DNA from: Bacillota bacterium
GTDB lineage: Bacteria; Bacillota; Clostridia; Peptostreptococcales; Acidaminobacteraceae
Direction of reading: 5' to 3'
NCBI GenBank assembly: GCA_030529225.1
Contig: JAUMXH010000006.1
Coordinates: forward strand, 1 to 64,000
DNA: 64,000 nt
A model generated the notes under the pieces. The model saw only the letters and a list, made by a program, of their open reading frames with translations, made no database searches and had not been told where the DNA came from. Both the position numbers and the translations under genes were made by a program. Positions 1 to 64,000 of the stretch are shown piece after piece (the first letter of the stretch is position 1; every line of letters starts with the position of its first letter).

Positions 1-31
1 AAAGGCCAGTGTCGGCGGTTTCAGATTTTGA

Positions 32-60
32 TTTATTAAGTCCGAGATTTGTTGTATAAT
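32..60 (+). promoter_or_regulatory. Candidate promoter of the S9 gene pair
   Basis: A perfect TATAAT lies at 55-60. The hexamer 17 bp upstream (32-37, TTTATT) is a poor -35 match. An AGGAG ribosome site at 81-85 precedes the ATG at 98. Only the -10 element is convincing. Confidence 0.4.
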
Positions 61-97
61 AATGGAATCAGCTTAGAAAAAGGAGTTTTAAAACCGT

Positions 98-1516
98 ATG
101 CGAAGATTTGTATTGGAAAAGACTTTTGAGTATGAGGGCGCGCGCTACGCCCTGGTCACGGGCAGTGTCGATGAACTGAGCAGCGATTCGTCTGATTGCA
201 AGGCGGAAGTTTCCGTGACTGAAGACGCGCATTATTTTACCGGACGCGGAAGAAGTGTAAGCGAGCGACATGGCTTCCTGGCCAAGTGGAACGGAGAAAC
301 GGCCTTCGGAGACTTGAGTGAGGAGAGCGGAGCTTGTTCGGAAACCGGAAACGACTGTATGCCGTTTTTGGAGGAGGCGCAGCTCGAACTTCTCAGCGAC
401 AAAGAGATCGACTTTGTCGAAGTCCTTCCGATGCAGGGATTTCTTCTCTGTTCCTACAGGCAGTACGGAAGCAAAATGCTCCTGCTCGGCACTTACCGGC
501 CGGAGGAAAAAAGCCTGCAAAAAATCGAAGTCTCCCAAAACTACCATCTGAAAGCGGTCTGTTCGGACGGAGAGAAACGCGCGATGCTCTTACTGGAGAA
601 CGAGCGGGAGCAAAGTCTCCTTTCCCTTGATTTTATGAAAGGAGCAGACCTGTATCACCTCCAAGCTCTGGCGAGTGCCAACAAATCCAAGGAGCACATC
701 TTTGATCTTGCCTTTGAGGGCGATGAGATGACTTATAAGCTCAGACAGGCCTACAGAACCAAACAGATTCGCTCCTCTATTGACCGAGTGCGACGAGAGA
801 AACTCTTTACGAGTCCCGGTGAGAACTATGCCATCCTGTACCGCGAAGGGATGCCCGCCTTCCATAAGAAGCAAAGCTTCCATACGACTGAAGGCATGCT
901 CCACATCCACCTTAGGGACCTGAGCGAGGAAGCCTACGAATCCTACGACTTTCTCAAAGATACCTGCAGGGCCGTCCTAAAAATCGAGGGGGATTTTTCA
1001 AGAATTTTTCAGACAGTCGACATTGAGCTGTCCGTCAACAAGGTGCTCAAGACCGTAAAAGAATATTTCGAAGAAGGCGAATCGTATGAAAGTATCAGCG
1101 TATCGGGTCTGGGTTACGCGTCGGTCATCGCCCTGAACCTGATCGCAAAACTCGAAGAGGACAAGGCCTTTGAGCAGATGCGCTGTTCTTCTCTGATATT
1201 GGAAAAGTTTCCGGGAGACCTGATCACCTACCGCTACACTTCTTTCGTAGGTGAGCGCATCCCCCGTATGGCTTTTCAAGACTACTTTAAAGCATCGGCG
1301 CTGAACAAGTTGGAAACACTAAAAATCCCCTTCCTTCTAATCGCTTATGAAGACGATGAGGACACATGGTACGGACAGGGGCTGACCTTCTACGGGGCAG
1401 GAAAGTTTCTGAACAAAACATGTCAATTTTTGCTGTTAAAAGACCAAAGTTCGGAACGGGCAAGTGCAAAGAGAGAGGATCAAATAAAAAAATGGATAAT
1501 AGAACACAGTCTGTAG
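98..1516 (+). CDS. Degenerate S9 peptidase-like protein (probable pseudoenzyme)
   Basis: A 472-residue protein with no clear signal peptide. Its last 150 residues resemble the alpha/beta-hydrolase end of the S9 peptidase encoded directly downstream. The stretch around residues 334-342 (VSGLGYAS) lines up with the nucleophile elbow GESYGG of the neighbour, but Leu338 stands where Ser is needed. An acidic segment (EDDEDTWYG) lines up with the neighbour's catalytic-Asp region, while the expected His near the C-terminus is absent. The N-terminal 300 residues are probably a shortened or diverged beta-propeller. It starts after AGGAG and overlaps the next gene by 25 bp, so the two are probably made together. 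I infer a duplicated, catalytically dead partner or regulator; the alignment was done by eye and no family search was possible. Confidence 0.6.
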   Translation: MRRFVLEKTFEYEGARYALVTGSVDELSSDSSDCKAEVSVTEDAHYFTGRGRSVSERHGFLAKWNGETAFGDLSEESGACSETGNDCMPFLEEAQLELLSDKEIDFVEVLPMQGFLLCSYRQYGSKMLLLGTYRPEEKSLQKIEVSQNYHLKAVCSDGEKRAMLLLENEREQSLLSLDFMKGADLYHLQALASANKSKEHIFDLAFEGDEMTYKLRQAYRTKQIRSSIDRVRREKLFTSPGENYAILYREGMPAFHKKQSFHTTEGMLHIHLRDLSEEAYESYDFLKDTCRAVLKIEGDFSRIFQTVDIELSVNKVLKTVKEYFEEGESYESISVSGLGYASVIALNLIAKLEEDKAFEQMRCSSLILEKFPGDLITYRYTSFVGERIPRMAFQDYFKASALNKLETLKIPFLLIAYEDDEDTWYGQGLTFYGAGKFLNKTCQFLLLKDQSSERASAKREDQIKKWIIEHSL

Positions 1517-3432
1517 ACAATAGAAAAAAAGTCGCGTTTTCCGACCTGTACGAGTTCCGCTTCATCAGCGATATCGCTGTCAACGAACACGAGATTTACT
1601 TTGTCGTAAACAGAGCCCTGCAGGAGGAAAACACCTACGATTCCGCCCTCTACGTAAAGGACAAGGGCGATGGGGAGCCTCGCTTGCTCAGAAGCGGGAG
1701 AATCCGTCAAATTTTGCGCGCCGAAGAGGACGGCGTCGTCTTTCTGGAGCAGGACAAGGAATCGAGCCGCATTCTGAAGCTGTCGAGAGGAGAGAGCGAA
1801 GCCAAACTTCTCCAAGTCTTTGATCGCACAAACTTACAGCCTTCTCCGATCGATGCTTCCACTCGGATTTTCGCCGAGTACCGCACACTCTCCGAGGACA
1901 ACCTAACAGAGGAGTACAAGATTTTTGAGGAACTCCCGTTCTGGGCGAACGCGAAGCGGGTGATCGACAGGAAGAGGCTCAAGTTCTACCTCCAATCGGA
2001 AGGAAAGGAAAAGCTGGAACTCACGACGATGAAAGAAGCCGAGCTCATTCAGTTTAAGGTTTCCCCGAATCGGAAGAGAATCGCCTTCGTCCAAAACGTG
2101 TTCGATACCCTGAACCTGGTCAATCACTCCATCCTTCTCTACGAGATCGAACACAATAAGACCTTTGTTCTTAAAAAACCGGCCGAAAGGACCTATTCCA
2201 ACCTGTGTTTTTTTGATGAGGATACCCTGTTCTACACCGAACATGACCCCTGTTTTCCGGGCAGGAACCCGAAGGCCTACCTATTGGATTTAAAGGCAAA
2301 AAAGGAGTATTCTCTCCCGTATCAGGATGCAGATTTTTCAGGGACCATGGTTTCCGATATGGTTTACGGCAGAAAGGCGTCCAAAATCCTCTCCGACGGA
2401 AGCTTCCTTTACTTTACCCGAAGCGTAGGGAGCCGGGTACATCTCTTCAAGATGGACAAGAGAGGTACGGTGAGTCAAGTCAGCAAAGGGGAGCAGACCG
2501 TTCTGGACTTTGCCTTGTACCGAGACGAGCTCTACCTCATCTCGATGAAGGAAACTGCCCTGTCGGAACTCTATCGAATCGATTTACAGGGTGATACGGG
2601 AACCCAGATCCCGCTGACCCAAATCAATAAAAGGTATGTGGAGGAGCACCATATCATCAAGCCGGAGCAACTCTGTTTCAGGAACCGTGAGGATATTGAA
2701 ATTGAGAGTTTTCTGATGCTGCCGGAGCCCGCAGAAGAAGGCAAAAAAATACCGCTCGTCCTACAAGTACACGGCGGACCGAAGACCGTTTACACCGACA
2801 TGTTCACGCACGAATTTCAGGTCCTCGCAGCGAACGGATTTGCGGTGCTCTCCTGCAACCCGAGGGGTAGTGACGGAAGGGGTTCGGAGTTTTCGAATCT
2901 GATGGGAGACTTTGGTTACAAGGATTACGAAGACATCCTGGAAGCGCTGGATTACAGCTTGGCAAGCTATCCCGAACTCGATGCTGAAAACATCTTTATC
3001 TGCGGGGAGAGCTACGGCGGATTCCTGGTGAACTGGGCCATCACCCACAGCAAGCGCTTCAAGGCGGCCTGTTCCTGCAATTCGATATCGAACTTCCTGT
3101 CCAAGAGTTTTACGACCGACATCGGCTACAAATACAACTTGAAACAGATTCTTGCGACACCTTGGGACGGCATTGAAAACTTTGAACTTCACTCGCCGAT
3201 TCACTACGTGGAAAGATGCAAGACCCCTACTCTCTTCCTTCATTCGGATGAGGATTACAGGTGTTGGATTTCGGAGTCCGTCATCATGTACAACGGCCTG
3301 AAGGAACACGCCTGCGATGCCAGAATCTGCGTCTTTCACGGGGAGCACCACGGCATTTCCCTAACCGGAAAGCCGCACAACAAAATCAGGAGGTTGCGGG
3401 AGATTGTAAGCTGGTTCAATCGCTACCGATAG
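1492..3432 (+). CDS. S9 family peptidase (prolyl oligopeptidase / acylaminoacyl-peptidase type)
   Basis: A predicted cytoplasmic serine peptidase that cleaves short or N-blocked peptides. I chose the ATG at 1492 (646 residues) because GAGAGG precedes it and a longer reading frame would lie deep inside the upstream gene. The N-terminal 400 residues have the short beta-strand pattern of a beta-propeller. The C-terminal hydrolase domain begins with VHGGPK. It carries the nucleophile elbow GESYGG (Ser507), an Asp in HSDEDYR (Asp588) and a His in GEHHG (His620), which together form a complete triad. It overlaps the degenerate relative upstream and ends 15 bp from a convergent ECF transporter gene. 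The family is clear; the substrate is unknown. Confidence 0.9.
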   Translation: MDNRTQSVDNRKKVAFSDLYEFRFISDIAVNEHEIYFVVNRALQEENTYDSALYVKDKGDGEPRLLRSGRIRQILRAEEDGVVFLEQDKESSRILKLSRGESEAKLLQVFDRTNLQPSPIDASTRIFAEYRTLSEDNLTEEYKIFEELPFWANAKRVIDRKRLKFYLQSEGKEKLELTTMKEAELIQFKVSPNRKRIAFVQNVFDTLNLVNHSILLYEIEHNKTFVLKKPAERTYSNLCFFDEDTLFYTEHDPCFPGRNPKAYLLDLKAKKEYSLPYQDADFSGTMVSDMVYGRKASKILSDGSFLYFTRSVGSRVHLFKMDKRGTVSQVSKGEQTVLDFALYRDELYLISMKETALSELYRIDLQGDTGTQIPLTQINKRYVEEHHIIKPEQLCFRNREDIEIESFLMLPEPAEEGKKIPLVLQVHGGPKTVYTDMFTHEFQVLAANGFAVLSCNPRGSDGRGSEFSNLMGDFGYKDYEDILEALDYSLASYPELDAENIFICGESYGGFLVNWAITHSKRFKAACSCNSISNFLSKSFTTDIGYKYNLKQILATPWDGIENFELHSPIHYVERCKTPTLFLHSDEDYRCWISESVIMYNGLKEHACDARICVFHGEHHGISLTGKPHNKIRRLREIVSWFNRYR

Positions 3433-3447
3433 CGGAAGTGCAACGAA

Positions 3448-4860
3448 TCAGAATTCCCTTTCATACGCGCTCATATCGAGGGTCTCGTCGACGCAATGGT
3501 TCAAAAACTCGTTGTCGTGGGAAATGACAAAGATCAGGAGTTCATCATTTACGGTCGATTGGATCAGTTCCGAGATCTTCCTCATGTTCTCGTAGTCCAT
3601 GCCGCTGGTCGGTTCATCAAAACAGATGATTTTGGCCCCGCTCAAAATGGCGCTTGCGATTGCGACGCGCTGCTTTTCACCGCCCGAAAGACTCATCGGA
3701 TGGCTCTCGGCATAGGCATCGATGTCCAGAGCCTTTAGCACGCTATGCACATGCTCCTCGGAATATGCCTCGGACATCCCGAGCGTGACCTCGGTCATAA
3801 CGCTGTCGGTAAAGAGCTGGTAATTCACATCCTGCATGACCAAATAACTGAGTTTCAACCTCTCCTTGGGCTTAAGTCGCCTTCCGTCAATCGAAATGTT
3901 ACAGGACTTGCTCTTTTCCAAGCCCATCAAAACTTTGATGAAGGTGCTCTTGCCCAAGCCGTTTCTGCCGTGAATCCCCACAATGCTCCCAAAGTCAAAG
4001 CTGAGCCCACTGATTTCGATGCCCCGATTTTGTCGATCGAAGGGGTGGGACAAGAACTCTATCGTCAATTTCTTTTTATCGGGTCTTCTCTCAGCGCTCT
4101 TGCGCTCGAGTTCTTCAAACTCGATGCTCCTGAGGCCCTTCTCCTTTCGCTCTTCCTCGGGCATCCGAAAAAAATCGGCACCGGAAAAGACCCCCTTGAT
4201 TTTACCTTGGTCAATATAGTAGACCCTGTCTATGATATCCTTGATATAGGAAAATCTGTGCTCGGCGATAATCAGGGTCTTACCGAGCTCTTTCAGCTTC
4301 TTGAGAATCTCGCCGATCAAGGCTGTCTTTTCAAGGTCCAGATTTGAGGAGACCTCATCCAGCAGGATGATTTCCGTCCCGCTGACGTAGGCCGAAGCGA
4401 GCGCAATCATCTGCTTCTCTCCACCGGAAAGTTCAAAGATGTCCCTGTTTAAAAGATGATCGATGTCAAACAAGCGGGCACATTCCTCGAGTTTTTGCTT
4501 CATAAACGCCTGATCGAAGCCGCGATTTTCAAGGTAGAACAGAATCTCGCCCGTCGTATTCACATTAAAAAACTGTGTTTTTGGGTTTTGGAAGACGCTG
4601 GAAACCACCCTGGAAATCTCATAAATTTCGGAACTTGCGGTATCCAAGCCGGCGACCGAGACACGTCCAAGCAGCGCACCGTTCTCGTAATAGTGGGGAA
4701 TCAAGCCGTTGATCATCTTACTGAGGGTGCTCTTTCCGCTCCCGCTCCTTCCACAGAGGAGGACACATTCTCCCTGATTCACTTGAATGTTTGCCCCCTC
4801 AATGTCGGAACATTCCGATTCTTGCGTGTATTTGTAAGTGACGTCCTTCAGATTAAGCAT
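3448..4860 (-). CDS. ECF transporter energy-coupling ATPase, two fused ABC domains
   Basis: A 470-residue cytoplasmic protein with two complete ABC ATPase domains in one chain, standing in for the separate A and A' subunits of an energy-coupling factor transporter. Domain one has Walker A GRSGSGKST at residues 37-45, signature LSGGEKQ and Walker B IILLDE. Domain two has GRNGLGKST near residue 295, LSGGEKQ and IICFDEPTSGMD. It is the last gene of the TetR-led operon and overlaps the T-subunit gene by 8 bp. It would power uptake through the S and T subunits encoded just upstream. The substrate cannot be read from the ATPase. Confidence 0.93.
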   Translation of the reverse strand: MLNLKDVTYKYTQESECSDIEGANIQVNQGECVLLCGRSGSGKSTLSKMINGLIPHYYENGALLGRVSVAGLDTASSEIYEISRVVSSVFQNPKTQFFNVNTTGEILFYLENRGFDQAFMKQKLEECARLFDIDHLLNRDIFELSGGEKQMIALASAYVSGTEIILLDEVSSNLDLEKTALIGEILKKLKELGKTLIIAEHRFSYIKDIIDRVYYIDQGKIKGVFSGADFFRMPEEERKEKGLRSIEFEELERKSAERRPDKKKLTIEFLSHPFDRQNRGIEISGLSFDFGSIVGIHGRNGLGKSTFIKVLMGLEKSKSCNISIDGRRLKPKERLKLSYLVMQDVNYQLFTDSVMTEVTLGMSEAYSEEHVHSVLKALDIDAYAESHPMSLSGGEKQRVAIASAILSGAKIICFDEPTSGMDYENMRKISELIQSTVNDELLIFVISHDNEFLNHCVDETLDMSAYEREF

Positions 4861-5548
4861 AGTATCTCCCCAAACTGTGTAAAATTAACACTCCAAGGAT
4901 CAGCACCAAGTCCGGCAACCCGAAGCCGAAGGTAGCGTACCTGATTTTTTTGCAAGGATCCGCAATACACTTGGTCTCTGCAGCCTTGGAGATGTCATCC
5001 GATATGCTGCCGGCGGAGATGAGAATGGGAACACTGACATATTCCAGATACTTGATTGGATTTCGAAAGCTGATTCCCCTCATCTTCATCGCCATTTTGA
5101 TATTCTTCCTATCGTTTTGAAAGACCGGAAAGTACCGAAACATCACCGCAAGAGAAATCACAAAGACTCTCGGAAGCCTCAGTTTTTCCATCGCCACCAT
5201 CATCGAACTCACATCCGTAGTGTCGATCAGAAACTTTCCGCCCAAAATCGGAAGATAAAAGATTTTAATAATGACCGCTAAATAAATGATGTTGTTCTTC
5301 ACAAAATCTGGAAACGGCAGTTTCATACCCAAGGAAAGAAAGCTGATGATTGCATAAAAAAGAATCACTCGCACAGCGGTTTTCCTCTTACCGTTCAAGG
5401 CAAAGAACAGGGCAATAAAACTGACAATCCCGAAGGTGAAAAGATCTGTATAGGCCAGGCCCATACTCAGCGTGCAAGCCAGGAATACGGTCAGGGCCAG
5501 TTTGGTGATCGGATTGGGGTTGAACGAACTTAGCTTTCTTGTATTCAC
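4853..5548 (-). CDS. ECF transporter transmembrane (T) component, CbiQ/EcfT family
   Basis: A 231-residue integral membrane protein that couples the ATPase to the substrate-binding S subunit. It has several hydrophobic helices and the first cytoplasmic coupling motif (MKMRGI). The place of the second motif reads AAETKCI instead of the usual Ala-Arg-Gly type, an unusual change. The start is a GTG that shares one base with the TAG stop of the S-subunit gene (TAGTG), so translation is almost certainly coupled. Confidence 0.88.
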   Translation of the reverse strand: MNTRKLSSFNPNPITKLALTVFLACTLSMGLAYTDLFTFGIVSFIALFFALNGKRKTAVRVILFYAIISFLSLGMKLPFPDFVKNNIIYLAVIIKIFYLPILGGKFLIDTTDVSSMMVAMEKLRLPRVFVISLAVMFRYFPVFQNDRKNIKMAMKMRGISFRNPIKYLEYVSVPILISAGSISDDISKAAETKCIADPCKKIRYATFGFGLPDLVLILGVLILHSLGRYYA

Positions 5549-6132
5549 TAGAGGATCCCCGCCTTTGCAAAGTGTTTTTTCAGCATTTTTTTACCGATGA
5601 AGGCCCCTATCAATCCCCCGACAAAGGCACCCAGCGTTACCAGGAGCATGCTCGGATAAGAAATCAGTTTTTCCAAGCTATCCAAGTACTCCGGACTCAT
5701 CCCTACCTCCAAACTCATTTGAATGTACCTCTCCTTTACCAAGAGCATCTGCATCAGAGAACCGACGATCCAACAAGAGAAGAAGGCGTAAGAGAGAGCG
5801 ATGTATTTAAATGACTTGAACTTTCCGAGTCTGAAACAGAGTTCGGCCAAACCCACAAATACCACCGCCACGGCGGGCACAATGTAGGTGTGTCCCATCG
5901 TCCACATAAAGAGCGGACCCAACATTCCGAACAAAAAGATTGACCAAGGCTTGGGAACCTTTGCCATATAGAGCATGACTGTGGTTCCGTTAATCACGCC
6001 GCTGACGAAGGGGAAGCAAAGAAAGAGGATGGGAATGAGCCCAATCATACCTACCCCGAAGAAGACTGCAAAATAAATCACAAAAAAGATACCCATTGTG
6101 ACAAAGTCCTTGATTTTTAAATGTTTTGACAT
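5548..6132 (-). CDS. ECF transporter S component, MptD / Trep_Strep family
   Basis: A 194-residue membrane protein with about five or six hydrophobic helices and a basic C-terminal tail. The overall pattern (short charged N-terminus, FxxMGIFFVIYF-like first helix, WTMGHTY in the middle) matches what I know of the MptD-family ECF substrate-binding subunits. It starts after a strong AAAGGAGG site. Genes of this family are often found with an ECF T/A pair and two ABC half-transporters, as here. The transported substrate is not established for most members; metallophore, haem or a cofactor are all possible. Confidence 0.8.
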   Translation of the reverse strand: MSKHLKIKDFVTMGIFFVIYFAVFFGVGMIGLIPILFLCFPFVSGVINGTTVMLYMAKVPKPWSIFLFGMLGPLFMWTMGHTYIVPAVAVVFVGLAELCFRLGKFKSFKYIALSYAFFSCWIVGSLMQMLLVKERYIQMSLEVGMSPEYLDSLEKLISYPSMLLVTLGAFVGGLIGAFIGKKMLKKHFAKAGIL

Positions 6133-6144
6133 ATTTCCTCCTTT

Positions 6145-7896
6145 TTATATCCTTTCGAATCCTTCTCCCGAGCCGAGTTGCGCCCGGTACATTCCGGCAA
6201 ACACGCCGTTTTGTTCCAAAAGCTCTTTCGAAGTTCCGCACTCCGCGACCCTTCCGTCTTGGATCAATACAATTTTATCCGCATCCATTACCGTCCTCAT
6301 CCTATGCGCAATGATGATGACCGTTTTATTCCGGATCAGCTCCGAAATTCCCGCTTGGATCTTGCTCTCATTTTCGGCATCCAGGGAAGCGGTCGACTCA
6401 TCCAGCAAAATGACCGGCGCATCTTTCAGGAGGGCCCTGGCAATTGAAATTCTCTGCCTCTCGCCACCGGAAAGCTTCTCCCCGTTCTCCCCGATCAGCG
6501 TCAGATACTGTTCGGGAAGCTTTTTCACAAATTCGTCGCACCTTGCAATCTTGGCAACTCTCATAACCTCCTCATCCGTCGCATCCTTCCGCCCCAGCCG
6601 AATGTTTTCCATGACACTGTCATTAAAGAGGAGAACCTCCTGAAAGACGATGGAAAAGTGTTTGAGCAGGGTCTCGGGATCGATTTTGGAAATGTCGATT
6701 CCGCCCAGCTTAATCTGTCCGCCCTGTATATCCCAAAATCTTGCGGCCAATTTTGTCGCGGTCGTCTTTCCGCTGCCCGAAGGGCCCACCAAGGCCGTCA
6801 CTTCTCCCTGTTTGGCCACGAATGAGAGATTCTCCAAGACCTCCGTTTCGTCATCATACGAAAACTTGACGCCTTCAAATTCAATGTCATAGCCCTCGGG
6901 TTCAAAGCTCTTTTCTCCCTCCTGGCTCGGCATGCGGTTAATCTCCACAATCCTCTCGACGATGGAGTCCATATAGGTCATCTCCGCATAATTGAGCATC
7001 ACCGAAGAAATCGGATTGAATACGACTGCGGAAATGATCAGGAAACCGAGATAGGTAAACAGGTCGAGGCTCCCCTCAAAAAGCAGCTTCGCTCCGTAAA
7101 CGGCGACCGAAGCCATGCCGAGCTTCAGAATGACGAAGGCCACGTTCATCACCGAGCCGAGTAGGAGCTCGGTCTGTTTCTTGTTGCTCAAATCCCGATC
7201 GTACTTTTGATTGATTTGCTCAATGAAGTGCGCTTCCCGATTGTAGGCCTTGATTTCCCGAACCAGATGGATGCCTTCCTGAAACTCGTCGATCGCCTCC
7301 CGGTTGATGTCAAACCCGGCCTTCATAACCTCTTTGCACTTCTTCTTTGAGAGGGCAAAGCTGAGGTAGGCGAAAGGAAGCACCCAAAACAGGGCCAGGG
7401 CGAGCCGGTAGTCAAAAAGAAACAACATGATTGCCATAATTAAAACGCTGTTGATTCCGGCGTAAATCTTAGGTACCGTATGCGAAAAAAGGTGCTCTAT
7501 GGTCGTCGCATCGCTCATTATGGTTGCGCTCAAATCGGCGATGTCCTTTTTTCCGAAGTAGGACAAGGGCAGTTTTCGCAGCTTCTCCGCGAGCTTGATA
7601 CGGCTCCTCGCGCTCTCGTCATAAATCTTTGTAAAGGTCTTTTTATAATCATTGACCGCAAAGAAATACATCACGAGGGAAATCGCCAAAAAGAGTCCCA
7701 CAAAATGAAGGATCCTGAGAGGATAGTTCAGCTCAAGTCCAAAGAACCGATTGAAGGATTGTCTAATAAACAGAAAGGAAACCATCAAGGGAAACATCAT
7801 AGAAAGGTTTAACAAGGTCCCGCTGAAGATGGACTTCATCAAGTCTTCTATGCCCTCTTCGCTCAGGGCGTATTTATTTTTCAAATACTGTTTCAT
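6145..7896 (-). CDS. ABC transporter half-transporter (permease-ATPase fusion), second of the pair
   Basis: A 583-residue fusion: six predicted membrane helices in residues 1-320, then an ABC ATPase with Walker A GPSGSGKTT, signature LSGGERQ, Walker B VILLDE and D-loop STASLD. It overlaps the upstream half-transporter gene by 4 bp (ATGA), so the two products probably form a heterodimer. The fold is that of ABC exporters, but siderophore importers YbtPQ and IrtAB share it. The neighbouring ECF uptake genes make import plausible, though export cannot be excluded. Confidence 0.88.
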   Translation of the reverse strand: MKQYLKNKYALSEEGIEDLMKSIFSGTLLNLSMMFPLMVSFLFIRQSFNRFFGLELNYPLRILHFVGLFLAISLVMYFFAVNDYKKTFTKIYDESARSRIKLAEKLRKLPLSYFGKKDIADLSATIMSDATTIEHLFSHTVPKIYAGINSVLIMAIMLFLFDYRLALALFWVLPFAYLSFALSKKKCKEVMKAGFDINREAIDEFQEGIHLVREIKAYNREAHFIEQINQKYDRDLSNKKQTELLLGSVMNVAFVILKLGMASVAVYGAKLLFEGSLDLFTYLGFLIISAVVFNPISSVMLNYAEMTYMDSIVERIVEINRMPSQEGEKSFEPEGYDIEFEGVKFSYDDETEVLENLSFVAKQGEVTALVGPSGSGKTTATKLAARFWDIQGGQIKLGGIDISKIDPETLLKHFSIVFQEVLLFNDSVMENIRLGRKDATDEEVMRVAKIARCDEFVKKLPEQYLTLIGENGEKLSGGERQRISIARALLKDAPVILLDESTASLDAENESKIQAGISELIRNKTVIIIAHRMRTVMDADKIVLIQDGRVAECGTSKELLEQNGVFAGMYRAQLGSGEGFERI

Positions 7897-9689
7897 CTCT
7901 GCACTCCTTTTTTAATATTCCACGCGATCGAAGATTGGTACTCTTCCCACATCTTTTTGTAAAGACCGCCTGCCTCCATCAGCGTTTCGTGGTTTCCGTA
8001 CTCCGCGACCCTGCCGTTTTCTATGACGGCAATCGCATCCGCGTCCCTGACGGTGCTCATCCTGTGGGCGATCATGACGGTCGTCTTTCCTCGGCTCAAA
8101 TCCTTGAGTGCAGCCTGAATCAAATGCTCGTTCTCCGGATCGGCAAAGGCGGTCGCCTCATCCAAAAGGACGATGGGCGCATTTTTGAGGAAGGCTCTGG
8201 CGAGTGCAATTCGTTGCTGCTCTCCTCCCGAAAGATAGGTCCCTTTTTTCCCGATCACGGTATCCAAGCCATCCGGCAAGCGATCGATCAGCTCCTTGGA
8301 CCTCGATTGGAGAAGGGCTTGCTCCAGCTCGCTTTCTCCGATTTCTCTCCCAAAGGCGATGTTTTCCCTGAGACTCGTCTTGAAGAGGTGACTGTTCTGG
8401 AAGACGAAGGAAATCTTATCCATCAACACTTCTTTGGAATACTCCTTGATGTTCCTCCCCCCAATCAAGACCTCTCCCTCATCGACGTCCCAGAACCTCG
8501 CCGCCAATCCGGCGATGGTGGTTTTGCCGGAACCGGAAGCGCCGACCAAGGCTAGGGTCTCTCCCTTGCCCACCTTAAAACTGACCTGATCCAGCACCTT
8601 TTTTCCCTCTTCATAAGAAAAAGAAACCTTTCTAAACTCGATCTCCTGACCGAGAAACTCGGCTCCCTTTTCCGGAAACTCCATCTTTTTGTAAACAAAG
8701 AGATCATCGATCCTTTTTATCGCCTGACTCGCCTGGAGCTTCTGTTGGGTGAAGTACATACTCCGCATCAGAACCAGGGAAATTTGGGGAGCGAGTAAGA
8801 TATAAAGAATAAAGTTGCTGATCACGCCGGCGATGTTCCCGTTATTACTAATAATTAGTATTGATACGGGAATCAAAAAAAAGGCAGTGGATTCCACGAT
8901 TACCAGGTAGGCCGAATACGGCTTGGTCCAAAGCTTTGTATATCGGATTACCAAGGTTTTATAGTTTTCGATCGAGTTGTAAAATCTGGTAAAAGATTTG
9001 ACGCTTTGCCCGAAGGTCTTGACCACCGGAATCGCCCTGACATATTCGACGGCCTCGTTGCTCATCTCTTCGAGGGCTTGGGTATACTCTTTTTGAAACA
9101 GCTCCCCTTCCTTCGTCATCATCATTGACATCACCAAAAAGGAAAGTACGATGGGAATCAGAGCAGCAAGCCCGAAACGCCAGTCAATCACAAAAAAAAT
9201 GCCCAAGACCATGAGCGGAGTGATGAGGGTTCCGGCCATGTCCGGCATCTGATGAGCCAGAAACGTGTGAGTTTGCGCGGCTCCATCGTTGATGACCTTT
9301 CGAATCTTCCCACTCGATTGGACATGAAAAAAGCCCATCGGCATCTGCATGACCCTCGCAAAACCGCTCTTTTTCAGACTCGTTTCGATTTCAAAGGCAA
9401 GCCAGTGCGAGAGCGAGAGTGAAATAAAATACAAAAGTATTCCACCGAGCGAATACGCGAAGACCATGAACGCGTAGTACTTGATTTTTTCTACTTGAAA
9501 CTCTTGTGCGTCCGAAAAAATCTGCAAGCTGATCTTCCAGATGTAATAAAACGGAACCAGACTGCAAACAGCGGAAAGAGCTGAAAACACTACCGCAACG
9601 GGAAGGAGCATGCCCCTTTTTCCGGAATAGGGAACGATCTGCTGAAAGATGGATTCCCGAGTGGAACTACCTTCTTTTGTTTTGTTCAC
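7893..9689 (-). CDS. ABC transporter half-transporter (permease-ATPase fusion), first of the pair
   Basis: A 598-residue fusion of a six-helix membrane domain and an ABC ATPase (Walker A GASGSGKTT, signature LSGGEQQ, Walker B IVLLDE). The D-loop reads ATAFADPENE rather than the common ASLD form, so the two half-transporters differ here. I chose the GTG at 9689 because AAGGAGG lies 6 bp upstream; the ATG at 9713 would overlap that ribosome site and the end of the TetR gene. It pairs with the next gene by a 4-bp overlap. Direction of transport is not decided by the sequence. Confidence 0.87.
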   Translation of the reverse strand: MNKTKEGSSTRESIFQQIVPYSGKRGMLLPVAVVFSALSAVCSLVPFYYIWKISLQIFSDAQEFQVEKIKYYAFMVFAYSLGGILLYFISLSLSHWLAFEIETSLKKSGFARVMQMPMGFFHVQSSGKIRKVINDGAAQTHTFLAHQMPDMAGTLITPLMVLGIFFVIDWRFGLAALIPIVLSFLVMSMMMTKEGELFQKEYTQALEEMSNEAVEYVRAIPVVKTFGQSVKSFTRFYNSIENYKTLVIRYTKLWTKPYSAYLVIVESTAFFLIPVSILIISNNGNIAGVISNFILYILLAPQISLVLMRSMYFTQQKLQASQAIKRIDDLFVYKKMEFPEKGAEFLGQEIEFRKVSFSYEEGKKVLDQVSFKVGKGETLALVGASGSGKTTIAGLAARFWDVDEGEVLIGGRNIKEYSKEVLMDKISFVFQNSHLFKTSLRENIAFGREIGESELEQALLQSRSKELIDRLPDGLDTVIGKKGTYLSGGEQQRIALARAFLKNAPIVLLDEATAFADPENEHLIQAALKDLSRGKTTVMIAHRMSTVRDADAIAVIENGRVAEYGNHETLMEAGGLYKKMWEEYQSSIAWNIKKGVQR

Positions 9690-9709
9690 TTCGTACCTCC
9701 TTAACAATC

Positions 9710-10297
9710 TCATTCAAAATAGTTGTGCTTCTCCAAATAGGCTGTCAACAGCTCCTTTAAGAAGGCGCGATACTTCTTGTTCTCATGTAAATGGAACAAG
9801 TCCGCCGAGATGATGATGGAACTCATAAACAACTCAAATTCGGGACTGCTCATTCTGATATACTCTTCCAATCCTTCTTTTTGGCAAAACGCAATGAAGG
9901 AAGAGCGGCTTCCCCGGTAACTTTTTTGATAGATATTCATGAGGTACTCGTTTCCCCTCATTTCCGTGACCAAGATGGTATACAGTTTTTTGTGCACTGC
10001 ATAATCGAGCAACTTATCGAGAAGGGATTCTATAATAAAACTCCTCCTGTCCAAGCTTCCCTGTTCCGACTCGAACTTCTTAATCCTCTCGAATCGAAAC
10101 TTCATACCGTCCTCCAAAACATCGATAAAGAGCTCCTCCTTGCTCTGATAGCAATTATAGAAGCCCCCCTTGGAATACTGTATCTTTTCCAAAATATCCT
10201 GGATATGGGTATTCCTGTAACCGCGTTCACAAATCAACTCAATCGCTGCCTGTTTGATTTGCTCTTTTCGCTCTTCTTTTTTTAGATACTTGTTCAT
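9710..10297 (-). CDS. TetR/AcrR family transcriptional regulator of the ABC-ECF operon
   Basis: A 195-residue protein. Residues 10-55 form the TetR helix-turn-helix domain (IKQAAIELICERGY, then a YSKGGFYNCYQSKEEL recognition region); the rest is the ligand-binding and dimer domain. It is the first gene of its own operon, directly behind a consensus promoter whose -10 is covered by an inverted repeat, so self-repression is likely. The ligand is presumably the transported compound or a metabolic signal linked to it (inference). Confidence 0.92.
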   Translation of the reverse strand: MNKYLKKEERKEQIKQAAIELICERGYRNTHIQDILEKIQYSKGGFYNCYQSKEELFIDVLEDGMKFRFERIKKFESEQGSLDRRSFIIESLLDKLLDYAVHKKLYTILVTEMRGNEYLMNIYQKSYRGSRSSFIAFCQKEGLEEYIRMSSPEFELFMSSIIISADLFHLHENKKYRAFLKELLTAYLEKHNYFE

Positions 10298-10310
10298 AAC
10301 ATATCTCCAA

Positions 10311-10340
10311 AATAATTTAGAATTGAGAGTCTAAATTATT
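10311..10340. promoter_or_regulatory. Probable TetR operator (perfect 11-bp inverted repeat)
   Basis: AATAATTTAGA (10311-10321) and its exact reverse complement TCTAAATTATT (10330-10340) are separated by 8 bp. The site covers part of the -10 box and the expected transcription start of the TetR operon. Bound repressor would block polymerase. The palindrome is seen directly; the link to this TetR is inference from position. Confidence 0.8.
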
Positions 10341-10366
10341 ATAATGATTTTAAGAATGATTGTCAA
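10338..10366 (-). promoter_or_regulatory. Consensus sigma-A promoter of the TetR-ABC-ECF operon
   Basis: On the minus strand TTGACA (10366-10361), a 17-bp spacer and TATAAT (10343-10338) match consensus at all twelve bases. Such a strong promoter normally needs a repressor, which fits the overlapping inverted repeat. Confidence 0.9.
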
Positions 10367-10418
10367 GATAGAAGTCATTTATTCTATACCATGGCCTAAG
10401 AGTGCATTTCTTACAAAA

Positions 10419-10448
10419 AAAAGATTGCCCCGAACGGAACAATCTTTT
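10419..10448 (-). terminator. Rho-independent terminator after the M20 amidohydrolase
   Basis: A 13-bp stem (AAAAGATTG arm, two G-T pairs, four-base loop) ends in a run of T on the minus strand, 4 bp past the TAA of the amidohydrolase. It closes the long operon that begins with alaS. Confidence 0.88.
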
Positions 10449-10451
10449 CAC

Positions 10452-11627
10452 TTATTCGTTTAAATAGGCAAGCGCTACGCTCGTCATCAGACGCGCCGCC
10501 ATCTCAAAGCGGCTCTCGTCGATGTCAAACTTAGGATGGTGGTGCGGGTAAAACACCCCGTCTACCGCCTTCGGATTGACCAAAAAGGCATAGGTTCCCG
10601 GCACTTCTCTCAAAAAGAAACCCATATCCTCAGCGCCCATAACCGGTGTTTCGAGCAGGCGAACGGCGTTTCCGCAGACTTCCCCGGCCCGCTGATAAGC
10701 AAACTCGGTAAAAGCCGCATCGTTCACCGTGGCCGGGCAGGAATCCCAAACTTTGATTCGAATCTTGGCCCTTGTCGCCAGAGAGAGCCCTTCACAGAGC
10801 TCCTCCAGCCTCTTCAGAATGTAGCTCCTGAGCTCCTCATCACAGGCTCTGACGGTTCCCGTCAAGTGAACCGATTCGGGGCAGACATTGTAGGATGAGC
10901 CGCCCTGAATGCCGGAAATACTGATTACGGCAAGGTCATCAAACCCGAGCTCCCTGCTCTTGATTCGCTGGATTTCCGAAATCAACTGAGCGGCTATGGG
11001 GATAGGGTCTATGCCTTGATTCGGATAGGCGGCATGGGTCCCCCTCCCCTCCACAAACAAATCGAAACTGTCCGAAGAGGCCAAAATCGTCCCCTTTTTA
11101 AAAACAACCGTTCCGTGCTCGTCACTCAGAGACAGGTTTCCTTGATGCATTCCGAAGATCACATCGACATCGGGGTTTTTGAGCGCCCCTTCCTCGACCA
11201 TGCACTTCGCCCCGTTGCCGAACTCTTCGCCGGGCTGGAAGAGGAGCTTTATCGTTCCTCTCCACTCTGTCCTCATCGAGTTCAGGTACTTGGCGACACC
11301 CAAAAGAAGGGCGGTGTGCGCATCGTGCCCGCAAGCGTGCATGTTTCCGTTCTTAGAGGCGAAGTCCAAACCCGTCTCTTCCGCAATCGGAAGCCCGTCC
11401 ATATCCGCCCGAAACGCGAAGACCTTGCCCTCATGATGACCCTTTAATTCAGCCACAATCGCGTTTCCGGATACCAGATAAGAATACGGAATGCTCAATT
11501 CATCCAGCACCTTCGAAACGTAGTTTACCGTTTGCGGCAGTTCCAGGCCAAGCTCGGGAATTTGGTGCAAATCCCTTCGCCACTTCACGATATCCGGCAA
11601 GATGTCCTGCCAAGCGAGGGGGTTCAT
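10452..11627 (-). CDS. M20 family amidohydrolase (N-acyl-amino-acid / hippurate hydrolase type)
   Basis: A 391-residue metallo-hydrolase that removes acyl groups from amino acids or small peptides. Metal-binding motifs are FRADMDGLP, HACGHDAHTA, QPGEEFGNG and a C-terminal HHHPKFDID. The lid domain occupies roughly residues 180-290. Length matches the family. Its ATG directly follows the TAG of the thioesterase gene (TAGATG), so both are translated together. The real substrate (N-acetyl, benzoyl or aryl-acyl amino acid) is unknown. Confidence 0.9.
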   Translation of the reverse strand: MNPLAWQDILPDIVKWRRDLHQIPELGLELPQTVNYVSKVLDELSIPYSYLVSGNAIVAELKGHHEGKVFAFRADMDGLPIAEETGLDFASKNGNMHACGHDAHTALLLGVAKYLNSMRTEWRGTIKLLFQPGEEFGNGAKCMVEEGALKNPDVDVIFGMHQGNLSLSDEHGTVVFKKGTILASSDSFDLFVEGRGTHAAYPNQGIDPIPIAAQLISEIQRIKSRELGFDDLAVISISGIQGGSSYNVCPESVHLTGTVRACDEELRSYILKRLEELCEGLSLATRAKIRIKVWDSCPATVNDAAFTEFAYQRAGEVCGNAVRLLETPVMGAEDMGFFLREVPGTYAFLVNPKAVDGVFYPHHHPKFDIDESRFEMAARLMTSVALAYLNE

Positions 11628-12023
11628 CTACTTGCCTTTTTTTGAAGCGCTCGCATTGAACTTATCAAAATCAACGATGTATCTGGTATGGGTTCCTCTT
11701 CCGATTACATCCATCTCGTCTCTTGCAATCGTCTTGAAAACCAATTTCTTTCCTTCCTGTTCGATCAATTCCGCTTCGACGGTAACCTTCATTCCGACAG
11801 GAGTAGGCGCATCGTGAGTCGATTCCAAGTGGATGCCGACCGTAGAATAGCCTTCCGGCAAATAAGGGGCGACGCACTTAAGGGAAGCGTCTTCCATCAT
11901 CCCGAACATCACCGGGCTGGCAAACAGCTTTACCGCTTTCTCCGAAAACTTGTTTGCAGTGTGCTCTTCCTGCACCACCAAACTCACTTCTTTCTTCAAA
12001 CCTAGCTCTAATTTGAAATCCAT
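11628..12023 (-). CDS. Thioesterase family protein (FlK-like hotdog fold)
   Basis: A 131-residue protein that probably hydrolyses small acyl-CoA thioesters. The N-terminal EEHTANKF segment, the catalytic-region pattern ASPVMFGMMEDAS and the H-x-A-PTPVGM segment are those of the fluoroacetyl-CoA thioesterase (FlK) group. It lies between tmk and the M20 amidohydrolase and touches the latter without a gap. Most relatives do not act on fluoroacetyl-CoA and the natural substrate is unknown. Confidence 0.85.
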   Translation of the reverse strand: MDFKLELGLKKEVSLVVQEEHTANKFSEKAVKLFASPVMFGMMEDASLKCVAPYLPEGYSTVGIHLESTHDAPTPVGMKVTVEAELIEQEGKKLVFKTIARDEMDVIGRGTHTRYIVDFDKFNASASKKGK

Positions 12024-12053
12024 AATAACCTCCTTATGAATACGACTTAAACT

Positions 12054-12671
12054 CTAAAAAATGCCAATGTATGTTAAAGCTTGAAAAACGTCCTGAACCA
12101 CTTCTTCTACAGGTTTTGACGCATCAATACTGATGGCCTCCGTTTCATCGATCAAGCTTTCATAGCCGTTATAAACCCTCTTGTGAAAGTCCAAAGTCTC
12201 CATCTCCAATCGATCGAGCTCCTTCTGTCCCTTCTTTCTGAGTATCCCCTCTTCGGGTGGAATCATCAGGACGATGTAATGCACCTTTCCGATCATATCG
12301 ACCGCCGGCTGATTCAAGTTACGAATAAAGCTCGCATTCCGAGAGCGACCGTAGCCTTGATAAGCGATGGAAGCCATCGCATATCGGTCGCTGATCACAT
12401 GCTGTCCTGATTCTAAGCTCGGCACTATGAACTCTTCCGTATGTTGGAGCCTGGAAGCCGCATACAGATAGGCTTCGGTGTACTCCGACATTTCCGGAGT
12501 CGAAGGGTCCAACAGGATCTCCCTGATTTTCTCTGAAATTCTGGTCCCGCCCGGCTCTCTGGTGAAGCGTACGCCCAAATTATGCTCCGAAACGTACTCT
12601 TTGAGTCGGCTGATGACGGTCGTCTTCCCGCAACCGTCCGGACCCTCTATCGCGATGAACTTTCCCAGCAA
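12054..12671 (-). CDS. tmk: Thymidylate kinase
   Basis: Phosphorylates dTMP to dTDP in the cytoplasm. It has P-loop GPDGCGKTT at residues 10-18, the dTMP-binding segment FTREPGGTRISEKIR, and DRYAMASIAYQGYGR. The start is TTG (12671), supported by GAGG 7 bp upstream. The family is usually close to 205-215 residues; this one is 205. It follows plsC closely. I did not find holB or other tmk-linked genes here. Confidence 0.92.
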   Translation of the reverse strand: MLGKFIAIEGPDGCGKTTVISRLKEYVSEHNLGVRFTREPGGTRISEKIREILLDPSTPEMSEYTEAYLYAASRLQHTEEFIVPSLESGQHVISDRYAMASIAYQGYGRSRNASFIRNLNQPAVDMIGKVHYIVLMIPPEEGILRKKGQKELDRLEMETLDFHKRVYNGYESLIDETEAISIDASKPVEEVVQDVFQALTYIGIF

Positions 12672-12684
12672 TCTCTACCTCTCA

Positions 12685-13401
12685 TCATGATTCATGTACT
12701 CTCTCTGCGATTCTCTTTTGAGAAATCTCCGCCATCTCTATGGTATCGAGCTCGGGATCGAGCGCTTCAAAAAAGATAACCTTGACGGTACCCGGTTTGA
12801 ATACGTTCTTTCCGCCGTTCGACAAGGAATGGATTCCGACAATGGCCACCGGAATCACCTTGGCATCGGCCTTTTTGGCCAGTTTATAACTTCCCGCCTT
12901 AAACTCCAAAAGCTTGCCGTCTCGGCTCCGGGTCCCTTCCGGAAAAATGACCTGGGGATGTCCCGACTTGATCATCTCAACTCCCACCTGAAAAGATTTC
13001 ACGGCGCTTCTGGGCGAGCTTCTGTCAATGTATATGCTGTAAATCAAACTGATCCAGCGACCGATAAACGGGATTTTTTTATTCTCGATTTTGGAAACGA
13101 AGCCCGTAACCTGATCCAGGGCCTGAAACAAAACCGGAAAATCCAGAATCGAACTGTGGTTGGGCGTTAGAATATAAGGCGTTCCGTCAGTGGGAATCTG
13201 TTCCTTCCCCTCCACCTCGACTTGAATCTTTAGGGTGGACAGAACGGAACCTGCGATATCCTTAGTAATTTTCATCAGAATCGCATCTTTTTCCGCTATT
13301 CTTCCCTCCCGTTCCAGCCTCTTGATCTTCCAGTATTTGGGTTCGATGGAAATCAGATACAGGACGACCTTCATAAAAGCAAAGATTGTTCTCAGCATCA
13401 C
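12685..13401 (-). CDS. plsC: 1-acyl-sn-glycerol-3-phosphate acyltransferase
   Basis: Adds the second acyl chain in phosphatidic acid synthesis at the membrane. Motif I is NHSSILDFP (NHx4D), and the phosphate-binding motif is FPEGTRSRDG. A short hydrophobic N-terminus (about residues 3-20) would place it at the membrane. Its length of 238 residues is normal. It sits 6 bp after the yhaM stop. Confidence 0.93.
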   Translation of the reverse strand: MMLRTIFAFMKVVLYLISIEPKYWKIKRLEREGRIAEKDAILMKITKDIAGSVLSTLKIQVEVEGKEQIPTDGTPYILTPNHSSILDFPVLFQALDQVTGFVSKIENKKIPFIGRWISLIYSIYIDRSSPRSAVKSFQVGVEMIKSGHPQVIFPEGTRSRDGKLLEFKAGSYKLAKKADAKVIPVAIVGIHSLSNGGKNVFKPGTVKVIFFEALDPELDTIEMAEISQKRIAERVHES

Positions 13402-13407
13402 ACAAGC

Positions 13408-14379
13408 CTAGCCTTTCTGTGTATCGTGCATGATCGGCTTATACACCCGTCTTCGATCCAAAGAGAAGATCGGCTCGCTCAAGCGTCCGCCCTCCAAGCC
13501 CTTGTAGACCTCGGCAAAATCATAGACCCTGGCATCGACCATATCGATGTGGTGCAAGAGTTCCGCCTCCAAAAACATCGGGAACACGGGACTTCCGAAC
13601 TCGGGAAAGTAGTGATGAGACAAGACCATATGCTTGAGCAGGAGGACGCATTCGTCCTCGATTCCCAATTCAAAAGCCTTCTTCTCGATCGCCGAAACGC
13701 CCATCACAATGTGTCCGAGCATATTGCCTTGCGGCGTATACTCCGTCACCAAGCCGATCTCACTAATGTCCATCTCCTCGGTCTTGTATAAATCGTGGAG
13801 AATGATTCCGGCGTTCAGGAGGTCCAAATCGATCTCCTGATAGACGGTCTTCATCGCCTCGGCCAATCGCAACATTCTGTACTCGTGATAAATCAGACCC
13901 GACCTCACCGAGTGGTGATTGCTCTTCGCGGCAGGGTAAATCTTAAACTGCTCCATCTTATCGAGTAAGAGGGCCCTCACCAACATCGACATGCTCTTGT
14001 TCTTCATCATCTCGATGCGGGAAATGATAAACTCATAGTATTCTTCGATATCCCCCGGCGCGGTCGGCACAAAGTTCTCTATATTCTGATTGTCTGCGGG
14101 CACCGGAATCCTGTAATTTTGGATATTCAACTGGGGCTTGTCCTGCCACAGTTTGACGAGCGCCTTGATTTTGACCAGCTTACCGGCGACAAAAACATCC
14201 GTTGCGTCGCCTTCCGGGCTCCACACCTTCGCATTCACCTCACCGGTTTTGTCCGCCAGGACGAGGTCCAGGTACTGCTTTTTCGACGCGTTGGAAATCT
14301 TGGATTCCGCCCTCTTGACCAAATAAAAACCGATGACGGTCATACCCTCTTTAAACTCAATAATATCTAGATGATCCAA
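13408..14379 (-). CDS. yhaM: 3'-5' exoribonuclease YhaM family (OB-fold plus HD domain)
   Basis: A 323-residue protein with an N-terminal OB nucleic-acid-binding domain (residues 10-95) and a C-terminal HD phosphohydrolase-type domain. The HD domain shows HHSVRSGLIYHEYRM, LHDLYK and later LSHHYFPEFGSP. This is the layout of Bacillus YhaM, which trims RNA 3' ends. The start is TTG with GGGAG 7 bp upstream. It lies between ptb and plsC in the long operon. Confidence 0.88.
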   Translation of the reverse strand: MDHLDIIEFKEGMTVIGFYLVKRAESKISNASKKQYLDLVLADKTGEVNAKVWSPEGDATDVFVAGKLVKIKALVKLWQDKPQLNIQNYRIPVPADNQNIENFVPTAPGDIEEYYEFIISRIEMMKNKSMSMLVRALLLDKMEQFKIYPAAKSNHHSVRSGLIYHEYRMLRLAEAMKTVYQEIDLDLLNAGIILHDLYKTEEMDISEIGLVTEYTPQGNMLGHIVMGVSAIEKKAFELGIEDECVLLLKHMVLSHHYFPEFGSPVFPMFLEAELLHHIDMVDARVYDFAEVYKGLEGGRLSEPIFSLDRRRVYKPIMHDTQKG

Positions 14380-14391
14380 TATAAAACTCCC

Positions 14392-15297
14392 TTACAGTGA
14401 CGCAACCAGGCAGGCAAGGGCGATCGAATTCAGCTTACTGTCGTAAGAATCCGCCCTTGAAACGATTACAATCGGTTTGCGCGCGCCCATGATGACCCCT
14501 GCAGACTCGGCCCCTGCCAAATAGGTAAAGGTCTTTGATACGCCGTTTCCCATCTCGATGTTCGGACAAAGCATGATGTCGATGTCCCCAGCGACCCTTG
14601 ACTCAAATCCCTTGTGAATCGCAGCCTCCTTCGAGTAGGCCAGGTCAATCGCCATAGGGCCTTCCACGATTACGTCCTCCCCAAAGGCGCCGGCTTCACT
14701 CATTTTTTGCAACTCGGCCGCATCCACGGTCGCCGGCATCTTGTCGGAAACCTTCTCTTTTGCAGCAATTGCGCCGACCTTGGTCAGCTCGTTGCCGATC
14801 GCTCTGGAAACTTGAATCGCATTTTCCAATATCTTTACTTTTTCTTCCAGATTGGGAGCAATGTTCACACCCCCGTCAGTGAGGATCAAAGGCTTCTTGT
14901 AAGCGGCCATTTCGTACACCATGACGTGAGAGAGGAGGCTGTCTCCCCTGATTCCCCAATCCTTGTTCAAGGCTGCTTTCAGGATGACGGACGTATCCAG
15001 AAGTCCCTTCATCAAAAAGTCGGTTTCGCCCGAACTGACCGACTTTACAGCCTCCTCAGCCGAACGCTCCATATCCTCGCAGTGGACGATATGAATTCCC
15101 GAAAGATCCAAATCGTTCTCCTGCGCGACCCTTTTGATATCGTCCTCGATGCCGAAGAGAACCGGCTCCGCGAGACCTAATTTTCTTGCCTCCACGACCG
15201 CCTTCAGGGCCGCGTCATCTGCAGCTTCCGCAAGGGCCAACTTCATGACCCTGTTGGATTTTTTATTCATTTCCAAAACTTTATTTAATAATTGCAT
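14392..15297 (-). CDS. ptb: Phosphate butyryltransferase (phosphate acyltransferase family)
   Basis: A 301-residue enzyme expected to convert butyryl-CoA or another acyl-CoA and phosphate to acyl-phosphate. Recognisable pieces are DFLMKGLLDTSVILKA, LTDGGVNIAP, and EGPMAIDLAYSKEAA. The Ptb group is separated from acetate-type Pta mainly by overall sequence, so branched or aryl acyl-CoA substrates are possible. A kinase partner (buk) would normally follow; here yhaM follows instead, so the kinase must be elsewhere or absent. AGGAGG lies upstream of the ATG. Confidence 0.87.
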   Translation of the reverse strand: MQLLNKVLEMNKKSNRVMKLALAEAADDAALKAVVEARKLGLAEPVLFGIEDDIKRVAQENDLDLSGIHIVHCEDMERSAEEAVKSVSSGETDFLMKGLLDTSVILKAALNKDWGIRGDSLLSHVMVYEMAAYKKPLILTDGGVNIAPNLEEKVKILENAIQVSRAIGNELTKVGAIAAKEKVSDKMPATVDAAELQKMSEAGAFGEDVIVEGPMAIDLAYSKEAAIHKGFESRVAGDIDIMLCPNIEMGNGVSKTFTYLAGAESAGVIMGARKPIVIVSRADSYDSKLNSIALACLVASL

Positions 15298-15327
15298 GCT
15301 TTCCTCCTATGGGTGTGAATCTTCGGT

Positions 15328-16140
15328 TTACAGTATGCCGATTCCCCAATGTAAAACAACATAGACGATGATGAGGGCAAAACCCGCCCAAAGAAATATC
15401 GGGAGCAAAGGCTTTTTATCCTTTGTCACGGCATAGTTGGTCTTTCCTTCCTCGTAAACGATGATGTCATAAAACTCCTGCGGCAGGCAGTCTTCAATCG
15501 AATGATGTGATTTGTAGGAAGCGATTACGATATCAAAGGCCAAGAGGTGCAGGAAGAGCAACCTGAGCACCGAGCAGGCATTCAACGAGGACTGAGCCGA
15601 GTCTACAATGACGCATTTCGGCGGAGTCTTGTTGTAATCCGCATGGTTGAGGACATTCATCAGCTTGTCCGACTCCAGAACCGCGTAGCAAAAAATCTCG
15701 TGGGCAGTCAAATCCGCAATCGCAGGAATCTGATTTTTCAAGTCGATCATCCTCTTGATTGCAGTATACAGAATCATCCTCTTTGTCGACTTGAGCTGCC
15801 TGATTTCGGGAATCTGTCCGGCCAATATCACATCGACCTCGCCATCTTCCGAGATAATGTTCCTCGGAACCTGAGCGAGATGCTCCGGACTCTTTTTTAG
15901 AATGTGAAACCCTGAATACATCAGCATATTATTTGAATTGAGTCTGAAATCCTCTCTCACCTTCGCGATAAAGGACTGTGAGTTGCCGTTCAGCTTTGTA
16001 ATAAACACGGGAACCTGGATGTTCTCTCCATAGTTCTCAAATCCGTCCCTCAACACGGCCTTCTCAAAAAGCAGGGTTTCAAACGCCTCTTTATTCGAAG
16101 AAATCCGTACTGAAGAAGGGAGTGCCGTTTCCAGTATCAT
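15328..16140 (-). CDS. Unknown protein with a C-terminal membrane anchor
   Basis: I do not recognise this 270-residue protein. There is no signal peptide. Residues 1-240 look soluble and mixed alpha/beta; one hydrophobic helix (about 247-267, starting LPIFLWAGF) with almost nothing after it suggests a tail-anchored protein with a cytoplasmic body. The middle contains VDVILAGQIPE and KCVIVDSAQSS, both strand-turn patterns. Its ATG overlaps the ruvX stop by 4 bp, so it belongs to the alaS operon. Confidence 0.8.
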   Translation of the reverse strand: MILETALPSSVRISSNKEAFETLLFEKAVLRDGFENYGENIQVPVFITKLNGNSQSFIAKVREDFRLNSNNMLMYSGFHILKKSPEHLAQVPRNIISEDGEVDVILAGQIPEIRQLKSTKRMILYTAIKRMIDLKNQIPAIADLTAHEIFCYAVLESDKLMNVLNHADYNKTPPKCVIVDSAQSSLNACSVLRLLFLHLLAFDIVIASYKSHHSIEDCLPQEFYDIIVYEEGKTNYAVTKDKKPLLPIFLWAGFALIIVYVVLHWGIGIL

Positions 16141-16589
16141 GAGTCCACCTTCCTCCTGTCCATATAGGTCTGCAAAATAAGAGCGGCTGCAATCTTATCT
16201 ACCTTTTGCGCCCGTTCTTTTCTTGTCAAATCCGCCTCTCTCATCAGGACTTCGGCATACTTACTGGTAAACCGTTCATCCTGGGTATCGACAACAATCT
16301 CGCGATCGAGCTTGTCGGTGAATTTGAGTTTTTTCTCGAGCGATTTGATAAAATCCAACGTTTTCTGAGCCTGCTCTCCGACATCTCCGTTCATCAAGAG
16401 CGGGAGACCGAAGACGACGGTATCGATGTGTTTCTCGCACGCCAAATCCACCAAATAATCGATGTCTCTTTTCTTGGAAACGCGTCGATAGGTTTCGTAA
16501 CTTTGAGCGGTGATTCCGAGATCATCGCTAAAGGCAATTCCTATGGTCGCGTCTCCAAGATCCAAGCCCATGTATCTACTTTGCATCAT
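16137..16589 (-). CDS. ruvX: Holliday junction resolvase-like nuclease RuvX/YqgF
   Basis: A 150-residue RNase H-fold nuclease involved in 16S rRNA processing and perhaps junction cleavage. It shows GLDLGDATIGIAFSD, VFGLPLLMNGDVGEQAQ and DERFTSKYAE with the acidic active-site residues. It overlaps ireB by 14 bp. The alaS-ireB-ruvX order is typical of Firmicutes. The exact start among the Met codons at 16589, 16586 and 16571 is uncertain, as none has a strong ribosome site. Confidence 0.93.
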   Translation of the reverse strand: MMQSRYMGLDLGDATIGIAFSDDLGITAQSYETYRRVSKKRDIDYLVDLACEKHIDTVVFGLPLLMNGDVGEQAQKTLDFIKSLEKKLKFTDKLDREIVVDTQDERFTSKYAEVLMREADLTRKERAQKVDKIAAALILQTYMDRRKVDS

Positions 16590-16833
16590 CGTACAAAAAA
16601 TACTTTAACAAGACTTCCAAAATCTCATCCCTGTCGATCTGGGTGATGATCTGTCTGGCGTTGTCTTTCGATGTGATATAGGTCGGGTCGCCTGAAATCA
16701 AGTATCCGACCATCTGGTTGATCGGGTCGTACCCCTTCGCTTTGAGCGCTTCATGAACCTTGCTTAAAGACTCTCTGATTTGATACTCGTCATTCTTTTC
16801 TTTACTGAATTTGATTGTGTTGGACATTGACAT
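16576..16833 (-). CDS. ireB: IreB family regulatory phosphoprotein
   Basis: An 85-residue protein of the DUF965/YrzL group. It has the typical core QIRESLSKVHEALKAKGY, followed by NQMVGYLISGDPTYIT. In Enterococcus, IreB is phosphorylated by the PASTA kinase IreK and adjusts cell-envelope stress responses. No such kinase lies in this window. It stands between alaS and ruvX as in most Firmicutes. Confidence 0.94.
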   Translation of the reverse strand: MSMSNTIKFSKEKNDEYQIRESLSKVHEALKAKGYDPINQMVGYLISGDPTYITSKDNARQIITQIDRDEILEVLLKYFLYDDAK

Positions 16834-16883
16834 ACGATACCTCCAATCTCATGTCGATTCACTAAACATATTATCTATTATAC

Positions 16884-19520
16884 CTAAATTATTTCTTTCA
16901 GTCCAGCCATAGCCTCTTTCACCTTGCTGCTGTCTTTTCCGCCGGCCTGGGCCATTTCGGGCTTTCCGCCGCCGCCGCCTCCGCAGATTCCCGCGAGTTC
17001 TTTCGCGATTTTTCCGCTGTGAACCCCTTGTTCCACAGCCGACTTATTCGCCTTGACAACGAAGTTGACCTTCTCTCCCTCTATACTTGCCAGCACGGCC
17101 AAGGCGGCTTCCTTGCGATTGACCCGATCGTCGGCCAAACTTCGTAGGGTATCCGCATCCACCTCTTCAAAGATCTCAGCCAGGACAGAGACACCCTTGA
17201 TCAACTCGACGCTCTGCTCGTGCTTTTTGAGTTCATCCGAGGCGCTTTTTTCCTTTAACTTTTTGAGACTTGCCTGCAATTCTTTCTTTTCTTCCAAAAC
17301 TTGCTCTAATTTGCCAATCAGTTGACTCGGCTGGGTCTTGAGCAGGACGCTCATCTCTCTAAGCTGCTCGGCCTCCTTTTGCATCAACTCATAGACAGCC
17401 CTTCCGGTAATTGCTTCAATCCTTCTGATTCCCGCAGCGGCTGCGCTCTGTGATACAATCTTGAAGATTCCGATATCCGAAGTGTTCGCGACGTGGGTTC
17501 CTCCGCAGAGCTCGATCGAAAAATCGCCCATCGAGAGAACCCTGACCCGATCCTCGTACTTCTCTCCGAACAGTGCCATCGCACCGCATTTTTTCGCATC
17601 CTCCAAGTCCATAATTTCCGTCTTGACCGGAATGAACTCAAAGATTTTTTGGTTTACAATCTCTTCAATCTCCTTGATTTCCTCGACCGTCAAGGCTCTG
17701 TTAAAGGTGAAGTCAAAACGCGTTCGATTCTCATCCACCAGAGATCCCGCCTGCACGGTATCCGGCCCCAAGACAACTTTCAACGCCTTGTGCAGGAGGT
17801 GGGTCGCGCTGTGGTTCTTTCTGATATCAAAGCGTCTGGTAGAATCCACCGCAGCCGTGATCTTGTCATGAACCGAAACCGTCCCTTTTAAGAGTTTGAT
17901 TTTATGAATTCTTCTGCCGCCCGGAAGCTTTTTCAATTCCAGAATTTCGGCTTCAAAATGCTCATTGTATAAGTTACCGCTGTCGGAAACCTGGCCGCCG
18001 CTCTCAAAGTAAAACGGGCTTTCCTTCAGCATCAAGTAGACATTCCCCTGCTCTCCGGTATCAAAGCTGACCCGTTCCACCGCTTCATTGTCCTTAGCGA
18101 TAAAGAGAACTTCCGTATCATCCAAGGTCCTGTCATAGCCGGTAAACGTTGTTTGAATATCCGGAAAGATATTCATATCTTCGGTATCCCAGCCCGCCTC
18201 AGAAGAGCCTCTGGCATTTCTCGCCCTGGTCTTTTGCTCCTGCATGCAAGCGTTGAAACCGTTTTCATCGGCACTCAAACGGTGCTCCCTCAAAATATCC
18301 TTGGTCAAGTCGAACGGGAAACCGTAGGTATCGTACAACTTGAAAGAATCCTCTCCCGACAGGACTTGAGAACCGCTCTGTTTCAAGTCTTCCATCATCT
18401 CTTCCAGAATCTTCAGCCCGGAATCCAGGGTCTTGTTGAACCTGTCTTCCTCCTGGTCGATGATCGATTTGATGTACTCTTTTCTCTCCTCCAAGTCCGT
18501 GTACGACTCCGAGTAGGCATCGACGACAACCTCAGCCAGGCGAGACATGAAATTTTCCTGAATGCCGAGCATGCGACCGCGTCTGACGGCGCGTCTGAAC
18601 AACATTCTAAGAACATAGCCCCTTCCCTCGTTGTCCGGAACAACTCCCTCCGAACTCACAAAGGTCACGGCTCTGATGTGGTCGGTAATGACCCTCATAC
18701 TCACGTCATCTTCTTCCTTCTCACCGTAGGTCTTGCCTGAAATCTCCTCAATCTTGGCAATAATCTTGCGGAAGGTGTCGATGTCGAAGATCGAATTCAC
18801 TTCCTGCACGATGCAGGCCAAGCGCTCCAAGCCCATTCCGGTATCGATGTTCGGATGCGCAAGGGGAACCAGGCTTCCGTCCGCCTGTTTATCGAACTGT
18901 GTAAATACAAGGTTCCAGTACTCTACATATCTGTCACAGTCGCAGCCCGGCTTACAGTTCGGGTCCTTACAACCGTGTTTTTCTCCTCTGTCAAAGAAGA
19001 GCTCCGAACAAGGGCCGCATGGACCGGTTCCGGTACCGATTTCCCAGAAGTTGTCATCTTTTCCGAGTCTGACTATCTTTTCGGCCGGCACGCCCACTTC
19101 CGATTGCCAAAGTTCATACGCCTCGTCGTCCTCTTCGTATACGGTCACCCAGATTCTGTCAACCGGCAATTCAATCACCTTGGTTGAAAAATCCCAAGCC
19201 ATTCGGATGGCCTCTTTCTTGAAATAGTCTCCAAACGAAAAATTCCCAAGCATTTCAAAAAAGGATGCGTGTCTCGCCGTGTACCCGACATTGTCGATAT
19301 CGTTGGTACGAATACACTTTTGTACCGTCGCCATCCTGGTTTTCGGCGGCTTCGCCAGTCCTGAAAAATAATTCTTTAAGGGCACCATCCCCGCTACAAT
19401 GAACAGCAGGGTCTTATCTTCTTGGGGAATCAAGGGATAGGATCTGACCGTCAAATGGTCATTTTGATCAAAAAACGCCAGGTACTTCTCCCTCAATTCA
19501 TTGAGACCAAATTTCTTCAT
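16884..19520 (-). CDS. alaS: Alanyl-tRNA synthetase
   Basis: Charges tRNA-Ala. This 878-residue protein has the class II catalytic core in residues 1-240 (KCIRTNDIDNVGYTARH near residue 70). The editing domain carries HSATHLLHKAL and the zinc-site CGGTHVANTSDIG. The C-terminal domain has a coiled segment and ends in the usual glycine-rich GGGGGGKPEMAQAGG stretch. It is the first gene of its operon. The 115 bp upstream is too short for a full T-box leader and I see none. Confidence 0.98.
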   Translation of the reverse strand: MKKFGLNELREKYLAFFDQNDHLTVRSYPLIPQEDKTLLFIVAGMVPLKNYFSGLAKPPKTRMATVQKCIRTNDIDNVGYTARHASFFEMLGNFSFGDYFKKEAIRMAWDFSTKVIELPVDRIWVTVYEEDDEAYELWQSEVGVPAEKIVRLGKDDNFWEIGTGTGPCGPCSELFFDRGEKHGCKDPNCKPGCDCDRYVEYWNLVFTQFDKQADGSLVPLAHPNIDTGMGLERLACIVQEVNSIFDIDTFRKIIAKIEEISGKTYGEKEEDDVSMRVITDHIRAVTFVSSEGVVPDNEGRGYVLRMLFRRAVRRGRMLGIQENFMSRLAEVVVDAYSESYTDLEERKEYIKSIIDQEEDRFNKTLDSGLKILEEMMEDLKQSGSQVLSGEDSFKLYDTYGFPFDLTKDILREHRLSADENGFNACMQEQKTRARNARGSSEAGWDTEDMNIFPDIQTTFTGYDRTLDDTEVLFIAKDNEAVERVSFDTGEQGNVYLMLKESPFYFESGGQVSDSGNLYNEHFEAEILELKKLPGGRRIHKIKLLKGTVSVHDKITAAVDSTRRFDIRKNHSATHLLHKALKVVLGPDTVQAGSLVDENRTRFDFTFNRALTVEEIKEIEEIVNQKIFEFIPVKTEIMDLEDAKKCGAMALFGEKYEDRVRVLSMGDFSIELCGGTHVANTSDIGIFKIVSQSAAAAGIRRIEAITGRAVYELMQKEAEQLREMSVLLKTQPSQLIGKLEQVLEEKKELQASLKKLKEKSASDELKKHEQSVELIKGVSVLAEIFEEVDADTLRSLADDRVNRKEAALAVLASIEGEKVNFVVKANKSAVEQGVHSGKIAKELAGICGGGGGGKPEMAQAGGKDSSKVKEAMAGLKEII

Positions 19521-19635
19521 ACATACTCTCCTGTTTTCTACGCTCTATTCTATTTCTAATCTTCAAATCCAATCTGATCGTTTCGCGTTTGCATTTGCGA
19601 AAACACATTAAAATATTACCACTTTAGGCTTCCAT

Positions 19636-21939
19636 TTACAAGACGGAGTGAAACTTGTCCAGCCCCACTTTTATTCTGCTTTTCTCAAACTCGTACCTCT
19701 CGTGTTTTTCATCCAAAAACAAAAATTGTTTTCCGTTCCCAGCCACGAATCCCGCCTCTCTGAAAAATTCCAAGCCGATTGCAGTGCTCAGCGGGTACAG
19801 GCTCGAGTAAATGAATTTCAGACTGTCGACTTCCTTCACCTGTTTCAAATGCAGGTACATCTTCCGGAAGTAGTCCTTGCTGCAAACCAGTTGCTTGCTC
19901 AAAAAGCTCCGGTACTTTCTTTGCCGATTCACGTTATTCGGCACATAGAAACTGTCGTACCCGTAGAGAAAGGACGCCTCATCAAGCTCGAGCGGTAACA
20001 CCTGTATTATACCCTTCAGGTAGTCCGCATCAATAAGTTTTTTTAAACTAAGACCGGAATCATAGAGGGCATAAAGCGCGCTCAGGAAGGATTCAAAATT
20101 GATTACGACCGGCCTCTCTCCCGCATCGATCAGCGAAACGAGTTCCCCGGAATCGATGTTTCGCAAGCGATCATATTGCCCGAACGGAATGGCGCCACCA
20201 CTCTTTTCTATCGCAGAAACCAATTCTTTTGCATAATAGGAGAACGCGAGCGAGGGAAGACCCCTTATCCCCGGATCGAAGCTGCGGAAGTTCTTTAACA
20301 TCAGCTGAATCTGCTTCTTGCTGCCGTACTTGCTTTCCTTCATCTGAAAGGCGATGTCCATTCTATAATCGGAGCTCAACTTTTGCGGGTCTTTCAAGCC
20401 GAACATAATGGCATCAAAAGAACTGTCTTCCTTATCCAGGACCAACTTCAGGTGCTCCTTTTTCTTTCCGATGTAGAAAGAGGAACTGAGGTTCATGTCC
20501 TTCATTAAAAAGACCGGTCTCGGATTCGCAATGCCGAAGGGTTCAAAGTGATTCAGGATCGACAGACTCTCATAGTTGATGTCCTGCGCCTGTACTTCGA
20601 TATCCACCTTCTGCACGGCCTGCAAGTCGTCATACGAAAGGTGAGCCTTACAATGTTCACGCAGAGCGCCTTGAAACGATTCAAAGTGCGCCGCTTCCAA
20701 ACTTAGGCCGCAGGCGACCCTATGTCCTCCGAAGGTATTGAGGTACTCGGCCCCGGAAGCGATGGCATCATAGATTGAAAAGCTTCCGACACTTCTGGCC
20801 GAGCCCTTCAGTACACCCTCTTTCAATGAGAAGACGATGGCAGGTCTGTGATAGAGCTCCACGAGGCGGGAAGCGGCAATCCCGATTACTCCCTCATGCC
20901 AGTTCTCGGAAAATACGGTAATGATTCCGTCGCTCAGGAGCTCCGGATGAGAATCTATCATTTCGGTCGCCTCTTCCACGACCCGATCCTGCCTGCTTTT
21001 TCTCTGCTCATTCAGATCGACCAGCTTTTCGGCCTGCCGCTTCCGCTCTTCCGCGTCTTCAGACAGAAAGAGCTTGAGGGCTTCGTAGGCGTGCTCGAGT
21101 CTGCCTGCGGCATTGATGCTCGGCGCGACCTTAAAGGCGATAGTTCCGGCATCCAAGTCCTCCGCTTTGATCCCCCATGCCTTCATCAACGCGAGGAAGG
21201 GCGGAAACCCGCTCCGCTTCATCGCCTCGATTCCGCTTGCAACGATCAGGCGATTATCGCGGGTGAGGGGAACCAGATCCGCCACGGTAGCCATCGCCGC
21301 AAGTTGAAGCAGCTCGCTGTAATCATGCGACTCGGGAAGGAGGTGAAGCGCCAGATAGAAGGCGACGCCCGCACCGCAGAGGTCATAGAAGGGCTCCCGT
21401 TCCTCACACAACTTCGGATCCAAGATAAAATCGGCCTTCGGCAAGCTTTCCGGAAGCGTGTGATGATCCGTGATCAGAATCTCTATCCCCTTGTTCTTTA
21501 AATACTCTATCTCATCATTGGCATTGATCCCGCAGTCCACGCTGATAATCGCTTCGGGCTCCTGAAGCAAGAGCCGCTCAACGGACTTCGGGTTGATTCC
21601 GTACCCTTCTTCAAAGCGATTTGGAATGTGGTAAGAAACCTTATCGTAAGCAAGATACGAGAAGGTCTTGATCAGGATGGCAGTCGCGCAGGTCCCGTCA
21701 ACGTCGTAGTCACCGAAGACAACAATTTTTTTCCCGAGCTGCATCCACGATTTCACAAGTTCCGCAGCTTCCGAACAAGCCTGATAGGCTCCGGCGTTTT
21801 TTTCCCTATGAAAAACAGGGTTAATAAACTCAGCCCTGTCCTCTTCTTTGATTTCTTTTAATTCCAATAGGGAGTCCAAAAAATTCCCGGACTCCCCATT
21901 CTTCTTACAAGTATCGTATATCCATCTTTTTAGTTCCAT
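19636..21939 (-). CDS. recJ: Single-stranded-DNA-specific exonuclease RecJ
   Basis: A 5'-3' exonuclease for recombination and mismatch repair. The DHH domain shows FGDYDVDGTCA near residue 75, SVDCG and the name-giving TDHH. The DHHA1 motif FGGHRVACGLS lies near residue 400. With 767 residues it has the long C-terminal extension common in Firmicutes RecJ; that part (about 560-767) has no motif I recognise. It ends the yajC-SCIFF-secDF block. Confidence 0.95.
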   Translation of the reverse strand: MELKRWIYDTCKKNGESGNFLDSLLELKEIKEEDRAEFINPVFHREKNAGAYQACSEAAELVKSWMQLGKKIVVFGDYDVDGTCATAILIKTFSYLAYDKVSYHIPNRFEEGYGINPKSVERLLLQEPEAIISVDCGINANDEIEYLKNKGIEILITDHHTLPESLPKADFILDPKLCEEREPFYDLCGAGVAFYLALHLLPESHDYSELLQLAAMATVADLVPLTRDNRLIVASGIEAMKRSGFPPFLALMKAWGIKAEDLDAGTIAFKVAPSINAAGRLEHAYEALKLFLSEDAEERKRQAEKLVDLNEQRKSRQDRVVEEATEMIDSHPELLSDGIITVFSENWHEGVIGIAASRLVELYHRPAIVFSLKEGVLKGSARSVGSFSIYDAIASGAEYLNTFGGHRVACGLSLEAAHFESFQGALREHCKAHLSYDDLQAVQKVDIEVQAQDINYESLSILNHFEPFGIANPRPVFLMKDMNLSSSFYIGKKKEHLKLVLDKEDSSFDAIMFGLKDPQKLSSDYRMDIAFQMKESKYGSKKQIQLMLKNFRSFDPGIRGLPSLAFSYYAKELVSAIEKSGGAIPFGQYDRLRNIDSGELVSLIDAGERPVVINFESFLSALYALYDSGLSLKKLIDADYLKGIIQVLPLELDEASFLYGYDSFYVPNNVNRQRKYRSFLSKQLVCSKDYFRKMYLHLKQVKEVDSLKFIYSSLYPLSTAIGLEFFREAGFVAGNGKQFLFLDEKHERYEFEKSRIKVGLDKFHSVL

Positions 21940-21963
21940 AGATAAACTGTTTCCACCATACTT

Positions 21964-22344
21964 TTAGTTTCCAATTGACTCACTGTCGTTCTCAGCTTCC
22001 GCAGGCACTTCATTCACAAAGTCCGGGCTCGCCTCGGGAACCGGAGCTTCCGCGACCGGGGCTTCCGCAAAGTCACGCGCTTCTTCCTCGGCTTTTTTCT
22101 TTCTCAACTCCATCATTTTTTCCAAACTTTTTCTCTTAATGCTTGAGAAGAGGAAGACGAGGTAGGCAATGAAAGCACCTATCATAGCCGAAACCATGAT
22201 GACGATTGCCTGCGAAACCATTACGGTCGTAAATCCGAAACTCAATTCCACCTGTGAGGAATTGTTGACCGCAAAAATCGTGAGCAACAAAATCCCCAAC
22301 AGTGTCAAGAACACTTTAAAATGTTGCCAAAACTTAGTTCCCAA
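21964..22344 (-). CDS. LapA-domain (DUF1049) membrane protein
   Basis: A 126-residue protein with two membrane helices (about residues 9-28 and 43-65), then a basic coiled stretch and an acidic, Ala/Pro-rich tail with repeated EAPVPEA-type units. The NNSSQVELSFGF segment between the helices matches the LapA/DUF1049 domain. In Firmicutes its role is not established. It lies between secDF and recJ, 32 bp past secDF. Confidence 0.8.
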   Translation of the reverse strand: MGTKFWQHFKVFLTLLGILLLTIFAVNNSSQVELSFGFTTVMVSQAIVIMVSAMIGAFIAYLVFLFSSIKRKSLEKMMELRKKKAEEEARDFAEAPVAEAPVPEASPDFVNEVPAEAENDSESIGN

Positions 22345-22376
22345 AACACACCTCCAAAGACGCTATTTCCGACATC

Positions 22377-24575
22377 TTATTTTTTCTTTGCAAATTTTTC
22401 TTTCAAAGTAACCCAAATCGGACTCGCGATAAAGATAGAAGAATACGTACCGGCAACGATACCCACCAACAACGGCAGAGCGAGCTCACGAATCGTGCTT
22501 ACACCGAATACCATCAGAGAGATGACGACGACCAGCGTTGTAATCGAAGTATTCATCGAACGAGTCAAGGTGCTGTTCAAGCTGACATTCGCAATCTTGT
22601 TCGGGCTGGTAGAAGCGGAGTACTTCGATTCCTCCCTGATTCGGTCAAAGATGACGATGGTGTCGTTGATCGAATAACCGACGACGGTCAGGATGGCAGC
22701 GATAAACGCCGAGTTCACCGGAATCTTGAAGACCGCATACAGGGCGAGCAAAATCAGGATGTCGTGCAACAAGGCAAGGATCGCCGCTAGGGCATACTTC
22801 AACTCAAATCGGATTGCGATATAGAGGAGCATACCGATTGCGGAAAGAATGATCGCCTTCCAGGCTCTTCCTTCAATTTCACTTCCTACCTTTGGCCCGA
22901 AATCTTCGGTTACCAATAGGGCATTGTCTTCTAAATTATATTCTTTTTGCAACGCCTCAAAGACTTCATTTCTCTTCTCGGTCTTTAACGAATCCTTGGT
23001 CATCAGCACGAGCTGCTCCAAGTTTTCGCCCTCAAAGTTCACTGAAAAATCTCCGTACGGTTTTACAATTTCCGTCACTTCTTCCGTGCTGTGAGGTTGA
23101 CCCAGGTCAATTTGCATCATGGTTCCGCCGGTGAAGTCGATTCCGTAGTTGAAACCGCCAAAGCTAAAGCCGGCCAGACCGATCACGATCATGATGGCTG
23201 AAAGGGAGAACCAAATCTTTCGCTTTCCGACAAAATCAATCTTTTTGTGGAAGGCAAATCGGCTAATATAAAGCTTTTTATTCGAGAACTTGCTCGAAGA
23301 TGAGAACTGCACGAGCAGGGTCCTGGTGATAAAGATTGCGGTAAACATACTGGTCAGGATACCGAGCATAAGGGTTACGGCAAATCCTTTGATCGGACCT
23401 TCCCCAAAGTAGAACAGGACGATTGCCGCGATGAAGGTAGTCACGTTAGAGTCAATAATCGCTCTCAAGGCCTTTGAAAAACCGTGTGATACCGCAGCCT
23501 TCAAGCTCTTTCCTTCTTCCAGCTCCTCGCGGAACTTCTCAAAGATAATGACGTTCGCGTCGACCGCCATACCGATGGAAAGCACGATACCGAGGACACC
23601 CGGCAGGGTCAAGGTCGCATCCATCAGCACCATCAGGATGACGATGACCGCACTATACAGAATCAATGCGATACTCGCCATCAGGCCCGGCAACTTGTAG
23701 AAGATGATCATAAACAGGATGACCAGCGCGATTCCAATCAGAGCTGCCTGCACGCTCATTTCAAACGCACCCTTACCCAGGGTAGGGCCCTTCACCGACG
23801 ATCTTTCCTCGATCAGTGTAACAGGAAGGGCACCGCTCTTAATCAAAGTAGCGAGTTCACGCGACTCTTGGATAGAGAAGTTTCCTGTAATTTCGGCTTT
23901 TCCGTCGCTGATGACCGCATGCACCGACGGAGCCGAAATGACCACGTTGTCCAGGATAATCGCGATTTGTCCGCCCTTTTTATCTGTTGAAAAAGGATTG
24001 CTGAAGTTGATTGACTCGGCAGTCGCCTTTGCAAAGATTTCCGCCGCTTCCTCCTTTAAAGAAAGGGATACACCGTAGCCGAAGCTGCTCTGGGTTTGGA
24101 TTGAAACGGCGTCCTTGATGCCGTCTCCGTTGAATAGAGGAACCATCTTCTCGCTGTTGTACGGCTCACCCTGTAAAACGACTTGCCCGTCCTTTACTTG
24201 AGCAAACATCAACTGAGCGGTCTTTCCAATCGCGTTCAATGCCTCTGTCGAGTTTTCCACTCCCGGAAGCTCTACTCTGATTCGGTCTTCGCCTTCCAGA
24301 TAGATGTTCGGCTCCGTGAGACCCATGCTGTCTATCCTTCGTCTCAAGACCTCCACTGTTTGATTGAGCAGGATTCTTTTCTCTTCATCCTTCGCTTCCG
24401 TCTCTGCAGTGAACACCACATACACGCCGCCCTTGATGTCAAGACCCAACTTCAAATCATCAGATAACGGTTTGATTGCATTCTCTCCGGTGCCGAACCC
24501 TACAAAGGTGTAGACCACGGTAACCGCTATGAATAGCAATACTAAAAGTAGCTTTCCTAACTGTTTCCCCTTCAT
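22377..24575 (-). CDS. secDF: Fused protein translocase subunit SecDF
   Basis: A 732-residue membrane protein that uses the proton gradient to assist Sec export. The SecD half begins with one helix followed by LGLDIKGGVYVVF, and its periplasm-type domain has VELPGVENS. The SecF half begins near residue 440 with FNYGIDFTGGTMMQI. Twelve membrane helices are expected. Fusion of SecD and SecF is common in Firmicutes. YajC, its partner, is encoded upstream with the SCIFF genes between. Confidence 0.96.
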   Translation of the reverse strand: MKGKQLGKLLLVLLFIAVTVVYTFVGFGTGENAIKPLSDDLKLGLDIKGGVYVVFTAETEAKDEEKRILLNQTVEVLRRRIDSMGLTEPNIYLEGEDRIRVELPGVENSTEALNAIGKTAQLMFAQVKDGQVVLQGEPYNSEKMVPLFNGDGIKDAVSIQTQSSFGYGVSLSLKEEAAEIFAKATAESINFSNPFSTDKKGGQIAIILDNVVISAPSVHAVISDGKAEITGNFSIQESRELATLIKSGALPVTLIEERSSVKGPTLGKGAFEMSVQAALIGIALVILFMIIFYKLPGLMASIALILYSAVIVILMVLMDATLTLPGVLGIVLSIGMAVDANVIIFEKFREELEEGKSLKAAVSHGFSKALRAIIDSNVTTFIAAIVLFYFGEGPIKGFAVTLMLGILTSMFTAIFITRTLLVQFSSSSKFSNKKLYISRFAFHKKIDFVGKRKIWFSLSAIMIVIGLAGFSFGGFNYGIDFTGGTMMQIDLGQPHSTEEVTEIVKPYGDFSVNFEGENLEQLVLMTKDSLKTEKRNEVFEALQKEYNLEDNALLVTEDFGPKVGSEIEGRAWKAIILSAIGMLLYIAIRFELKYALAAILALLHDILILLALYAVFKIPVNSAFIAAILTVVGYSINDTIVIFDRIREESKYSASTSPNKIANVSLNSTLTRSMNTSITTLVVVISLMVFGVSTIRELALPLLVGIVAGTYSSIFIASPIWVTLKEKFAKKK

Positions 24576-24651
24576 ACCAATATTCCTCTTTTCCTAATAC
24601 TACTGTCTTCTACAAAAACTCTACACATTACCTTATCAGAAACAATGCACC

Positions 24652-26154
24652 TCAATCCGCCGATTGTTTTTTCTCGTACTGATAACGCATTGATTGATAT
24701 CTTAAATAAATAGAATTTTCAATTCTCTTTTTTTCCATCTCGCAACCTAATTTGTACGGCTTTTGAATGTCGCCGTTCTGGGAATAGGCGTTCGCATGGC
24801 AACCGCCGCTGCAATAGTACTTTGCCCAACAGTCGGTACAATCCGGTTTGCTGAGTACATTGCAATCGAAGAAGTCCCTTCTGAAAGGCACCTCTTCGAG
24901 TCCCTGCAAGAGATTTCCGAGCTTAAACTCCTCCTGACCCACAAACTGGTGACAAGGGTAGACGTCACCCTCCGGCGTGACTGAAAAGTACTCGCTTCCC
25001 GCTCCGCATCCGCTGATCAGCTTCAGCAGGCAGGGTCCGTTTTCCATGTCCATCGCATAGTGGAAGAAGTTGAACGCGTCCTCCTTACCGAGGTTCTCGC
25101 ACATCTTGTCCGCCAACCTGTCGTAGGCTTCCATGATTTTAGGAAGATCTTCCTCTCGCAAAGAATACGGCATGCCCTTGTCCGATACGACCGGCTCCAC
25201 CGATATTTCGCGAAACCCCTTCCCCGCGATGTCTATGACGTCCTTGTCAAAGTCGAGGTTAAACCTCGTAAAGGTCCCTCTCAGGTAGTAGCTGGCGCCC
25301 TTTCTGTTCTTGACAAAATTTTGAAAATTCGGCAGGATCAAATCGTAGGAACCGCCGTTATCCAAACGTTTTCGCATCGCATCGTTAACTTCCCGCCTTC
25401 CGTCCAAACTCAGGACGGCGTTGTAGAAGTTCTCGTTGATAAACTTCGCCTTTTCTTCGTTCAGCAGAACGCCGTTGGTGGTAATCGTCAAGTTGATCTT
25501 CTTGCCGGAATTCGCCTCGAGCTCCTTCACATACCCTGCGATCCACTTTACGAGCGGCCAGTTCATCAGCGGCTCTCCGCCAAAGAGGTCGACCTCCAAT
25601 ATTCCGCGTTTTCCCGAATTGGCAATCAAAAAATCCAAGGCCTTCTTGGCCACTTCCCGACTCATCATGCACTTGGTGCCCGCAAAGTCCCCTTGTGAGG
25701 CAAAACAATAGGCGCACTTCAAGTTGCAGTCGTGAGCGACATGCAAACAAAGAGCCTTTATCAAAGGCTTCTCCGGCGGCTCAGGTTTCAGGTTCGGATA
25801 CGGATTCTCGGTGAAAAGTTGAGCTTGCGCAATGAGTTGGTCGATTTCCACACAGGCTTCGACGATTTGCTCGGCGCTATACTCTTTTCTCAGAGCTTCT
25901 ACAAAATCAGGGCCGTACTCGGCAATCACCTCGTCAAGCGAGCTTTTTGCCTGCTTCTCGAAAGGCTTCTGTTTCAGGTTCTCGATTTGCACGGTCTTCC
26001 CGTTCGGGAACGACGAAACAGGTGATTGAAAATCACCCGCATTCGTCAATCTGTACTCTATCAACCTGTACGCCAAAGCATCCAACAGATGGACCGCACC
26101 ACTGTAAACATCAATGGCAAAATACGAATTTGATTTTTGAAATAAATGTACCAT
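24652..26154 (-). CDS. scfB: SCIFF peptide maturase (radical SAM/SPASM, thioether-forming)
   Basis: A 500-residue enzyme expected to join Cys side chains of the SCIFF peptide to alpha-carbons of nearby residues. The radical-SAM cluster motif is CNLKCAYC near residue 140. The C-terminal SPASM region holds extra cluster cysteines, including CGAGSEYF, DVYPCHQF and the cluster CTDCWAKYYCSGGCH. An N-terminal extension of about 110 residues likely binds the peptide leader. It starts 13 bp after the peptide gene, giving a firm pairing. Confidence 0.95.
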   Translation of the reverse strand: MVHLFQKSNSYFAIDVYSGAVHLLDALAYRLIEYRLTNAGDFQSPVSSFPNGKTVQIENLKQKPFEKQAKSSLDEVIAEYGPDFVEALRKEYSAEQIVEACVEIDQLIAQAQLFTENPYPNLKPEPPEKPLIKALCLHVAHDCNLKCAYCFASQGDFAGTKCMMSREVAKKALDFLIANSGKRGILEVDLFGGEPLMNWPLVKWIAGYVKELEANSGKKINLTITTNGVLLNEEKAKFINENFYNAVLSLDGRREVNDAMRKRLDNGGSYDLILPNFQNFVKNRKGASYYLRGTFTRFNLDFDKDVIDIAGKGFREISVEPVVSDKGMPYSLREEDLPKIMEAYDRLADKMCENLGKEDAFNFFHYAMDMENGPCLLKLISGCGAGSEYFSVTPEGDVYPCHQFVGQEEFKLGNLLQGLEEVPFRRDFFDCNVLSKPDCTDCWAKYYCSGGCHANAYSQNGDIQKPYKLGCEMEKKRIENSIYLRYQSMRYQYEKKQSAD

Positions 26155-26167
26155 TGCTTAATCGAAA

Positions 26168-26347
26168 CTAAAAGTACTTGAACTCAACTTCAAATTCTTC
26201 TTGCTTACCCGAAGAAATACATACCTGATTTCCTACGGTACAAGATGTTTTACAAGCTGACTGACAAGAATTTTGGCACTCTCCGCACCCTTTGTTTGCC
26301 AAACTTTGGCTCAATCTTCCCATGCTCAAAGTAACTACGTGTTTCAT
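26168..26347 (-). CDS. scfA: SCIFF ribosomal peptide precursor (six cysteines)
   Basis: A 59-residue peptide, MKHVVTLSMG at the N-terminus, with cysteines at positions 21, 24, 28, 32, 36 and 43, the six-Cys pattern that names the SCIFF family (six cysteines in forty-five residues). The tail after Cys43 is about 16 residues, acidic and aromatic (ending KYF). GAAGGAGAG precedes the ATG. The maturase gene follows by 13 bp. The mature product's function is not known for any member. Confidence 0.96.
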   Translation of the reverse strand: MKHVVTLSMGRLSQSLANKGCGECQNSCQSACKTSCTVGNQVCISSGKQEEFEVEFKYF

Positions 26348-26448
26348 ACTCTCTCCTTCAGATTCGTTTTACAATTCCTACTTCCTATTATAGCACAATT
26401 CGACAAGTGTTTAAATAAATTGTCGAAAGATTCCCGTTGATTAAGGTC

Positions 26449-26934
26449 TTACTGATCCTTTTCGACTTCTTCAAATGTGACGTCTTGGACATCCTCAATC
26501 TTCTCATCGACCAAGTCGGCTGTCTCCTCGACTTCCTCAGCGAGCTCAGGCATCGCTTCGCCCAAAGCTTTTTTTGAATTCTTTTCGATTTCTTTCGCTT
26601 CTTCCTTCTCCAACACCGACTGCACCGCCCATTTTTTGATGACAACGTGCTCACTGTTCTCGCTCATGACGATGTAGATTTCATCTTCGGTAATCTTTTT
26701 AATCTTACCGACAAATCCGCCGATTGTAACGATTCTGTTACCCGGCTTTAAAGACGCTCTCATCTGCTCCACTTCTTTTTGCTTTTTCTTCTGCGGTTTG
26801 ATCAGCAAAAAATACATGACGACAAACAAAAGAATCAACGGCAGGAGCGAGGTCAACATAGACTGCGCATTGTTGGCAACAGGCTCTTTTTCAGCCAAAA
26901 GTAATACATTTTGCAAGTTTGATAATAAGATCAT
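26449..26934 (-). CDS. yajC: Preprotein translocase subunit YajC
   Basis: A 161-residue single-helix membrane protein that works with SecDF. I chose the ATG at 26934, with GGAGG 6 bp upstream; the longer frame from 26970 lacks such a site. The helix (about 31-50, PLILLFVVMYFLLI) is followed by RPQKKKQKE-like basic residues and the GNRIVTIGGFVGKI motif. An unusual acidic tail of about 45 residues, rich in Glu, extends the usual 90-110 residue length. Confidence 0.93.
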   Translation of the reverse strand: MILLSNLQNVLLLAEKEPVANNAQSMLTSLLPLILLFVVMYFLLIKPQKKKQKEVEQMRASLKPGNRIVTIGGFVGKIKKITEDEIYIVMSENSEHVVIKKWAVQSVLEKEEAKEIEKNSKKALGEAMPELAEEVEETADLVDEKIEDVQDVTFEEVEKDQ

Positions 26935-26973
26935 CGTTTTCCTCCTAATAAAATGTGTCTTCACATGCATTAA

Positions 26974-27002
26974 ATTGTACTAAAAATCATCCGTTATTTC
27001 TA
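26974..27002 (-). promoter_or_regulatory. Candidate promoter of the yajC-SCIFF-secDF operon
   Basis: TACAAT (26979-26974 on the minus strand) follows TAGAAA by 17 bp. The -10 is good; the -35 matches consensus at four of six positions. Confidence 0.5.
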
Positions 27003-27049
27003 GTTTTTTTTTACGAGAATGCAAAAAACGCGGAAGAAATAAATGGGTT

Positions 27050-27724
27050 CTACTCTTCCATCAATAACTTGAACTCATTCCCCTCGTAGTCAATCAGACC
27101 TTCCTCCCGCATTTTCGAGAGTTCTCTGGAAAGGGCGCTTCGTTCCACTGCAAGAAAGGAAGCCATCGCCTCTCGATTCAACGGGATGCGGAACTGTTTT
27201 TTCCCTTTAGACATTGATTGGAGACAGACGAGGACCCGCTCTCTGATTCTGTGACGGGATAAAATTTCCACTTTCTTGTTCAAAAACACATTCTTCTCCG
27301 CCAACTCACCCAAAAGATTGACACTCACCTGATGGATGGCCGGTGAAAAAGTTTGCCTTGCTTGAAACAGCTTTGAGAGCTCCAAGTACAGGATTTCCGT
27401 GTCCTCCTCGGCGACGATTTCAACCGATTCTCCGCTCGCCTTTTTGCTGCAGGCAAAAGACAACGCAAAGAGGTCGCCTTTCACAATCTTTCCGATTCTG
27501 TGCTCACTCCCGGAGTCCGATAGAAACTTGGTCGCCACGGCCCCTTCCAAGATCAGTCCGGCCTCCTTAATCGGATCCCAAAGCCGCTTGACAATGGAGC
27601 CCTTCGGGTACTCCTTGGTCTTCGCCTCGAAGAAGGTCAAAACTTCCTGCAGGGACGCATCATCGAGCTCTTTAAATATATTCAGGCTCTTTGCCAATTC
27701 TATGATTTCTCTTCCGTTTTTCAA
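27050..27724 (-). CDS. Crp/Fnr family transcriptional regulator
   Basis: A 224-residue regulator with an N-terminal cyclic-nucleotide-binding-type barrel (PKGSIVKRLWDPIKEAGLILEG, then GDLFALSF) and a C-terminal winged helix (REAMASFLAVERSALSRELSKMREEG). I chose the TTG at 27724, which has GAGGGG 6 bp upstream; the promoter at 27804-27832 lies inside the longer reading frame, which therefore cannot be the protein. No Fnr-type N-terminal Cys cluster is present. It is transcribed away from iorA, so control of iorAB is plausible but unproven. Confidence 0.88.
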   Translation of the reverse strand: MKNGREIIELAKSLNIFKELDDASLQEVLTFFEAKTKEYPKGSIVKRLWDPIKEAGLILEGAVATKFLSDSGSEHRIGKIVKGDLFALSFACSKKASGESVEIVAEEDTEILYLELSKLFQARQTFSPAIHQVSVNLLGELAEKNVFLNKKVEILSRHRIRERVLVCLQSMSKGKKQFRIPLNREAMASFLAVERSALSRELSKMREEGLIDYEGNEFKLLMEE

Positions 27725-27803
27725 AACAATCCCCTCATTTATGGTAAGAACGGGAGCTCCCCTTCCCGCATGTTCGGTGAAAACCGCTTTCACTGTTAGG
27801 AAT

Positions 27804-27832
27804 AGTATAGTGAAAAGAGAAGGGATATGCAA
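27804..27832 (-). promoter_or_regulatory. Promoter of the Crp/Fnr regulator gene
   Basis: TTGCAT (27832-27827), 17 bp, TATACT (27809-27804) on the minus strand; ten of twelve positions match consensus. Transcription would start near 27797, about 70 bp before the TTG start. Confidence 0.7.
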
Positions 27833-28006
27833 GCGCAAAATCCGTCTTCCATCTCGATTTCAATTCAAAAAGAACCCTATATAAAAAATAGAAACGATAA
27901 TTATAATCAACCATATATTTTTTAGACTCCCTCCCCATCCAATCAGCTTGAACCGCTAAGATTCGGGTAAAACATAGGCACGTAAATTTTTATGGGAGGT
28001 AAATTT

Positions 28007-29794
28007 ATGAAAAAACTAATGACAGGCGATGAAGCAATCGCAAGAGGTGTCTATGAAGCCGGCGTACGATTCGCTGCGGCTTATCCCGGAACACCGAGTA
28101 CTGAAATTTTGGAGAATCTATCGCTGTATGATAAAAATGAATTGATCGCAGAGTGGGCGCCAAACGAAAAGGTTGCGTTTGAGTCGGCTTACGGAGCCTC
28201 TATGGCGGGCGCGAGGGCGTTTTCATCGATGAAACACGTCGGTCTGAACGTCGCTGCAGACCCCTTCTTTACCGCGTCTTATTCGGGCGTAAACGGCGGT
28301 TTTGTCATGGTCAGCGCGGATGAACCCGGACAGTTCTCTTCTCAAAACGAGCAGGACAACAGAAACATGGCAAGAGCGGCCTTTTATCCGATGTTTGAAC
28401 CTTCTGACAGCCAGGAGTGTAAGGACATGGTCAAGGAAGCTTACGAGATCAGTGAACAGCACGACGCGCCGGTCATGATTCGTATGACGACCAGGGTCTG
28501 CCATTCAAAGGGCATGGTGGAAGAAGAGCCGAGACAGGAGATTGAAGTCAAGCAATGGAAGCAGGAGCCGTTGAAGTACGTCATGGTCCCTGCGAACGCA
28601 AAGGTTAGAAAACAAGTCATCTTCAAGCGTATGGAAGCGTTGAAGGAGTACTCGAACAACTGTAAGTGGAACTTTGCGGAATACTATGACACCAAGATCG
28701 GCGTCGTGGTATCGGGCGACTGCTACCTTTACGCAAAAGAAGTCTTCGGAGAAGGCGCATCTTACCTGAAGGTGGGATTTTCCAATCCGCTTCCGGACGA
28801 GCTCTTCAAAGAGTTTGCCAAGAAGGTTGATAAAATTTATGTCATCGAGGAAAACGACCCTATCATGGAGACTCACATCAAGGCCCTCGGCATCGAATGT
28901 CACGGAAAAGATGTCTTCCCGAGCCACGGAGAAATGATTCCCGAGGTCATCCGGAAAGCGATTTACGGAAAAGAAATCGAAATCGACCAAGAGGCCAAGG
29001 ATGTGATGATCAACAGAGCGCCTACCCTTTGCGCAGGTTGCCCGCACAGAGGTTTCTTTTACACGCTCGGAAAGAGAAAGAACATCATGATTTCAGGCGA
29101 CATCGGTTGCTACACCTTGGGATACGGAGATCCGTACAAGGCGATCCACGCGGTTCTATGTATGGGAGCGTCAATCTCTATGGGTCACGGTGCGTCTAAG
29201 GTCTTCAACATGAACCAAGACAACAAGACTAAGGTGGTCTCGGTCATCGGAGACTCGACCTTCTTCCACACCGGAATCAACTCGTTGATGGACGTCGTTT
29301 ACAACAACTCGAACACCGTCACTTGCATTCTGGACAACAGAATCACGGGCATGACAGGTCAACAACAGAACCCGGGAACGGGCCTTACCGCACAGGGAAC
29401 ACAGGTAAATGAACTCGATATCGAATCGATTGTAAAGGCAATCGGCGTCAAGAATGTTCGACGCGTGAATCCGAACCTCCTGCATGAGGTTGAGGAAGCC
29501 TTCGATTGGGCGCTCGCACTGAACGAACCTGCCGTCATCATCACTTGGTGGCCTTGCGCACTCAAAAAGCAATCCGACAAAGACAGGGAAAACTTCCCGG
29601 GATCTTTCAAAGACAAGTACACCGTGCACGAGGAAATCTGTATCGGATGTAAAAAATGTACCAGAACCGGTTGCCCTGCAATCTCGTTCAAAATGGACAT
29701 CAAGAAATCATCGATCGATTTCAACAAGTGCGTAGGTTGCAGCGTTTGTGCTCAAGTTTGTCCGGTAGAAGCGATTAGAAAGGTGGAGAGATAA
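28007..29794 (+). CDS. iorA: Indolepyruvate:ferredoxin oxidoreductase, alpha subunit
   Basis: Oxidatively decarboxylates aryl pyruvates (from Trp, Phe, Tyr) to aryl-acetyl-CoA, reducing ferredoxin. I chose the ATG at 28007 with GGGAGG 7 bp upstream (595 residues). It shows the N-terminal pyrimidine-type domain (RGVYEAGVRFAAAYPGTPS) and CAGCPHRGFFYTL. The thiamine-diphosphate motif is GDIGCYTLG...GDSTFFHTG. A C-terminal ferredoxin domain carries two four-Cys sets (CIGCKKC and CVGCSVC). It is 1 bp from iorB, so the subunits are made together. Confidence 0.97.
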   Translation: MKKLMTGDEAIARGVYEAGVRFAAAYPGTPSTEILENLSLYDKNELIAEWAPNEKVAFESAYGASMAGARAFSSMKHVGLNVAADPFFTASYSGVNGGFVMVSADEPGQFSSQNEQDNRNMARAAFYPMFEPSDSQECKDMVKEAYEISEQHDAPVMIRMTTRVCHSKGMVEEEPRQEIEVKQWKQEPLKYVMVPANAKVRKQVIFKRMEALKEYSNNCKWNFAEYYDTKIGVVVSGDCYLYAKEVFGEGASYLKVGFSNPLPDELFKEFAKKVDKIYVIEENDPIMETHIKALGIECHGKDVFPSHGEMIPEVIRKAIYGKEIEIDQEAKDVMINRAPTLCAGCPHRGFFYTLGKRKNIMISGDIGCYTLGYGDPYKAIHAVLCMGASISMGHGASKVFNMNQDNKTKVVSVIGDSTFFHTGINSLMDVVYNNSNTVTCILDNRITGMTGQQQNPGTGLTAQGTQVNELDIESIVKAIGVKNVRRVNPNLLHEVEEAFDWALALNEPAVIITWWPCALKKQSDKDRENFPGSFKDKYTVHEEICIGCKKCTRTGCPAISFKMDIKKSSIDFNKCVGCSVCAQVCPVEAIRKVER

Positions 29795-29795
29795 G

Positions 29796-30368
29796 ATGAC
29801 TAAGAACATATTATTGACAGGCATCGGCGGCCAGGGAACCATTACAGCCAGCAAGCTTCTAACCATCGGCTTGATGAGTGCGGGCTACGATGTAAAGATG
29901 AGTGAAGTGCACGGAATGAGCCAGAGAGAGGGACAGGTTCTCACGCACTTGCGATACGGAGACAAGGTCTATTCTCCGGTCGTTCCGATGGGCGAAGCCG
30001 ACATCATCATGGGCTTTGAAGAGTTGGAAGTGTTGCGAAACATCGACTACCTCAGAAAGGGCGGCACCGTGGTCTTAAACACGGTGAAGTTCAACCCGAT
30101 CGGCGTTTTGAGCGGAAAGGACAAGTATCCGGAAGGCATCAAGGAGATGATCGAGAAGAAGGCCGGTAAAATCCTGGCGTTTAACGCGAACGAAGAGGCG
30201 GAAAAACTCGGCAGCGCTAAGATTATGAACTTGATTCTTTTGGGCGTTATCATCAGAGAGATGGAACTGCAAGACATCGACTGGGATAAGATTCTCCAAG
30301 AGAACGTGAAACCTGAATTTTTTGAACTCAACAAAAAAGCGATCGATGCCGGAATCCACTTGGCATAG
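29796..30368 (+). CDS. iorB: Indolepyruvate:ferredoxin oxidoreductase, beta subunit
   Basis: A 190-residue gamma-type domain subunit of the 2-oxoacid oxidoreductase family. The start LLTGIGGQGTITASKLL and the EVHGMSQREGQVLTHLRYG segment are characteristic. It follows iorA after one base and ends at a terminator, giving a two-gene unit. Confidence 0.96.
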   Translation: MTKNILLTGIGGQGTITASKLLTIGLMSAGYDVKMSEVHGMSQREGQVLTHLRYGDKVYSPVVPMGEADIIMGFEELEVLRNIDYLRKGGTVVLNTVKFNPIGVLSGKDKYPEGIKEMIEKKAGKILAFNANEEAEKLGSAKIMNLILLGVIIREMELQDIDWDKILQENVKPEFFELNKKAIDAGIHLA

Positions 30369-30391
30369 ACTCTAAGTAACAGGATGGAACG

Positions 30392-30440
30392 GACCGCACG
30401 CATGGTTTAGATAGAAAACCTGCCTGCGGTCTTTCTTTTT
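30392..30440 (+). terminator. Terminator after iorB
   Basis: Arms GACCGCA (30392-30398) and TGCGGTC (30425-30431) enclose a second pairing (GGTTT with AAACC), followed by TTTCTTTTT. It ends the iorAB unit. Confidence 0.82.
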
Positions 30441-30463
30441 GCGTTTCATTTCAAGAAAAGGTA

Positions 30464-30492
30464 TTTACAAAAAGAAAAAAGCATTATAGAAT
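30464..30492 (+). promoter_or_regulatory. Promoter of the XRE regulator gene
   Basis: TTTACA (30464-30469), 17-bp A-rich spacer, TAGAAT (30487-30492); five of six matches at -35 and at -10. Confidence 0.65.
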
Positions 30493-30512
30493 CATGAACA
30501 GTGAGGTACGAG

Positions 30513-30833
30513 ATGAATCAATTCTATAAGCGTTTGCGAGAGCTCAGACAAATTAACAGGATGACCCTGGACGAGCTCGCGGTGGCTCTAAACACCACAA
30601 AGACAACATTATCCAGATACGAGAATAACAAAAGAACTGCTGATTCGGACTTCATTGTCACAGCAGCTACTTTCTTTGCCGTATCGGCAGACTATATCCT
30701 CGGCCTCAGCGACAATCCCCTCACCGTCAATGACCTTTTGAGCAAACACAGAATCATGGTCGATGACCTGTCCGAGAGCGACATTTCCACCGTCAATTCC
30801 ATCGTCGAAGAACTTCGCAGCCGAAACAAATAA
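30513..30833 (+). CDS. XRE family helix-turn-helix protein
   Basis: A 106-residue DNA-binding protein. Residues 2-60 form the helix-turn-helix (LRELRQINRMTLDELAVAL then TTKTTLSRYENNKR) with the following AADYILGLSDNP-like turn that marks phage-repressor relatives. I chose ATG 30513, with GAGG 7 bp upstream, over the in-frame GTG at 30501. The C-terminal 35 residues (DDLSESDISTVNSIVEELRS) probably form a dimer helix. Its target is unknown; it has its own promoter. Confidence 0.85.
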   Translation: MNQFYKRLRELRQINRMTLDELAVALNTTKTTLSRYENNKRTADSDFIVTAATFFAVSADYILGLSDNPLTVNDLLSKHRIMVDDLSESDISTVNSIVEELRSRNK

Positions 30834-30871
30834 GAAGAATCCTCCTGTTTCTGCCAATATTTTATCAAAAC

Positions 30872-30900
30872 TGGACAAAGCCCTGTTTTAATTGTAGAAT
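30872..30900 (+). promoter_or_regulatory. Promoter of the aminotransferase gene
   Basis: TGGACA (30872-30877), 17-bp spacer, TAGAAT (30895-30900). Each hexamer matches consensus at five positions. A GGGAGG ribosome site precedes the ATG at 30947. Confidence 0.72.
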
Positions 30901-30946
30901 GAGTCGGAAACCGACGTAAGTACAAGAGTTTACAAGGGAGGAATTC

Positions 30947-32137
30947 ATGAGATTATCCAATACAAGCAAAAACTTGCAAGCTTCACCGATCAGAAAATTT
31001 ATACCGTATGCAAATAAGGCGAAAGCGGACGGGATTCAGGTCTACCACCTCAACATCGGTCAACCGGACGTAAAGACACCGCAGGAGTTTTTTGACGCGA
31101 TCAGGAACTATCAAGTCGATACCGTCAGTTATGCAGATTCCAACGGCCTCTTGGAATTGAGAGAAGCGATTGTAAGATACTACGACAGATTCAAGCTGGG
31201 CTTCCAAACTGAGGATATCATTATCAACAATGGAGGCTCCGAGGCGTTGCAGATGGTCTTTACCGCCCTTTGCGACCCGGGAGACGAAATCATTGTAATC
31301 GAGCCTTTCTATACCAACTACAATTCATTTGCCGTTTTAAACGGCGTGAACATGGTCGCCGTGACCAGCCATTCCGAGAACGGATTTGCCCTACCTGCAA
31401 AATCTGAGTTCGAGAAACGTATCAATGACAAAACAAGAGCAATCCTGATTTCCAACCCGTCAAACCCGACCGGAACCACCTACACCAAGGAAGAATTGAG
31501 CGTACTCAAAGACCTGGCTCTCGAGCACGAACTCTTTATCATTTCGGACGAGGTATACCGTGAATTTACTTACGACAATCAAATTGCGACCAGTATGGCG
31601 ACCTTTCAGGAAATCGAGGACAGGGTCATCATCATCGATTCGATTTCAAAAAGATTCTCCGCCTGCGGAGCCAGAATCGGAAACGTTGCCTGCAAGAATC
31701 GCGAAGTGATGGAAACCCTGCTCAAATTTGCACAGGGCAGACTCTGCTGCCCGACTTTGGAGCAAATTGGAGCCCTCGCCCTCTACGAGATGCCGGAAAA
31801 CTATTTTGATGAAGTCCTCGTGGAATACGAGAACAGAAGAAATGTCCTGTACGACGGATTGATGAAGATAGATGGCGTAAAGTGTAAGAAACCCGCCGGA
31901 GCCTTCTATATGGTCGTAGACCTTCCGGTCGATGACGCCGAAGACTTCGTCATCTTCATGTTAAAAGACTTCCAAGACAAGAAAGAAACCTTAATGTTGA
32001 CTCCTGCGGAAGGCTTCTATAAGACAAAGGGACTCGGAAAGCAGCAGGTCAGGATGGCCTACGTTCTGGAGGCGCACAAGCTGGAACGATGCGCGGAACT
32101 CTTGGAAAAGGGACTCGAGGCCTACCGCAATCGATAG
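30947..32137 (+). CDS. Class I/II pyridoxal-phosphate aminotransferase
   Basis: A 396-residue enzyme that moves an amino group between an amino acid and a 2-oxoacid. It has NNGGSEALQM for cofactor phosphate binding, SNPSNPTGTTYT, SDEVYREFTY and the Schiff-base Lys in DSISKRFSACGARIG. This matches the subgroup that acts on aspartate or aromatic amino acids. It lies 0.6 kb after iorAB on the same strand, behind its own promoter. A role in making aryl pyruvates for IorAB is reasonable but inferred from position. Confidence 0.92.
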   Translation: MRLSNTSKNLQASPIRKFIPYANKAKADGIQVYHLNIGQPDVKTPQEFFDAIRNYQVDTVSYADSNGLLELREAIVRYYDRFKLGFQTEDIIINNGGSEALQMVFTALCDPGDEIIVIEPFYTNYNSFAVLNGVNMVAVTSHSENGFALPAKSEFEKRINDKTRAILISNPSNPTGTTYTKEELSVLKDLALEHELFIISDEVYREFTYDNQIATSMATFQEIEDRVIIIDSISKRFSACGARIGNVACKNREVMETLLKFAQGRLCCPTLEQIGALALYEMPENYFDEVLVEYENRRNVLYDGLMKIDGVKCKKPAGAFYMVVDLPVDDAEDFVIFMLKDFQDKKETLMLTPAEGFYKTKGLGKQQVRMAYVLEAHKLERCAELLEKGLEAYRNR

Positions 32138-32163
32138 GAAAACTTGCTAACAGATAGACTAAG

Positions 32164-32195
32164 AAAAAGAGCTTACCGGTGTAAGCTCTTTTTTT
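32164..32195. terminator. Bidirectional terminator between the aminotransferase and ftsZ
   Basis: A perfect 13-bp stem (AAAAAGAGCTTAC, loop CGGT, exact complement) flanked by A on one side and T on the other. It can end the aminotransferase transcript on the plus strand and the dcw cluster on the minus strand. Confidence 0.9.
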
Positions 32196-32222
32196 ATCGT
32201 TTTATATCGTTCGGATTGAGCG

Positions 32223-33428
32223 CTAATCTTTCTTCATCCTCAAGAAAGGCATCACTTCTATTTTCTTGTTGCTCGCAGCATCCTTCTTATCCTCATGAAC
32301 AGGTGATTCCTGTTGTGCAGAGGAAGAACCCCGGCTCTTGTCAGCCGCGTCAGTCACGATCGCCCTTTGAGAACTTACATTGTCGTAAGGAAGACTCATG
32401 CTTTGCGTCTGCGTTCTGATGCTTTGTTGTTGATCCTCGTAGCTGAAGCCCGTCACCAAGGCAGTTACGCAAACTTCATCACCCAAGGTAGGGTCAATTG
32501 CCGAACCTGTGATGATCTCCGCGTCAGGCGAAGCGTACTTGCCGATTGCATTGGTGACATCGTTGACCTCGTGCATGGTCAGATTCGCACCGGTCACGTT
32601 CACGATGATCCCCTTGAATCCTTCGATGGAAATATCGAGGAGCGGAGAGTGAATCGCTTTCTCCACCGCGTGAATCGCTCTGTTTTCGCCGGAAGCCTTC
32701 GCAAGCCCCATGTGCGCCAATCCACCGTCCTTCATAATGGTCTTAACGTCCGCAAAGTCGAGGTTTACGATACCCGGAATGGTTATCATATCCGTGATTC
32801 CCTGAATCCCCTGTCTTAATACGTCATCGGCCAATCGGAAGGCATCCAAAAGGAGGGTATCCTTTGATGTGATATCCAAAAGCTTGTCGTTCGGTATCAC
32901 CACCAAGGTATCAACATTCGCCTTTAGACGCTCGATTCCCTCTTGTGCCTTCTTGTTTCGTTGGCTCCCTTCTGAGGAGAACGGTCTTGTGACGACACCC
33001 ACGGTCAACACACCGAGTTCCTTGGCAATTCCTGCGATGATAGGAGCTGCACCGGTACCGGTTCCGCCACCCATTCCGGCAGTAACAAAGACCATATCAC
33101 AATCTCGAACCAGTTCCGAAATATCCTCATGATTTTCTTCCGCAGCCTTTTCTCCAACGATAGGCTTGCCTCCCGCTCCGAGTCCCTTGGTCAACCTTTC
33201 TCCTATTTGCACTTTTCTTTCAGCAAGAGCAGTGTCTAGAGCCTGCTTGTCCGTATTAACAGCTATAAACTCAACCCCTTTTACACCTGCTTCTATCATT
33301 CTGTTGACGGCGCTGTTTCCGCCACCGCCTACGCCAATCACCTTAATTTTGGCTATGCTGTTTACTGTCTCATCATATTCGAACGAACTTGGTTTCATAC
33401 CAGCATTTTTGTCACCGTACTCTATCAC
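32223..33428 (-). CDS. ftsZ: Cell division GTPase FtsZ
   Basis: A tubulin-like GTPase that forms the division ring. I chose the GTG at 33428 (401 residues), which has AAAGGAGG 5 bp upstream; ATG codons at 33467 and 33398 have no such site. The tubulin signature [12 protein letters not shown] and the [13 protein letters not shown] phosphate loop are intact. A variable, Gln/Ser-rich linker follows the core, and the tail MPFLRMKK is the likely FtsA/SepF-binding peptide. It is the last gene of the cluster. Confidence 0.97.
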
Positions 33429-33522
33429 CGCTGCCTCCTTTAATAATGCCTCATAGTTTTTCGGCATTCAACATCTAAATCATCATTTACTATACCATAT
33501 TTAGGATTCAATTGTCATCATC

Positions 33523-33963
33523 TTAAATCAATTTTTTTGTTCTTTTTCTTTTTTCACGAGCTCCCGAATATAAGTAGCGTCTATTCTTTTTGATCTCTCC
33601 CGCCCATCTGTCCTTCGGTCTCTTGCGTTTTTGGTGAAAGCCCATTAACTGTCTCCTGATAATCGACGAATTGGAAAACAATCGGGTGCCGAACACAAAG
33701 ATGGCGGCATAATAGAGCGGCAAGGAGAGCTTGTCACCCACATAGGCCAATAGCATGGCGAGAATCGAGTTGACCAGGAAACCGCTGATAAAAATATTGG
33801 AATTATATTTATCTTCCAGTCCGGCGCGGATTGCCCCCAAGACCGAATCCAGGGCGGTAAAGATACCCACGACAAAGTAGAGCGAGAGTGTCTGATTTGT
33901 GGGAACGGGCAAAATCATTCCGAGCGCCAGTCCTAATATGATTGCCAGAAGAACATATATCAA
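33523..33963 (-). CDS. sbp: Small basic membrane protein (Sbp, DUF1290)
   Basis: A 146-residue membrane protein with about three or four helices and a strongly basic C-terminal tail of roughly 45 residues. Family members are near 110-120 residues, so the tail here is longer. The pattern LGLALGMILPVP at the start and GLEDKYNSNIFISGF are typical. It lies between DUF881 genes and ftsZ, as in other Firmicutes. Its role is not known. Confidence 0.88.
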   Translation of the reverse strand: MIYVLLAIILGLALGMILPVPTNQTLSLYFVVGIFTALDSVLGAIRAGLEDKYNSNIFISGFLVNSILAMLLAYVGDKLSLPLYYAAIFVFGTRLFSNSSIIRRQLMGFHQKRKRPKDRWAGEIKKNRRYLYSGAREKRKRTKKLI

Positions 33964-33964
33964 T

Positions 33965-34747
33965 TTATTCCACCAATGCCTTTCCGTACTTAAATGTACC
34001 GTTTCCCCGATATCCTCTTACTTCTATGTTGCTGCCGGTGATGAGCTCATACTGTATCCCGTACTTCATCAAGTCTACCCCGTAAGACTCGGGATCCAAG
34101 AGCGCCTTGGAGAGCTTGTACTTATCGCCGATCGCCTTGATGACATAAGGTCTGGATTGCTGTATCCCGTTGATGCGAATCGTCGGGCCGTTGCAAAAGA
34201 CCTCACTCAAACCCATGACGATCCGATTCTCATTGATGGAGATAGCTTCCGCACCGGCATTGTTGAGCTCGTTGACAAGATTTCTGACATCCACGTCGTG
34301 GACAATCAAGCTCAGAGGCTCTTCCTCGTCCACCAGGTCCCTCACGCCGTCATCCACCAGAATGATGACGCCCTCTCCCTGCATGGGATAGAAACCGCCG
34401 TAGCTCTTGTAACGTTCTATTTCTTCCTTGATTTTCAGTTTTAACTCTTCGTCGTTGATGGAGATATCGCTGTGCTCCGATATTTGGTCTTTCAATGCTG
34501 CAAGCTCTTTTTTTAAATTTCCGATATAAACCTCTTCTTCGGAAATCTTGCTCTTATACTCGTAGATTTCGTCTACTGTCGCATAAAACAAATCCTGGTT
34601 GATAATTCGAATCCCGATTACAAAGAAAACGGTGAACAGAAATATGAATCCGATGGTCCGCCTTTTTTTTTCGCTGACTTTCTGAGCGGGAAAGATGTGG
34701 GAGCGGATCTTCTCCGTGAACGACTTAATTTCTTTTAGGTTTCGCAT
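33965..34747 (-). CDS. DUF881 family protein, second copy
   Basis: A 260-residue protein with one N-terminal membrane helix (about 30-47), a coiled coil (60-105) and the DUF881 domain (GEGVIILVDDGVRD, then VNELNNAGAEAISINENRI). It faces the outside of the membrane. The copy upstream shares the same layout and overlaps it by 23 bp, indicating a tandem duplication. Family function is unknown; its place in the division cluster hints at septum work. Confidence 0.88.
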   Translation of the reverse strand: MRNLKEIKSFTEKIRSHIFPAQKVSEKKRRTIGFIFLFTVFFVIGIRIINQDLFYATVDEIYEYKSKISEEEVYIGNLKKELAALKDQISEHSDISINDEELKLKIKEEIERYKSYGGFYPMQGEGVIILVDDGVRDLVDEEEPLSLIVHDVDVRNLVNELNNAGAEAISINENRIVMGLSEVFCNGPTIRINGIQQSRPYVIKAIGDKYKLSKALLDPESYGVDLMKYGIQYELITGSNIEVRGYRGNGTFKYGKALVE

Positions 34748-35435
34748 ACTTCCAATCGACCACCTTGTTGGAACCCGAGATTCTCAAGTCATTCAATTTG
34801 CTGACCTCACAGAAATACCCCCTCTTTCGGATGATATCTATGATGCCGAACCTTTGTTCTACAGCAGTTGCAAGCACTTCCTTGTTTCCAATCGCCTTGA
34901 TGACAAACGGAGGCTTTAAAGAAAACCCGTTGACCGTGATGTAATCGGTGATTCCCCTTATCTCCGATCCCGCGGTGTAACGCTGCTCGTTGATGGAAAT
35001 CGCTTCGGCGCCCGAGGCGCTCAGCTCGTTGACCAAAAAAAGAATCAGGTTATAGTCCTGCACAATGTTGAGCTCTTGATTCGCAGCCCCGTTCGGATCA
35101 TTGTCCACATAGATTGCAATCCCCTCTCCCTGAAGGTCCGTAAAACCGGCCAGCATTTTGTACTTGGTAAGTTCTTCTTTCAGGGTACTGATTGCAATGT
35201 TGTCGCTCGCTTCCTCAGAAACGAGCAGGTCCAACTTTTCCTGGAGCTCGCTGATTCTCTGCGTCATAGTCTCTTTTTCTTCATACAACAAATCCAGCTC
35301 ACTCTTCATCTGATTGAGCTTTGTGCTGGGCAACATCCCGCCCAGGTAATTTTCGCGAATCAATTTGTACTGAGTAGAAACCATCAAGCCCAAGAGCAAG
35401 GCAACCACGCTGATATATAGATACTTTTTCTTCAA
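34725..35435 (-). CDS. DUF881 family protein, first copy
   Basis: Single membrane helix near the N-terminus, coiled coil, then DUF881 domain (GEGIAIYVDNDPNG and VNELSASGAEAISINEQRY). The best start is the TTG at 35435 with GGAG 8 bp upstream; an alternative TTG at 35456 adds seven residues. It sits between ftsQ and its paralogue, overlapping the latter. Confidence 0.86.
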   Translation of the reverse strand: MKKKYLYISVVALLLGLMVSTQYKLIRENYLGGMLPSTKLNQMKSELDLLYEEKETMTQRISELQEKLDLLVSEEASDNIAISTLKEELTKYKMLAGFTDLQGEGIAIYVDNDPNGAANQELNIVQDYNLILFLVNELSASGAEAISINEQRYTAGSEIRGITDYITVNGFSLKPPFVIKAIGNKEVLATAVEQRFGIIDIIRKRGYFCEVSKLNDLRISGSNKVVDWKYAKPKRN

Positions 35436-35522
35436 AATATGCACTCCATGAACCAATCTTCAACATAGATATCATATAACTAAGAAGGAGTAAAATCAAT
35501 AGAATTTTTTGGAAAACGGCGC

Positions 35523-36242
35523 TTATTCCTCTTTCCAGGTTTCGTACACATAGTGGTTTTTTCTGGACACGTTAATCGTTCCGCTTGTAACTTGTTTTTC
35601 ATACAAGCTGTTGTAGATGGAAAGGGCCTTGGAGAATCGCTCCTTGATATCCGAGCCGTCCCCGTAGTTGATGTCAAACTCCGGGCCGAGGACCTGCACT
35701 ATGCAGTTGTTCTTGATTGCTATCTTGGCTTCCAATGCAGGATTCGCGAACAACGCCTTGTTTTCCAAAATCAAGAGGTAGAGGTTGACCGCATTTTCCA
35801 ACATAAAATCGTTTTCGGTAATGACGGGCTCTCCGATCCGAGCGGATTTTACGATCACACCGTCAATCCGATCCAGGTTCCGATTGGACTCGCTGATGTA
35901 GAGGACATATCCCCGGCTATCCAGGATGATGTCGGAATCTCCGCTGCGAACCGAGATCAACGGTTTCTTCCAGGTAATCTTAAGCTCGAGATCACAAAAA
36001 AATTGTTTGTCCACTTCGATGCGGTCAATCAAGCCGGTATCCAGAAGCTTCTTTTCATACTTGGACGCGTTGAACAGGAAAAAGTTCTCATCTATCTCAA
36101 AATAGCTCGGGTCGAAATTCGAGTTTCGTTCATTGGTCTCGACCAGTTTGACTTTGCGCACATCAAAGAGCGGAGAGAACAGGAGAATCGCTCCAAAGAT
36201 GATCAACAACAGCAATCCGATCTTACGTTTTCTTCTCCTCAT
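35523..36242 (-). CDS. ftsQ: Cell division protein FtsQ/DivIB
   Basis: A 239-residue bitopic protein: basic N-terminus, one helix (about 8-25), a POTRA domain (DVRKVKLVETNERNSNF to ITWKKPLISVRS) and the following beta domain (DSRGYVLYI). It regulates the divisome with FtsL and DivIC-type proteins. Low sequence conservation is normal; position directly after murG supports the call. Confidence 0.86.
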   Translation of the reverse strand: MRRRKRKIGLLLLIIFGAILLFSPLFDVRKVKLVETNERNSNFDPSYFEIDENFFLFNASKYEKKLLDTGLIDRIEVDKQFFCDLELKITWKKPLISVRSGDSDIILDSRGYVLYISESNRNLDRIDGVIVKSARIGEPVITENDFMLENAVNLYLLILENKALFANPALEAKIAIKNNCIVQVLGPEFDINYGDGSDIKERFSKALSIYNSLYEKQVTSGTINVSRKNHYVYETWKEE

Positions 36243-36250
36243 AAGCGCCT

Positions 36251-37354
36251 CTATTTCAAATTGTAATCATAAATCAAAGACATAATCGACGCCAAAGCAT
36301 CTTCCCTGATCTTCTCTGAGTATGCCGAGCGCATGCGTGCGAGCTTTTCCGGTTTTTCGCAGAGCTCCTGCACCAAATCCCGAAACGCTGTCAAATCCAA
36401 CTCATCCTCTCTTAGAACGACGGTTCCGCCAACTTTGTCAAAGGCCTTCGCGTTGTGGGTCTGGTGATCCCTGGCCACGTTCAGAGAAGGAATGATGATT
36501 CCCGGAAGGGCGACGGACGCCATTTCGGCCAAGGTAATGGCACCGGCTCTGGCGATCATCAGGTCGGCAGCCGCCATCAAATTCGGCATATCATTGGTGT
36601 AGGGAAGGATGATGACCCTATCCGAGTACCCGGAGGTATCGTATTCGGCCCGATAAATTTCATCATAGTATTTGCCGGTAATATGAATATACTTCAATTT
36701 GGGATTCAAGTTCACCACCGCGGCTATTTGCACCGATAAATCATTCATGGTCTTGGCCCCGTTGGAGCCCCCCATGGAAACGATCAAAAGCTCGTCCTTG
36801 GCGATGCCGATCTTCTTTCTGGCAGCCTCCCTGTCCACATTCTGAAACTCGGTTCTGACCGGGTTTCCGGTGTAATAGAGTTTGTTTTGGTATTTTGTGA
36901 AAAAGGGAAGAGACTCTTTATAGCTATACAGGATCCTGCCGGCAAAGCGCGACAAAACCTGCGTACTGAGGCCGGGAACCACATTCTGCTCGTGAATCAT
37001 ACTGTCTATTCCCATAAAGTTCGCCATCAATACGACCGGGGCAGATACAAAGCCCCCCATCCCAATCACCAAATCGGGCTTAAATTTTCTCATAATGCAA
37101 AAGGTTTCCATCAGGGACCTTATAAAATAGAAGAACGAGACGATGCAATAGAGAAGGTCCCCGCGTCGAAACCCCCTTGCGCTGATTTCTTTAAAATTGA
37201 TTTCTTCGTCTTTCAAGAGTTTATGCTCGATCCCGAATCGGCTCCCGACATACATTTTTTCACAGTCGGGCATGACCTTTCCCAGCTTGTCGTATATCGC
37301 TCTCGCGGGATAAATATGCCCTCCGGTGCCGCCACCCGAAATGATGAGTCTCAC
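36251..37354 (-). CDS. murG: UDP-GlcNAc:lipid I N-acetylglucosamine transferase MurG
   Basis: Adds GlcNAc to lipid I to form lipid II on the inner membrane face. It has the N-terminal glycine loop SGGGTGGHIYPARA, the MGGFVSAPVVLMA segment, SMGGSNGAK and the UDP-binding ARAGAITLAEM. Its length of 367 residues is normal. It shares one base with the ftsW stop. Confidence 0.97.
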   Translation of the reverse strand: MRLIISGGGTGGHIYPARAIYDKLGKVMPDCEKMYVGSRFGIEHKLLKDEEINFKEISARGFRRGDLLYCIVSFFYFIRSLMETFCIMRKFKPDLVIGMGGFVSAPVVLMANFMGIDSMIHEQNVVPGLSTQVLSRFAGRILYSYKESLPFFTKYQNKLYYTGNPVRTEFQNVDREAARKKIGIAKDELLIVSMGGSNGAKTMNDLSVQIAAVVNLNPKLKYIHITGKYYDEIYRAEYDTSGYSDRVIILPYTNDMPNLMAAADLMIARAGAITLAEMASVALPGIIIPSLNVARDHQTHNAKAFDKVGGTVVLREDELDLTAFRDLVQELCEKPEKLARMRSAYSEKIREDALASIMSLIYDYNLK

Positions 37355-38496
37355 TACAATCGTTCCTTTCTGCTTTCAATGTTGTATTTTCTTTCTTTGT
37401 TGCTCGATGAGATGTTCAAAACCACCCCGATCAAGAGCAATAGGACCACCAAGGAGGTTCCTCCCTTACTGATAAACGGAAGGGTAATTCCGGTCGTCGG
37501 CAAAATCGCCAGGGCAACCCCGACATTGATGATGACCTGCAACAAAATCAATATACCAGTTCCGGCGGCAATAGTAAAGCCAAAAACGTCATCGCAATCG
37601 ATCGCAATCTTGAAGAGCCTGTAGACCAGGAAGGCATACAGGGTCAGGATTCCCAACAAACCGAGGAATCCGAATTCTTCGACGACGATGGAGAAAATAA
37701 AGTCGGAATAGGCCTCCGGAAGTCTCAGCTTACTGAAATCGCTCATGCCGATGCCCTTGCCGATCAACTCTCCGGAACTGATTGCGTAAATGGAGTTCAT
37801 AATCTGTCGCTTCGAGTCACTGAACACATACTGTCTGTCGGAAAAGGTCTCGAGCCAAATGCTGATTCGGGAAAGTCGGTAGGGCTCTGCGTACAAAAGC
37901 ACCAGCGCAAAGACCGCACCGATGGAAAACAGAATCACCAAGTACTTCATATCCGCACCCGCCACAAAGAGGAGGGTTACGATCAGACCGATCATCAATA
38001 CCACGGTAGCCAAGTCCTTCTCGGGAATCGCCAGAATTACGAAGAAGAAACAGACGGCCAAAATCCCGCCGAAGGTTTTGAACTCCCGGATGTTTCTTCC
38101 GACCCTGTCGGTGAACCAGGCGATGATCAAAATCAAGGTTACCTTGGCGAGTTCCAGGGGCATGAAGGTGATGTTTCCGACGACAATCCACCGCTTCGCT
38201 CCATAGAAGTCCTTTCCGTTGGCGACGACATAAATCATAGTAAATATGGTAAAGATCGCGATGTACTTAATCAGCTTCTTGATCCCCTCGTAAGGAAAAA
38301 AAGAAACGCTGATCATTAAAAATAAGCCGACCGCCGCATAGAGAAGGTTCATTTTAAAGTAGTGATACGCCTCCTGCCTGAGCCCGATTTCCAGCTCGTA
38401 ATAGCTCGCCGAAAACACAGCCAGGGTGCCGATAAACACCAGCAAAACCACCACTATCAACAACATATAATCGATTTTTAACGCATATCGTTTCAT
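37354..38496 (-). CDS. ftsW: SEDS family peptidoglycan polymerase FtsW
   Basis: A 380-residue membrane protein with about ten helices that polymerises lipid II at the septum with its PBP partner. The C-terminal LPTTGITLPFISKGGTS motif identifies the SEDS family. Position between murD and murG makes FtsW more likely than RodA. Confidence 0.94.
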   Translation of the reverse strand: MKRYALKIDYMLLIVVVLLVFIGTLAVFSASYYELEIGLRQEAYHYFKMNLLYAAVGLFLMISVSFFPYEGIKKLIKYIAIFTIFTMIYVVANGKDFYGAKRWIVVGNITFMPLELAKVTLILIIAWFTDRVGRNIREFKTFGGILAVCFFFVILAIPEKDLATVVLMIGLIVTLLFVAGADMKYLVILFSIGAVFALVLLYAEPYRLSRISIWLETFSDRQYVFSDSKRQIMNSIYAISSGELIGKGIGMSDFSKLRLPEAYSDFIFSIVVEEFGFLGLLGILTLYAFLVYRLFKIAIDCDDVFGFTIAAGTGILILLQVIINVGVALAILPTTGITLPFISKGGTSLVVLLLLIGVVLNISSSNKERKYNIESRKERL

Positions 38497-38498
38497 GC

Positions 38499-39839
38499 TT
38501 ACTCCCTTTGATTCTTTAAGGCTTGAACCAGGCTTTTAAAGTGCTCTCCCCGCTCTTCGAAGCTCTTATACATGTCCCAGCTCGCACAGGCAGGAGACAG
38601 TAGAACCGCATCTCCGGGCGCGGCCAGTTTGCTCGCGTAGGTAAAGGCCTCATCCAGGCAATCAAAAATGCGAAACTTACGGAATCCTTTTTGCATCATT
38701 GCCTCGGCAATGTCGTACTTTGTTTCCCCAAACAAACAAACGAATCGCACCTTCCCGAAGTGTTCGATCCATTCGGAATAATCGTTTTTCTTATCCATGC
38801 CGCCGGCAATCAGGAGCACCGGTTCGTCAATACTCTTTAACGCAGGAATCGAGGCCTCGGGGTTGGTCGCCTTGGAATCGTTGTAGTAAGAAACCCCGTC
38901 AATAGCCGTTACGAACTCATTTCTGTGGGCCACCCCTTTAAACTCGCGCAGAGACTCTTGGATGAACTTCTCGTCTATCCCGTAAGCCCTCGCGATTGCA
39001 AGTACCGCCAGAGCGTTCTCCAGATTGTGCTCTCCCCGCAAGCCGATCTGAACGTCCTCCCTCGCGGTACTGATTTCTGCCGCCGGATCGTACTTACTGA
39101 ACGCAATCACCTGATAAGGTTTTCCCTGCTCCTGATGATAGCGCTCTCTGAGCCTCTCGTCGTCCCAATTTAAGACCAGAACTCCGTTCGCATCCATATT
39201 CCCGGCAATCCCGTACTTTGCCTCGGCGTAAGCTTCCATGCTACCGTGCCTCGCCAGATGGTCGGGTGTAATGTTTAGAATCGCGGCTATCGCCGGTTTG
39301 AATTCTATGATGCTTTCGAGCTGGTACGAACTCAGCTCGCAAATGTAGATATCATCGGGTTCCGCGTGCTCCAACACGACCTCGCTGAGCGGAATTCCGA
39401 CATTGCCGGCCAAATGCGCCTTGAGCCCGGCCCTGACAAAGACATCGTGCACCCATGTAGTGGTCGTCGTCTTCCCGTTGGTGCCGGTAATCCCGATGAA
39501 CTTTCCGACTGCAAATCGGTAGGCCAGCTCCAACTCACCCAGCACAAGAAGACCCGCATCCTTCGCCTCTTTTACGATCCCGACTTGGGTAGGTACCCCC
39601 GGAGAGCAGACCGCCAAATCGTAGTCACTGTTCAGAAAATCGACGGAGGCTCCGGCCAAATAAAAAGCACGGATTTCCGCCTTCAAATCTTGATCAATCT
39701 CAGGGTCTTTCTTGGAGTCGTAGACATCACAAACGGCCCCCTTGGCCTTTAAAAGACGCAAAGAAGCGTTTCCCGAGAGGCCCATCCCTATCAGGAGGAC
39801 CTTCTTACTCGCCAAACTCATTTCTTTATGATTTTCCAT
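38499..39839 (-). CDS. murD: UDP-MurNAc-L-alanine:D-glutamate ligase MurD
   Basis: Adds D-Glu to the peptidoglycan precursor. I chose the ATG at 39839 (446 residues) with GAGGTG upstream; the longer frame runs into mraY. The ATP loop is GITGTNGKTTTTTW, followed by ICELSSYQLE and the NDSKATNPEAS motif near residue 305. It follows mraY by 14 bp. Confidence 0.96.
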   Translation of the reverse strand: MENHKEMSLASKKVLLIGMGLSGNASLRLLKAKGAVCDVYDSKKDPEIDQDLKAEIRAFYLAGASVDFLNSDYDLAVCSPGVPTQVGIVKEAKDAGLLVLGELELAYRFAVGKFIGITGTNGKTTTTTWVHDVFVRAGLKAHLAGNVGIPLSEVVLEHAEPDDIYICELSSYQLESIIEFKPAIAAILNITPDHLARHGSMEAYAEAKYGIAGNMDANGVLVLNWDDERLRERYHQEQGKPYQVIAFSKYDPAAEISTAREDVQIGLRGEHNLENALAVLAIARAYGIDEKFIQESLREFKGVAHRNEFVTAIDGVSYYNDSKATNPEASIPALKSIDEPVLLIAGGMDKKNDYSEWIEHFGKVRFVCLFGETKYDIAEAMMQKGFRKFRIFDCLDEAFTYASKLAAPGDAVLLSPACASWDMYKSFEERGEHFKSLVQALKNQRE

Positions 39840-39853
39840 AGTACACCTCAGAC

Positions 39854-40813
39854 TCAGACAGCGTAGACGATGAGGAAAGAAATCCCCGAGCAAAGGGACG
39901 TGAGCAGAAAGGCCGCAAAGTCAATCTTGCGCTCATTCCACCCCAAGTATTCCAAGTGATGGTGGTAAGGCGCCATCTTAAAAAAGCGTTTTCCGCCGGT
40001 CTTTTTAAAATATAGAACCTGAATGATGACCGAGACAACTTCAATCACATACCAGAGTCCGAAGAGCGGAATCAACCAGTATATATCCAGGATAATGGAA
40101 TTGCTGACAACGTAGGCGCCAATCGCCAAAGATCCGAGATCGCCCATAAAGACCTTGGCCGGATACATGTTGAAGACCAGGTAGCCGAGCATTGCTCCAA
40201 GGAAGATGAGGTTGAAGACTTTGAGCTCCGTCAGCCCCTTCATCGAAGAAATGGCGATAAAGAGGACGATGACGGGAATGGTAACCATGGCCAGCAGGCC
40301 GTCCAAGCCGTCGGTAAAATTCGTCGCGTTGGTCACCGCCGCATAGAGAAAGGCCATAAAGACGGAACTCAGAATCACACTTTCTATGAGATACTCCGTG
40401 AAGGGAAGCCTGACGTGAAACCCTTTTAGAAAGCCGAGATAAATTACGACTGAAATCACTAAAATCAGAAGAAACTTTCCCTTGGCGCTCAAGCCTTCAT
40501 TGGTCCTTTTTGTGAGCTTCTTGTAATCGTCATAAAAGCCGATCAGCGCAAAGAGCAGGACGGAAACAAAGATGTACTTGATGGAATTGTTGAGTTCAAT
40601 AAATGCCGCCGGAAGCAAGAGGGAGGAAAACAGAAAGCCGACTCCGCCCATGGTGGGTATCCCTGCCTTCTTTAAGTGCGCCTCCGGCCCCTCCTCTCGA
40701 ATAAACTGACCCATTTCTCTGGCCTGCATCAGTTTTATCCAAACGAAAACCGCCAAAACCGATACCGCAAACGCGCTCACAAACGGCAAAATATCACTAC
40801 TCTTCCACATCAA
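39854..40813 (-). CDS. mraY: Phospho-MurNAc-pentapeptide transferase MraY
   Basis: Transfers the MurNAc-pentapeptide to undecaprenyl phosphate, making lipid I. A 319-residue membrane protein with about ten helices. It shows the acidic FYDDYKKL, NATNFTDGLDGL and the C-terminal APYHHHLEYLGW motif. It is near normal length. It lies between murF and murD. Confidence 0.97.
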   Translation of the reverse strand: MMWKSSDILPFVSAFAVSVLAVFVWIKLMQAREMGQFIREEGPEAHLKKAGIPTMGGVGFLFSSLLLPAAFIELNNSIKYIFVSVLLFALIGFYDDYKKLTKRTNEGLSAKGKFLLILVISVVIYLGFLKGFHVRLPFTEYLIESVILSSVFMAFLYAAVTNATNFTDGLDGLLAMVTIPVIVLFIAISSMKGLTELKVFNLIFLGAMLGYLVFNMYPAKVFMGDLGSLAIGAYVVSNSIILDIYWLIPLFGLWYVIEVVSVIIQVLYFKKTGGKRFFKMAPYHHHLEYLGWNERKIDFAAFLLTSLCSGISFLIVYAV

Positions 40814-40870
40814 GAAAACTCCCTTACAAGTAAACTGCTCTGTTCTGTACCTTCTTCACGGTTAAAGATG

Positions 40871-42547
40871 TTAATCCAAAAAGTCCTTCGAAACGTCCAA
40901 AAGGATGTCCACAAAACGACTTCTCATAATGTTCATGAGGACCAAATCGCTGACTCTCTCAAGTTCAAGGGCTCGAGAAGCCTTCACCAGGAAGGTATCC
41001 TCCCTGCTGATATTCTTTAAAACATGGACAGCCACCTCATTCAAATCGTCAAAATGCAGGGCTTCCTTCCCTTTGTAGGCCTTCTTCGCTTCCGCCATCA
41101 TTTCCCCGTAGAACATCGCACAATCAATCCCCATATCGCTCAGAAAGGCACCGATTTCAGCGTGCTTTTTCTTGGCGTCGTCGCCGATTTCTTTGATGTC
41201 TCCGATTAAAACATACAGCTTTCCCTTGGTGAGCTCTCTCGCAGTTCGAATCGATGCCTCGAGCGATTTGAACGAAGAATTGTAGGCGTCGTTCACGATG
41301 CGGAATCCGTCAATCTCCGACAGGTCAAAGCGCATCGCCTCGCTTCGGGTCTTGAGAATGCCGAGTTTGGCCAGGTTCCATGAAGCACCCATCTCCTCAC
41401 AAACCAGGATGGCAAGAGCGGCGTTAAAGGCCAGGTGCTTGCCGAACAGCTTCATCGCAAAGTTATCCTGCTTTCCTTTTTGCAGGATCGAAAAAGAGGT
41501 TCCCAAGCTCGACAGACTCGTGTTCTTTAAGAGAGCGGAATCCACTCCGTCCTTCTTGGAAGCTTGATACTTCTTTTCGTCCTCAAAGAGTTTGACGACT
41601 TTGAACGCATCGTTTTGGTAGACGTCCAAAAATTCGGATTCTCCGTTCACCACCAACACGGAGCCCTTCTTGAAAGCTCCGGCGAGTTTGATTTTCTCAT
41701 CAAAAATCGCCTTCTTGCTTCCGAAGCGCTCCAAGTGAGACTCCGAGATATTCGTGATGATGCCGTAATCAGGCTCTGCGACCTCGATCAGGTCTTCCAT
41801 ATCCCCGACGCTGTCCACTCCGAGCTCCAGGACCATGACCTCCGTGTTCTTGGGCATGTCCAGGATGGACATCGAAATACCTGTCACAGTGTTATAGTTT
41901 CCAAAGGTTTTTTCGGTTCGAAACTTTTCAGAAAGAATCGAGTAGGCGAAGTTCTTGCAGGTAGTCTTTCCGACCGAACCGGTGATGGCAAGCACCTTGC
42001 AAGCCATGCTTTTTCTGTAAGCAATCGCGATCTTTTTTAAAGCTTCCAAGGTATCGTCCACCTTGATGATTTTATGGTCATGGTACTCGTAGTTCTTGGA
42101 AGCAAACACGTAGGTCGCACCGTTCTCAATCGCGTTCTTGATGTATTTTTCGCCGTTCTCCTTGCTTCCCTGGAGGGCAAAGAAGACATTCCCGGGACTC
42201 ACAAGTCTGGAATCCACCGCAACGCCCGAAATTTCATCCGGTTCGTACGCATCGGAGTCCATGCCCAACCACTTCAAGAAATCCTTGATATTGTGTTTGC
42301 TCGACTCCCTTAAATTCTTTTTGTGCTTATATTGGTTTTCTTCAATCTTCAGCAGGATTTTACCGAAATAGTAGAGCTCTTCCAAATATTCCGACTTTTT
42401 GGTCAGCTTCTCCCTTTCCGATAGAAAACTCATCCTGTGGATCTCCGAAATCAAATCCGTGCACGATTTTTTGAGCACCGATAGGAGCTTTCCGTTTTCC
42501 TCTATCGAGTCAATGATTTCCCTATAATCCTCGAACCCTTTGCTCAT
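40871..42547 (-). CDS. murF: UDP-MurNAc-tripeptide:D-Ala-D-Ala ligase MurF with an N-terminal extension
   Basis: Adds D-Ala-D-Ala to the precursor. I chose the ATG at 42547 (558 residues), 1 bp after the PBP stop, with GGAGG upstream. Residues 1-90 form a charged helical region, probably coiled coil, that normal MurF (about 450 residues) lacks. The usual fold starts near residue 100 (EISGVAVDSRLVSPG). The ATP loop is ITGSVGKTTCKNF and NDAYNSSFKSLEAS lies downstream. What the extension does is unknown. Confidence 0.92.
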   Translation of the reverse strand: MSKGFEDYREIIDSIEENGKLLSVLKKSCTDLISEIHRMSFLSEREKLTKKSEYLEELYYFGKILLKIEENQYKHKKNLRESSKHNIKDFLKWLGMDSDAYEPDEISGVAVDSRLVSPGNVFFALQGSKENGEKYIKNAIENGATYVFASKNYEYHDHKIIKVDDTLEALKKIAIAYRKSMACKVLAITGSVGKTTCKNFAYSILSEKFRTEKTFGNYNTVTGISMSILDMPKNTEVMVLELGVDSVGDMEDLIEVAEPDYGIITNISESHLERFGSKKAIFDEKIKLAGAFKKGSVLVVNGESEFLDVYQNDAFKVVKLFEDEKKYQASKKDGVDSALLKNTSLSSLGTSFSILQKGKQDNFAMKLFGKHLAFNAALAILVCEEMGASWNLAKLGILKTRSEAMRFDLSEIDGFRIVNDAYNSSFKSLEASIRTARELTKGKLYVLIGDIKEIGDDAKKKHAEIGAFLSDMGIDCAMFYGEMMAEAKKAYKGKEALHFDDLNEVAVHVLKNISREDTFLVKASRALELERVSDLVLMNIMRSRFVDILLDVSKDFLD

Positions 42548-42548
42548 T

Positions 42549-44528
42549 CTATTCCTCCGAAACATACTCTTCCAACAGAACATACACCGTCGTGTCATCC
42601 GCGATTAAAGAACCGGCCTCCGGATCTTGATTTTTTACTTTTAACGCCGTGCTTTCACTTCTCTTTTGTGTACCGTCCAGCTCCAGTTTGATTCCCTTTG
42701 AATTCGCCAGATTCTCGGCTTCTTCTATGCTCAATCCCTTGAAGTCCGGAACCTTCTTGAACTCATTGCCGTCCTCGATGTCCGGCGAGACCTTAAGATA
42801 TCTCAGGCACTCGTCGCTGATGTCCCTGGCTATGGACCCGGCGGTATTCACCGATGACTTGTTGGTCTGCGGCTCATCGACAATCACGATGACATTGATC
42901 TTCGGATCGCGGATCGGTGAGAGGTGGACGATGGATGTGCATACCGTGTTGTCATCATACTTTCCATCTACAATTTTCACACTGGTTCCGGTCTTTACTC
43001 CGGAAGAGAAGCCTTTGATGCTGTGAAAATCAGGATAGAGCTCCGCCGTCTCTTTCATGTACTCCCTGATGACCGCACTGGTTTGCGGCGTACAGACCTT
43101 TCCCATATTCTTCTTCGGCCAATCTTTGTTCCCCACCTTCTTAATGATCGACGGTTGAATCAGGTTCCCGTCGTTCGAAATCGTGAAGGCGACATTGGCG
43201 ATATGAAGAGGCGTCACCGAGATCGCGTGACCGAAACTCATCTTCGCGTAATCTATATTATACACCTGATCCTTCTCTATGTATACAGGTTGTCCGGTAC
43301 TTGTCAGCCCAATGTTCATTTTATCGAGTAGCCCCAGGTTTTCAAGATACTTGTAAAAGATGTTCTTATCGATTCTCTGTGAAAGTTCCGAATACACCAC
43401 GTTGCAACTGAACATAAATCCGTGTTTAAAGTCCAAAGGTCCGTGACTGCCCGGGAAGGTCAGACACCTTACCGGCTCTCCGTCGATATAGGTCACGCCG
43501 CCGCATAGAAAAGGGGTATTGGAACTCACCAGGTTCTCATCGATGGCAACCATCGAAGTGACGACCTTCATCACGGAGCCGGGCTCATAGTTGGTCGATA
43601 CGATCGGATCGCTCCACATCTTCAGCAGCACTTCGCTCTTTTTTTCGTCCGTTTCGGCGTTATCATACTCTTCCTTCAACCTTTCATCGGTGATTTCCTG
43701 AGGGTTGTTCGGGTCAAAGCTGTAGGTCGAACACATCGCGAGAATTTCGCCGCTCTTCGAGTCCTGCACGATCGCAATGATGTCCTTGGCCTCAAATTCC
43801 GCCCTCTTCTGCCTGATGATGTTGTAAACAAAGTGTTGAATCGCGGAATCGATGGTCAGTTCAATGTCCACGCCGTTCTTCTCCTTGACCTCGATCGCTT
43901 CCGAGAACGGATTTCTCCTTCCCAACAGGTCCGTTTCGGTTTCAATATACCCGTCGACGCCCGATAATTGCGAGTTGAACTGCTCTTCCACGCCCATGAC
44001 CCCGTAGCCGTCATTCGATACCGTACCGAGAACCTTTGCCGCAAGCTCCCCGTTCGGGTAAACCCTCTTGAACCTCTTAATCACCCCGACCTTGGAATAA
44101 TCGACTTTTCCAATGGTCTCGGCCACTTCGACGGGCAGGTCCTCCATGATGGTGACATATCGATTGCTGCTCTTCTTCATCCTGTCCGTCATGTCTTCCA
44201 TGTTGGCCTTCGGGTATACCTTTTGGATTTTTTCCAGCATTTCGGTGTCTACTTGGTGGCTCTCATGGGAGAGTTCTATATCATAGGTATCTCGGCTGAA
44301 CGCCAAGACTTTGCCGTTGCGATCCAGAATCTGCCCCCTCATCGCGCGAATCGGAATTTTTCGCGTGAGCTGGGTCTCAACCTGCGCTTTAATGATGTCA
44401 CGATCGACTACCTGATAGCGGATGGCCCTCACAACAAAGGCCGCAAAAAATAAAACGAGCACTACATATACGAATAGTAGCCTTGCTCGCTTAGTCTGTT
44501 CAAATGTTTTTTTATCTCTTCCGTTCAA
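42549..44528 (-). CDS. Class B penicillin-binding protein with PASTA domain (FtsI/SpoVD type)
   Basis: A 659-residue septal transpeptidase. It has an N-terminal helix (about 16-36), a dimer-type domain, and the catalytic domain with SVMK (nucleophile Ser in EPGSVMKVV), SCN (MFSCNVV) and KTGTS. One C-terminal PASTA domain (about 595-655) may bind peptidoglycan. The start is TTG with GAGG upstream. It would pair with FtsW from the same cluster. Confidence 0.94.
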   Translation of the reverse strand: MNGRDKKTFEQTKRARLLFVYVVLVLFFAAFVVRAIRYQVVDRDIIKAQVETQLTRKIPIRAMRGQILDRNGKVLAFSRDTYDIELSHESHQVDTEMLEKIQKVYPKANMEDMTDRMKKSSNRYVTIMEDLPVEVAETIGKVDYSKVGVIKRFKRVYPNGELAAKVLGTVSNDGYGVMGVEEQFNSQLSGVDGYIETETDLLGRRNPFSEAIEVKEKNGVDIELTIDSAIQHFVYNIIRQKRAEFEAKDIIAIVQDSKSGEILAMCSTYSFDPNNPQEITDERLKEEYDNAETDEKKSEVLLKMWSDPIVSTNYEPGSVMKVVTSMVAIDENLVSSNTPFLCGGVTYIDGEPVRCLTFPGSHGPLDFKHGFMFSCNVVYSELSQRIDKNIFYKYLENLGLLDKMNIGLTSTGQPVYIEKDQVYNIDYAKMSFGHAISVTPLHIANVAFTISNDGNLIQPSIIKKVGNKDWPKKNMGKVCTPQTSAVIREYMKETAELYPDFHSIKGFSSGVKTGTSVKIVDGKYDDNTVCTSIVHLSPIRDPKINVIVIVDEPQTNKSSVNTAGSIARDISDECLRYLKVSPDIEDGNEFKKVPDFKGLSIEEAENLANSKGIKLELDGTQKRSESTALKVKNQDPEAGSLIADDTTVYVLLEEYVSEE

Positions 44529-44550
44529 AGTACCGCCTCACAATCTCTGT

Positions 44551-45045
44551 CTACCACTTTTGCCGGTCTTGTGAAAGCTTTGCAATGGAGAACTTCAGTT
44601 CAGGCATCTTCACCTGACTCTCCACATCGTGCAATATAATCACCTTGGAACTGCTTGCCTTAATCATGGAAACCTGCTCTCTGGCGTAGAGCTCCAAATC
44701 ATCCAGAGAGGTATTCGACTCCAAACGTTCCTTGATCTCATTGGTCTTGGTCTCGTAATCCTTGATGGCAAGGTTGATTCTATAAATCTCATTCTGCGCC
44801 TCGTGAATGGCCGCATTTCTGAACACGATGAAGGCGGCGGGCATAATACCGAGAAAAAACAGCATAATGATGACTCCCGAAGTCAGAATCCTCTTTCGGG
44901 CAGACTGCACATTCTGCTTTTTATACCTCTTTTCCGCCTCTTCCTGAGCGTTGTTTTTTAAGCTGATTGCCAGATCATCGTAGTAAGTTCCGTCATAGCC
45001 GGTATCAACAAAGTTTGTATACTCATGTTTTCTTGCTGTGTTCAT
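44551..45045 (-). CDS. ftsL: FtsL-like cell division protein
   Basis: A 164-residue bitopic protein: cytoplasmic N-terminus of about 50 residues, one helix (about 52-74), then a coiled coil (75-120) and a short tail. This layout and its place between rsmH and the PBP gene are those of FtsL. Sequence identity within the family is always low, so the call rests mostly on position and layout. Confidence 0.78.
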   Translation of the reverse strand: MNTARKHEYTNFVDTGYDGTYYDDLAISLKNNAQEEAEKRYKKQNVQSARKRILTSGVIIMLFFLGIMPAAFIVFRNAAIHEAQNEIYRINLAIKDYETKTNEIKERLESNTSLDDLELYAREQVSMIKASSSKVIILHDVESQVKMPELKFSIAKLSQDRQKW

Positions 45046-45050
45046 TCTTT

Positions 45051-45989
45051 CTACCTCAACTCCGCAGTTCTTAATTTGGCACTCTTTGCCCTGGGATTTT
45101 CCGCAAGTTCTTTTTTAGAGGGCGTTATGATGGGCTTGATCACGCTTAAAACGGGTTTTTTCCCGCAGGTACAGACCGGGAAATCACGCGGACAAACGCA
45201 AGGGTTCTCCAGCTTTCTGAACAGGTTCTTGACCAGGCCGTCCTCGATGGAATGAAAGGTAATTACTACGATTCTGGCCTTCGGGTTCATACGCTCCACG
45301 ACGCTGTTGATCGCCTGTTCGATTTTAGCAAGCTCGCCATTCACTTCCATTCGAATCGCTTGAAAAATTCTTTTTGCGGGATGCCCCCCGTCCTTTCTCG
45401 CGGATTGCGGGATGGCCCGTTTAATAATATCGACCAATTCCAAAGTACTATCAATTTTTTTTGCCTTTCCGGCCTCAACTATGAATTCCGCAACCCTCTT
45501 TGCCCACTTTTCATCGGCAAAGTCCCAAAAGATCTTTGTCATTTGCTCTTGAGAGTACTCATTTACGACATTCCAAGCACTAAAATCTTGTCGAGTATCC
45601 ATACGCATATCGAGCTTGGCATCAAAGCGGTAAGAGAAGCCTCTCTCCGGCTCATCAAACTGGTGAGACGAGACGCCAAGATCCAACAAAAATCCGTCAA
45701 TGCGGCGAATTTGCAAGCGATCCAGGACATCCGCCACATTGGCAAAATTGTCTCTCTCGATAAACAAGTTGTCCCGGTACTCCGCGAGCGTTTGGCCGGC
45801 TGCCCGAATGGCGTTTTCATCCTGATCTATTCCGATTACCTTTCCTGTTTTAAGCCGTTTTAAGATTTCTTTGGTGTGGCCTCCCCTCCCCAAGGTTCCG
45901 TCCACATAGATTCCGTCAGGTTTTATCTTCAGTTGTTCTATCGCTTCGTCCAGAAGAACCGACTTGTGTTCAAATTTTATAGAGTCCAT
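45051..45989 (-). CDS. rsmH: 16S rRNA (cytosine-1402-N4)-methyltransferase RsmH
   Basis: Methylates C1402 in the ribosomal P site. It has the SAM-binding YVDGTLGRGGHTKEIL near residue 30, LLDLGVSSHQFDEPERGFSYR, and the C-terminal VITFHSIEDGLVK. It has the usual length (312 residues). Its ATG directly follows the mraZ stop (TAGATG). Confidence 0.97.
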   Translation of the reverse strand: MDSIKFEHKSVLLDEAIEQLKIKPDGIYVDGTLGRGGHTKEILKRLKTGKVIGIDQDENAIRAAGQTLAEYRDNLFIERDNFANVADVLDRLQIRRIDGFLLDLGVSSHQFDEPERGFSYRFDAKLDMRMDTRQDFSAWNVVNEYSQEQMTKIFWDFADEKWAKRVAEFIVEAGKAKKIDSTLELVDIIKRAIPQSARKDGGHPAKRIFQAIRMEVNGELAKIEQAINSVVERMNPKARIVVITFHSIEDGLVKNLFRKLENPCVCPRDFPVCTCGKKPVLSVIKPIITPSKKELAENPRAKSAKLRTAELR

Positions 45990-46421
45990 CTATATTCCCA
46001 ACCTTGCCATGTGTTCCGCCATCTCCTGACTGTTGATCGGATTCTCCGCTCGGTACGCATCGAGGACATGATTGGACCACATTTCAAATTTTCCGGGCTT
46101 TCCGATAAAAACGACCTCATCCTGAATTTTGGCATAGTCCATCAGTTTTTCAGTCAGCTTGATTCTTCCCTGAGAATCTACGAAACATTCTTCCGCATAA
46201 GAATAGATTTCTCTGATGTAAGCCTGTGCTATCTTGTCACTGCCCGGTAACGCCTTCAGTTTGGCATCGTACTCCTGCCATTCTTCCATTGGGTACGCTA
46301 AAAGGCATAACTCGTCGCCCTTTGTAACGATGATTGACTGACTTATCTTCTGCCTGAATTTGGAAGGAACGCTGACCCTTCCCATCTTATCAATCTTATG
46401 TTGCTTTTCTCCGTAGAACAT
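45990..46421 (-). CDS. mraZ: Transcriptional regulator MraZ
   Basis: A 143-residue DNA-binding protein with two AbrB-like halves (DKMGRVSVPSKFRQ and DSQGRIKLTEKLMDY), first gene of the dcw cluster and usually its repressor. Minus-strand TGGGA/TGG elements upstream at 46478, 46471, 46450 and 46440 recall MraZ boxes, but only the last two keep the usual 10-bp step, so the operator is uncertain. Confidence 0.95.
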   Translation of the reverse strand: MFYGEKQHKIDKMGRVSVPSKFRQKISQSIIVTKGDELCLLAYPMEEWQEYDAKLKALPGSDKIAQAYIREIYSYAEECFVDSQGRIKLTEKLMDYAKIQDEVVFIGKPGKFEMWSNHVLDAYRAENPINSQEMAEHMARLGI

Positions 46422-46481
46422 TTTTTACCTTTTCTTACCATTTCATCCCAGTTAATGGTATTATCGTCCCAATTTCCATTA

Positions 46482-46510
46482 AGTTTACTCCAAACAACCA
46501 TAAATTTCAA
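46482..46510 (-). promoter_or_regulatory. Candidate promoter of the dcw cluster
   Basis: TTGAAA (46510-46505), 17 bp, TAAACT (46487-46482) on the minus strand, 60 bp before the mraZ ATG. Confidence 0.6.
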
Positions 46511-46547
46511 GCTTTTTTATGGTTTCAGTAAGAAATTTGTAAGAAAT

Positions 46548-46581
46548 AAAAAAAAGGGGGATTTCCCTTGTAGGCTCCCCC
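46548..46581 (-). terminator. Second terminator downstream of tRNA-Arg
   Basis: GGGGGA and TCCCCC arms (46581-46576 and 46561-46556) with a 14-base loop, followed by eight T on the minus strand. It insulates the dcw promoter from the rpsT/tRNA transcript. Confidence 0.75.
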
Positions 46582-46640
46582 TCTCCATGCTACAAAATCA
46601 AAAAACAAGATAAATCGGATTCCGTTTTGGTACAGGAATA

Positions 46641-46674
46641 AAAAAAGCCCTGTTTCAATGACATGAAACAGAGC
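46641..46674 (-). terminator. First terminator downstream of tRNA-Arg and its repeats
   Basis: An 11-bp stem (arm CTGTTTCA plus GCT, one G-T pair), six-base loop, then TTTTTT on the minus strand. It follows the second tandem repeat copy, so transcripts would include both repeats. Confidence 0.88.
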
Positions 46675-46684
46675 GACACAGAAA

Positions 46685-46825
46685 TTGGTGTACCAAGAAG
46701 GATTCCGTTTCGCTCGACGCGAAACCCTTCTCGCTTCGCTCGAACCACTCGCTAAAAAGCTTGCCACCGGCAAGCTTTTCTGAACGCTCGTGACTGCGTT
46801 CTCATCCCTCTTGTTACTTAAAAAA
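46685..46825 (-). repeat. tRNA-tail tandem repeat, distal copy
   Basis: A 141-bp unit. Its first 21 bp (plus strand TTGGTGTACCAAGAAGGATTC) resemble a tRNA 3' end with CCA but differ from tRNA-Arg at several positions. The remaining 120 bp match the proximal copy with three substitutions and one missing A. It contains a hairpin (AAAAGCTTGCC, loop, complement) and a short TTTCGC/GCGAAA inverted repeat. Confidence 0.9.
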
Positions 46826-46967
46826 TTGGCGTACCATGAGGGATTCCGTTTCGCTCGGCGCGAAACCCTTCTCGCTTCGCTCGAACCACTCACTAAAAAG
46901 CTTGCCACCGGCAAGCTTTTCTAAACGCTCGTGACTGCGTTCTCATCCCTCTTGTTACTTAAAAAAA
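46826..46967 (-). repeat. tRNA-tail tandem repeat, proximal copy
   Basis: A 142-bp unit whose first 21 bp (46826-46846) are identical to the last 21 bp of the tRNA-Arg region (46968-46988), covering CCA, acceptor strand and part of the T stem. The rest is shared with the distal copy. On the minus strand both copies hold an identical 17-codon frame (46946-46893 and 46805-46752), but a ribosome site would touch the ATG, so I do not call it a gene. Confidence 0.92.
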
Positions 46968-46968
46968 T

Positions 46969-47045
46969 TGGCGTACCATGAGGGATTCGAACCCCCGACC
47001 TTTTGGTTCGTAGCCAAACACTCTATCCAGCTGAGCTAATGGTAC
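46969..47045 (-). tRNA. tRNA-Arg (anticodon ACG)
   Basis: A complete cloverleaf on the minus strand. Acceptor GTACCAT pairs with ATGGTAC and is followed by discriminator G and an encoded CCA. The anticodon stem is TTTGG/CCAAA around loop CTACGAA, giving ACG. The T arm GGGGG/CCCTC encloses TTCGAAT. It lies 38 bp after rpsT on the same strand; a small hairpin (CGCTAC/GTAGCG) lies between them without a T run, so co-transcription with rpsT is likely. Confidence 0.97.
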
Positions 47046-47083
47046 ATGCGCTACATGACTGTAGCGAGGCAAATAATCCCAGA

Positions 47084-47350
47084 CTATTTGCCCAAGCTGT
47101 TTACTTTTTTAGCCATTCTTGAAACTAATCTAGAAGCTTTGTTCTTGTGGATTGTTCCTTTAGAAACGTTCTTATGAAGCAATTTTGAAGCATTCTTCAA
47201 CTTCTCGGAAGCCAATGCCTTGTCATCTTGACCAACCGCAAGATTCACGCCTTTTATCGCTGTCTTCATTTCAGACTTTCTAGCTTTGTTAATTTCAGTT
47301 TTTTTAGCGATTACTTTCGCTCTCTTCTTAGCTGATTTAATATTTGCCAT
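47084..47350 (-). CDS. rpsT: 30S ribosomal protein S20
   Basis: An 88-residue basic protein of the small ribosomal subunit, starting MANIKSAKKRAKV and containing HKNVSKGTIHKNKASRLVSRMAKKV. I chose the ATG at 47350 with GGAGGTGA upstream; the frame open to 47443 is leader sequence. It has its own promoter and is followed by tRNA-Arg. Confidence 0.97.
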   Translation of the reverse strand: MANIKSAKKRAKVIAKKTEINKARKSEMKTAIKGVNLAVGQDDKALASEKLKNASKLLHKNVSKGTIHKNKASRLVSRMAKKVNSLGK

Positions 47351-47414
47351 CCAGCTCACCTCCTGCATCTTAATTTTTTCGCACACAAATACAATATGCG
47401 AGTCATACTCAAGA

Positions 47415-47443
47415 ATTGTACCACTTAAAAAGGATATTTTCAA
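47415..47443 (-). promoter_or_regulatory. Promoter of rpsT and probably tRNA-Arg
   Basis: TTGAAA (47443-47438), 17 bp, TACAAT (47420-47415) on the minus strand. It is about 65 bp before the rpsT start, leaving a leader of about 55 bases. Confidence 0.75.
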
Positions 47444-47512
47444 GGATAAAATTAAAAGCTTTTCTATTTTTTTTCCTTTTTCAGGTTCGACCCGCTCAAC
47501 CCCGCCTCTCCG

Positions 47513-48247
47513 CTACGGCGCCAGGCGGATCGGAGAAAAGCCCCTTATCGTAAATTCGCCAACCTGATGCTTTAAAACACCCTTATCCAGGACCGTTTCG
47601 TCCAGTTTTAAGGTGCTGATTCCGTCAAAATCTTCGTCCACATAAGACCCGCCGCTAAAGCACAGGTGATCCAGGTAAGAACCCGTCCACTGACGCACGA
47701 AGACGCCGTCTTTGTATTTTAGAAAATAAGGCCTTGTATTGTCTTTATAAAACTCTGTCGGACGGTAAGCGCCGACAAAGAAATCGATTGCCTCGTCCTC
47801 ATCGACCTGAGCCACCGTAATCATCCAGGGATGAACCGCCGAGAAATCCTGTTCGTGCACCTGCTCCATTCCCAAAAGAACTTTGCCGACTTGCCCGTCC
47901 GGCACAAAATAGGCCCTTCGTTTTTCCTTATCGGAAATCTTCTCCTGCGCTACCTGAGAAGCAACTGCTTCTTCCCCGTAGATCGGGCTTCAACAAGGAA
48001 CGGGTTCCTCCAAATTTCGTTTGAACACCAGAACCCGCTTCCCGCATCGGTACGTTTTCCCATTGATTGCATTGTGTTTCTCCACACCCTCACCCTCTAT
48101 GACAAAGGCGTAAAGAACTCCGTCCCGCAGATAGAAATCGTAATCCAAAACATGGTACTCCTTTTTCATCCGAATCGGGAGCAGAAGCAAAAGGAGCACC
48201 GTAACGATTACCACAAAGAAAAAACTACCATCTAAACTCTGTTTCAT
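47513..48247 (-). pseudogene. VCBS/FG-GAP-like lipoprotein-linked gene interrupted by an in-frame TGA
   Basis: One reading frame broken by a single TGA at 47992-47990. The part before it (from ATG 48247) has a membrane helix (GSFFFVVIVTVLLLLLLPI) and a strand-rich segment ending VFKRNLEEPVPC. The part after it stays open for 28 codons before a GTG at 47905 and on to the TAG at 47513, with HPWMITVAQVDEDEAIDFFVGAYRP and SGGSYVDEDFDG, which look like VCBS/FG-GAP repeats. A nonsense mutation is the simplest reading. Restart at GTG 47905 (AAGGG 8 bp upstream) or TGA recoding are alternatives. It overlaps the DUF3160 gene by 23 bp. Confidence 0.65.
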
Positions 48248-50480
48248 AGTCGAATTCAACCTTGTTTTCCTCTGCATTCACAAACTCTTTGGCATACGGT
48301 ATCACATCGAGGAAGCGGAACGCCTTCTTTTTCTTGACGATTCCGTTGTACTCGTCCCTTACCACCAGGGCGTCGAGCCATTCCTCATCGTTCATCCTCT
48401 TATCGCTGTAAAATTCATAAGAAGAGAAGAGGATCCCCTTTGCCAGCACCTTCTCACCGTTTTGATTCACCAGCACATAAATTTCGAGCGGAAGCCCGGT
48501 GGCGAGTTCCAAGTAGCGGTTTTCTACAGTCGCGATATCGCTGATCAACGGCTGTCCGTATACCGCTTCCTTCAGTTCCAACCCGTAGCGCAGGTCAAGG
48601 TGCTGATAATTGCTGTACATCGCGTCACAGAGACCTCCAAAGTGTCCCAAAAACAATAATTCCTCATCCGTCAAACGCTCTCCCGCGAGCTCCTTTTTCG
48701 AGATTTCGACAAATCGCTTCAAAGTCTCCGAAAACTGCTTCAAGTATGCCCTTTGATTCTCTGCCGAATAATCGGCTTCGTCGATTTCAAACTGTTCGAG
48801 TCTGACAATCGCGTCGTCCACCATCTTGGAAAGCTGCTCATAGAGTTCCACATTCGGATCCAGATAGTGGGGACTGACGAGCTCCTCGGGCGCACCCATC
48901 TCGGCCATCATCTGTTTAGAATACAGGACGTTGGCATGTTTTAGCTGAGCAAAGGCGCCCAACGCGGTGTTGATCTTCAAATACGGATACTTGTCCGACT
49001 TCATATAATTCGGCACGTTCGGATTGCTCTTATCCACCTTGTGATTGAGAGCGATCTCGATCGCCTTCAAATATTCGTGATACAAGTCGTTCTTAAAGAT
49101 GCTCTCTTTGTTTTCCGCATAGAGCTTCTTGACTTCCTTGAGTCTCTTCTCGTAGCCGTCCCATCGTTCATACGGATTCAACAAGGTTTCCGCGATTTCT
49201 CCGGCCTTCCTGTTTCCCAAGACATCAAAGAATTCAAAACTCGAAACCTCGGGTTTATCAAGCGGCTTGCTCAAACCGGTAAAGATGAATTGATCGGCAT
49301 TGTACCTCTGTCCCATAAATCGGAACTGTTTTTTTGTTGACAGATCCAAACGACTCCCCTCATAGGTCACAGGAACGACCTTCGGCTCGGGAAGCTTGGC
49401 AATTTCCGCATCCACCTTCTTCATCAATCCCGCGTCAAGGATTCCCTGATACTTTTTATCTTGAAACTTGAGAACATCCACAATGATTGGCTCCAAGTCC
49501 ATAAAGGTGATGTCGTCGGACTCCGAAGAATAGTAAGAGGTCACATCGTACATCTTCTTCCAAAGCGACTTTAGCGACTCGTCACTGTGGATGCTTGCAG
49601 CGAGAATCAAAGCGACCTTCTTGTTTTCCTCATTGTCACCTTCGAGTTCAAAGCCCGGATTCGAGAGCCACATTTGCCCCAAGAAGTAGTTTCTCATGCT
49701 CGGGCCCATAGTGTAGTGCCCCCTCGGCTTGAATTGAGAGTAGTCGATGTCATAACCGAAGAGCTTGGACGGCGCAAAGCCTTCGGCCTTTGAGATTTTA
49801 TCGTATTCCAAATCGCTCTCGATTTTGATCTCGCTCGGCATTGCGTTTTTCAGCGTCTCGTGCTTAGCGAGTTCGGCGTTGTACCTATTCGCAATTTTGG
49901 CATTGAATAACCTGTCAACGTCGATGTCTTCGACTTCATGAAAGAAGAGTCCGGAAGCGGTATAGGTGTAGGTCAGAGCCTTTCCGAGCAGGGCCTTCAG
50001 CTCCGGGTTCGTCTCCGCCTTATACTCCTTCATCAACTGATCGGAGAGCCTGTTTGCCATCTCGGCGGACGCAAGATAAAACTCGGATACCTCAAACTCG
50101 ACCATGCTGCCGTTGTAAAAAATACTGAACGCATTCAAAACCGCATCACTGCTGATGTAGGTCGGTTTGCTTGAATAATTCGCCATCTCATAATACGAGT
50201 GGTAAAGTTTCTGGATGTATCCGTTGTCCGGCGCTTCCAAAACCAGGAATCCGTTTTCATTCAGTTCCTTGATTTGGGATTCCGAGAATCCCTTAAACTG
50301 TTTTTTATTCTTGACATCCTCGTACTTGATGTCGGAGAAAACTACCTTTTCCTCTTCCGCAGCCTCATCCCGGGTCTGCCCTTGTTTTCCTTCTTCGTTT
50401 TCACCGGATTTTCCGGGATCCGATCCGACGCAGCCGCTCAACGCGAGCAGCAAAGCCATAAGCAAAGCTATTTTTTTCAT
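48225..50480 (-). CDS. DUF3160 family lipoprotein
   Basis: A 751-residue exported protein. The signal peptide ends in lipobox LSGC (Cys17), then an acidic Glu/Gly-rich linker to about residue 45. The body (KGFSESQIKELNENGFLVLEAP, then SSDAVLNAFSIFYNGSM and RGHYTMGPSMRNYFLGQMW) fits DUF3160. Its biochemical role is unknown. It overlaps wecB by 4 bp (ATGA) and is followed by the VCBS-like gene, suggesting a surface system. Confidence 0.88.
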   Translation of the reverse strand: MKKIALLMALLLALSGCVGSDPGKSGENEEGKQGQTRDEAAEEEKVVFSDIKYEDVKNKKQFKGFSESQIKELNENGFLVLEAPDNGYIQKLYHSYYEMANYSSKPTYISSDAVLNAFSIFYNGSMVEFEVSEFYLASAEMANRLSDQLMKEYKAETNPELKALLGKALTYTYTASGLFFHEVEDIDVDRLFNAKIANRYNAELAKHETLKNAMPSEIKIESDLEYDKISKAEGFAPSKLFGYDIDYSQFKPRGHYTMGPSMRNYFLGQMWLSNPGFELEGDNEENKKVALILAASIHSDESLKSLWKKMYDVTSYYSSESDDITFMDLEPIIVDVLKFQDKKYQGILDAGLMKKVDAEIAKLPEPKVVPVTYEGSRLDLSTKKQFRFMGQRYNADQFIFTGLSKPLDKPEVSSFEFFDVLGNRKAGEIAETLLNPYERWDGYEKRLKEVKKLYAENKESIFKNDLYHEYLKAIEIALNHKVDKSNPNVPNYMKSDKYPYLKINTALGAFAQLKHANVLYSKQMMAEMGAPEELVSPHYLDPNVELYEQLSKMVDDAIVRLEQFEIDEADYSAENQRAYLKQFSETLKRFVEISKKELAGERLTDEELLFLGHFGGLCDAMYSNYQHLDLRYGLELKEAVYGQPLISDIATVENRYLELATGLPLEIYVLVNQNGEKVLAKGILFSSYEFYSDKRMNDEEWLDALVVRDEYNGIVKKKKAFRFLDVIPYAKEFVNAEENKVEFDYETEFRW

Positions 50481-51583
50481 TTTAACCCCCTTATAACGCT
50501 GACAATCTGTTTGGACGCGGTTCCGTCCCCATAAGGGTTGACCGCCCTTGCCATCCTCTGATACTCCTCCGCATCATCCAGCAGCCTGATGCTTTCCTGA
50601 ATGATTTTCCGCTTGTCCGTTCCGACCAGTTTCAAGGTCCCCGCCGCGAGACCCTCCGGCCTCTCCGTCACATCCCGTAAAACCAGGACCGGCTTACCCA
50701 AAGAAGGCACTTCCTCCTGCAAGCCGCCGCTATCTGTCAAAACCATGTAGGAAATATTCAACAAATTGTGCATGTCCATCAATTCAAGCGGTTCCACCAA
50801 GAGCACATTTTTGACAGGGGACAGGATGCGCTCCGCCGTATCCCGAACCGCAGGATTCAAATGCACCGCGTAGACAAAGAGGACGTCCTCTCTCACTTCG
50901 GCAATCTCCTTGACCGCCTCGCAGATCTGTTCGAGCGGCTCCCCGAGATTCTCTCTTCGATGTGCCGTCATGGTGATGATTTTCTTAGTCCTGTCGAGGG
51001 TATTGAGAAGCGCATTGCTGAAATGATACCCCTCTTTGACCGTGGTTTGAAGGGCGTCGATTACAGTATTTCCGGTGATAAAAATGCTCTCCGCCGGGAC
51101 ATTCTCCTTTAAAAGGTTCTGTTTGGAAATCTCGGTCGGCGCAAAATTGAGGTCGGAAAGACGAGTCGTCAGAACGCGGTTCATCTCTTCCGGATAAGGG
51201 GAGTATTTGTCGTAGGTTCTGAGACCCGCTTCGACGTGACCGACCGGAACCTTATTGTAGAAGGCGGCCAAGGCGCCGGCAAAGGTGGTGGTCGTGTCCC
51301 CGTGCACCAGGATCATATCGGGGCGCTCCCGTTTGATCACCTCATCCAGATTTTCCAAAACCGAAACCGTGATGCTGTTCAGCGTCTGCCCTTTTTTCAT
51401 GATGTTCAAATCGTAGTCCGGTTTGATGTCAAAGACTTCCAGCACCTGATCGAGCATCTCTCTGTGCTGGGCAGTCACGACTACGACGTTCTGCAAGCCT
51501 TCCGTCCTTTCAATCTCCAGCACCAGAGGACACATCTTGATCGCCTCCGGGCGGGTCCCGAAAATACTCATTATTTTTTTCAT
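50477..51583 (-). CDS. wecB: UDP-N-acetylglucosamine 2-epimerase (non-hydrolysing)
   Basis: Interconverts UDP-GlcNAc and UDP-ManNAc for teichoic acid or capsule linkage units. A 368-residue GT-B fold protein with FGTRPEAIKMCPLV, HGDTTTTFAGALAA, GHVEAGLRTYDKYSPYPEEMNR and TDSGGLQEEVPSLGKPVLVLRD. All are typical of WecB/MnaA. No other sugar-nucleotide gene lies nearby, so its placement with DUF3160 is curious. Confidence 0.96.
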   Translation of the reverse strand: MKKIMSIFGTRPEAIKMCPLVLEIERTEGLQNVVVVTAQHREMLDQVLEVFDIKPDYDLNIMKKGQTLNSITVSVLENLDEVIKRERPDMILVHGDTTTTFAGALAAFYNKVPVGHVEAGLRTYDKYSPYPEEMNRVLTTRLSDLNFAPTEISKQNLLKENVPAESIFITGNTVIDALQTTVKEGYHFSNALLNTLDRTKKIITMTAHRRENLGEPLEQICEAVKEIAEVREDVLFVYAVHLNPAVRDTAERILSPVKNVLLVEPLELMDMHNLLNISYMVLTDSGGLQEEVPSLGKPVLVLRDVTERPEGLAAGTLKLVGTDKRKIIQESIRLLDDAEEYQRMARAVNPYGDGTASKQIVSVIRGLK

Positions 51584-51599
51584 CTTTTCCCCCTAACCC

Positions 51600-52247
51600 T
51601 CACTTTACTCTCTGTTTCTCATTCTTAAACTCGCTGTTGAATATCTTGCCGTCGATCCGATAAATCACTTCATAGCTCTCCGGAATCTGCGTGTTCTCAT
51701 CCGGATAGCGAATGAAACAAACAAAGTCCGTACAACCCTTGTTGTCTCTAATCCGCTTTTCCATCTCCGCCTGCGGACCCTTGCGATTTACATAGCTGCT
51801 CTGTGGTGTAATGTTGTAGGCGTTCGAGACGCCGCCCAGAGAATCCGCTATCACGTGACCCTGATCATACTCTTTTAACCGGGTTCCCGGAACCCGCGCC
51901 TCATCCGGATAATACCTTCCGGACGAGGTGACCCCCTCCCTGCGTTCATCCTGCAGAACGATTTCCCTGGCGATGACCGTGACGAGCTGACCGTACTCGT
52001 TGGTAAAGCCCCAATACTCCCGATCGCCATAACCGATGTCCACCACGACCTTGGCTCTCCTCTCCCCCGACAGGTCTCCCCCGTCGACCTCGATCCGCTC
52101 ATGCGCCTCAAAGAACTCCTTGCTGAATGCCTGTGCAATCAGTTGTTCCAGTTCGGCTTCTCCGGTCCCGGTCAGGAACCTGCTCGCCACAAAGGAGAGA
52201 ATCATGAACAGAAGAAATGAGAGCCCGTTTTTTGTCTTTTTCTTCAT
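51600..52247 (-). CDS. DNA/RNA non-specific endonuclease (beta-beta-alpha metal fold), exported or anchored
   Basis: A 215-residue protein with an N-terminal hydrophobic segment (about 7-25), then the nuclease domain. The active-site region reads YDQGHVIADSLGGVSNAYNITPQ; the general-base His is present, but the usual DRGH Arg is Gln. A catalytic Asn lies in YVNRKG. The family includes NucA and the DNA-entry nuclease EndA. It could degrade extracellular DNA or take part in DNA uptake. It sits 16 bp before wecB. Confidence 0.82.
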   Translation of the reverse strand: MKKKTKNGLSFLLFMILSFVASRFLTGTGEAELEQLIAQAFSKEFFEAHERIEVDGGDLSGERRAKVVVDIGYGDREYWGFTNEYGQLVTVIAREIVLQDERREGVTSSGRYYPDEARVPGTRLKEYDQGHVIADSLGGVSNAYNITPQSSYVNRKGPQAEMEKRIRDNKGCTDFVCFIRYPDENTQIPESYEVIYRIDGKIFNSEFKNEKQRVK

Positions 52248-52292
52248 ACAAACTCCTCGCGTACGCTCCCTGCAGGCAAGGCGCCCGGCAGG

Positions 52293-52928
52293 CTAGCTCC
52301 GTTTGGCATAGAGGACATAGTACCCCTTGCTCCGTTTCCATATCTCACAGGACCCGTAGAGTTCCCGCATTTTCTTAGCTGCAGAGGGAGCACCGTGACT
52401 CTTTCGAATGACTACATAAAGTTCCCCGTTCGGCTTTAAGACCTCCCCGGCCCCTTCCAGAATCGCATGCACGTTGGCCTTTCCGGTTCGGATGGGGGGA
52501 TTGGTATAGACAATATCATAGCGCTCCCTGACGTTTTGGTACTTATCGCTTTCAAAAACTCGCAAACGCTCCTCTTTTTGAAACTTTTGCACGTTCATCT
52601 GCGCGAGCTTAATCGCCCTTTGGCTGACATCGATCATATCGCCCCGATAAGCGGGAATCAATTCCGCGAGCAAGATGCTTAAAAGCCCGTACCCGCAACC
52701 GACATCGAGCGCCCGAAACTGCAACTTCTCCTCCGGACTCCGTCCGGACAGATAGCTTGTAATCCCTTCCCTCAGACAGGAAGCCAAAATCAGGGAGCCC
52801 TCATCCGCCTTAAAAGAAGAGAAGACCGAAGAAGAAGAGTACATGGTAAAGGAACGATTCTCAAACACAAAACTGAAGAGTTCCGGATGAAACGATTCCC
52901 CGATGTCCGAATTCCAATAATGATCCAT
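52293..52928 (-). CDS. Class I SAM-dependent methyltransferase, RsmC-like
   Basis: A 211-residue methyltransferase of the small-domain group. SAM-binding motif LDVGCGYGLLSI lies near residue 73 and the substrate motif TNPPIRTGK near residue 140. These match 16S rRNA guanine-N2 methyltransferases related to RsmC. Target base is not certain. Confidence 0.88.
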   Translation of the reverse strand: MDHYWNSDIGESFHPELFSFVFENRSFTMYSSSSVFSSFKADEGSLILASCLREGITSYLSGRSPEEKLQFRALDVGCGYGLLSILLAELIPAYRGDMIDVSQRAIKLAQMNVQKFQKEERLRVFESDKYQNVRERYDIVYTNPPIRTGKANVHAILEGAGEVLKPNGELYVVIRKSHGAPSAAKKMRELYGSCEIWKRSKGYYVLYAKRS

Positions 52929-52948
52929 AATAAAACTCCACGCACAAG

Positions 52949-53041
52949 CTAGATGAACAAGAGGACAAACCCGATGCTGACCAGGACAATCCCGAGGAAC
53001 AATCCCAAAAGAGGGAACACAAAGCTTTTAAATTTTAACAT
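52949..53041 (-). CDS. Possible 30-residue membrane peptide
   Basis: A 30-residue frame from ATG 53041 to TAG 52949 (starts MLKFKSFVFP). It forms one hydrophobic helix with a basic N-terminus. The start lies 8 bp after the stop of the MEMO1-AMMECR1 gene and has AGGGTG 4 bp upstream. I do not recognise it; it may be a small membrane protein or chance. Confidence 0.5.
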   Translation of the reverse strand: MLKFKSFVFPLLGLFLGIVLVSIGFVLLFI

Positions 53042-53049
53042 ACGACACC

Positions 53050-54462
53050 CTAATAGTGAATCTCATGCCGCTCCACCGTAAAGCGATGGATGGAGTATGA
53101 TTCCCCTGGCTTGATCTTCGCCCGCTCCAGGGCGAGCTCAATCTGGCGGGAGACCGAATGAATCCCCTCCAAAGCTGGAAGAAGGACACCCATCTTCTCT
53201 CCGGAACTCACCACAATGCCGAATTTGTCGGGATCCAACTCGTCGACGCTAAGTACCGGCTCAAGTTCCGAAAGGATGTCCACCGTGATATAAAGGTCGT
53301 CCAACTCATAATCTTCGACCTCTTCAAACCTGTCGTCCTCGGAGCAGGAGAGCACCGCATTCGACACGATTTCCTGGAAGATATCCTGCTTCTTTGCCCT
53401 TACGGTTCCGATACATCCCCGAAGTCCGCTCGAGGTCTTAATGGTCACAAAACAGCCCGCTTTTTGAGCCTTGATGTCGTACTTTGTCCGATCCCAGAAC
53501 GGAATCCTTTTATTCAACACGTAATACTCGATGGTATCCCGCGCCAAGCGAATATAATCATCCTCGCTGTCCCTGACCCGAACAAACTTGTTTTCTTCAA
53601 ATTCAAGCAGGGAACTCAGAAGCGGCGGAGTGATTCCCGGCACTTCATCCAGCGAGGCGACCATGTACCCGACGCCGAAGGGCGCTTCATAGCTATATAG
53701 TTTGGATTGGTAATAGGAACTCTCAAACATCCCGTACAACACACAGAGACTCTGATAAATGCAGCTTTGCGCCATATCCTTTTTCTTGCTTGAATAGGTC
53801 AGAAATTCGTAAGGCTTGTTCGTCCTCAGCGTTTCCATCACCATCTCATCGAACTTTTTCCCGTTCGGAGAGTAGGCCCCCGATCCCGGCCCCGAGAGAC
53901 AATGAGAAAGATCTCCGCTCGCCAAAAACACCGTGCTCTTGTCCGAACTTTCGATACACTTTTTCAAAACCGTCCCGAATTCATAGAGCTCCGATACCGG
54001 CAGCAATCCGTAGGTAAGCGGAACGAGTTCAAACACATCATAGATTTCGGAAATAAAGTGCAGAGGGACTCCGGCACCCCGATCGAGCTCGAGCCCCACA
54101 TTAAAATGATCCGCCATAGATTCATCAATTTTCGCGATGGTGATGTCCCGCTTCCCGGTCAGAAAAGACAACTTATCGATAAAAGACAGATCCAACTTAT
54201 AGTCGCGGTCTATATTCTTAAAGGTGAAATTGTCAAAGTCCGTCCTGATTTTCTTTTTATAGTAAACCGAAAAGGCATCTGAAAAGACGACGCCGTGCGG
54301 TCCGACGATGACGATTCTCTTGGGTTTCAAGGTTGCGATTTCAAGAGCCATCTGACGCAAGGCATCGACCGTTCTTGCACAAAAGCTGTTTTCTTCCCTC
54401 CCTATCTCCGGAATCAAGACCGGAGCGTGGGGTACGACAAATGATTTTAATAAACGTTTCAT
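53050..54462 (-). CDS. MEMO1-AMMECR1 fusion (AmmeMemoRadiSam proteins B and A)
   Basis: A 470-residue protein. Residues 1-265 are a MEMO1 domain, related to extradiol dioxygenases (PHAPVLIPEIG, IVGPHGVVFSDAF, ASGDLSHCL). Residues 290-470 are an AMMECR1 domain with the diagnostic LRGCIGTVRAKKQ. These proteins usually accompany a radical-SAM enzyme, whose gene is not within this window. The pathway is not established. The first gene of its block, it has its own promoter. Confidence 0.92.
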   Translation of the reverse strand: MKRLLKSFVVPHAPVLIPEIGREENSFCARTVDALRQMALEIATLKPKRIVIVGPHGVVFSDAFSVYYKKKIRTDFDNFTFKNIDRDYKLDLSFIDKLSFLTGKRDITIAKIDESMADHFNVGLELDRGAGVPLHFISEIYDVFELVPLTYGLLPVSELYEFGTVLKKCIESSDKSTVFLASGDLSHCLSGPGSGAYSPNGKKFDEMVMETLRTNKPYEFLTYSSKKKDMAQSCIYQSLCVLYGMFESSYYQSKLYSYEAPFGVGYMVASLDEVPGITPPLLSSLLEFEENKFVRVRDSEDDYIRLARDTIEYYVLNKRIPFWDRTKYDIKAQKAGCFVTIKTSSGLRGCIGTVRAKKQDIFQEIVSNAVLSCSEDDRFEEVEDYELDDLYITVDILSELEPVLSVDELDPDKFGIVVSSGEKMGVLLPALEGIHSVSRQIELALERAKIKPGESYSIHRFTVERHEIHY

Positions 54463-54571
54463 CTATTTTCCTTATTTTGTTATTTTTTTGTCTTTCAAGC
54501 TCCCTTTCGAGCTGCTTTACCGTCTTTTCAGAGCTGCAGACCCGACCGGAAAAGAGCCTCGGACTCTCTAC

Positions 54572-54600
54572 AGTCTAGCATAATCAAGCGTTTTTTTCAA
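54572..54600 (-). promoter_or_regulatory. Candidate promoter of the MEMO1-AMMECR1 operon
   Basis: TTGAAA (54600-54595), 17 bp, TAGACT (54577-54572) on the minus strand. It leaves a leader of about 100 bases before the ATG at 54462. Confidence 0.62.
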
Positions 54601-54648
54601 TCTGAAAAAGGCTTTCGCGACAGTCCCGCAAAGCTGCGAAAACAGAAA

Positions 54649-54667
54649 GAGGGTTCTGAAAACCCTC
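54649..54667 (-). terminator. Terminator after the SPFH protein gene
   Basis: GAGGGTT, loop of five, AACCCTC, then TTTCTGTTTT on the minus strand, about 40 bp past the stop of the SPFH gene. The gap 54463-54705 otherwise holds only the MEMO1 promoter. Confidence 0.78.
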
Positions 54668-54705
54668 CTCGTTTCTTGTATCGAAAGCGCCCTGTCGGAT
54701 GCGGA

Positions 54706-55617
54706 TTACAGTTCCTTAACCGTCTGAACCAAGCCGGCCAAGTTTTGCATTTCCGACGGGATAATGATCTTGGTCGCCTGTCCGTTGGCAACCTTCGCCA
54801 TCGTCTCGTAGCTCTTTAAGGTCAGGACTTCCCGATCCGGCTTCGCTTCATTGATCTTTTGAATTCCGTAAGCTTCCGCTTCCTGAATGATGCGAATCGC
54901 CTGCGCCTTACCTTCCGCAACCCTGATTTCCGCTTCTCTCTTACCTTCCGCAGCCAAAATCGCCGCCTGCTTTTCTCCTTCCGCCTTCAGGATTCGAGAC
55001 TCTCTTTCTCCTTCCGCTTCCAGGATCGAAGCCTTCTTTTGCCCCTCCGCCTCGAGGATGGCTCTACGCCTCTCCCGCTCAGCCCTCATCTGTTTTTCCA
55101 TCGCCTCTTGGATGTCGGCCGGAGGCAGGATATTTTTGACCTCAACGCGGTTCACCTTGATTCCCCACGGATCGGTCGCCTCGTCCAAAATTACCCGCAT
55201 CTGCGAGTTGATGTGGTCCCTGGAAGTCAAGGACTCGTCGAGCTCCAACTGACCGATGATGTTTCTGAGCGTTGTGGCTGTCAGGTTTTCGATTGCCATA
55301 AGCGGGTTGGCCACCCCGTATGCATACGCTTTGGGGTCCGTCACTTGATAATACACGATGGTGTCGATGTTCATCGAAACGTTGTCCTTGGTGATGACCG
55401 GTTGAGGCGGAAAGTCCACGACCCGCTCCTTGAGCGAAACCTTGATTCTGACAACATCAATGAAGGGAACCTTCACGTGAAGACCCACGCTCCAGGTCGC
55501 CAAGTAGGCCCCCAGACGCTCTACTACATAGGCGTTCGCTTGCGGAACAATCCTGATATTTGTTACTATGAGAAACAAAAATACAATGATAATGACCGGA
55601 ATGATAAAAACTCCCAT
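54706..55617 (-). CDS. SPFH/Band 7 membrane protein (stomatin-like)
   Basis: A 303-residue protein: one N-terminal helix (about 3-22), the SPFH domain (VERLGAYLATWSVGLHVKVPFIDVV), and a long Glu/Ala-rich helical region with a seven-residue repeat (AEGEREA-like, about 190-245). It assembles into membrane microdomain rings, often with a NfeD partner, which is encoded 19 bp upstream. Confidence 0.94.
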   Translation of the reverse strand: MGVFIIPVIIIVFLFLIVTNIRIVPQANAYVVERLGAYLATWSVGLHVKVPFIDVVRIKVSLKERVVDFPPQPVITKDNVSMNIDTIVYYQVTDPKAYAYGVANPLMAIENLTATTLRNIIGQLELDESLTSRDHINSQMRVILDEATDPWGIKVNRVEVKNILPPADIQEAMEKQMRAERERRRAILEAEGQKKASILEAEGERESRILKAEGEKQAAILAAEGKREAEIRVAEGKAQAIRIIQEAEAYGIQKINEAKPDREVLTLKSYETMAKVANGQATKIIIPSEMQNLAGLVQTVKEL

Positions 55618-55636
55618 TTCAATACCTCCTACTTAC

Positions 55637-56080
55637 TCAGTTCGCTTTGACAATGAGCTTTACCCCTGAGACACCCAAAACCAAAACTTCTTCTCCGACA
55701 ATAATCTTTTCCTTCCCGTCTTCCAGGGTCGCGGTCCAAACCTGTCCGTCCACCTTGACCAGACCGTACTCGTGTTCACTGATTTCCTTGGTCACGATGC
55801 CGATTTTTCCGCACATGGTTTCCACATTGGTCCTCGCCCTCTCCGCGTTCTTTTTGAAATACTTTCTGACGAGCGGCCGAGTAAAGCACAAGAGAGCAAT
55901 GGAAACCGCAAAGAAAGAAATCATCTGAGCCGGCATACCCGCGCCCGCAAACGCAAGCAAGGCCGAAACGAGGGCTCCTCCGGCAAACCAAATCGTGATC
56001 AAAGCACTGGAAGAGGCTTCAATGGCGATAAACACTATGAAAAGTCCGATCCAGATCCATTCACTCGGAATATTTCCCAT
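55637..56080 (-). CDS. NfeD family membrane protein
   Basis: A 147-residue partner of SPFH proteins, with about three helices and a C-terminal OB fold (GKIGIVTKEISEHEYGLVKVDGQ region). I chose the ATG at 56080 with AAAGGAG 8 bp upstream; the longer frame to 56125 lacks one. It is the short NfeD form without the protease domain. Confidence 0.9.
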   Translation of the reverse strand: MGNIPSEWIWIGLFIVFIAIEASSSALITIWFAGGALVSALLAFAGAGMPAQMISFFAVSIALLCFTRPLVRKYFKKNAERARTNVETMCGKIGIVTKEISEHEYGLVKVDGQVWTATLEDGKEKIIVGEEVLVLGVSGVKLIVKAN

Positions 56081-56174
56081 CCGACTGTCTCCTTTCTCAA
56101 TGATACTGCTTCCTATCGTTGCCATATCCAGTATACTCCATGCATACCGGTTTTACAAGAAAAGCATGCCTTTC

Positions 56175-57533
56175 TCAAAACAGAAGATCCGTCAACTCAT
56201 ACAATTTATCCACGTAAAGGATTTCACAATCTTGCCCGAAGCGGTACGCTTCCTTTGCTGCAGACTTGGGAACAATCAAAGTTTTGAAGCCCAGATTTAC
56301 CGCCTCCTTCATTCTCTTTTCGGTGTTGGAAACCGGGCGTATTTCCCCTGCAAGACCGAGTTCTCCGAAGAGGAGAAGGTCCTGTTTGACCGGCTTGTTC
56401 CGATAGCTCGAAATGATGGCCGATATAACCGCAAGGTCGATGGCGGGTTCATTCACCGTCACCCCACCGACCAGGTTCACATAGACATCGAAGCTGTTCA
56501 TATTGATGCCGAGCTTTTTCTCCATGACCGCCAGCAGGATGTTGAGCCGATTGTAGTCCATCCCCAGAGCAATCCTTCGGGGCGATGGAAAGGAGGTGAC
56601 CGAACAGAGGGCCTGAACCTCGATCAGGAGCGGTCTGGAACCCTCGACACTGGCGGTGATGACGGAGCCAGCCTCGTTCTCGGTCCGGTGAGAGATAAAG
56701 ATCTCGGACGGGTTCGCCACCCCGACCAAGCCGTTCTGTTTCATTTCAAAGATGCCCAGCTCGTTGGTCGATCCGAATCGGTTCTTGACCGCGCGAATGA
56801 TCTTATAAAGGTTGTTCTTCTCTCCCTCAAAGTAGAGCACGGTATCGACCATGTGCTCCAGAACCTTCGGTCCCGCAATCGAACCGGACTTGGTCACGTG
56901 CCCGATGATAAAGACCACGATGTTCTCCGACTTCGCAAGGCGCATCAGCCGGGAAGTAATCTCCCTCACCTGTGACACCGAGCCTTGAGCGGAGCTGATG
57001 TTTTCATCAAACATGGTCTGAATCGAGTCGACGATCAACACCTCATAGCCTTCTTTCTTCACGGTGTGAAGCACCCTGTTGATTTCATTCTCCGCCAAGA
57101 GCGAGATATTGGAGTCTCCAATCCCGATTCGTTCGGCACGAAGCTTGATTTGAGAGAGCGACTCCTCCCCCGAGGCGTACAATACCTTTCTTTGCTTCGA
57201 TACATTCGAAGCGAGCTGTAAGAGAAGGGTGGATTTCCCGATGCCGGGGTCCCCGCCGACCAAGGTCAAGGCGCCGTCTACAATGCCTCCGCCCAGGACC
57301 AAGTCGAGCTCTTTGAATCCGCTCGACAGTCTGTCATAATCTTCATACTTCACCTCCGAAATGGGAATCGGTTCCGCAGCACCGGCCGGAAGCTCCCGAG
57401 AGAGCGTCTTAGCCTCCTGAATCAACTCCTCGACCAGAGTACCCCACTCGTTGCATCCCGAACATTTCCCGAGCCAGGAAGCGTGCATCATGCCGCAATT
57501 TTGACAGATAAAGTGCGTTTTACTTTTTGCCAT
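56175..57533 (-). CDS. radA: DNA repair protein RadA/Sms
   Basis: A 452-residue RecA-like ATPase that aids branch migration. It has an N-terminal zinc finger (CQNCGMMHASWLGKCSGC) and Walker A GDPGIGKST near residue 95. The RadA-specific KNRFGSTNELGIFEM and a C-terminal Lon-like domain follow. It starts 24 bp after the dnaJ terminator, so its promoter probably lies upstream within dnaJ or the terminator is leaky. Confidence 0.96.
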   Translation of the reverse strand: MAKSKTHFICQNCGMMHASWLGKCSGCNEWGTLVEELIQEAKTLSRELPAGAAEPIPISEVKYEDYDRLSSGFKELDLVLGGGIVDGALTLVGGDPGIGKSTLLLQLASNVSKQRKVLYASGEESLSQIKLRAERIGIGDSNISLLAENEINRVLHTVKKEGYEVLIVDSIQTMFDENISSAQGSVSQVREITSRLMRLAKSENIVVFIIGHVTKSGSIAGPKVLEHMVDTVLYFEGEKNNLYKIIRAVKNRFGSTNELGIFEMKQNGLVGVANPSEIFISHRTENEAGSVITASVEGSRPLLIEVQALCSVTSFPSPRRIALGMDYNRLNILLAVMEKKLGINMNSFDVYVNLVGGVTVNEPAIDLAVISAIISSYRNKPVKQDLLLFGELGLAGEIRPVSNTEKRMKEAVNLGFKTLIVPKSAAKEAYRFGQDCEILYVDKLYELTDLLF

Positions 57534-57556
57534 ATCATCCTCACTATAAAAACAAT

Positions 57557-57586
57557 AAAACTCCCGGCCGCTGAGCCGAGAGTTTT
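57557..57586 (-). terminator. Terminator after dnaJ
   Basis: AAAACTC and GAGTTTT arms with an inner CGGC/GCCG pairing, followed by a T-rich run on the minus strand. It separates the heat-shock operon from radA. Confidence 0.82.
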
Positions 57587-57592
57587 AGCGCA

Positions 57593-58729
57593 TCAATCAA
57601 ACATATCCTTGAATTTCTCGAAGAATCCCTTCTGCTTCACATTGACGTCCTCGCCCATGCTTTTTCCGAATTCCCGCAAAAGTTCTTTTTGCTCCATGCT
57701 TAGATTTCGAGGGGTTTCTACAATAATCTTCACGTACTGGTCCCCTCTGGAATTGGAATTCAACCTCGGAACCCCCTTGCCTTTCAGGCGGAAGACGGTC
57801 CCCGTTTGAGTCCCCTCTCCCATTTGATATTTGACCTTGCCGTCCAAAGTCGGAACCACCAGTTCGTCCCCCAGAGCCGCCTGCACGATAGTAACCGGTA
57901 TTTCACAGAAAATATTGATTCCTTCCCGTTCGAAGACCGGGTGACTCTTCACCCGCATAAGCAGGTGAACATCCCCTCTCGGACCGCCATTGCTGCCGAG
58001 GTTTCCTTCCCCTCTGAGAGGCATGACCTGGCCGTCATCGACACCTGCAGGAATCTTGACATCGAGCGTTCTCTTTTTCTTGATGATCGCCTTTCCCTTG
58101 CAAGTTTCGCAGGCCTTATCAAAGGTCTTTCCTCTTCCGGAACAAGTGTTACAAGTGGTTTCAATAATCTGTTGACCAAAGAGCCCCCTCTGTGCAGTTC
58201 TGACTTTTCCGGTACCCGAACAGGTTGCACAAGTTTTTACTTCCGTCCCCTTCGCCGCACCGACGCCGGAGCACTCGCCACAGTGCTCGGTCCTCAAAAA
58301 ACTGATCTGTTTTTCGCACCCGAAGGCCGCTTCCGAAAACTCCAAGTCGATTCCCATCTGAATGGTCTTTCCCTTAGCCGGTCGACTCGCTCTGGCGGAA
58401 GAAGCTCCGCCAAAACCTGAAAACGCACCCCCGAAAAACTCGTTGATGATGTCCTCAAAACCGCCGGAAAAACCGCTGAAACCGGCACCGCCCATATTCG
58501 GATTCACGCCGTCATGGCCGTACCTGTCATACATGTTTCTCTTCTCGTCGTTTGAAAGCACCTCATAGGCCTCATTCAATTCCTTGAATTTTTGTTCCGC
58601 CTCTTTATCGTCCGGGTTCTTGTCGGGGTGGTACTTCATCGCCAACTTTCTGTAAGCCTTTTTTAAAGTCGCCTGGTCGGCGGACCGCTCCACCCCTAAA
58701 ACCTCATAATAATCTCTTTTATCACTCAA
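57593..58729 (-). CDS. dnaJ: Chaperone DnaJ
   Basis: A 378-residue co-chaperone of DnaK. It has the J domain with HPD ([12 protein letters not shown]), a Gly/Phe-rich linker, and four zinc-binding CxxCxGxG repeats ([32 protein letters not shown]). The start is TTG with AAGGAT upstream. It is the last gene of the hrcA operon. Confidence 0.97.
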
Positions 58730-58751
58730 GTTACTATCCTTACCTTAGTTC

Positions 58752-60578
58752 TTAGTCAACTACCTCATAGTCCGCGTCGACAACGTCATCTCCCGCTCCC
58801 TGAGCCGGACCCGCATCGTCAGGACCCTGCCCCTGGCCGGCCTGCTGCTTGTTGTAAAGCTTTGCTGCAAGCGGTTGGAAGGCTTCCGCGAGCGCTTTTT
58901 GCGCCGTTTCAATCTCTGTAATATTATCAGTTGTCAAGGCTTTTTTCAATACCTCAAGTTTTTCTTTGATCGCATCCGCCTCTTTTTCCGAAATTTCGTT
59001 CTTGAGTTCATCCAGGTTTTTCTCGATCTCGTAGCTGAAGGCCTCTGCACTGTTCTTCACGTCGATCAACTTTTTGCGCTTTTCGTCTTCCTCTTTGAAG
59101 CGCTCCGCCTCTTCCACTTTTCTCTTGATTTCCTCTTCACTCATGTTAGTAGAAGAAGTGATGGTGATGTGTTGCTCTTTTCCGGTACCCAAGTCCTTCG
59201 CCGATACGTTTACAATCCCGTTTGCGTCGATGTCAAAAGTTACTTCGATCTGAGGAATTCCCCTTCTTGCAGGCGGAATGCCGTCGAGCTGGAACCTGCC
59301 CAAGGTGGTGTTGTCCGCCGCCATGCTTCTCTCCCCTTGCAAAACGTGGATGTCAACGGCAGTCTGGTTGTCGGCCGCAGTCGAGAAGACCTGGCTCTTC
59401 TTGGTCGGAATCGTTGTGTTTCTCTCAATCAACTTCGTGAATACACTGCCTTGTGTCTCGATTCCCAATGAAAGAGGAGTCACGTCAAGCAGCAATACAT
59501 CTTTTACTTCGCCGGTCAGAACGCCGCCCTGAACCGCCGCACCGATCGCCACACACTCGTCCGGGTTGATGCCCTTGTGAGGTTCTTTTCCGGTCATTTT
59601 CTTTACAGCCTCTTGGACCGCCGGAATTCTGGTCGATCCGCCGACCAAAATAACCTGATCCAGGTCTCCCGCCGTTACACCGGCATCCTTCATCGCTTTT
59701 TCAATCGGATTCACAGTCTCATTTACCAAATGAGCGGTCAAGCTGTCAAACTTCGCCCTTGTGATGTCCATGTTCAAATGGAGAGGACCGTCAGCGTTCG
59801 CTGTGATAAACGGCAGGTTTACATTGGTTGTATTGGTTGAAGAAAGTTCTTTTTTCGCCTTCTCAGCCGCTTCCTTCAATCTTTGGAGACTCATGTTGTC
59901 CTTTCTCAAATCCACGCCGTTTTCTTTTTGGAACGATTCCGCCAGGAAGTCGAGCACCACCTTGTCGAAGTCGTCTCCACCCAACATATTGTTTCCGCTG
60001 GTGGCCAAGACTTCAAAGACGCCGTCGCCGATCTCCAAAATCGAGACGTCAAAGGTACCGCCGCCCAGGTCATATACCATAATTTTTTGTTGTTTTTCCG
60101 TCTTATCCAAACCGTAAGAGAGCGATGCCGCAGTCGGCTCGTTGATGATTCTCTTGACTTCCAAGCCCGCGATTCTTCCGGCATCCTTTGTCGCCTGTCT
60201 CTGCGCGTCCGAGAAGTAAGCCGGTACCGTGATGACCGCCTCGGTCACCTTTTCCCCAAGATAGCTCTCCGCGTCCGACTTCAACTTTGCAAGGATCATC
60301 GCCGAGATATCTTGCGGGGTGTAACTCTGTCCGTCGATTTCCACTCTGTGGTTGCTTCCCATTTCTCTCTTAATCGAAGAGATGGTTCTGTTCGGGTTGG
60401 TTACCGCCTGTCTCTTTGCAGTCTCTCCGACCAATCTCTCTCCGTCCTTTGTAAAAGCTACAATGGAAGGAGTCGTTCTATTTCCTTCCGCGTTCGGTAT
60501 TACGACGGGCTCTCCGCCTTCCAATACAGATACGCAAGAGTTTGTTGTTCCCAAGTCTATTCCGATAATTTTACCCAT
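58752..60578 (-). CDS. dnaK: Chaperone DnaK (Hsp70)
   Basis: A 608-residue ATP-dependent folding chaperone with N-terminal [27 protein letters not shown] and the linker [16 protein letters not shown] Gly/Gln-rich tail ends EVVD. Length is normal. It follows grpE. Confidence 0.98.
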
Positions 60579-60662
60579 TGTTCATTCCTCCGTTATTTTA
60601 TTTAAAATCTTTGTTCCACTTTCTCATCTTAGTCTCATCTTCTTGACACCGATAGAAGATTT

Positions 60663-61226
60663 TTACTCGGCCACCTTGACCATCGAGGGCCTTACCACTT
60701 TCCCGTTCACTTTGTAGCCTTTTTGCATTTCCATCAGGATGGTTCCGCTCTCCACGCCTTCCACCTTCTCGGCCAAGACCGCGTGATGCAGGTTGGGATC
60801 GAAGACGGCGTCTGTCGTGTCGATGTACTCCAAGCCCTCTTTCAGCAGGATTTCCAAAAATCGTTTGATGATCATCTCCATTCCGTCCGCAAAGGATTCC
60901 CTGCTCGACTCCGACGAGTGGGCGATCGCCCTGTCAAAGTCATCGATCAAAGGCAAAAGTTCGGTAATCAGCCTGGCGTTCGCCGACTTGAACAGATCCG
61001 ATTTTTCCTTTTCCGTACGCTTTTTATAATTTTGAAAATCTGCGGAAAGTCGGATGTACTTGTTTTCGAAGCTTTCTTCCTCCGCAGTCGCTTCCTGCCC
61101 TTCGCTCGCCTCCTTCGCTTCCTGAGAGGCTTCCTTCTCGCAAGAGCGCTCCTTTTCTTCCCGTTCTTCCTTCATTTCTTCTTCGCCATCCGCCATCTCG
61201 GCAGATTGCTTGTTCTCTTCCACCAT
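60663..61226 (-). CDS. grpE: Nucleotide exchange factor GrpE
   Basis: A 187-residue DnaK cofactor. An acidic, Glu/Lys-rich first 60 residues precede the coiled coil, then LLPLIDDFDRAIA and the C-terminal beta domain (NLHHAVLAEKVEGVESGTI). I chose the ATG at 61226, which has GGAGG 5 bp upstream; an ATG at 61238 lies just before that site. Confidence 0.95.
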   Translation of the reverse strand: MVEENKQSAEMADGEEEMKEEREEKERSCEKEASQEAKEASEGQEATAEEESFENKYIRLSADFQNYKKRTEKEKSDLFKSANARLITELLPLIDDFDRAIAHSSESSRESFADGMEMIIKRFLEILLKEGLEYIDTTDAVFDPNLHHAVLAEKVEGVESGTILMEMQKGYKVNGKVVRPSMVKVAE

Positions 61227-61238
61227 TTCTCCCTCCAT

Positions 61239-62264
61239 CTACAAATCTATTCCTGAAAAAAGGCTGCTCAGCGTATCTGCAGCGAACCTTACCGTTGAAA
61301 TAACGCGATCGTACTCCATCCTGGTAGGTCCGATGACACCGATCCTTCCATCATTCAATCCGTTAAACTTGTACGGTGCGGCAATCAGAGAGAGGCTGTG
61401 GAGCTGAGGAAGTTTGTTTTCTCTTCCGATACAGACCGTCATCCCGTCCTTCGCCTCATTGAGCGCCTCGTACAATAAATTCTCATTGGAAATCAGGTCC
61501 AGGAACTGTCTCGCTCTTGACAATTCCGAAAACTCATTGATTTCAAATATGTGATTGATTCCGTCCACATACAGCTCAACCTCACGGATCTCTTTCAGAG
61601 AATCTCTTAAGATCGGAATCAAATACTCTATAATTCTGCTGTGGTCTTTTAATTCGGTCCTCAGCTTGTTGATCTCCTTGACGCTGATCTCACCGATCGT
61701 CGTATTCCTGAATTTATCCAGAAGAGCGCCGGCAATCGCATCCAGAGCGTCCTGATCGGCCTCCAGAATCGGCAGAGAAATGTTCTTTACAACCCCCGTG
61801 TCCGAGACCAGGATTAAAAGCACCCTGTTGTCATTGACCTTGATCAGCTTCATATTCTGTAAGTAGCTTTTTTTAAAGAGCGGTAAACTGACGACCGTCG
61901 GCAACCTCGTCATCTGCGTGATGATTTTGAGCGCCTGTTTGACGATGTCCTCGACCTCACAAGACTTCACATACAGTATGGTCTTGATTAGGTCCTGCTC
62001 GGTCTTACCGATTTTGAAACTCTCGTCGATCAGATCCACATATAAGCGGTAACCGATGTCCGAAGGAATCCTCCCGGCCGAGGTGTGCGGCTGTAAAAGA
62101 TATCCGAGCTCCTCCAGATCGGCCATTTCATTCCTCACCGTCGCCGAACTGACAGCGATGCTGGGCTTTTTTGAAACCGTTCTGGAACCGACAGGCTGGC
62201 CGGTTTGTATGTAGTCATCAATGATCACCTTTAATATACTTAACTTTCTACCCTCCGGTTTCAC
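61239..62264 (-). CDS. hrcA: Heat-shock repressor HrcA
   Basis: A 341-residue repressor that binds CIRCE. The N-terminal winged helix reads TGQPVGSRTVSKK with ATVRNEMADLEELGYL; GAF-like dimer regions follow. The start is GTG with GGGG upstream. It is the first gene of its operon and lies right behind the CIRCE element, so it regulates itself and grpE-dnaK-dnaJ. Confidence 0.97.
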   Translation of the reverse strand: MKPEGRKLSILKVIIDDYIQTGQPVGSRTVSKKPSIAVSSATVRNEMADLEELGYLLQPHTSAGRIPSDIGYRLYVDLIDESFKIGKTEQDLIKTILYVKSCEVEDIVKQALKIITQMTRLPTVVSLPLFKKSYLQNMKLIKVNDNRVLLILVSDTGVVKNISLPILEADQDALDAIAGALLDKFRNTTIGEISVKEINKLRTELKDHSRIIEYLIPILRDSLKEIREVELYVDGINHIFEINEFSELSRARQFLDLISNENLLYEALNEAKDGMTVCIGRENKLPQLHSLSLIAAPYKFNGLNDGRIGVIGPTRMEYDRVISTVRFAADTLSSLFSGIDL

Positions 62265-62282
62265 ATCGTTCCCCTTTCGTTA

Positions 62283-62309
62283 TTAGCACTCTAATTTATC
62301 GAGTGCTAA
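62283..62309. promoter_or_regulatory. CIRCE operator (HrcA binding site)
   Basis: TTAGCACTC (62283-62291), 9 bp, GAGTGCTAA (62301-62309): a perfect CIRCE inverted repeat between the promoter and hrcA. Confidence 0.98.
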
Positions 62310-62313
62310 TACC

Positions 62314-62341
62314 ATTATACCCAATTTTTTTTGAATGTCAA
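62314..62341 (-). promoter_or_regulatory. Promoter of the hrcA-grpE-dnaK-dnaJ operon
   Basis: TTGACA (62341-62336), 16 bp, TATAAT (62319-62314) on the minus strand. Both hexamers match consensus exactly; CIRCE covers the start region. Confidence 0.92.
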
Positions 62342-62485
62342 CCCTTTTCCGAAATTTTTTCACAGCGAGAGAAAAGCGCATTTTCTGTGCTTTCTAAGCC
62401 GTCTCACGCCCCCGCTCCCAAAAGAACGTCAGGAAGCGCGAGGCAAAAAGCGGAGCAAGACCGCCCGCTTCCCCCAAAAAAGAAA

Positions 62486-62506
62486 AGGCCGGAACGATGC
62501 CGGCCT
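62486..62506 (-). terminator. Terminator after pntB
   Basis: AGGCCGG, loop of seven, CCGGCCT, then TTTCTTTTTT on the minus strand. In the 62342-62579 gap I see nothing else. Confidence 0.85.
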
Positions 62507-62579
62507 CTCGCTGGGTGCATATATCGTCTGATTCGTTCCCCCGCGATGGAATCGAACAGGAGACGCATCCTTTTTACGT

Positions 62580-64000
62580 TTACGCGTTTTGGAATTCCGA
62601 AACCAGGGAACTGATGGTCGATTTCGCATCCCCGTAAATCATCAGGGTGTTGTCATTGGTAAACAGGTCGTTCTCGAGTCCTGAATATCCCTTTCCTTTT
62701 CCCCGCTTCAGCACGAAGACGTTCTTCGCTTCGTACGCTTTGATGATCGGCATTCCGTAGATTGGCGAACTTTCATCGTGCTCCGCAGCCGGATTGACGA
62801 CGTCGTTGGCACCGATGACGACCGCAACGTCCTGGGTTCCCATCATCGGGTTCATTTCATCCATGGTCTTCAATTTATCGTAGTCGATGTCCGCCTCGGC
62901 CAAGAGAACGTTCATATGGCCCGGCATCCTGCCCGCAACCGGATGAATCGCGAAGTTGACTTCACAGCCGTTGTTCTCCAAAGCATTGGTCAAATCCTTC
63001 ACCGCGTGCTGGGCCTGGGCAACCGCCATTCCGTAGCCCGGAACAAAGACGACAGAGTTCGCCGCTTCCAAAATCAAGTACGCATCTTCCGCCGAGATAC
63101 TTTGCGGCTCTTTTTCGACGCCAGCACTCTTTCTGGCACCGGCTTTGACCGGCTTCGCGAAGAGGAGCTTCACAAGTTTCTTGTTCATCGCCTTACACAT
63201 GATGACGGTGAGGATGACCCCGGAAGCGCCGACCAAACAGCCCGCTACGATCAGAACCACGTTGTTGATGGTAAAACCGACCATGGCCGCGGCGATTCCC
63301 GACAAACTGTTCAGGAAGGAGATGATAACCGGCATGTCGCCTCCTCCGATCGGAATGACAAAGGTGACTCCCAGAACAAGTGAGAGGGCCACGACGATGT
63401 AAACGATGGCATCGGCAGACAGAACTCCCAGCCAAGCAGGGTTCAGATAGAGGACCGAAAGCGCCAAGCCGACTAAGATAATCAGCCCGTTCACCTGGTT
63501 TTGTGCCGGGAAGTGAATTTGATTTCCGCTCATTCTTCCCGAAAGCTTCGCCCAGGCGATCATCGAACCGGTAAAGGTGACGCCGCCGACGATGATGGTC
63601 AGTCCGAGCGATATTCCGTTTACACTGTTCAAGACCTGACCGCCGTTCTTGATGTGCTCGACGATCGCGACCAACAAGGAAGCGAGACCTCCGAACCCGT
63701 TAAACGAGGCAACCATCTCCGGCATCCCGGTCATCTTGACCGTCTTTGCCAAATACATCCCGATTCCGCCTCCGACGAGGACCGCCAGAACGCTCCACAG
63801 ATAACCGTTCTTCAAGAGGTCCGTCATGTTCCAGGTCGCGATAACTTCTGCATTCATCAGGGTTGCGATGAGAGCCAGAAGCATCCCGTACATCGATATG
63901 ATGTTCCCCTGCCTTGCGGTCGGGGTTTTTCCCATCTTTTTGATTCCTATGATAAATAGGATACAAGAAACCATATAAGCCAGATACACGATGTATTCGA
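62580..64000 (-). CDS. pntB: NAD(P) transhydrogenase beta subunit, 5' end cut by the window
   Basis: At least 470 residues of the membrane and NADP-binding subunit that exchanges hydride between NADH and NADP+ using the proton gradient. Nine or so helices (residues 1-265) are followed by the NADP domain with VPGYGMAVAQAQHAV and GANDVVNPAA. The frame stays open to the window edge and the first helix is only just complete, so the true start probably lies beyond 64000. A GTG at 63989 is a possible but less likely start. PntA is expected next, outside the window. Confidence 0.93.
   Translation of the reverse strand, partial: EYIVYLAYMVSCILFIIGIKKMGKTPTARQGNIISMYGMLLALIATLMNAEVIATWNMTDLLKNGYLWSVLAVLVGGGIGMYLAKTVKMTGMPEMVASFNGFGGLASLLVAIVEHIKNGGQVLNSVNGISLGLTIIVGGVTFTGSMIAWAKLSGRMSGNQIHFPAQNQVNGLIILVGLALSVLYLNPAWLGVLSADAIVYIVVALSLVLGVTFVIPIGGGDMPVIISFLNSLSGIAAAMVGFTINNVVLIVAGCLVGASGVILTVIMCKAMNKKLVKLLFAKPVKAGARKSAGVEKEPQSISAEDAYLILEAANSVVFVPGYGMAVAQAQHAVKDLTNALENNGCEVNFAIHPVAGRMPGHMNVLLAEADIDYDKLKTMDEMNPMMGTQDVAVVIGANDVVNPAAEHDESSPIYGMPIIKAYEAKNVFVLKRGKGKGYSGLENDLFTNDNTLMIYGDAKSTISSLVSEFQNA

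Follow-up and report, generated by a model that had tools for sequence, protein, structure and literature searches.

The closest described counterpart of the elements considered here is RtT, treated so far as a peculiarity confined to the tyrosine tRNA operon of E. coli and listed by Rfam as a single family. The E. coli rtT RNA has been described as a small stable RNA released by the nucleases of tRNA maturation. In the E. coli genome one RtT unit lies between tyrT and tyrV and three follow tyrV, the four copies scoring 133-138 bits, and the 5' arm of the unit is an inverted copy of the T-arm region of tRNA-Tyr (19/24). Salmonella Infantis carries two RtT units behind tRNA-Pro (Rfam, 99-100 bits), with a tail and an arm specific to tRNA-Pro, so that in this one case RtT has also switched host together with its ends. 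A third, diverged body follows these two annotated units (L235:2703-3116; AFYI01000003.1). Covariation support for RtT has been reported (PMC7657543), and in a comparison of Salmonella serovars (PMC2658671) it is listed among the variable-number tandem repeats, with a length of 175 bp, in keeping with recombination between tails. Searches of the literature found no relevant account of such elements as a class beyond mentions of RtT.

The window analysed here is a stretch of 64,000 nucleotides from a member of the Acidaminobacteraceae (Clostridia; positions 1 to 64,000 of contig JAUMXH010000006.1, assembly GCA_030529225.1). It holds a tRNA-Arg(ACG) gene with the gene for ribosomal protein S20 upstream and mraZ and rsmH downstream (named from their translations), and this tRNA gene is followed by a tandem array (Table 1) that TRF reports as a single array at 46682-46988, with a period of 141, 2.2 copies and 95% matches. 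The units are 142 and about 141 bp long, and direct repeats of the tRNA 3' end are present on both sides of each insert. The two bodies are 3 substitutions and 1 indel apart and the two 20-nt tails 3 substitutions apart; since the copies differ, an assembly duplicate is unlikely, and further copies in the window could be collapsed in the assembly.

Table 1. Features of the tRNA-Arg(ACG) locus and its tandem array, in coordinates of the window
Feature	Coordinates	Strand	Evidence
Host tRNA-Arg(ACG), CCA encoded	46969-47045	minus	ARAGORN; Rfam tRNA 65.7 bits
Unit 1, body and tRNA-Arg-like tail	46827-46968	minus	TRF array; fold z -4.25
Unit 1 5' arm GTAACAAGAGGGAT, matching host T-stem and acceptor in inverse orientation (12/14)	46945-46958	minus	pairs with tail
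Unit 1 structured core, seed of model R2	46847-46947	minus	homologues in 18 other genomes; covariation
Unit 1 central hairpin, CCGGTGG loop, most conserved helix of the family	46894-46921	minus	covariation
Unit 1 tail, 20/20 to tRNA-Arg positions 57-76 including CCA	46827-46846	minus	sequence comparison
Unit 2, body and diverged tail	46685-46826	minus	TRF array; fold z -6.11
Unit 2 5' arm GTAACAAGAGGGAT	46804-46817	minus	pairs with distal tail in predicted fold
Unit 2 structured core, seed of model R2	46706-46806	minus	
Unit 2 tail GAATCCTTCTTGGTACACCA, 17/20 to tRNA-Arg, CCA kept	46686-46705	minus	
Intrinsic terminator past the array, then TTTTTTT	46647-46674	minus	strong

Two further observations concern the immediate surroundings of the array. 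An ORF of 129 codons (46525-46914, minus strand) only reads across both units, giving the repeated peptide SSEARRVSRRAKRNPSWY; it is probably spurious, yet of a kind that gene callers may annotate. Just beyond the terminator, at 46617-46636 on the minus strand, the sequence TGTACCAAAACGGAATCCG resembles the junction of body and tail (AAACGGAATCC) and is perhaps the remnant of one more unit.

An earlier note on this DNA had described two units of 141-142 bp after tRNA-Arg(ACG), each with a CCA-bearing tRNA-like tail, a proximal tail copying the tRNA-Arg 3' end, a diverged distal tail, and nearly identical bodies with strong hairpins. Our analysis bears this description out: the proximal tail GAATCCCTCATGGTACGCCA is the tRNA-Arg 3' end without a difference, both tails begin at host T-loop position 57 and run to CCA, and for each unit 0 of 200 shuffles folded as well as the real sequence. 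The same note's suggestion that the body may have come from behind another tRNA found no support, and a distal tail copied from another tRNA was rejected for the 27 tRNA genes found in the assembly, among which this tail remains closest to tRNA-Arg(ACG), the next best gene reaching 14/20. In the predicted fold, one of the three changes in this tail creates an additional pair with its own 5' arm and another makes a G-C pair into G-U; these changes may reflect pairing rather than descent from another tRNA.

The inverted copy of the host T-arm with which each body opens was absent from the earlier note. In the window units this copy is degenerate (GTAACAAGAGGGAT against GTACCATGAGGGAT, a match reached by 15 of 20000 shuffles): it is exact to host positions 65-59 and then departs, its acceptor extension having two mismatches. 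It thus spans acceptor and T-stem (host 72-59), whereas in most members of the R2 family described below the arm covers T-stem and T-loop (66-51). In the predicted fold of a unit the 5' arm and the unit's own tail close a four-way junction that encloses three hairpins and leaves CCA as an overhang.

Searches by sequence located the element in the window only. The assembly of the window genome (1.74 Mb, 37 contigs, 95% complete) gave no further copy of the body at E <= 0.001 with both units as queries, and its matches at E <= 1 were low-complexity or chance matches. Exact patterns of 25-27 bases from the units were absent from the genome contigs and viral contigs searched, and when up to 3 mismatches were allowed across 297 genomes the patterns found the window alone. 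A guessed general motif, GAGCGNNAGCGAC followed by a T-loop, gave 2 matches in 398 genomes and was rejected as not general. As the sequence searches of relatives were empty, a structure model was needed.

A covariance model (R2) was therefore built from the two cores of the window only, with the tails excluded, and run against 394 genomes of the order at E <= 0.01. Besides the window it matched 19 elements in 18 of the 394 genomes, the best E value being 1.9e-7 per genome. Inspection of 18 of these loci showed a tRNA or tmRNA gene upstream at 15, on the same strand and 22-68 nt away, and since adjacency to tRNA genes is no part of the model it validates even the weak matches. The host genes are Arg-ACG, Arg-CCT, Glu-CTC, Gly-CCC, Leu-CAG, Leu-UAG, Met and tmRNA, the four Leu-UAG cases belonging to one genus and therefore not being independent. 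The remaining three loci have no recognised host and show, to a varying degree, T-arm-like inverted starts or tRNA-like tails. At two loci where the host was not recognised (L246 and L249), short remnants resembling a tRNA 3' end stand upstream of the core, ahead of a terminator, as if the host had decayed and the element had stayed.

The ends of these elements follow their hosts. Tails match their own host at a mean of 17.7 of 20 positions, compared with 12.0 for other hosts. For exact inverted matches, the longest run averages 12.6 nt to the own host and 6.6 nt to others; neither own-host value was attained in any of 2000 permutations of the hosts. The closing helices are short in this family (mean 8.2 nt, against 6.9 for mismatched partners). 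Between the ends the fold is conserved, with 88.4% of cells paired compared with 65.7 +- 1.1 in shuffles and 138 cells changed on both sides of a pair compared with 39.0 +- 5.2 in shuffles and 16-21 in slid controls (covariation, 0/500); the alignment was fitted to the structure of the model, which favours pairing, yet slid controls and shuffles remain far lower. The central hairpin (helix 2, alignment A6) has both-side changes at 10 of its 12 pairs and 94.8% of its cells paired. The window core thus belongs to a dispersed family, whose members have in common a position after a tRNA or tmRNA gene, a tail copying the 3' end of their own host from the T-loop, an inverted T-arm of that host and a conserved fold of several hairpins. 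The resemblance of the window element to this family is well supported, and the earlier note's proposal, a dispersed element targeting tRNA 3' ends, gains support from it, as it does from the second family to which we now turn.

The starting point for that second family was a genome outside the bacterial family of the window, in which tRNA-Arg and tmRNA carry bodies that are 81% alike, each with the ends of its own host. A covariance model (R1) from the core of this pair and a third copy, with the tails largely excluded, gave 23 matches (loci L212-L234) in a search of 296 genomes, distributed over 8 genomes, each from a different genus. At 21 of the 23 there is a tRNA or tmRNA gene upstream on the same strand, the hosts being Arg-ACG, Arg-CCT, Ser-CGA, Thr (three anticodons), Ala, Glu, Lys, Pro, Leu and tmRNA. 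Among the 18 close cases the tail matches its own host at 16.7 of 20 positions against 11.0 for other hosts, and the inverted arm, which in this family covers T-arm and variable loop, averages 13.4 nt against 6.6 nt and reaches 23 nt of exact match. Compensatory cells number 95, compared with 27.4 +- 4.5 in shuffles and 5-18 in slid controls (covariation, 0/500). In several members the acceptor and CCA portion of the tail is gone while the T-arm pairing persists, and for this reason a decoy for tRNA-end enzymes, another possibility raised in the earlier note, is not favoured.

Elements of similar plan were also seen in a scan of the tRNA flanks of relatives. A single unit follows the tRNA-Leu(UAG) gene in one genome and a pair of 141-bp units follows it in a congener (L162:1259-1576), and an R2 body lies behind the same host gene in another family of the order; as tRNA-Leu(UAG) bears different body types in the two, one gene appears to have been settled by different elements. 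Another genome of the window's family has tRNA-Phe with 187-bp tandem units at two loci (L192:4614-5200 and L193:2964-3420). These tRNA-Phe units include the tRNA terminator; the last body at L192 is without a tail, and the last tail at L193 is shortened in the acceptor. Model R1 did not match the window element, and model R2 matched none of the RtT, R1, Leu and Phe elements, so that the families share a plan but no sequence similarity that could be detected. When scanned with Rfam, neither the R2 loci (at E <= 0.5) nor the R1 loci (at gathering scores) were covered by any family, the sole matches being to tRNA, tmRNA, rRNA, RNase P, RtT (in Salmonella) and weak chance matches.

Relative to the host, the ends keep a constant register within a family. 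The usual start of an R2 tail is host position 58, and the inverted arm most commonly spans host 64-51, with its end usually at position 51; R1 tails start mostly at host 44-58, and 43-46 is the commonest inner limit of their arms. A fixed register combined with a sequence that varies with the host suggests either that the ends are copied from a set place in the host gene or that the fold demands these positions. Exact inverted matches of 18-23 nt that include unpaired T-loop positions favour copying.

Several observations bear on the strand and on transcription. When the core is folded as RNA without recourse to an alignment, the tRNA strand gives a better fold than the complementary strand at 19 of 19 R2 loci and 18 of 23 R1 loci, a bias that is expected if G-U pairs are used, that is, if RNA of the tRNA strand matters; at paired positions of the alignments, which were fitted to the models, G-U outnumbers A-C by 45 to 12 and 46 to 19. 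A simple script that missed some obvious cases flagged a terminator-like hairpin near the host end at 15 of 16 R2 loci and at least 12 of 18 R1 loci, and many members may therefore be transcribed only by read-through. The hairpin flagged at the window is internal to unit 1 and there is none between tRNA-Arg and unit 1, so that the window units probably share the tRNA-Arg transcript. The central hairpin of each window unit ends in a short T run and, to judge from this sequence, could terminate some of the window transcript.

The reading that we prefer, with a probability of roughly two in three, is that the window array consists of two RtT-like elements in tandem, copies of a structured, non-coding RNA element whose habitat is the 3' end of tRNA and tmRNA genes and whose arms are copied anew from each host. 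For its function and movement we infer the following. On settling behind a new gene the element would copy both arms from that gene, after which the host end and the tail, being direct repeats, would allow homologous recombination to expand or shrink a tandem array. Lying between tRNA-Arg and the next terminator, the array would probably be co-transcribed with tRNA-Arg. The pairing of 5' arm and tail would close a four-way-junction RNA ending in CCA and, by analogy with rtT, the nucleases of tRNA maturation would probably release each unit as a small stable RNA. The window units may give rise to a processed regulatory RNA; we favour a largely selfish passenger whose propagation is kept by its RNA fold. 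It may also be that these elements form a fundamentally new RNA-based mobile class spread through bacteria, able to take a 3' end and a closing arm from any tRNA or tmRNA host and comprising several families by now unrelated in sequence, of which RtT is the sole known example; this broader proposal we put forward tentatively, as less likely than its opposite. A possible route for such movement would be reverse transcription from the CCA end of a tRNA and a template switch in the T-loop, followed by homologous integration.

Other explanations must be weighed against this reading, and the array could in principle have arisen in a single local event that duplicated the tRNA-Arg 3' end and spacer in tandem, with no wider meaning. 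Such an event would account for the two near-identical units and agrees with a single locus in the window genome; the earlier note had named a lack of other genomic copies as pointing to it, and in the window genome the search for the body indeed found none. It covers the doubling but not the element, since homologous cores with host-matched ends and a covarying structure stand behind many other tRNA and tmRNA genes, and with these R2 relatives refuting it as a full explanation we give it almost no credence. The same end structure lends itself to a DNA-level account, namely a miniature integrative element or its remnant, in which the T-arm copies are core sites for a recombinase supplied in trans by a tRNA-targeting integrase and the array has grown by accretion; in a variant, the arms could be spare attB sites that protect the tRNA. 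The T-loop is the place of crossover for many integrases and the tail starts there, the inserts are flanked by direct repeats of the tRNA 3' end, and the inverted T-arm could serve as a second core site. What makes this account unlikely is that both arms match the isotype of the host, something that the usual attP x attB exchange between one tRNA and another would not produce, and that the tRNA strand, as RNA, forms the conserved fold more strongly. The inserts moreover have no plausible gene, and carriage of the elements by phages or plasmids was rejected as a candidate, no convincing match having been found in phages, plasmids or viral contigs (the viral scans being of exact patterns).

It is also conceivable that the element acts in cis, its 5' arm being antisense to the T-arm of the host, so that on read-through the arm would invade the host tRNA, or the tail would hold it off, and the supply of tRNA or tmRNA would respond to termination or processing. 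Exact inverted arms of up to 23 nt, which in R2 include the host positions 51-57 that are missing from the tail, are in keeping with this, as is the full-length predicted fold of the window region, in which the T-stem and acceptor of tRNA-Arg pair with the arm of unit 1. Most elements nevertheless sit behind a terminator-like hairpin, the arm in the window is degenerate, and a patchy distribution among relatives (18 of 394 genomes) would be odd if such a regulator were needed; we accordingly rate cis regulation as improbable, if not to be dismissed as readily as a local duplication.

Taken together, the loci indicate a general pattern in which structured elements occur on many tRNA and tmRNA genes of Clostridia and Enterobacteria with ends that always match the host, and it seems that a family of elements living on tRNA genes has gone largely unnoticed. 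The pattern opens a comparative approach to the role of rtT-like RNAs, and to the way in which a small element without genes can re-copy its ends from each new host. For annotation there is a warning that tandem tRNA 3' ends are not always the attachment sites of islands or decayed tRNAs.

Among known systems, genomic islands, prophages and cis-mobilizable elements at tRNA and tmRNA 3' ends resemble the window element in their flanking direct repeats and in the possibility of tandem accretion. The window-type inserts differ from all of these in being only about 120-220 bp long with no plausible gene, and between the window repeats, where the body is about 120 bp, there is no recombinase gene or cargo. 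Unlike tRNA-end islands they have an inverted T-arm copy inside the left end, both of their arms follow the isotype of the host and their fold is conserved. Palindromic repeats of the REP and MITE type are likewise small, non-coding, hairpin-rich and dispersed, whereas window-type elements are confined to the 3' flanks of tRNA and tmRNA genes and have ends copied from the host.

With RtT the likeness goes further. The window too has tandem units behind a tRNA, each ending in the 3' end of the host with CCA, and in E. coli Tyr, Salmonella Pro and the window an inverted host T-stem is followed, in place of the T-loop part, by GATGAGAA; arm and motif together read GAGGGATGAGAAC in the window, GGGGAAGGATGAGAAG in E. 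coli and GAGGATGAGAACC in Salmonella Pro, a correspondence seen by comparison rather than an established definition. The unit size is also similar, with 127 nt from arm to CCA and, in E. coli, a spacing of about 178 bp. The RtT model RF00391 (gathering score 45 bits) gave no match in the window region at E <= 1 and none in L001 at E <= 5, and the similarity of the window and RtT bodies is marginal at best, the best pair (1 of 300 shuffles, with many pairs tested) not being significant. On this comparison the window element appears to work like RtT but is not filed as RtT, homology between the two not being established. The hairpins of RtT stand in a different order from those of the window units, and a further difference is that homologues of the window element occur in Clostridia behind host genes of at least eight kinds.
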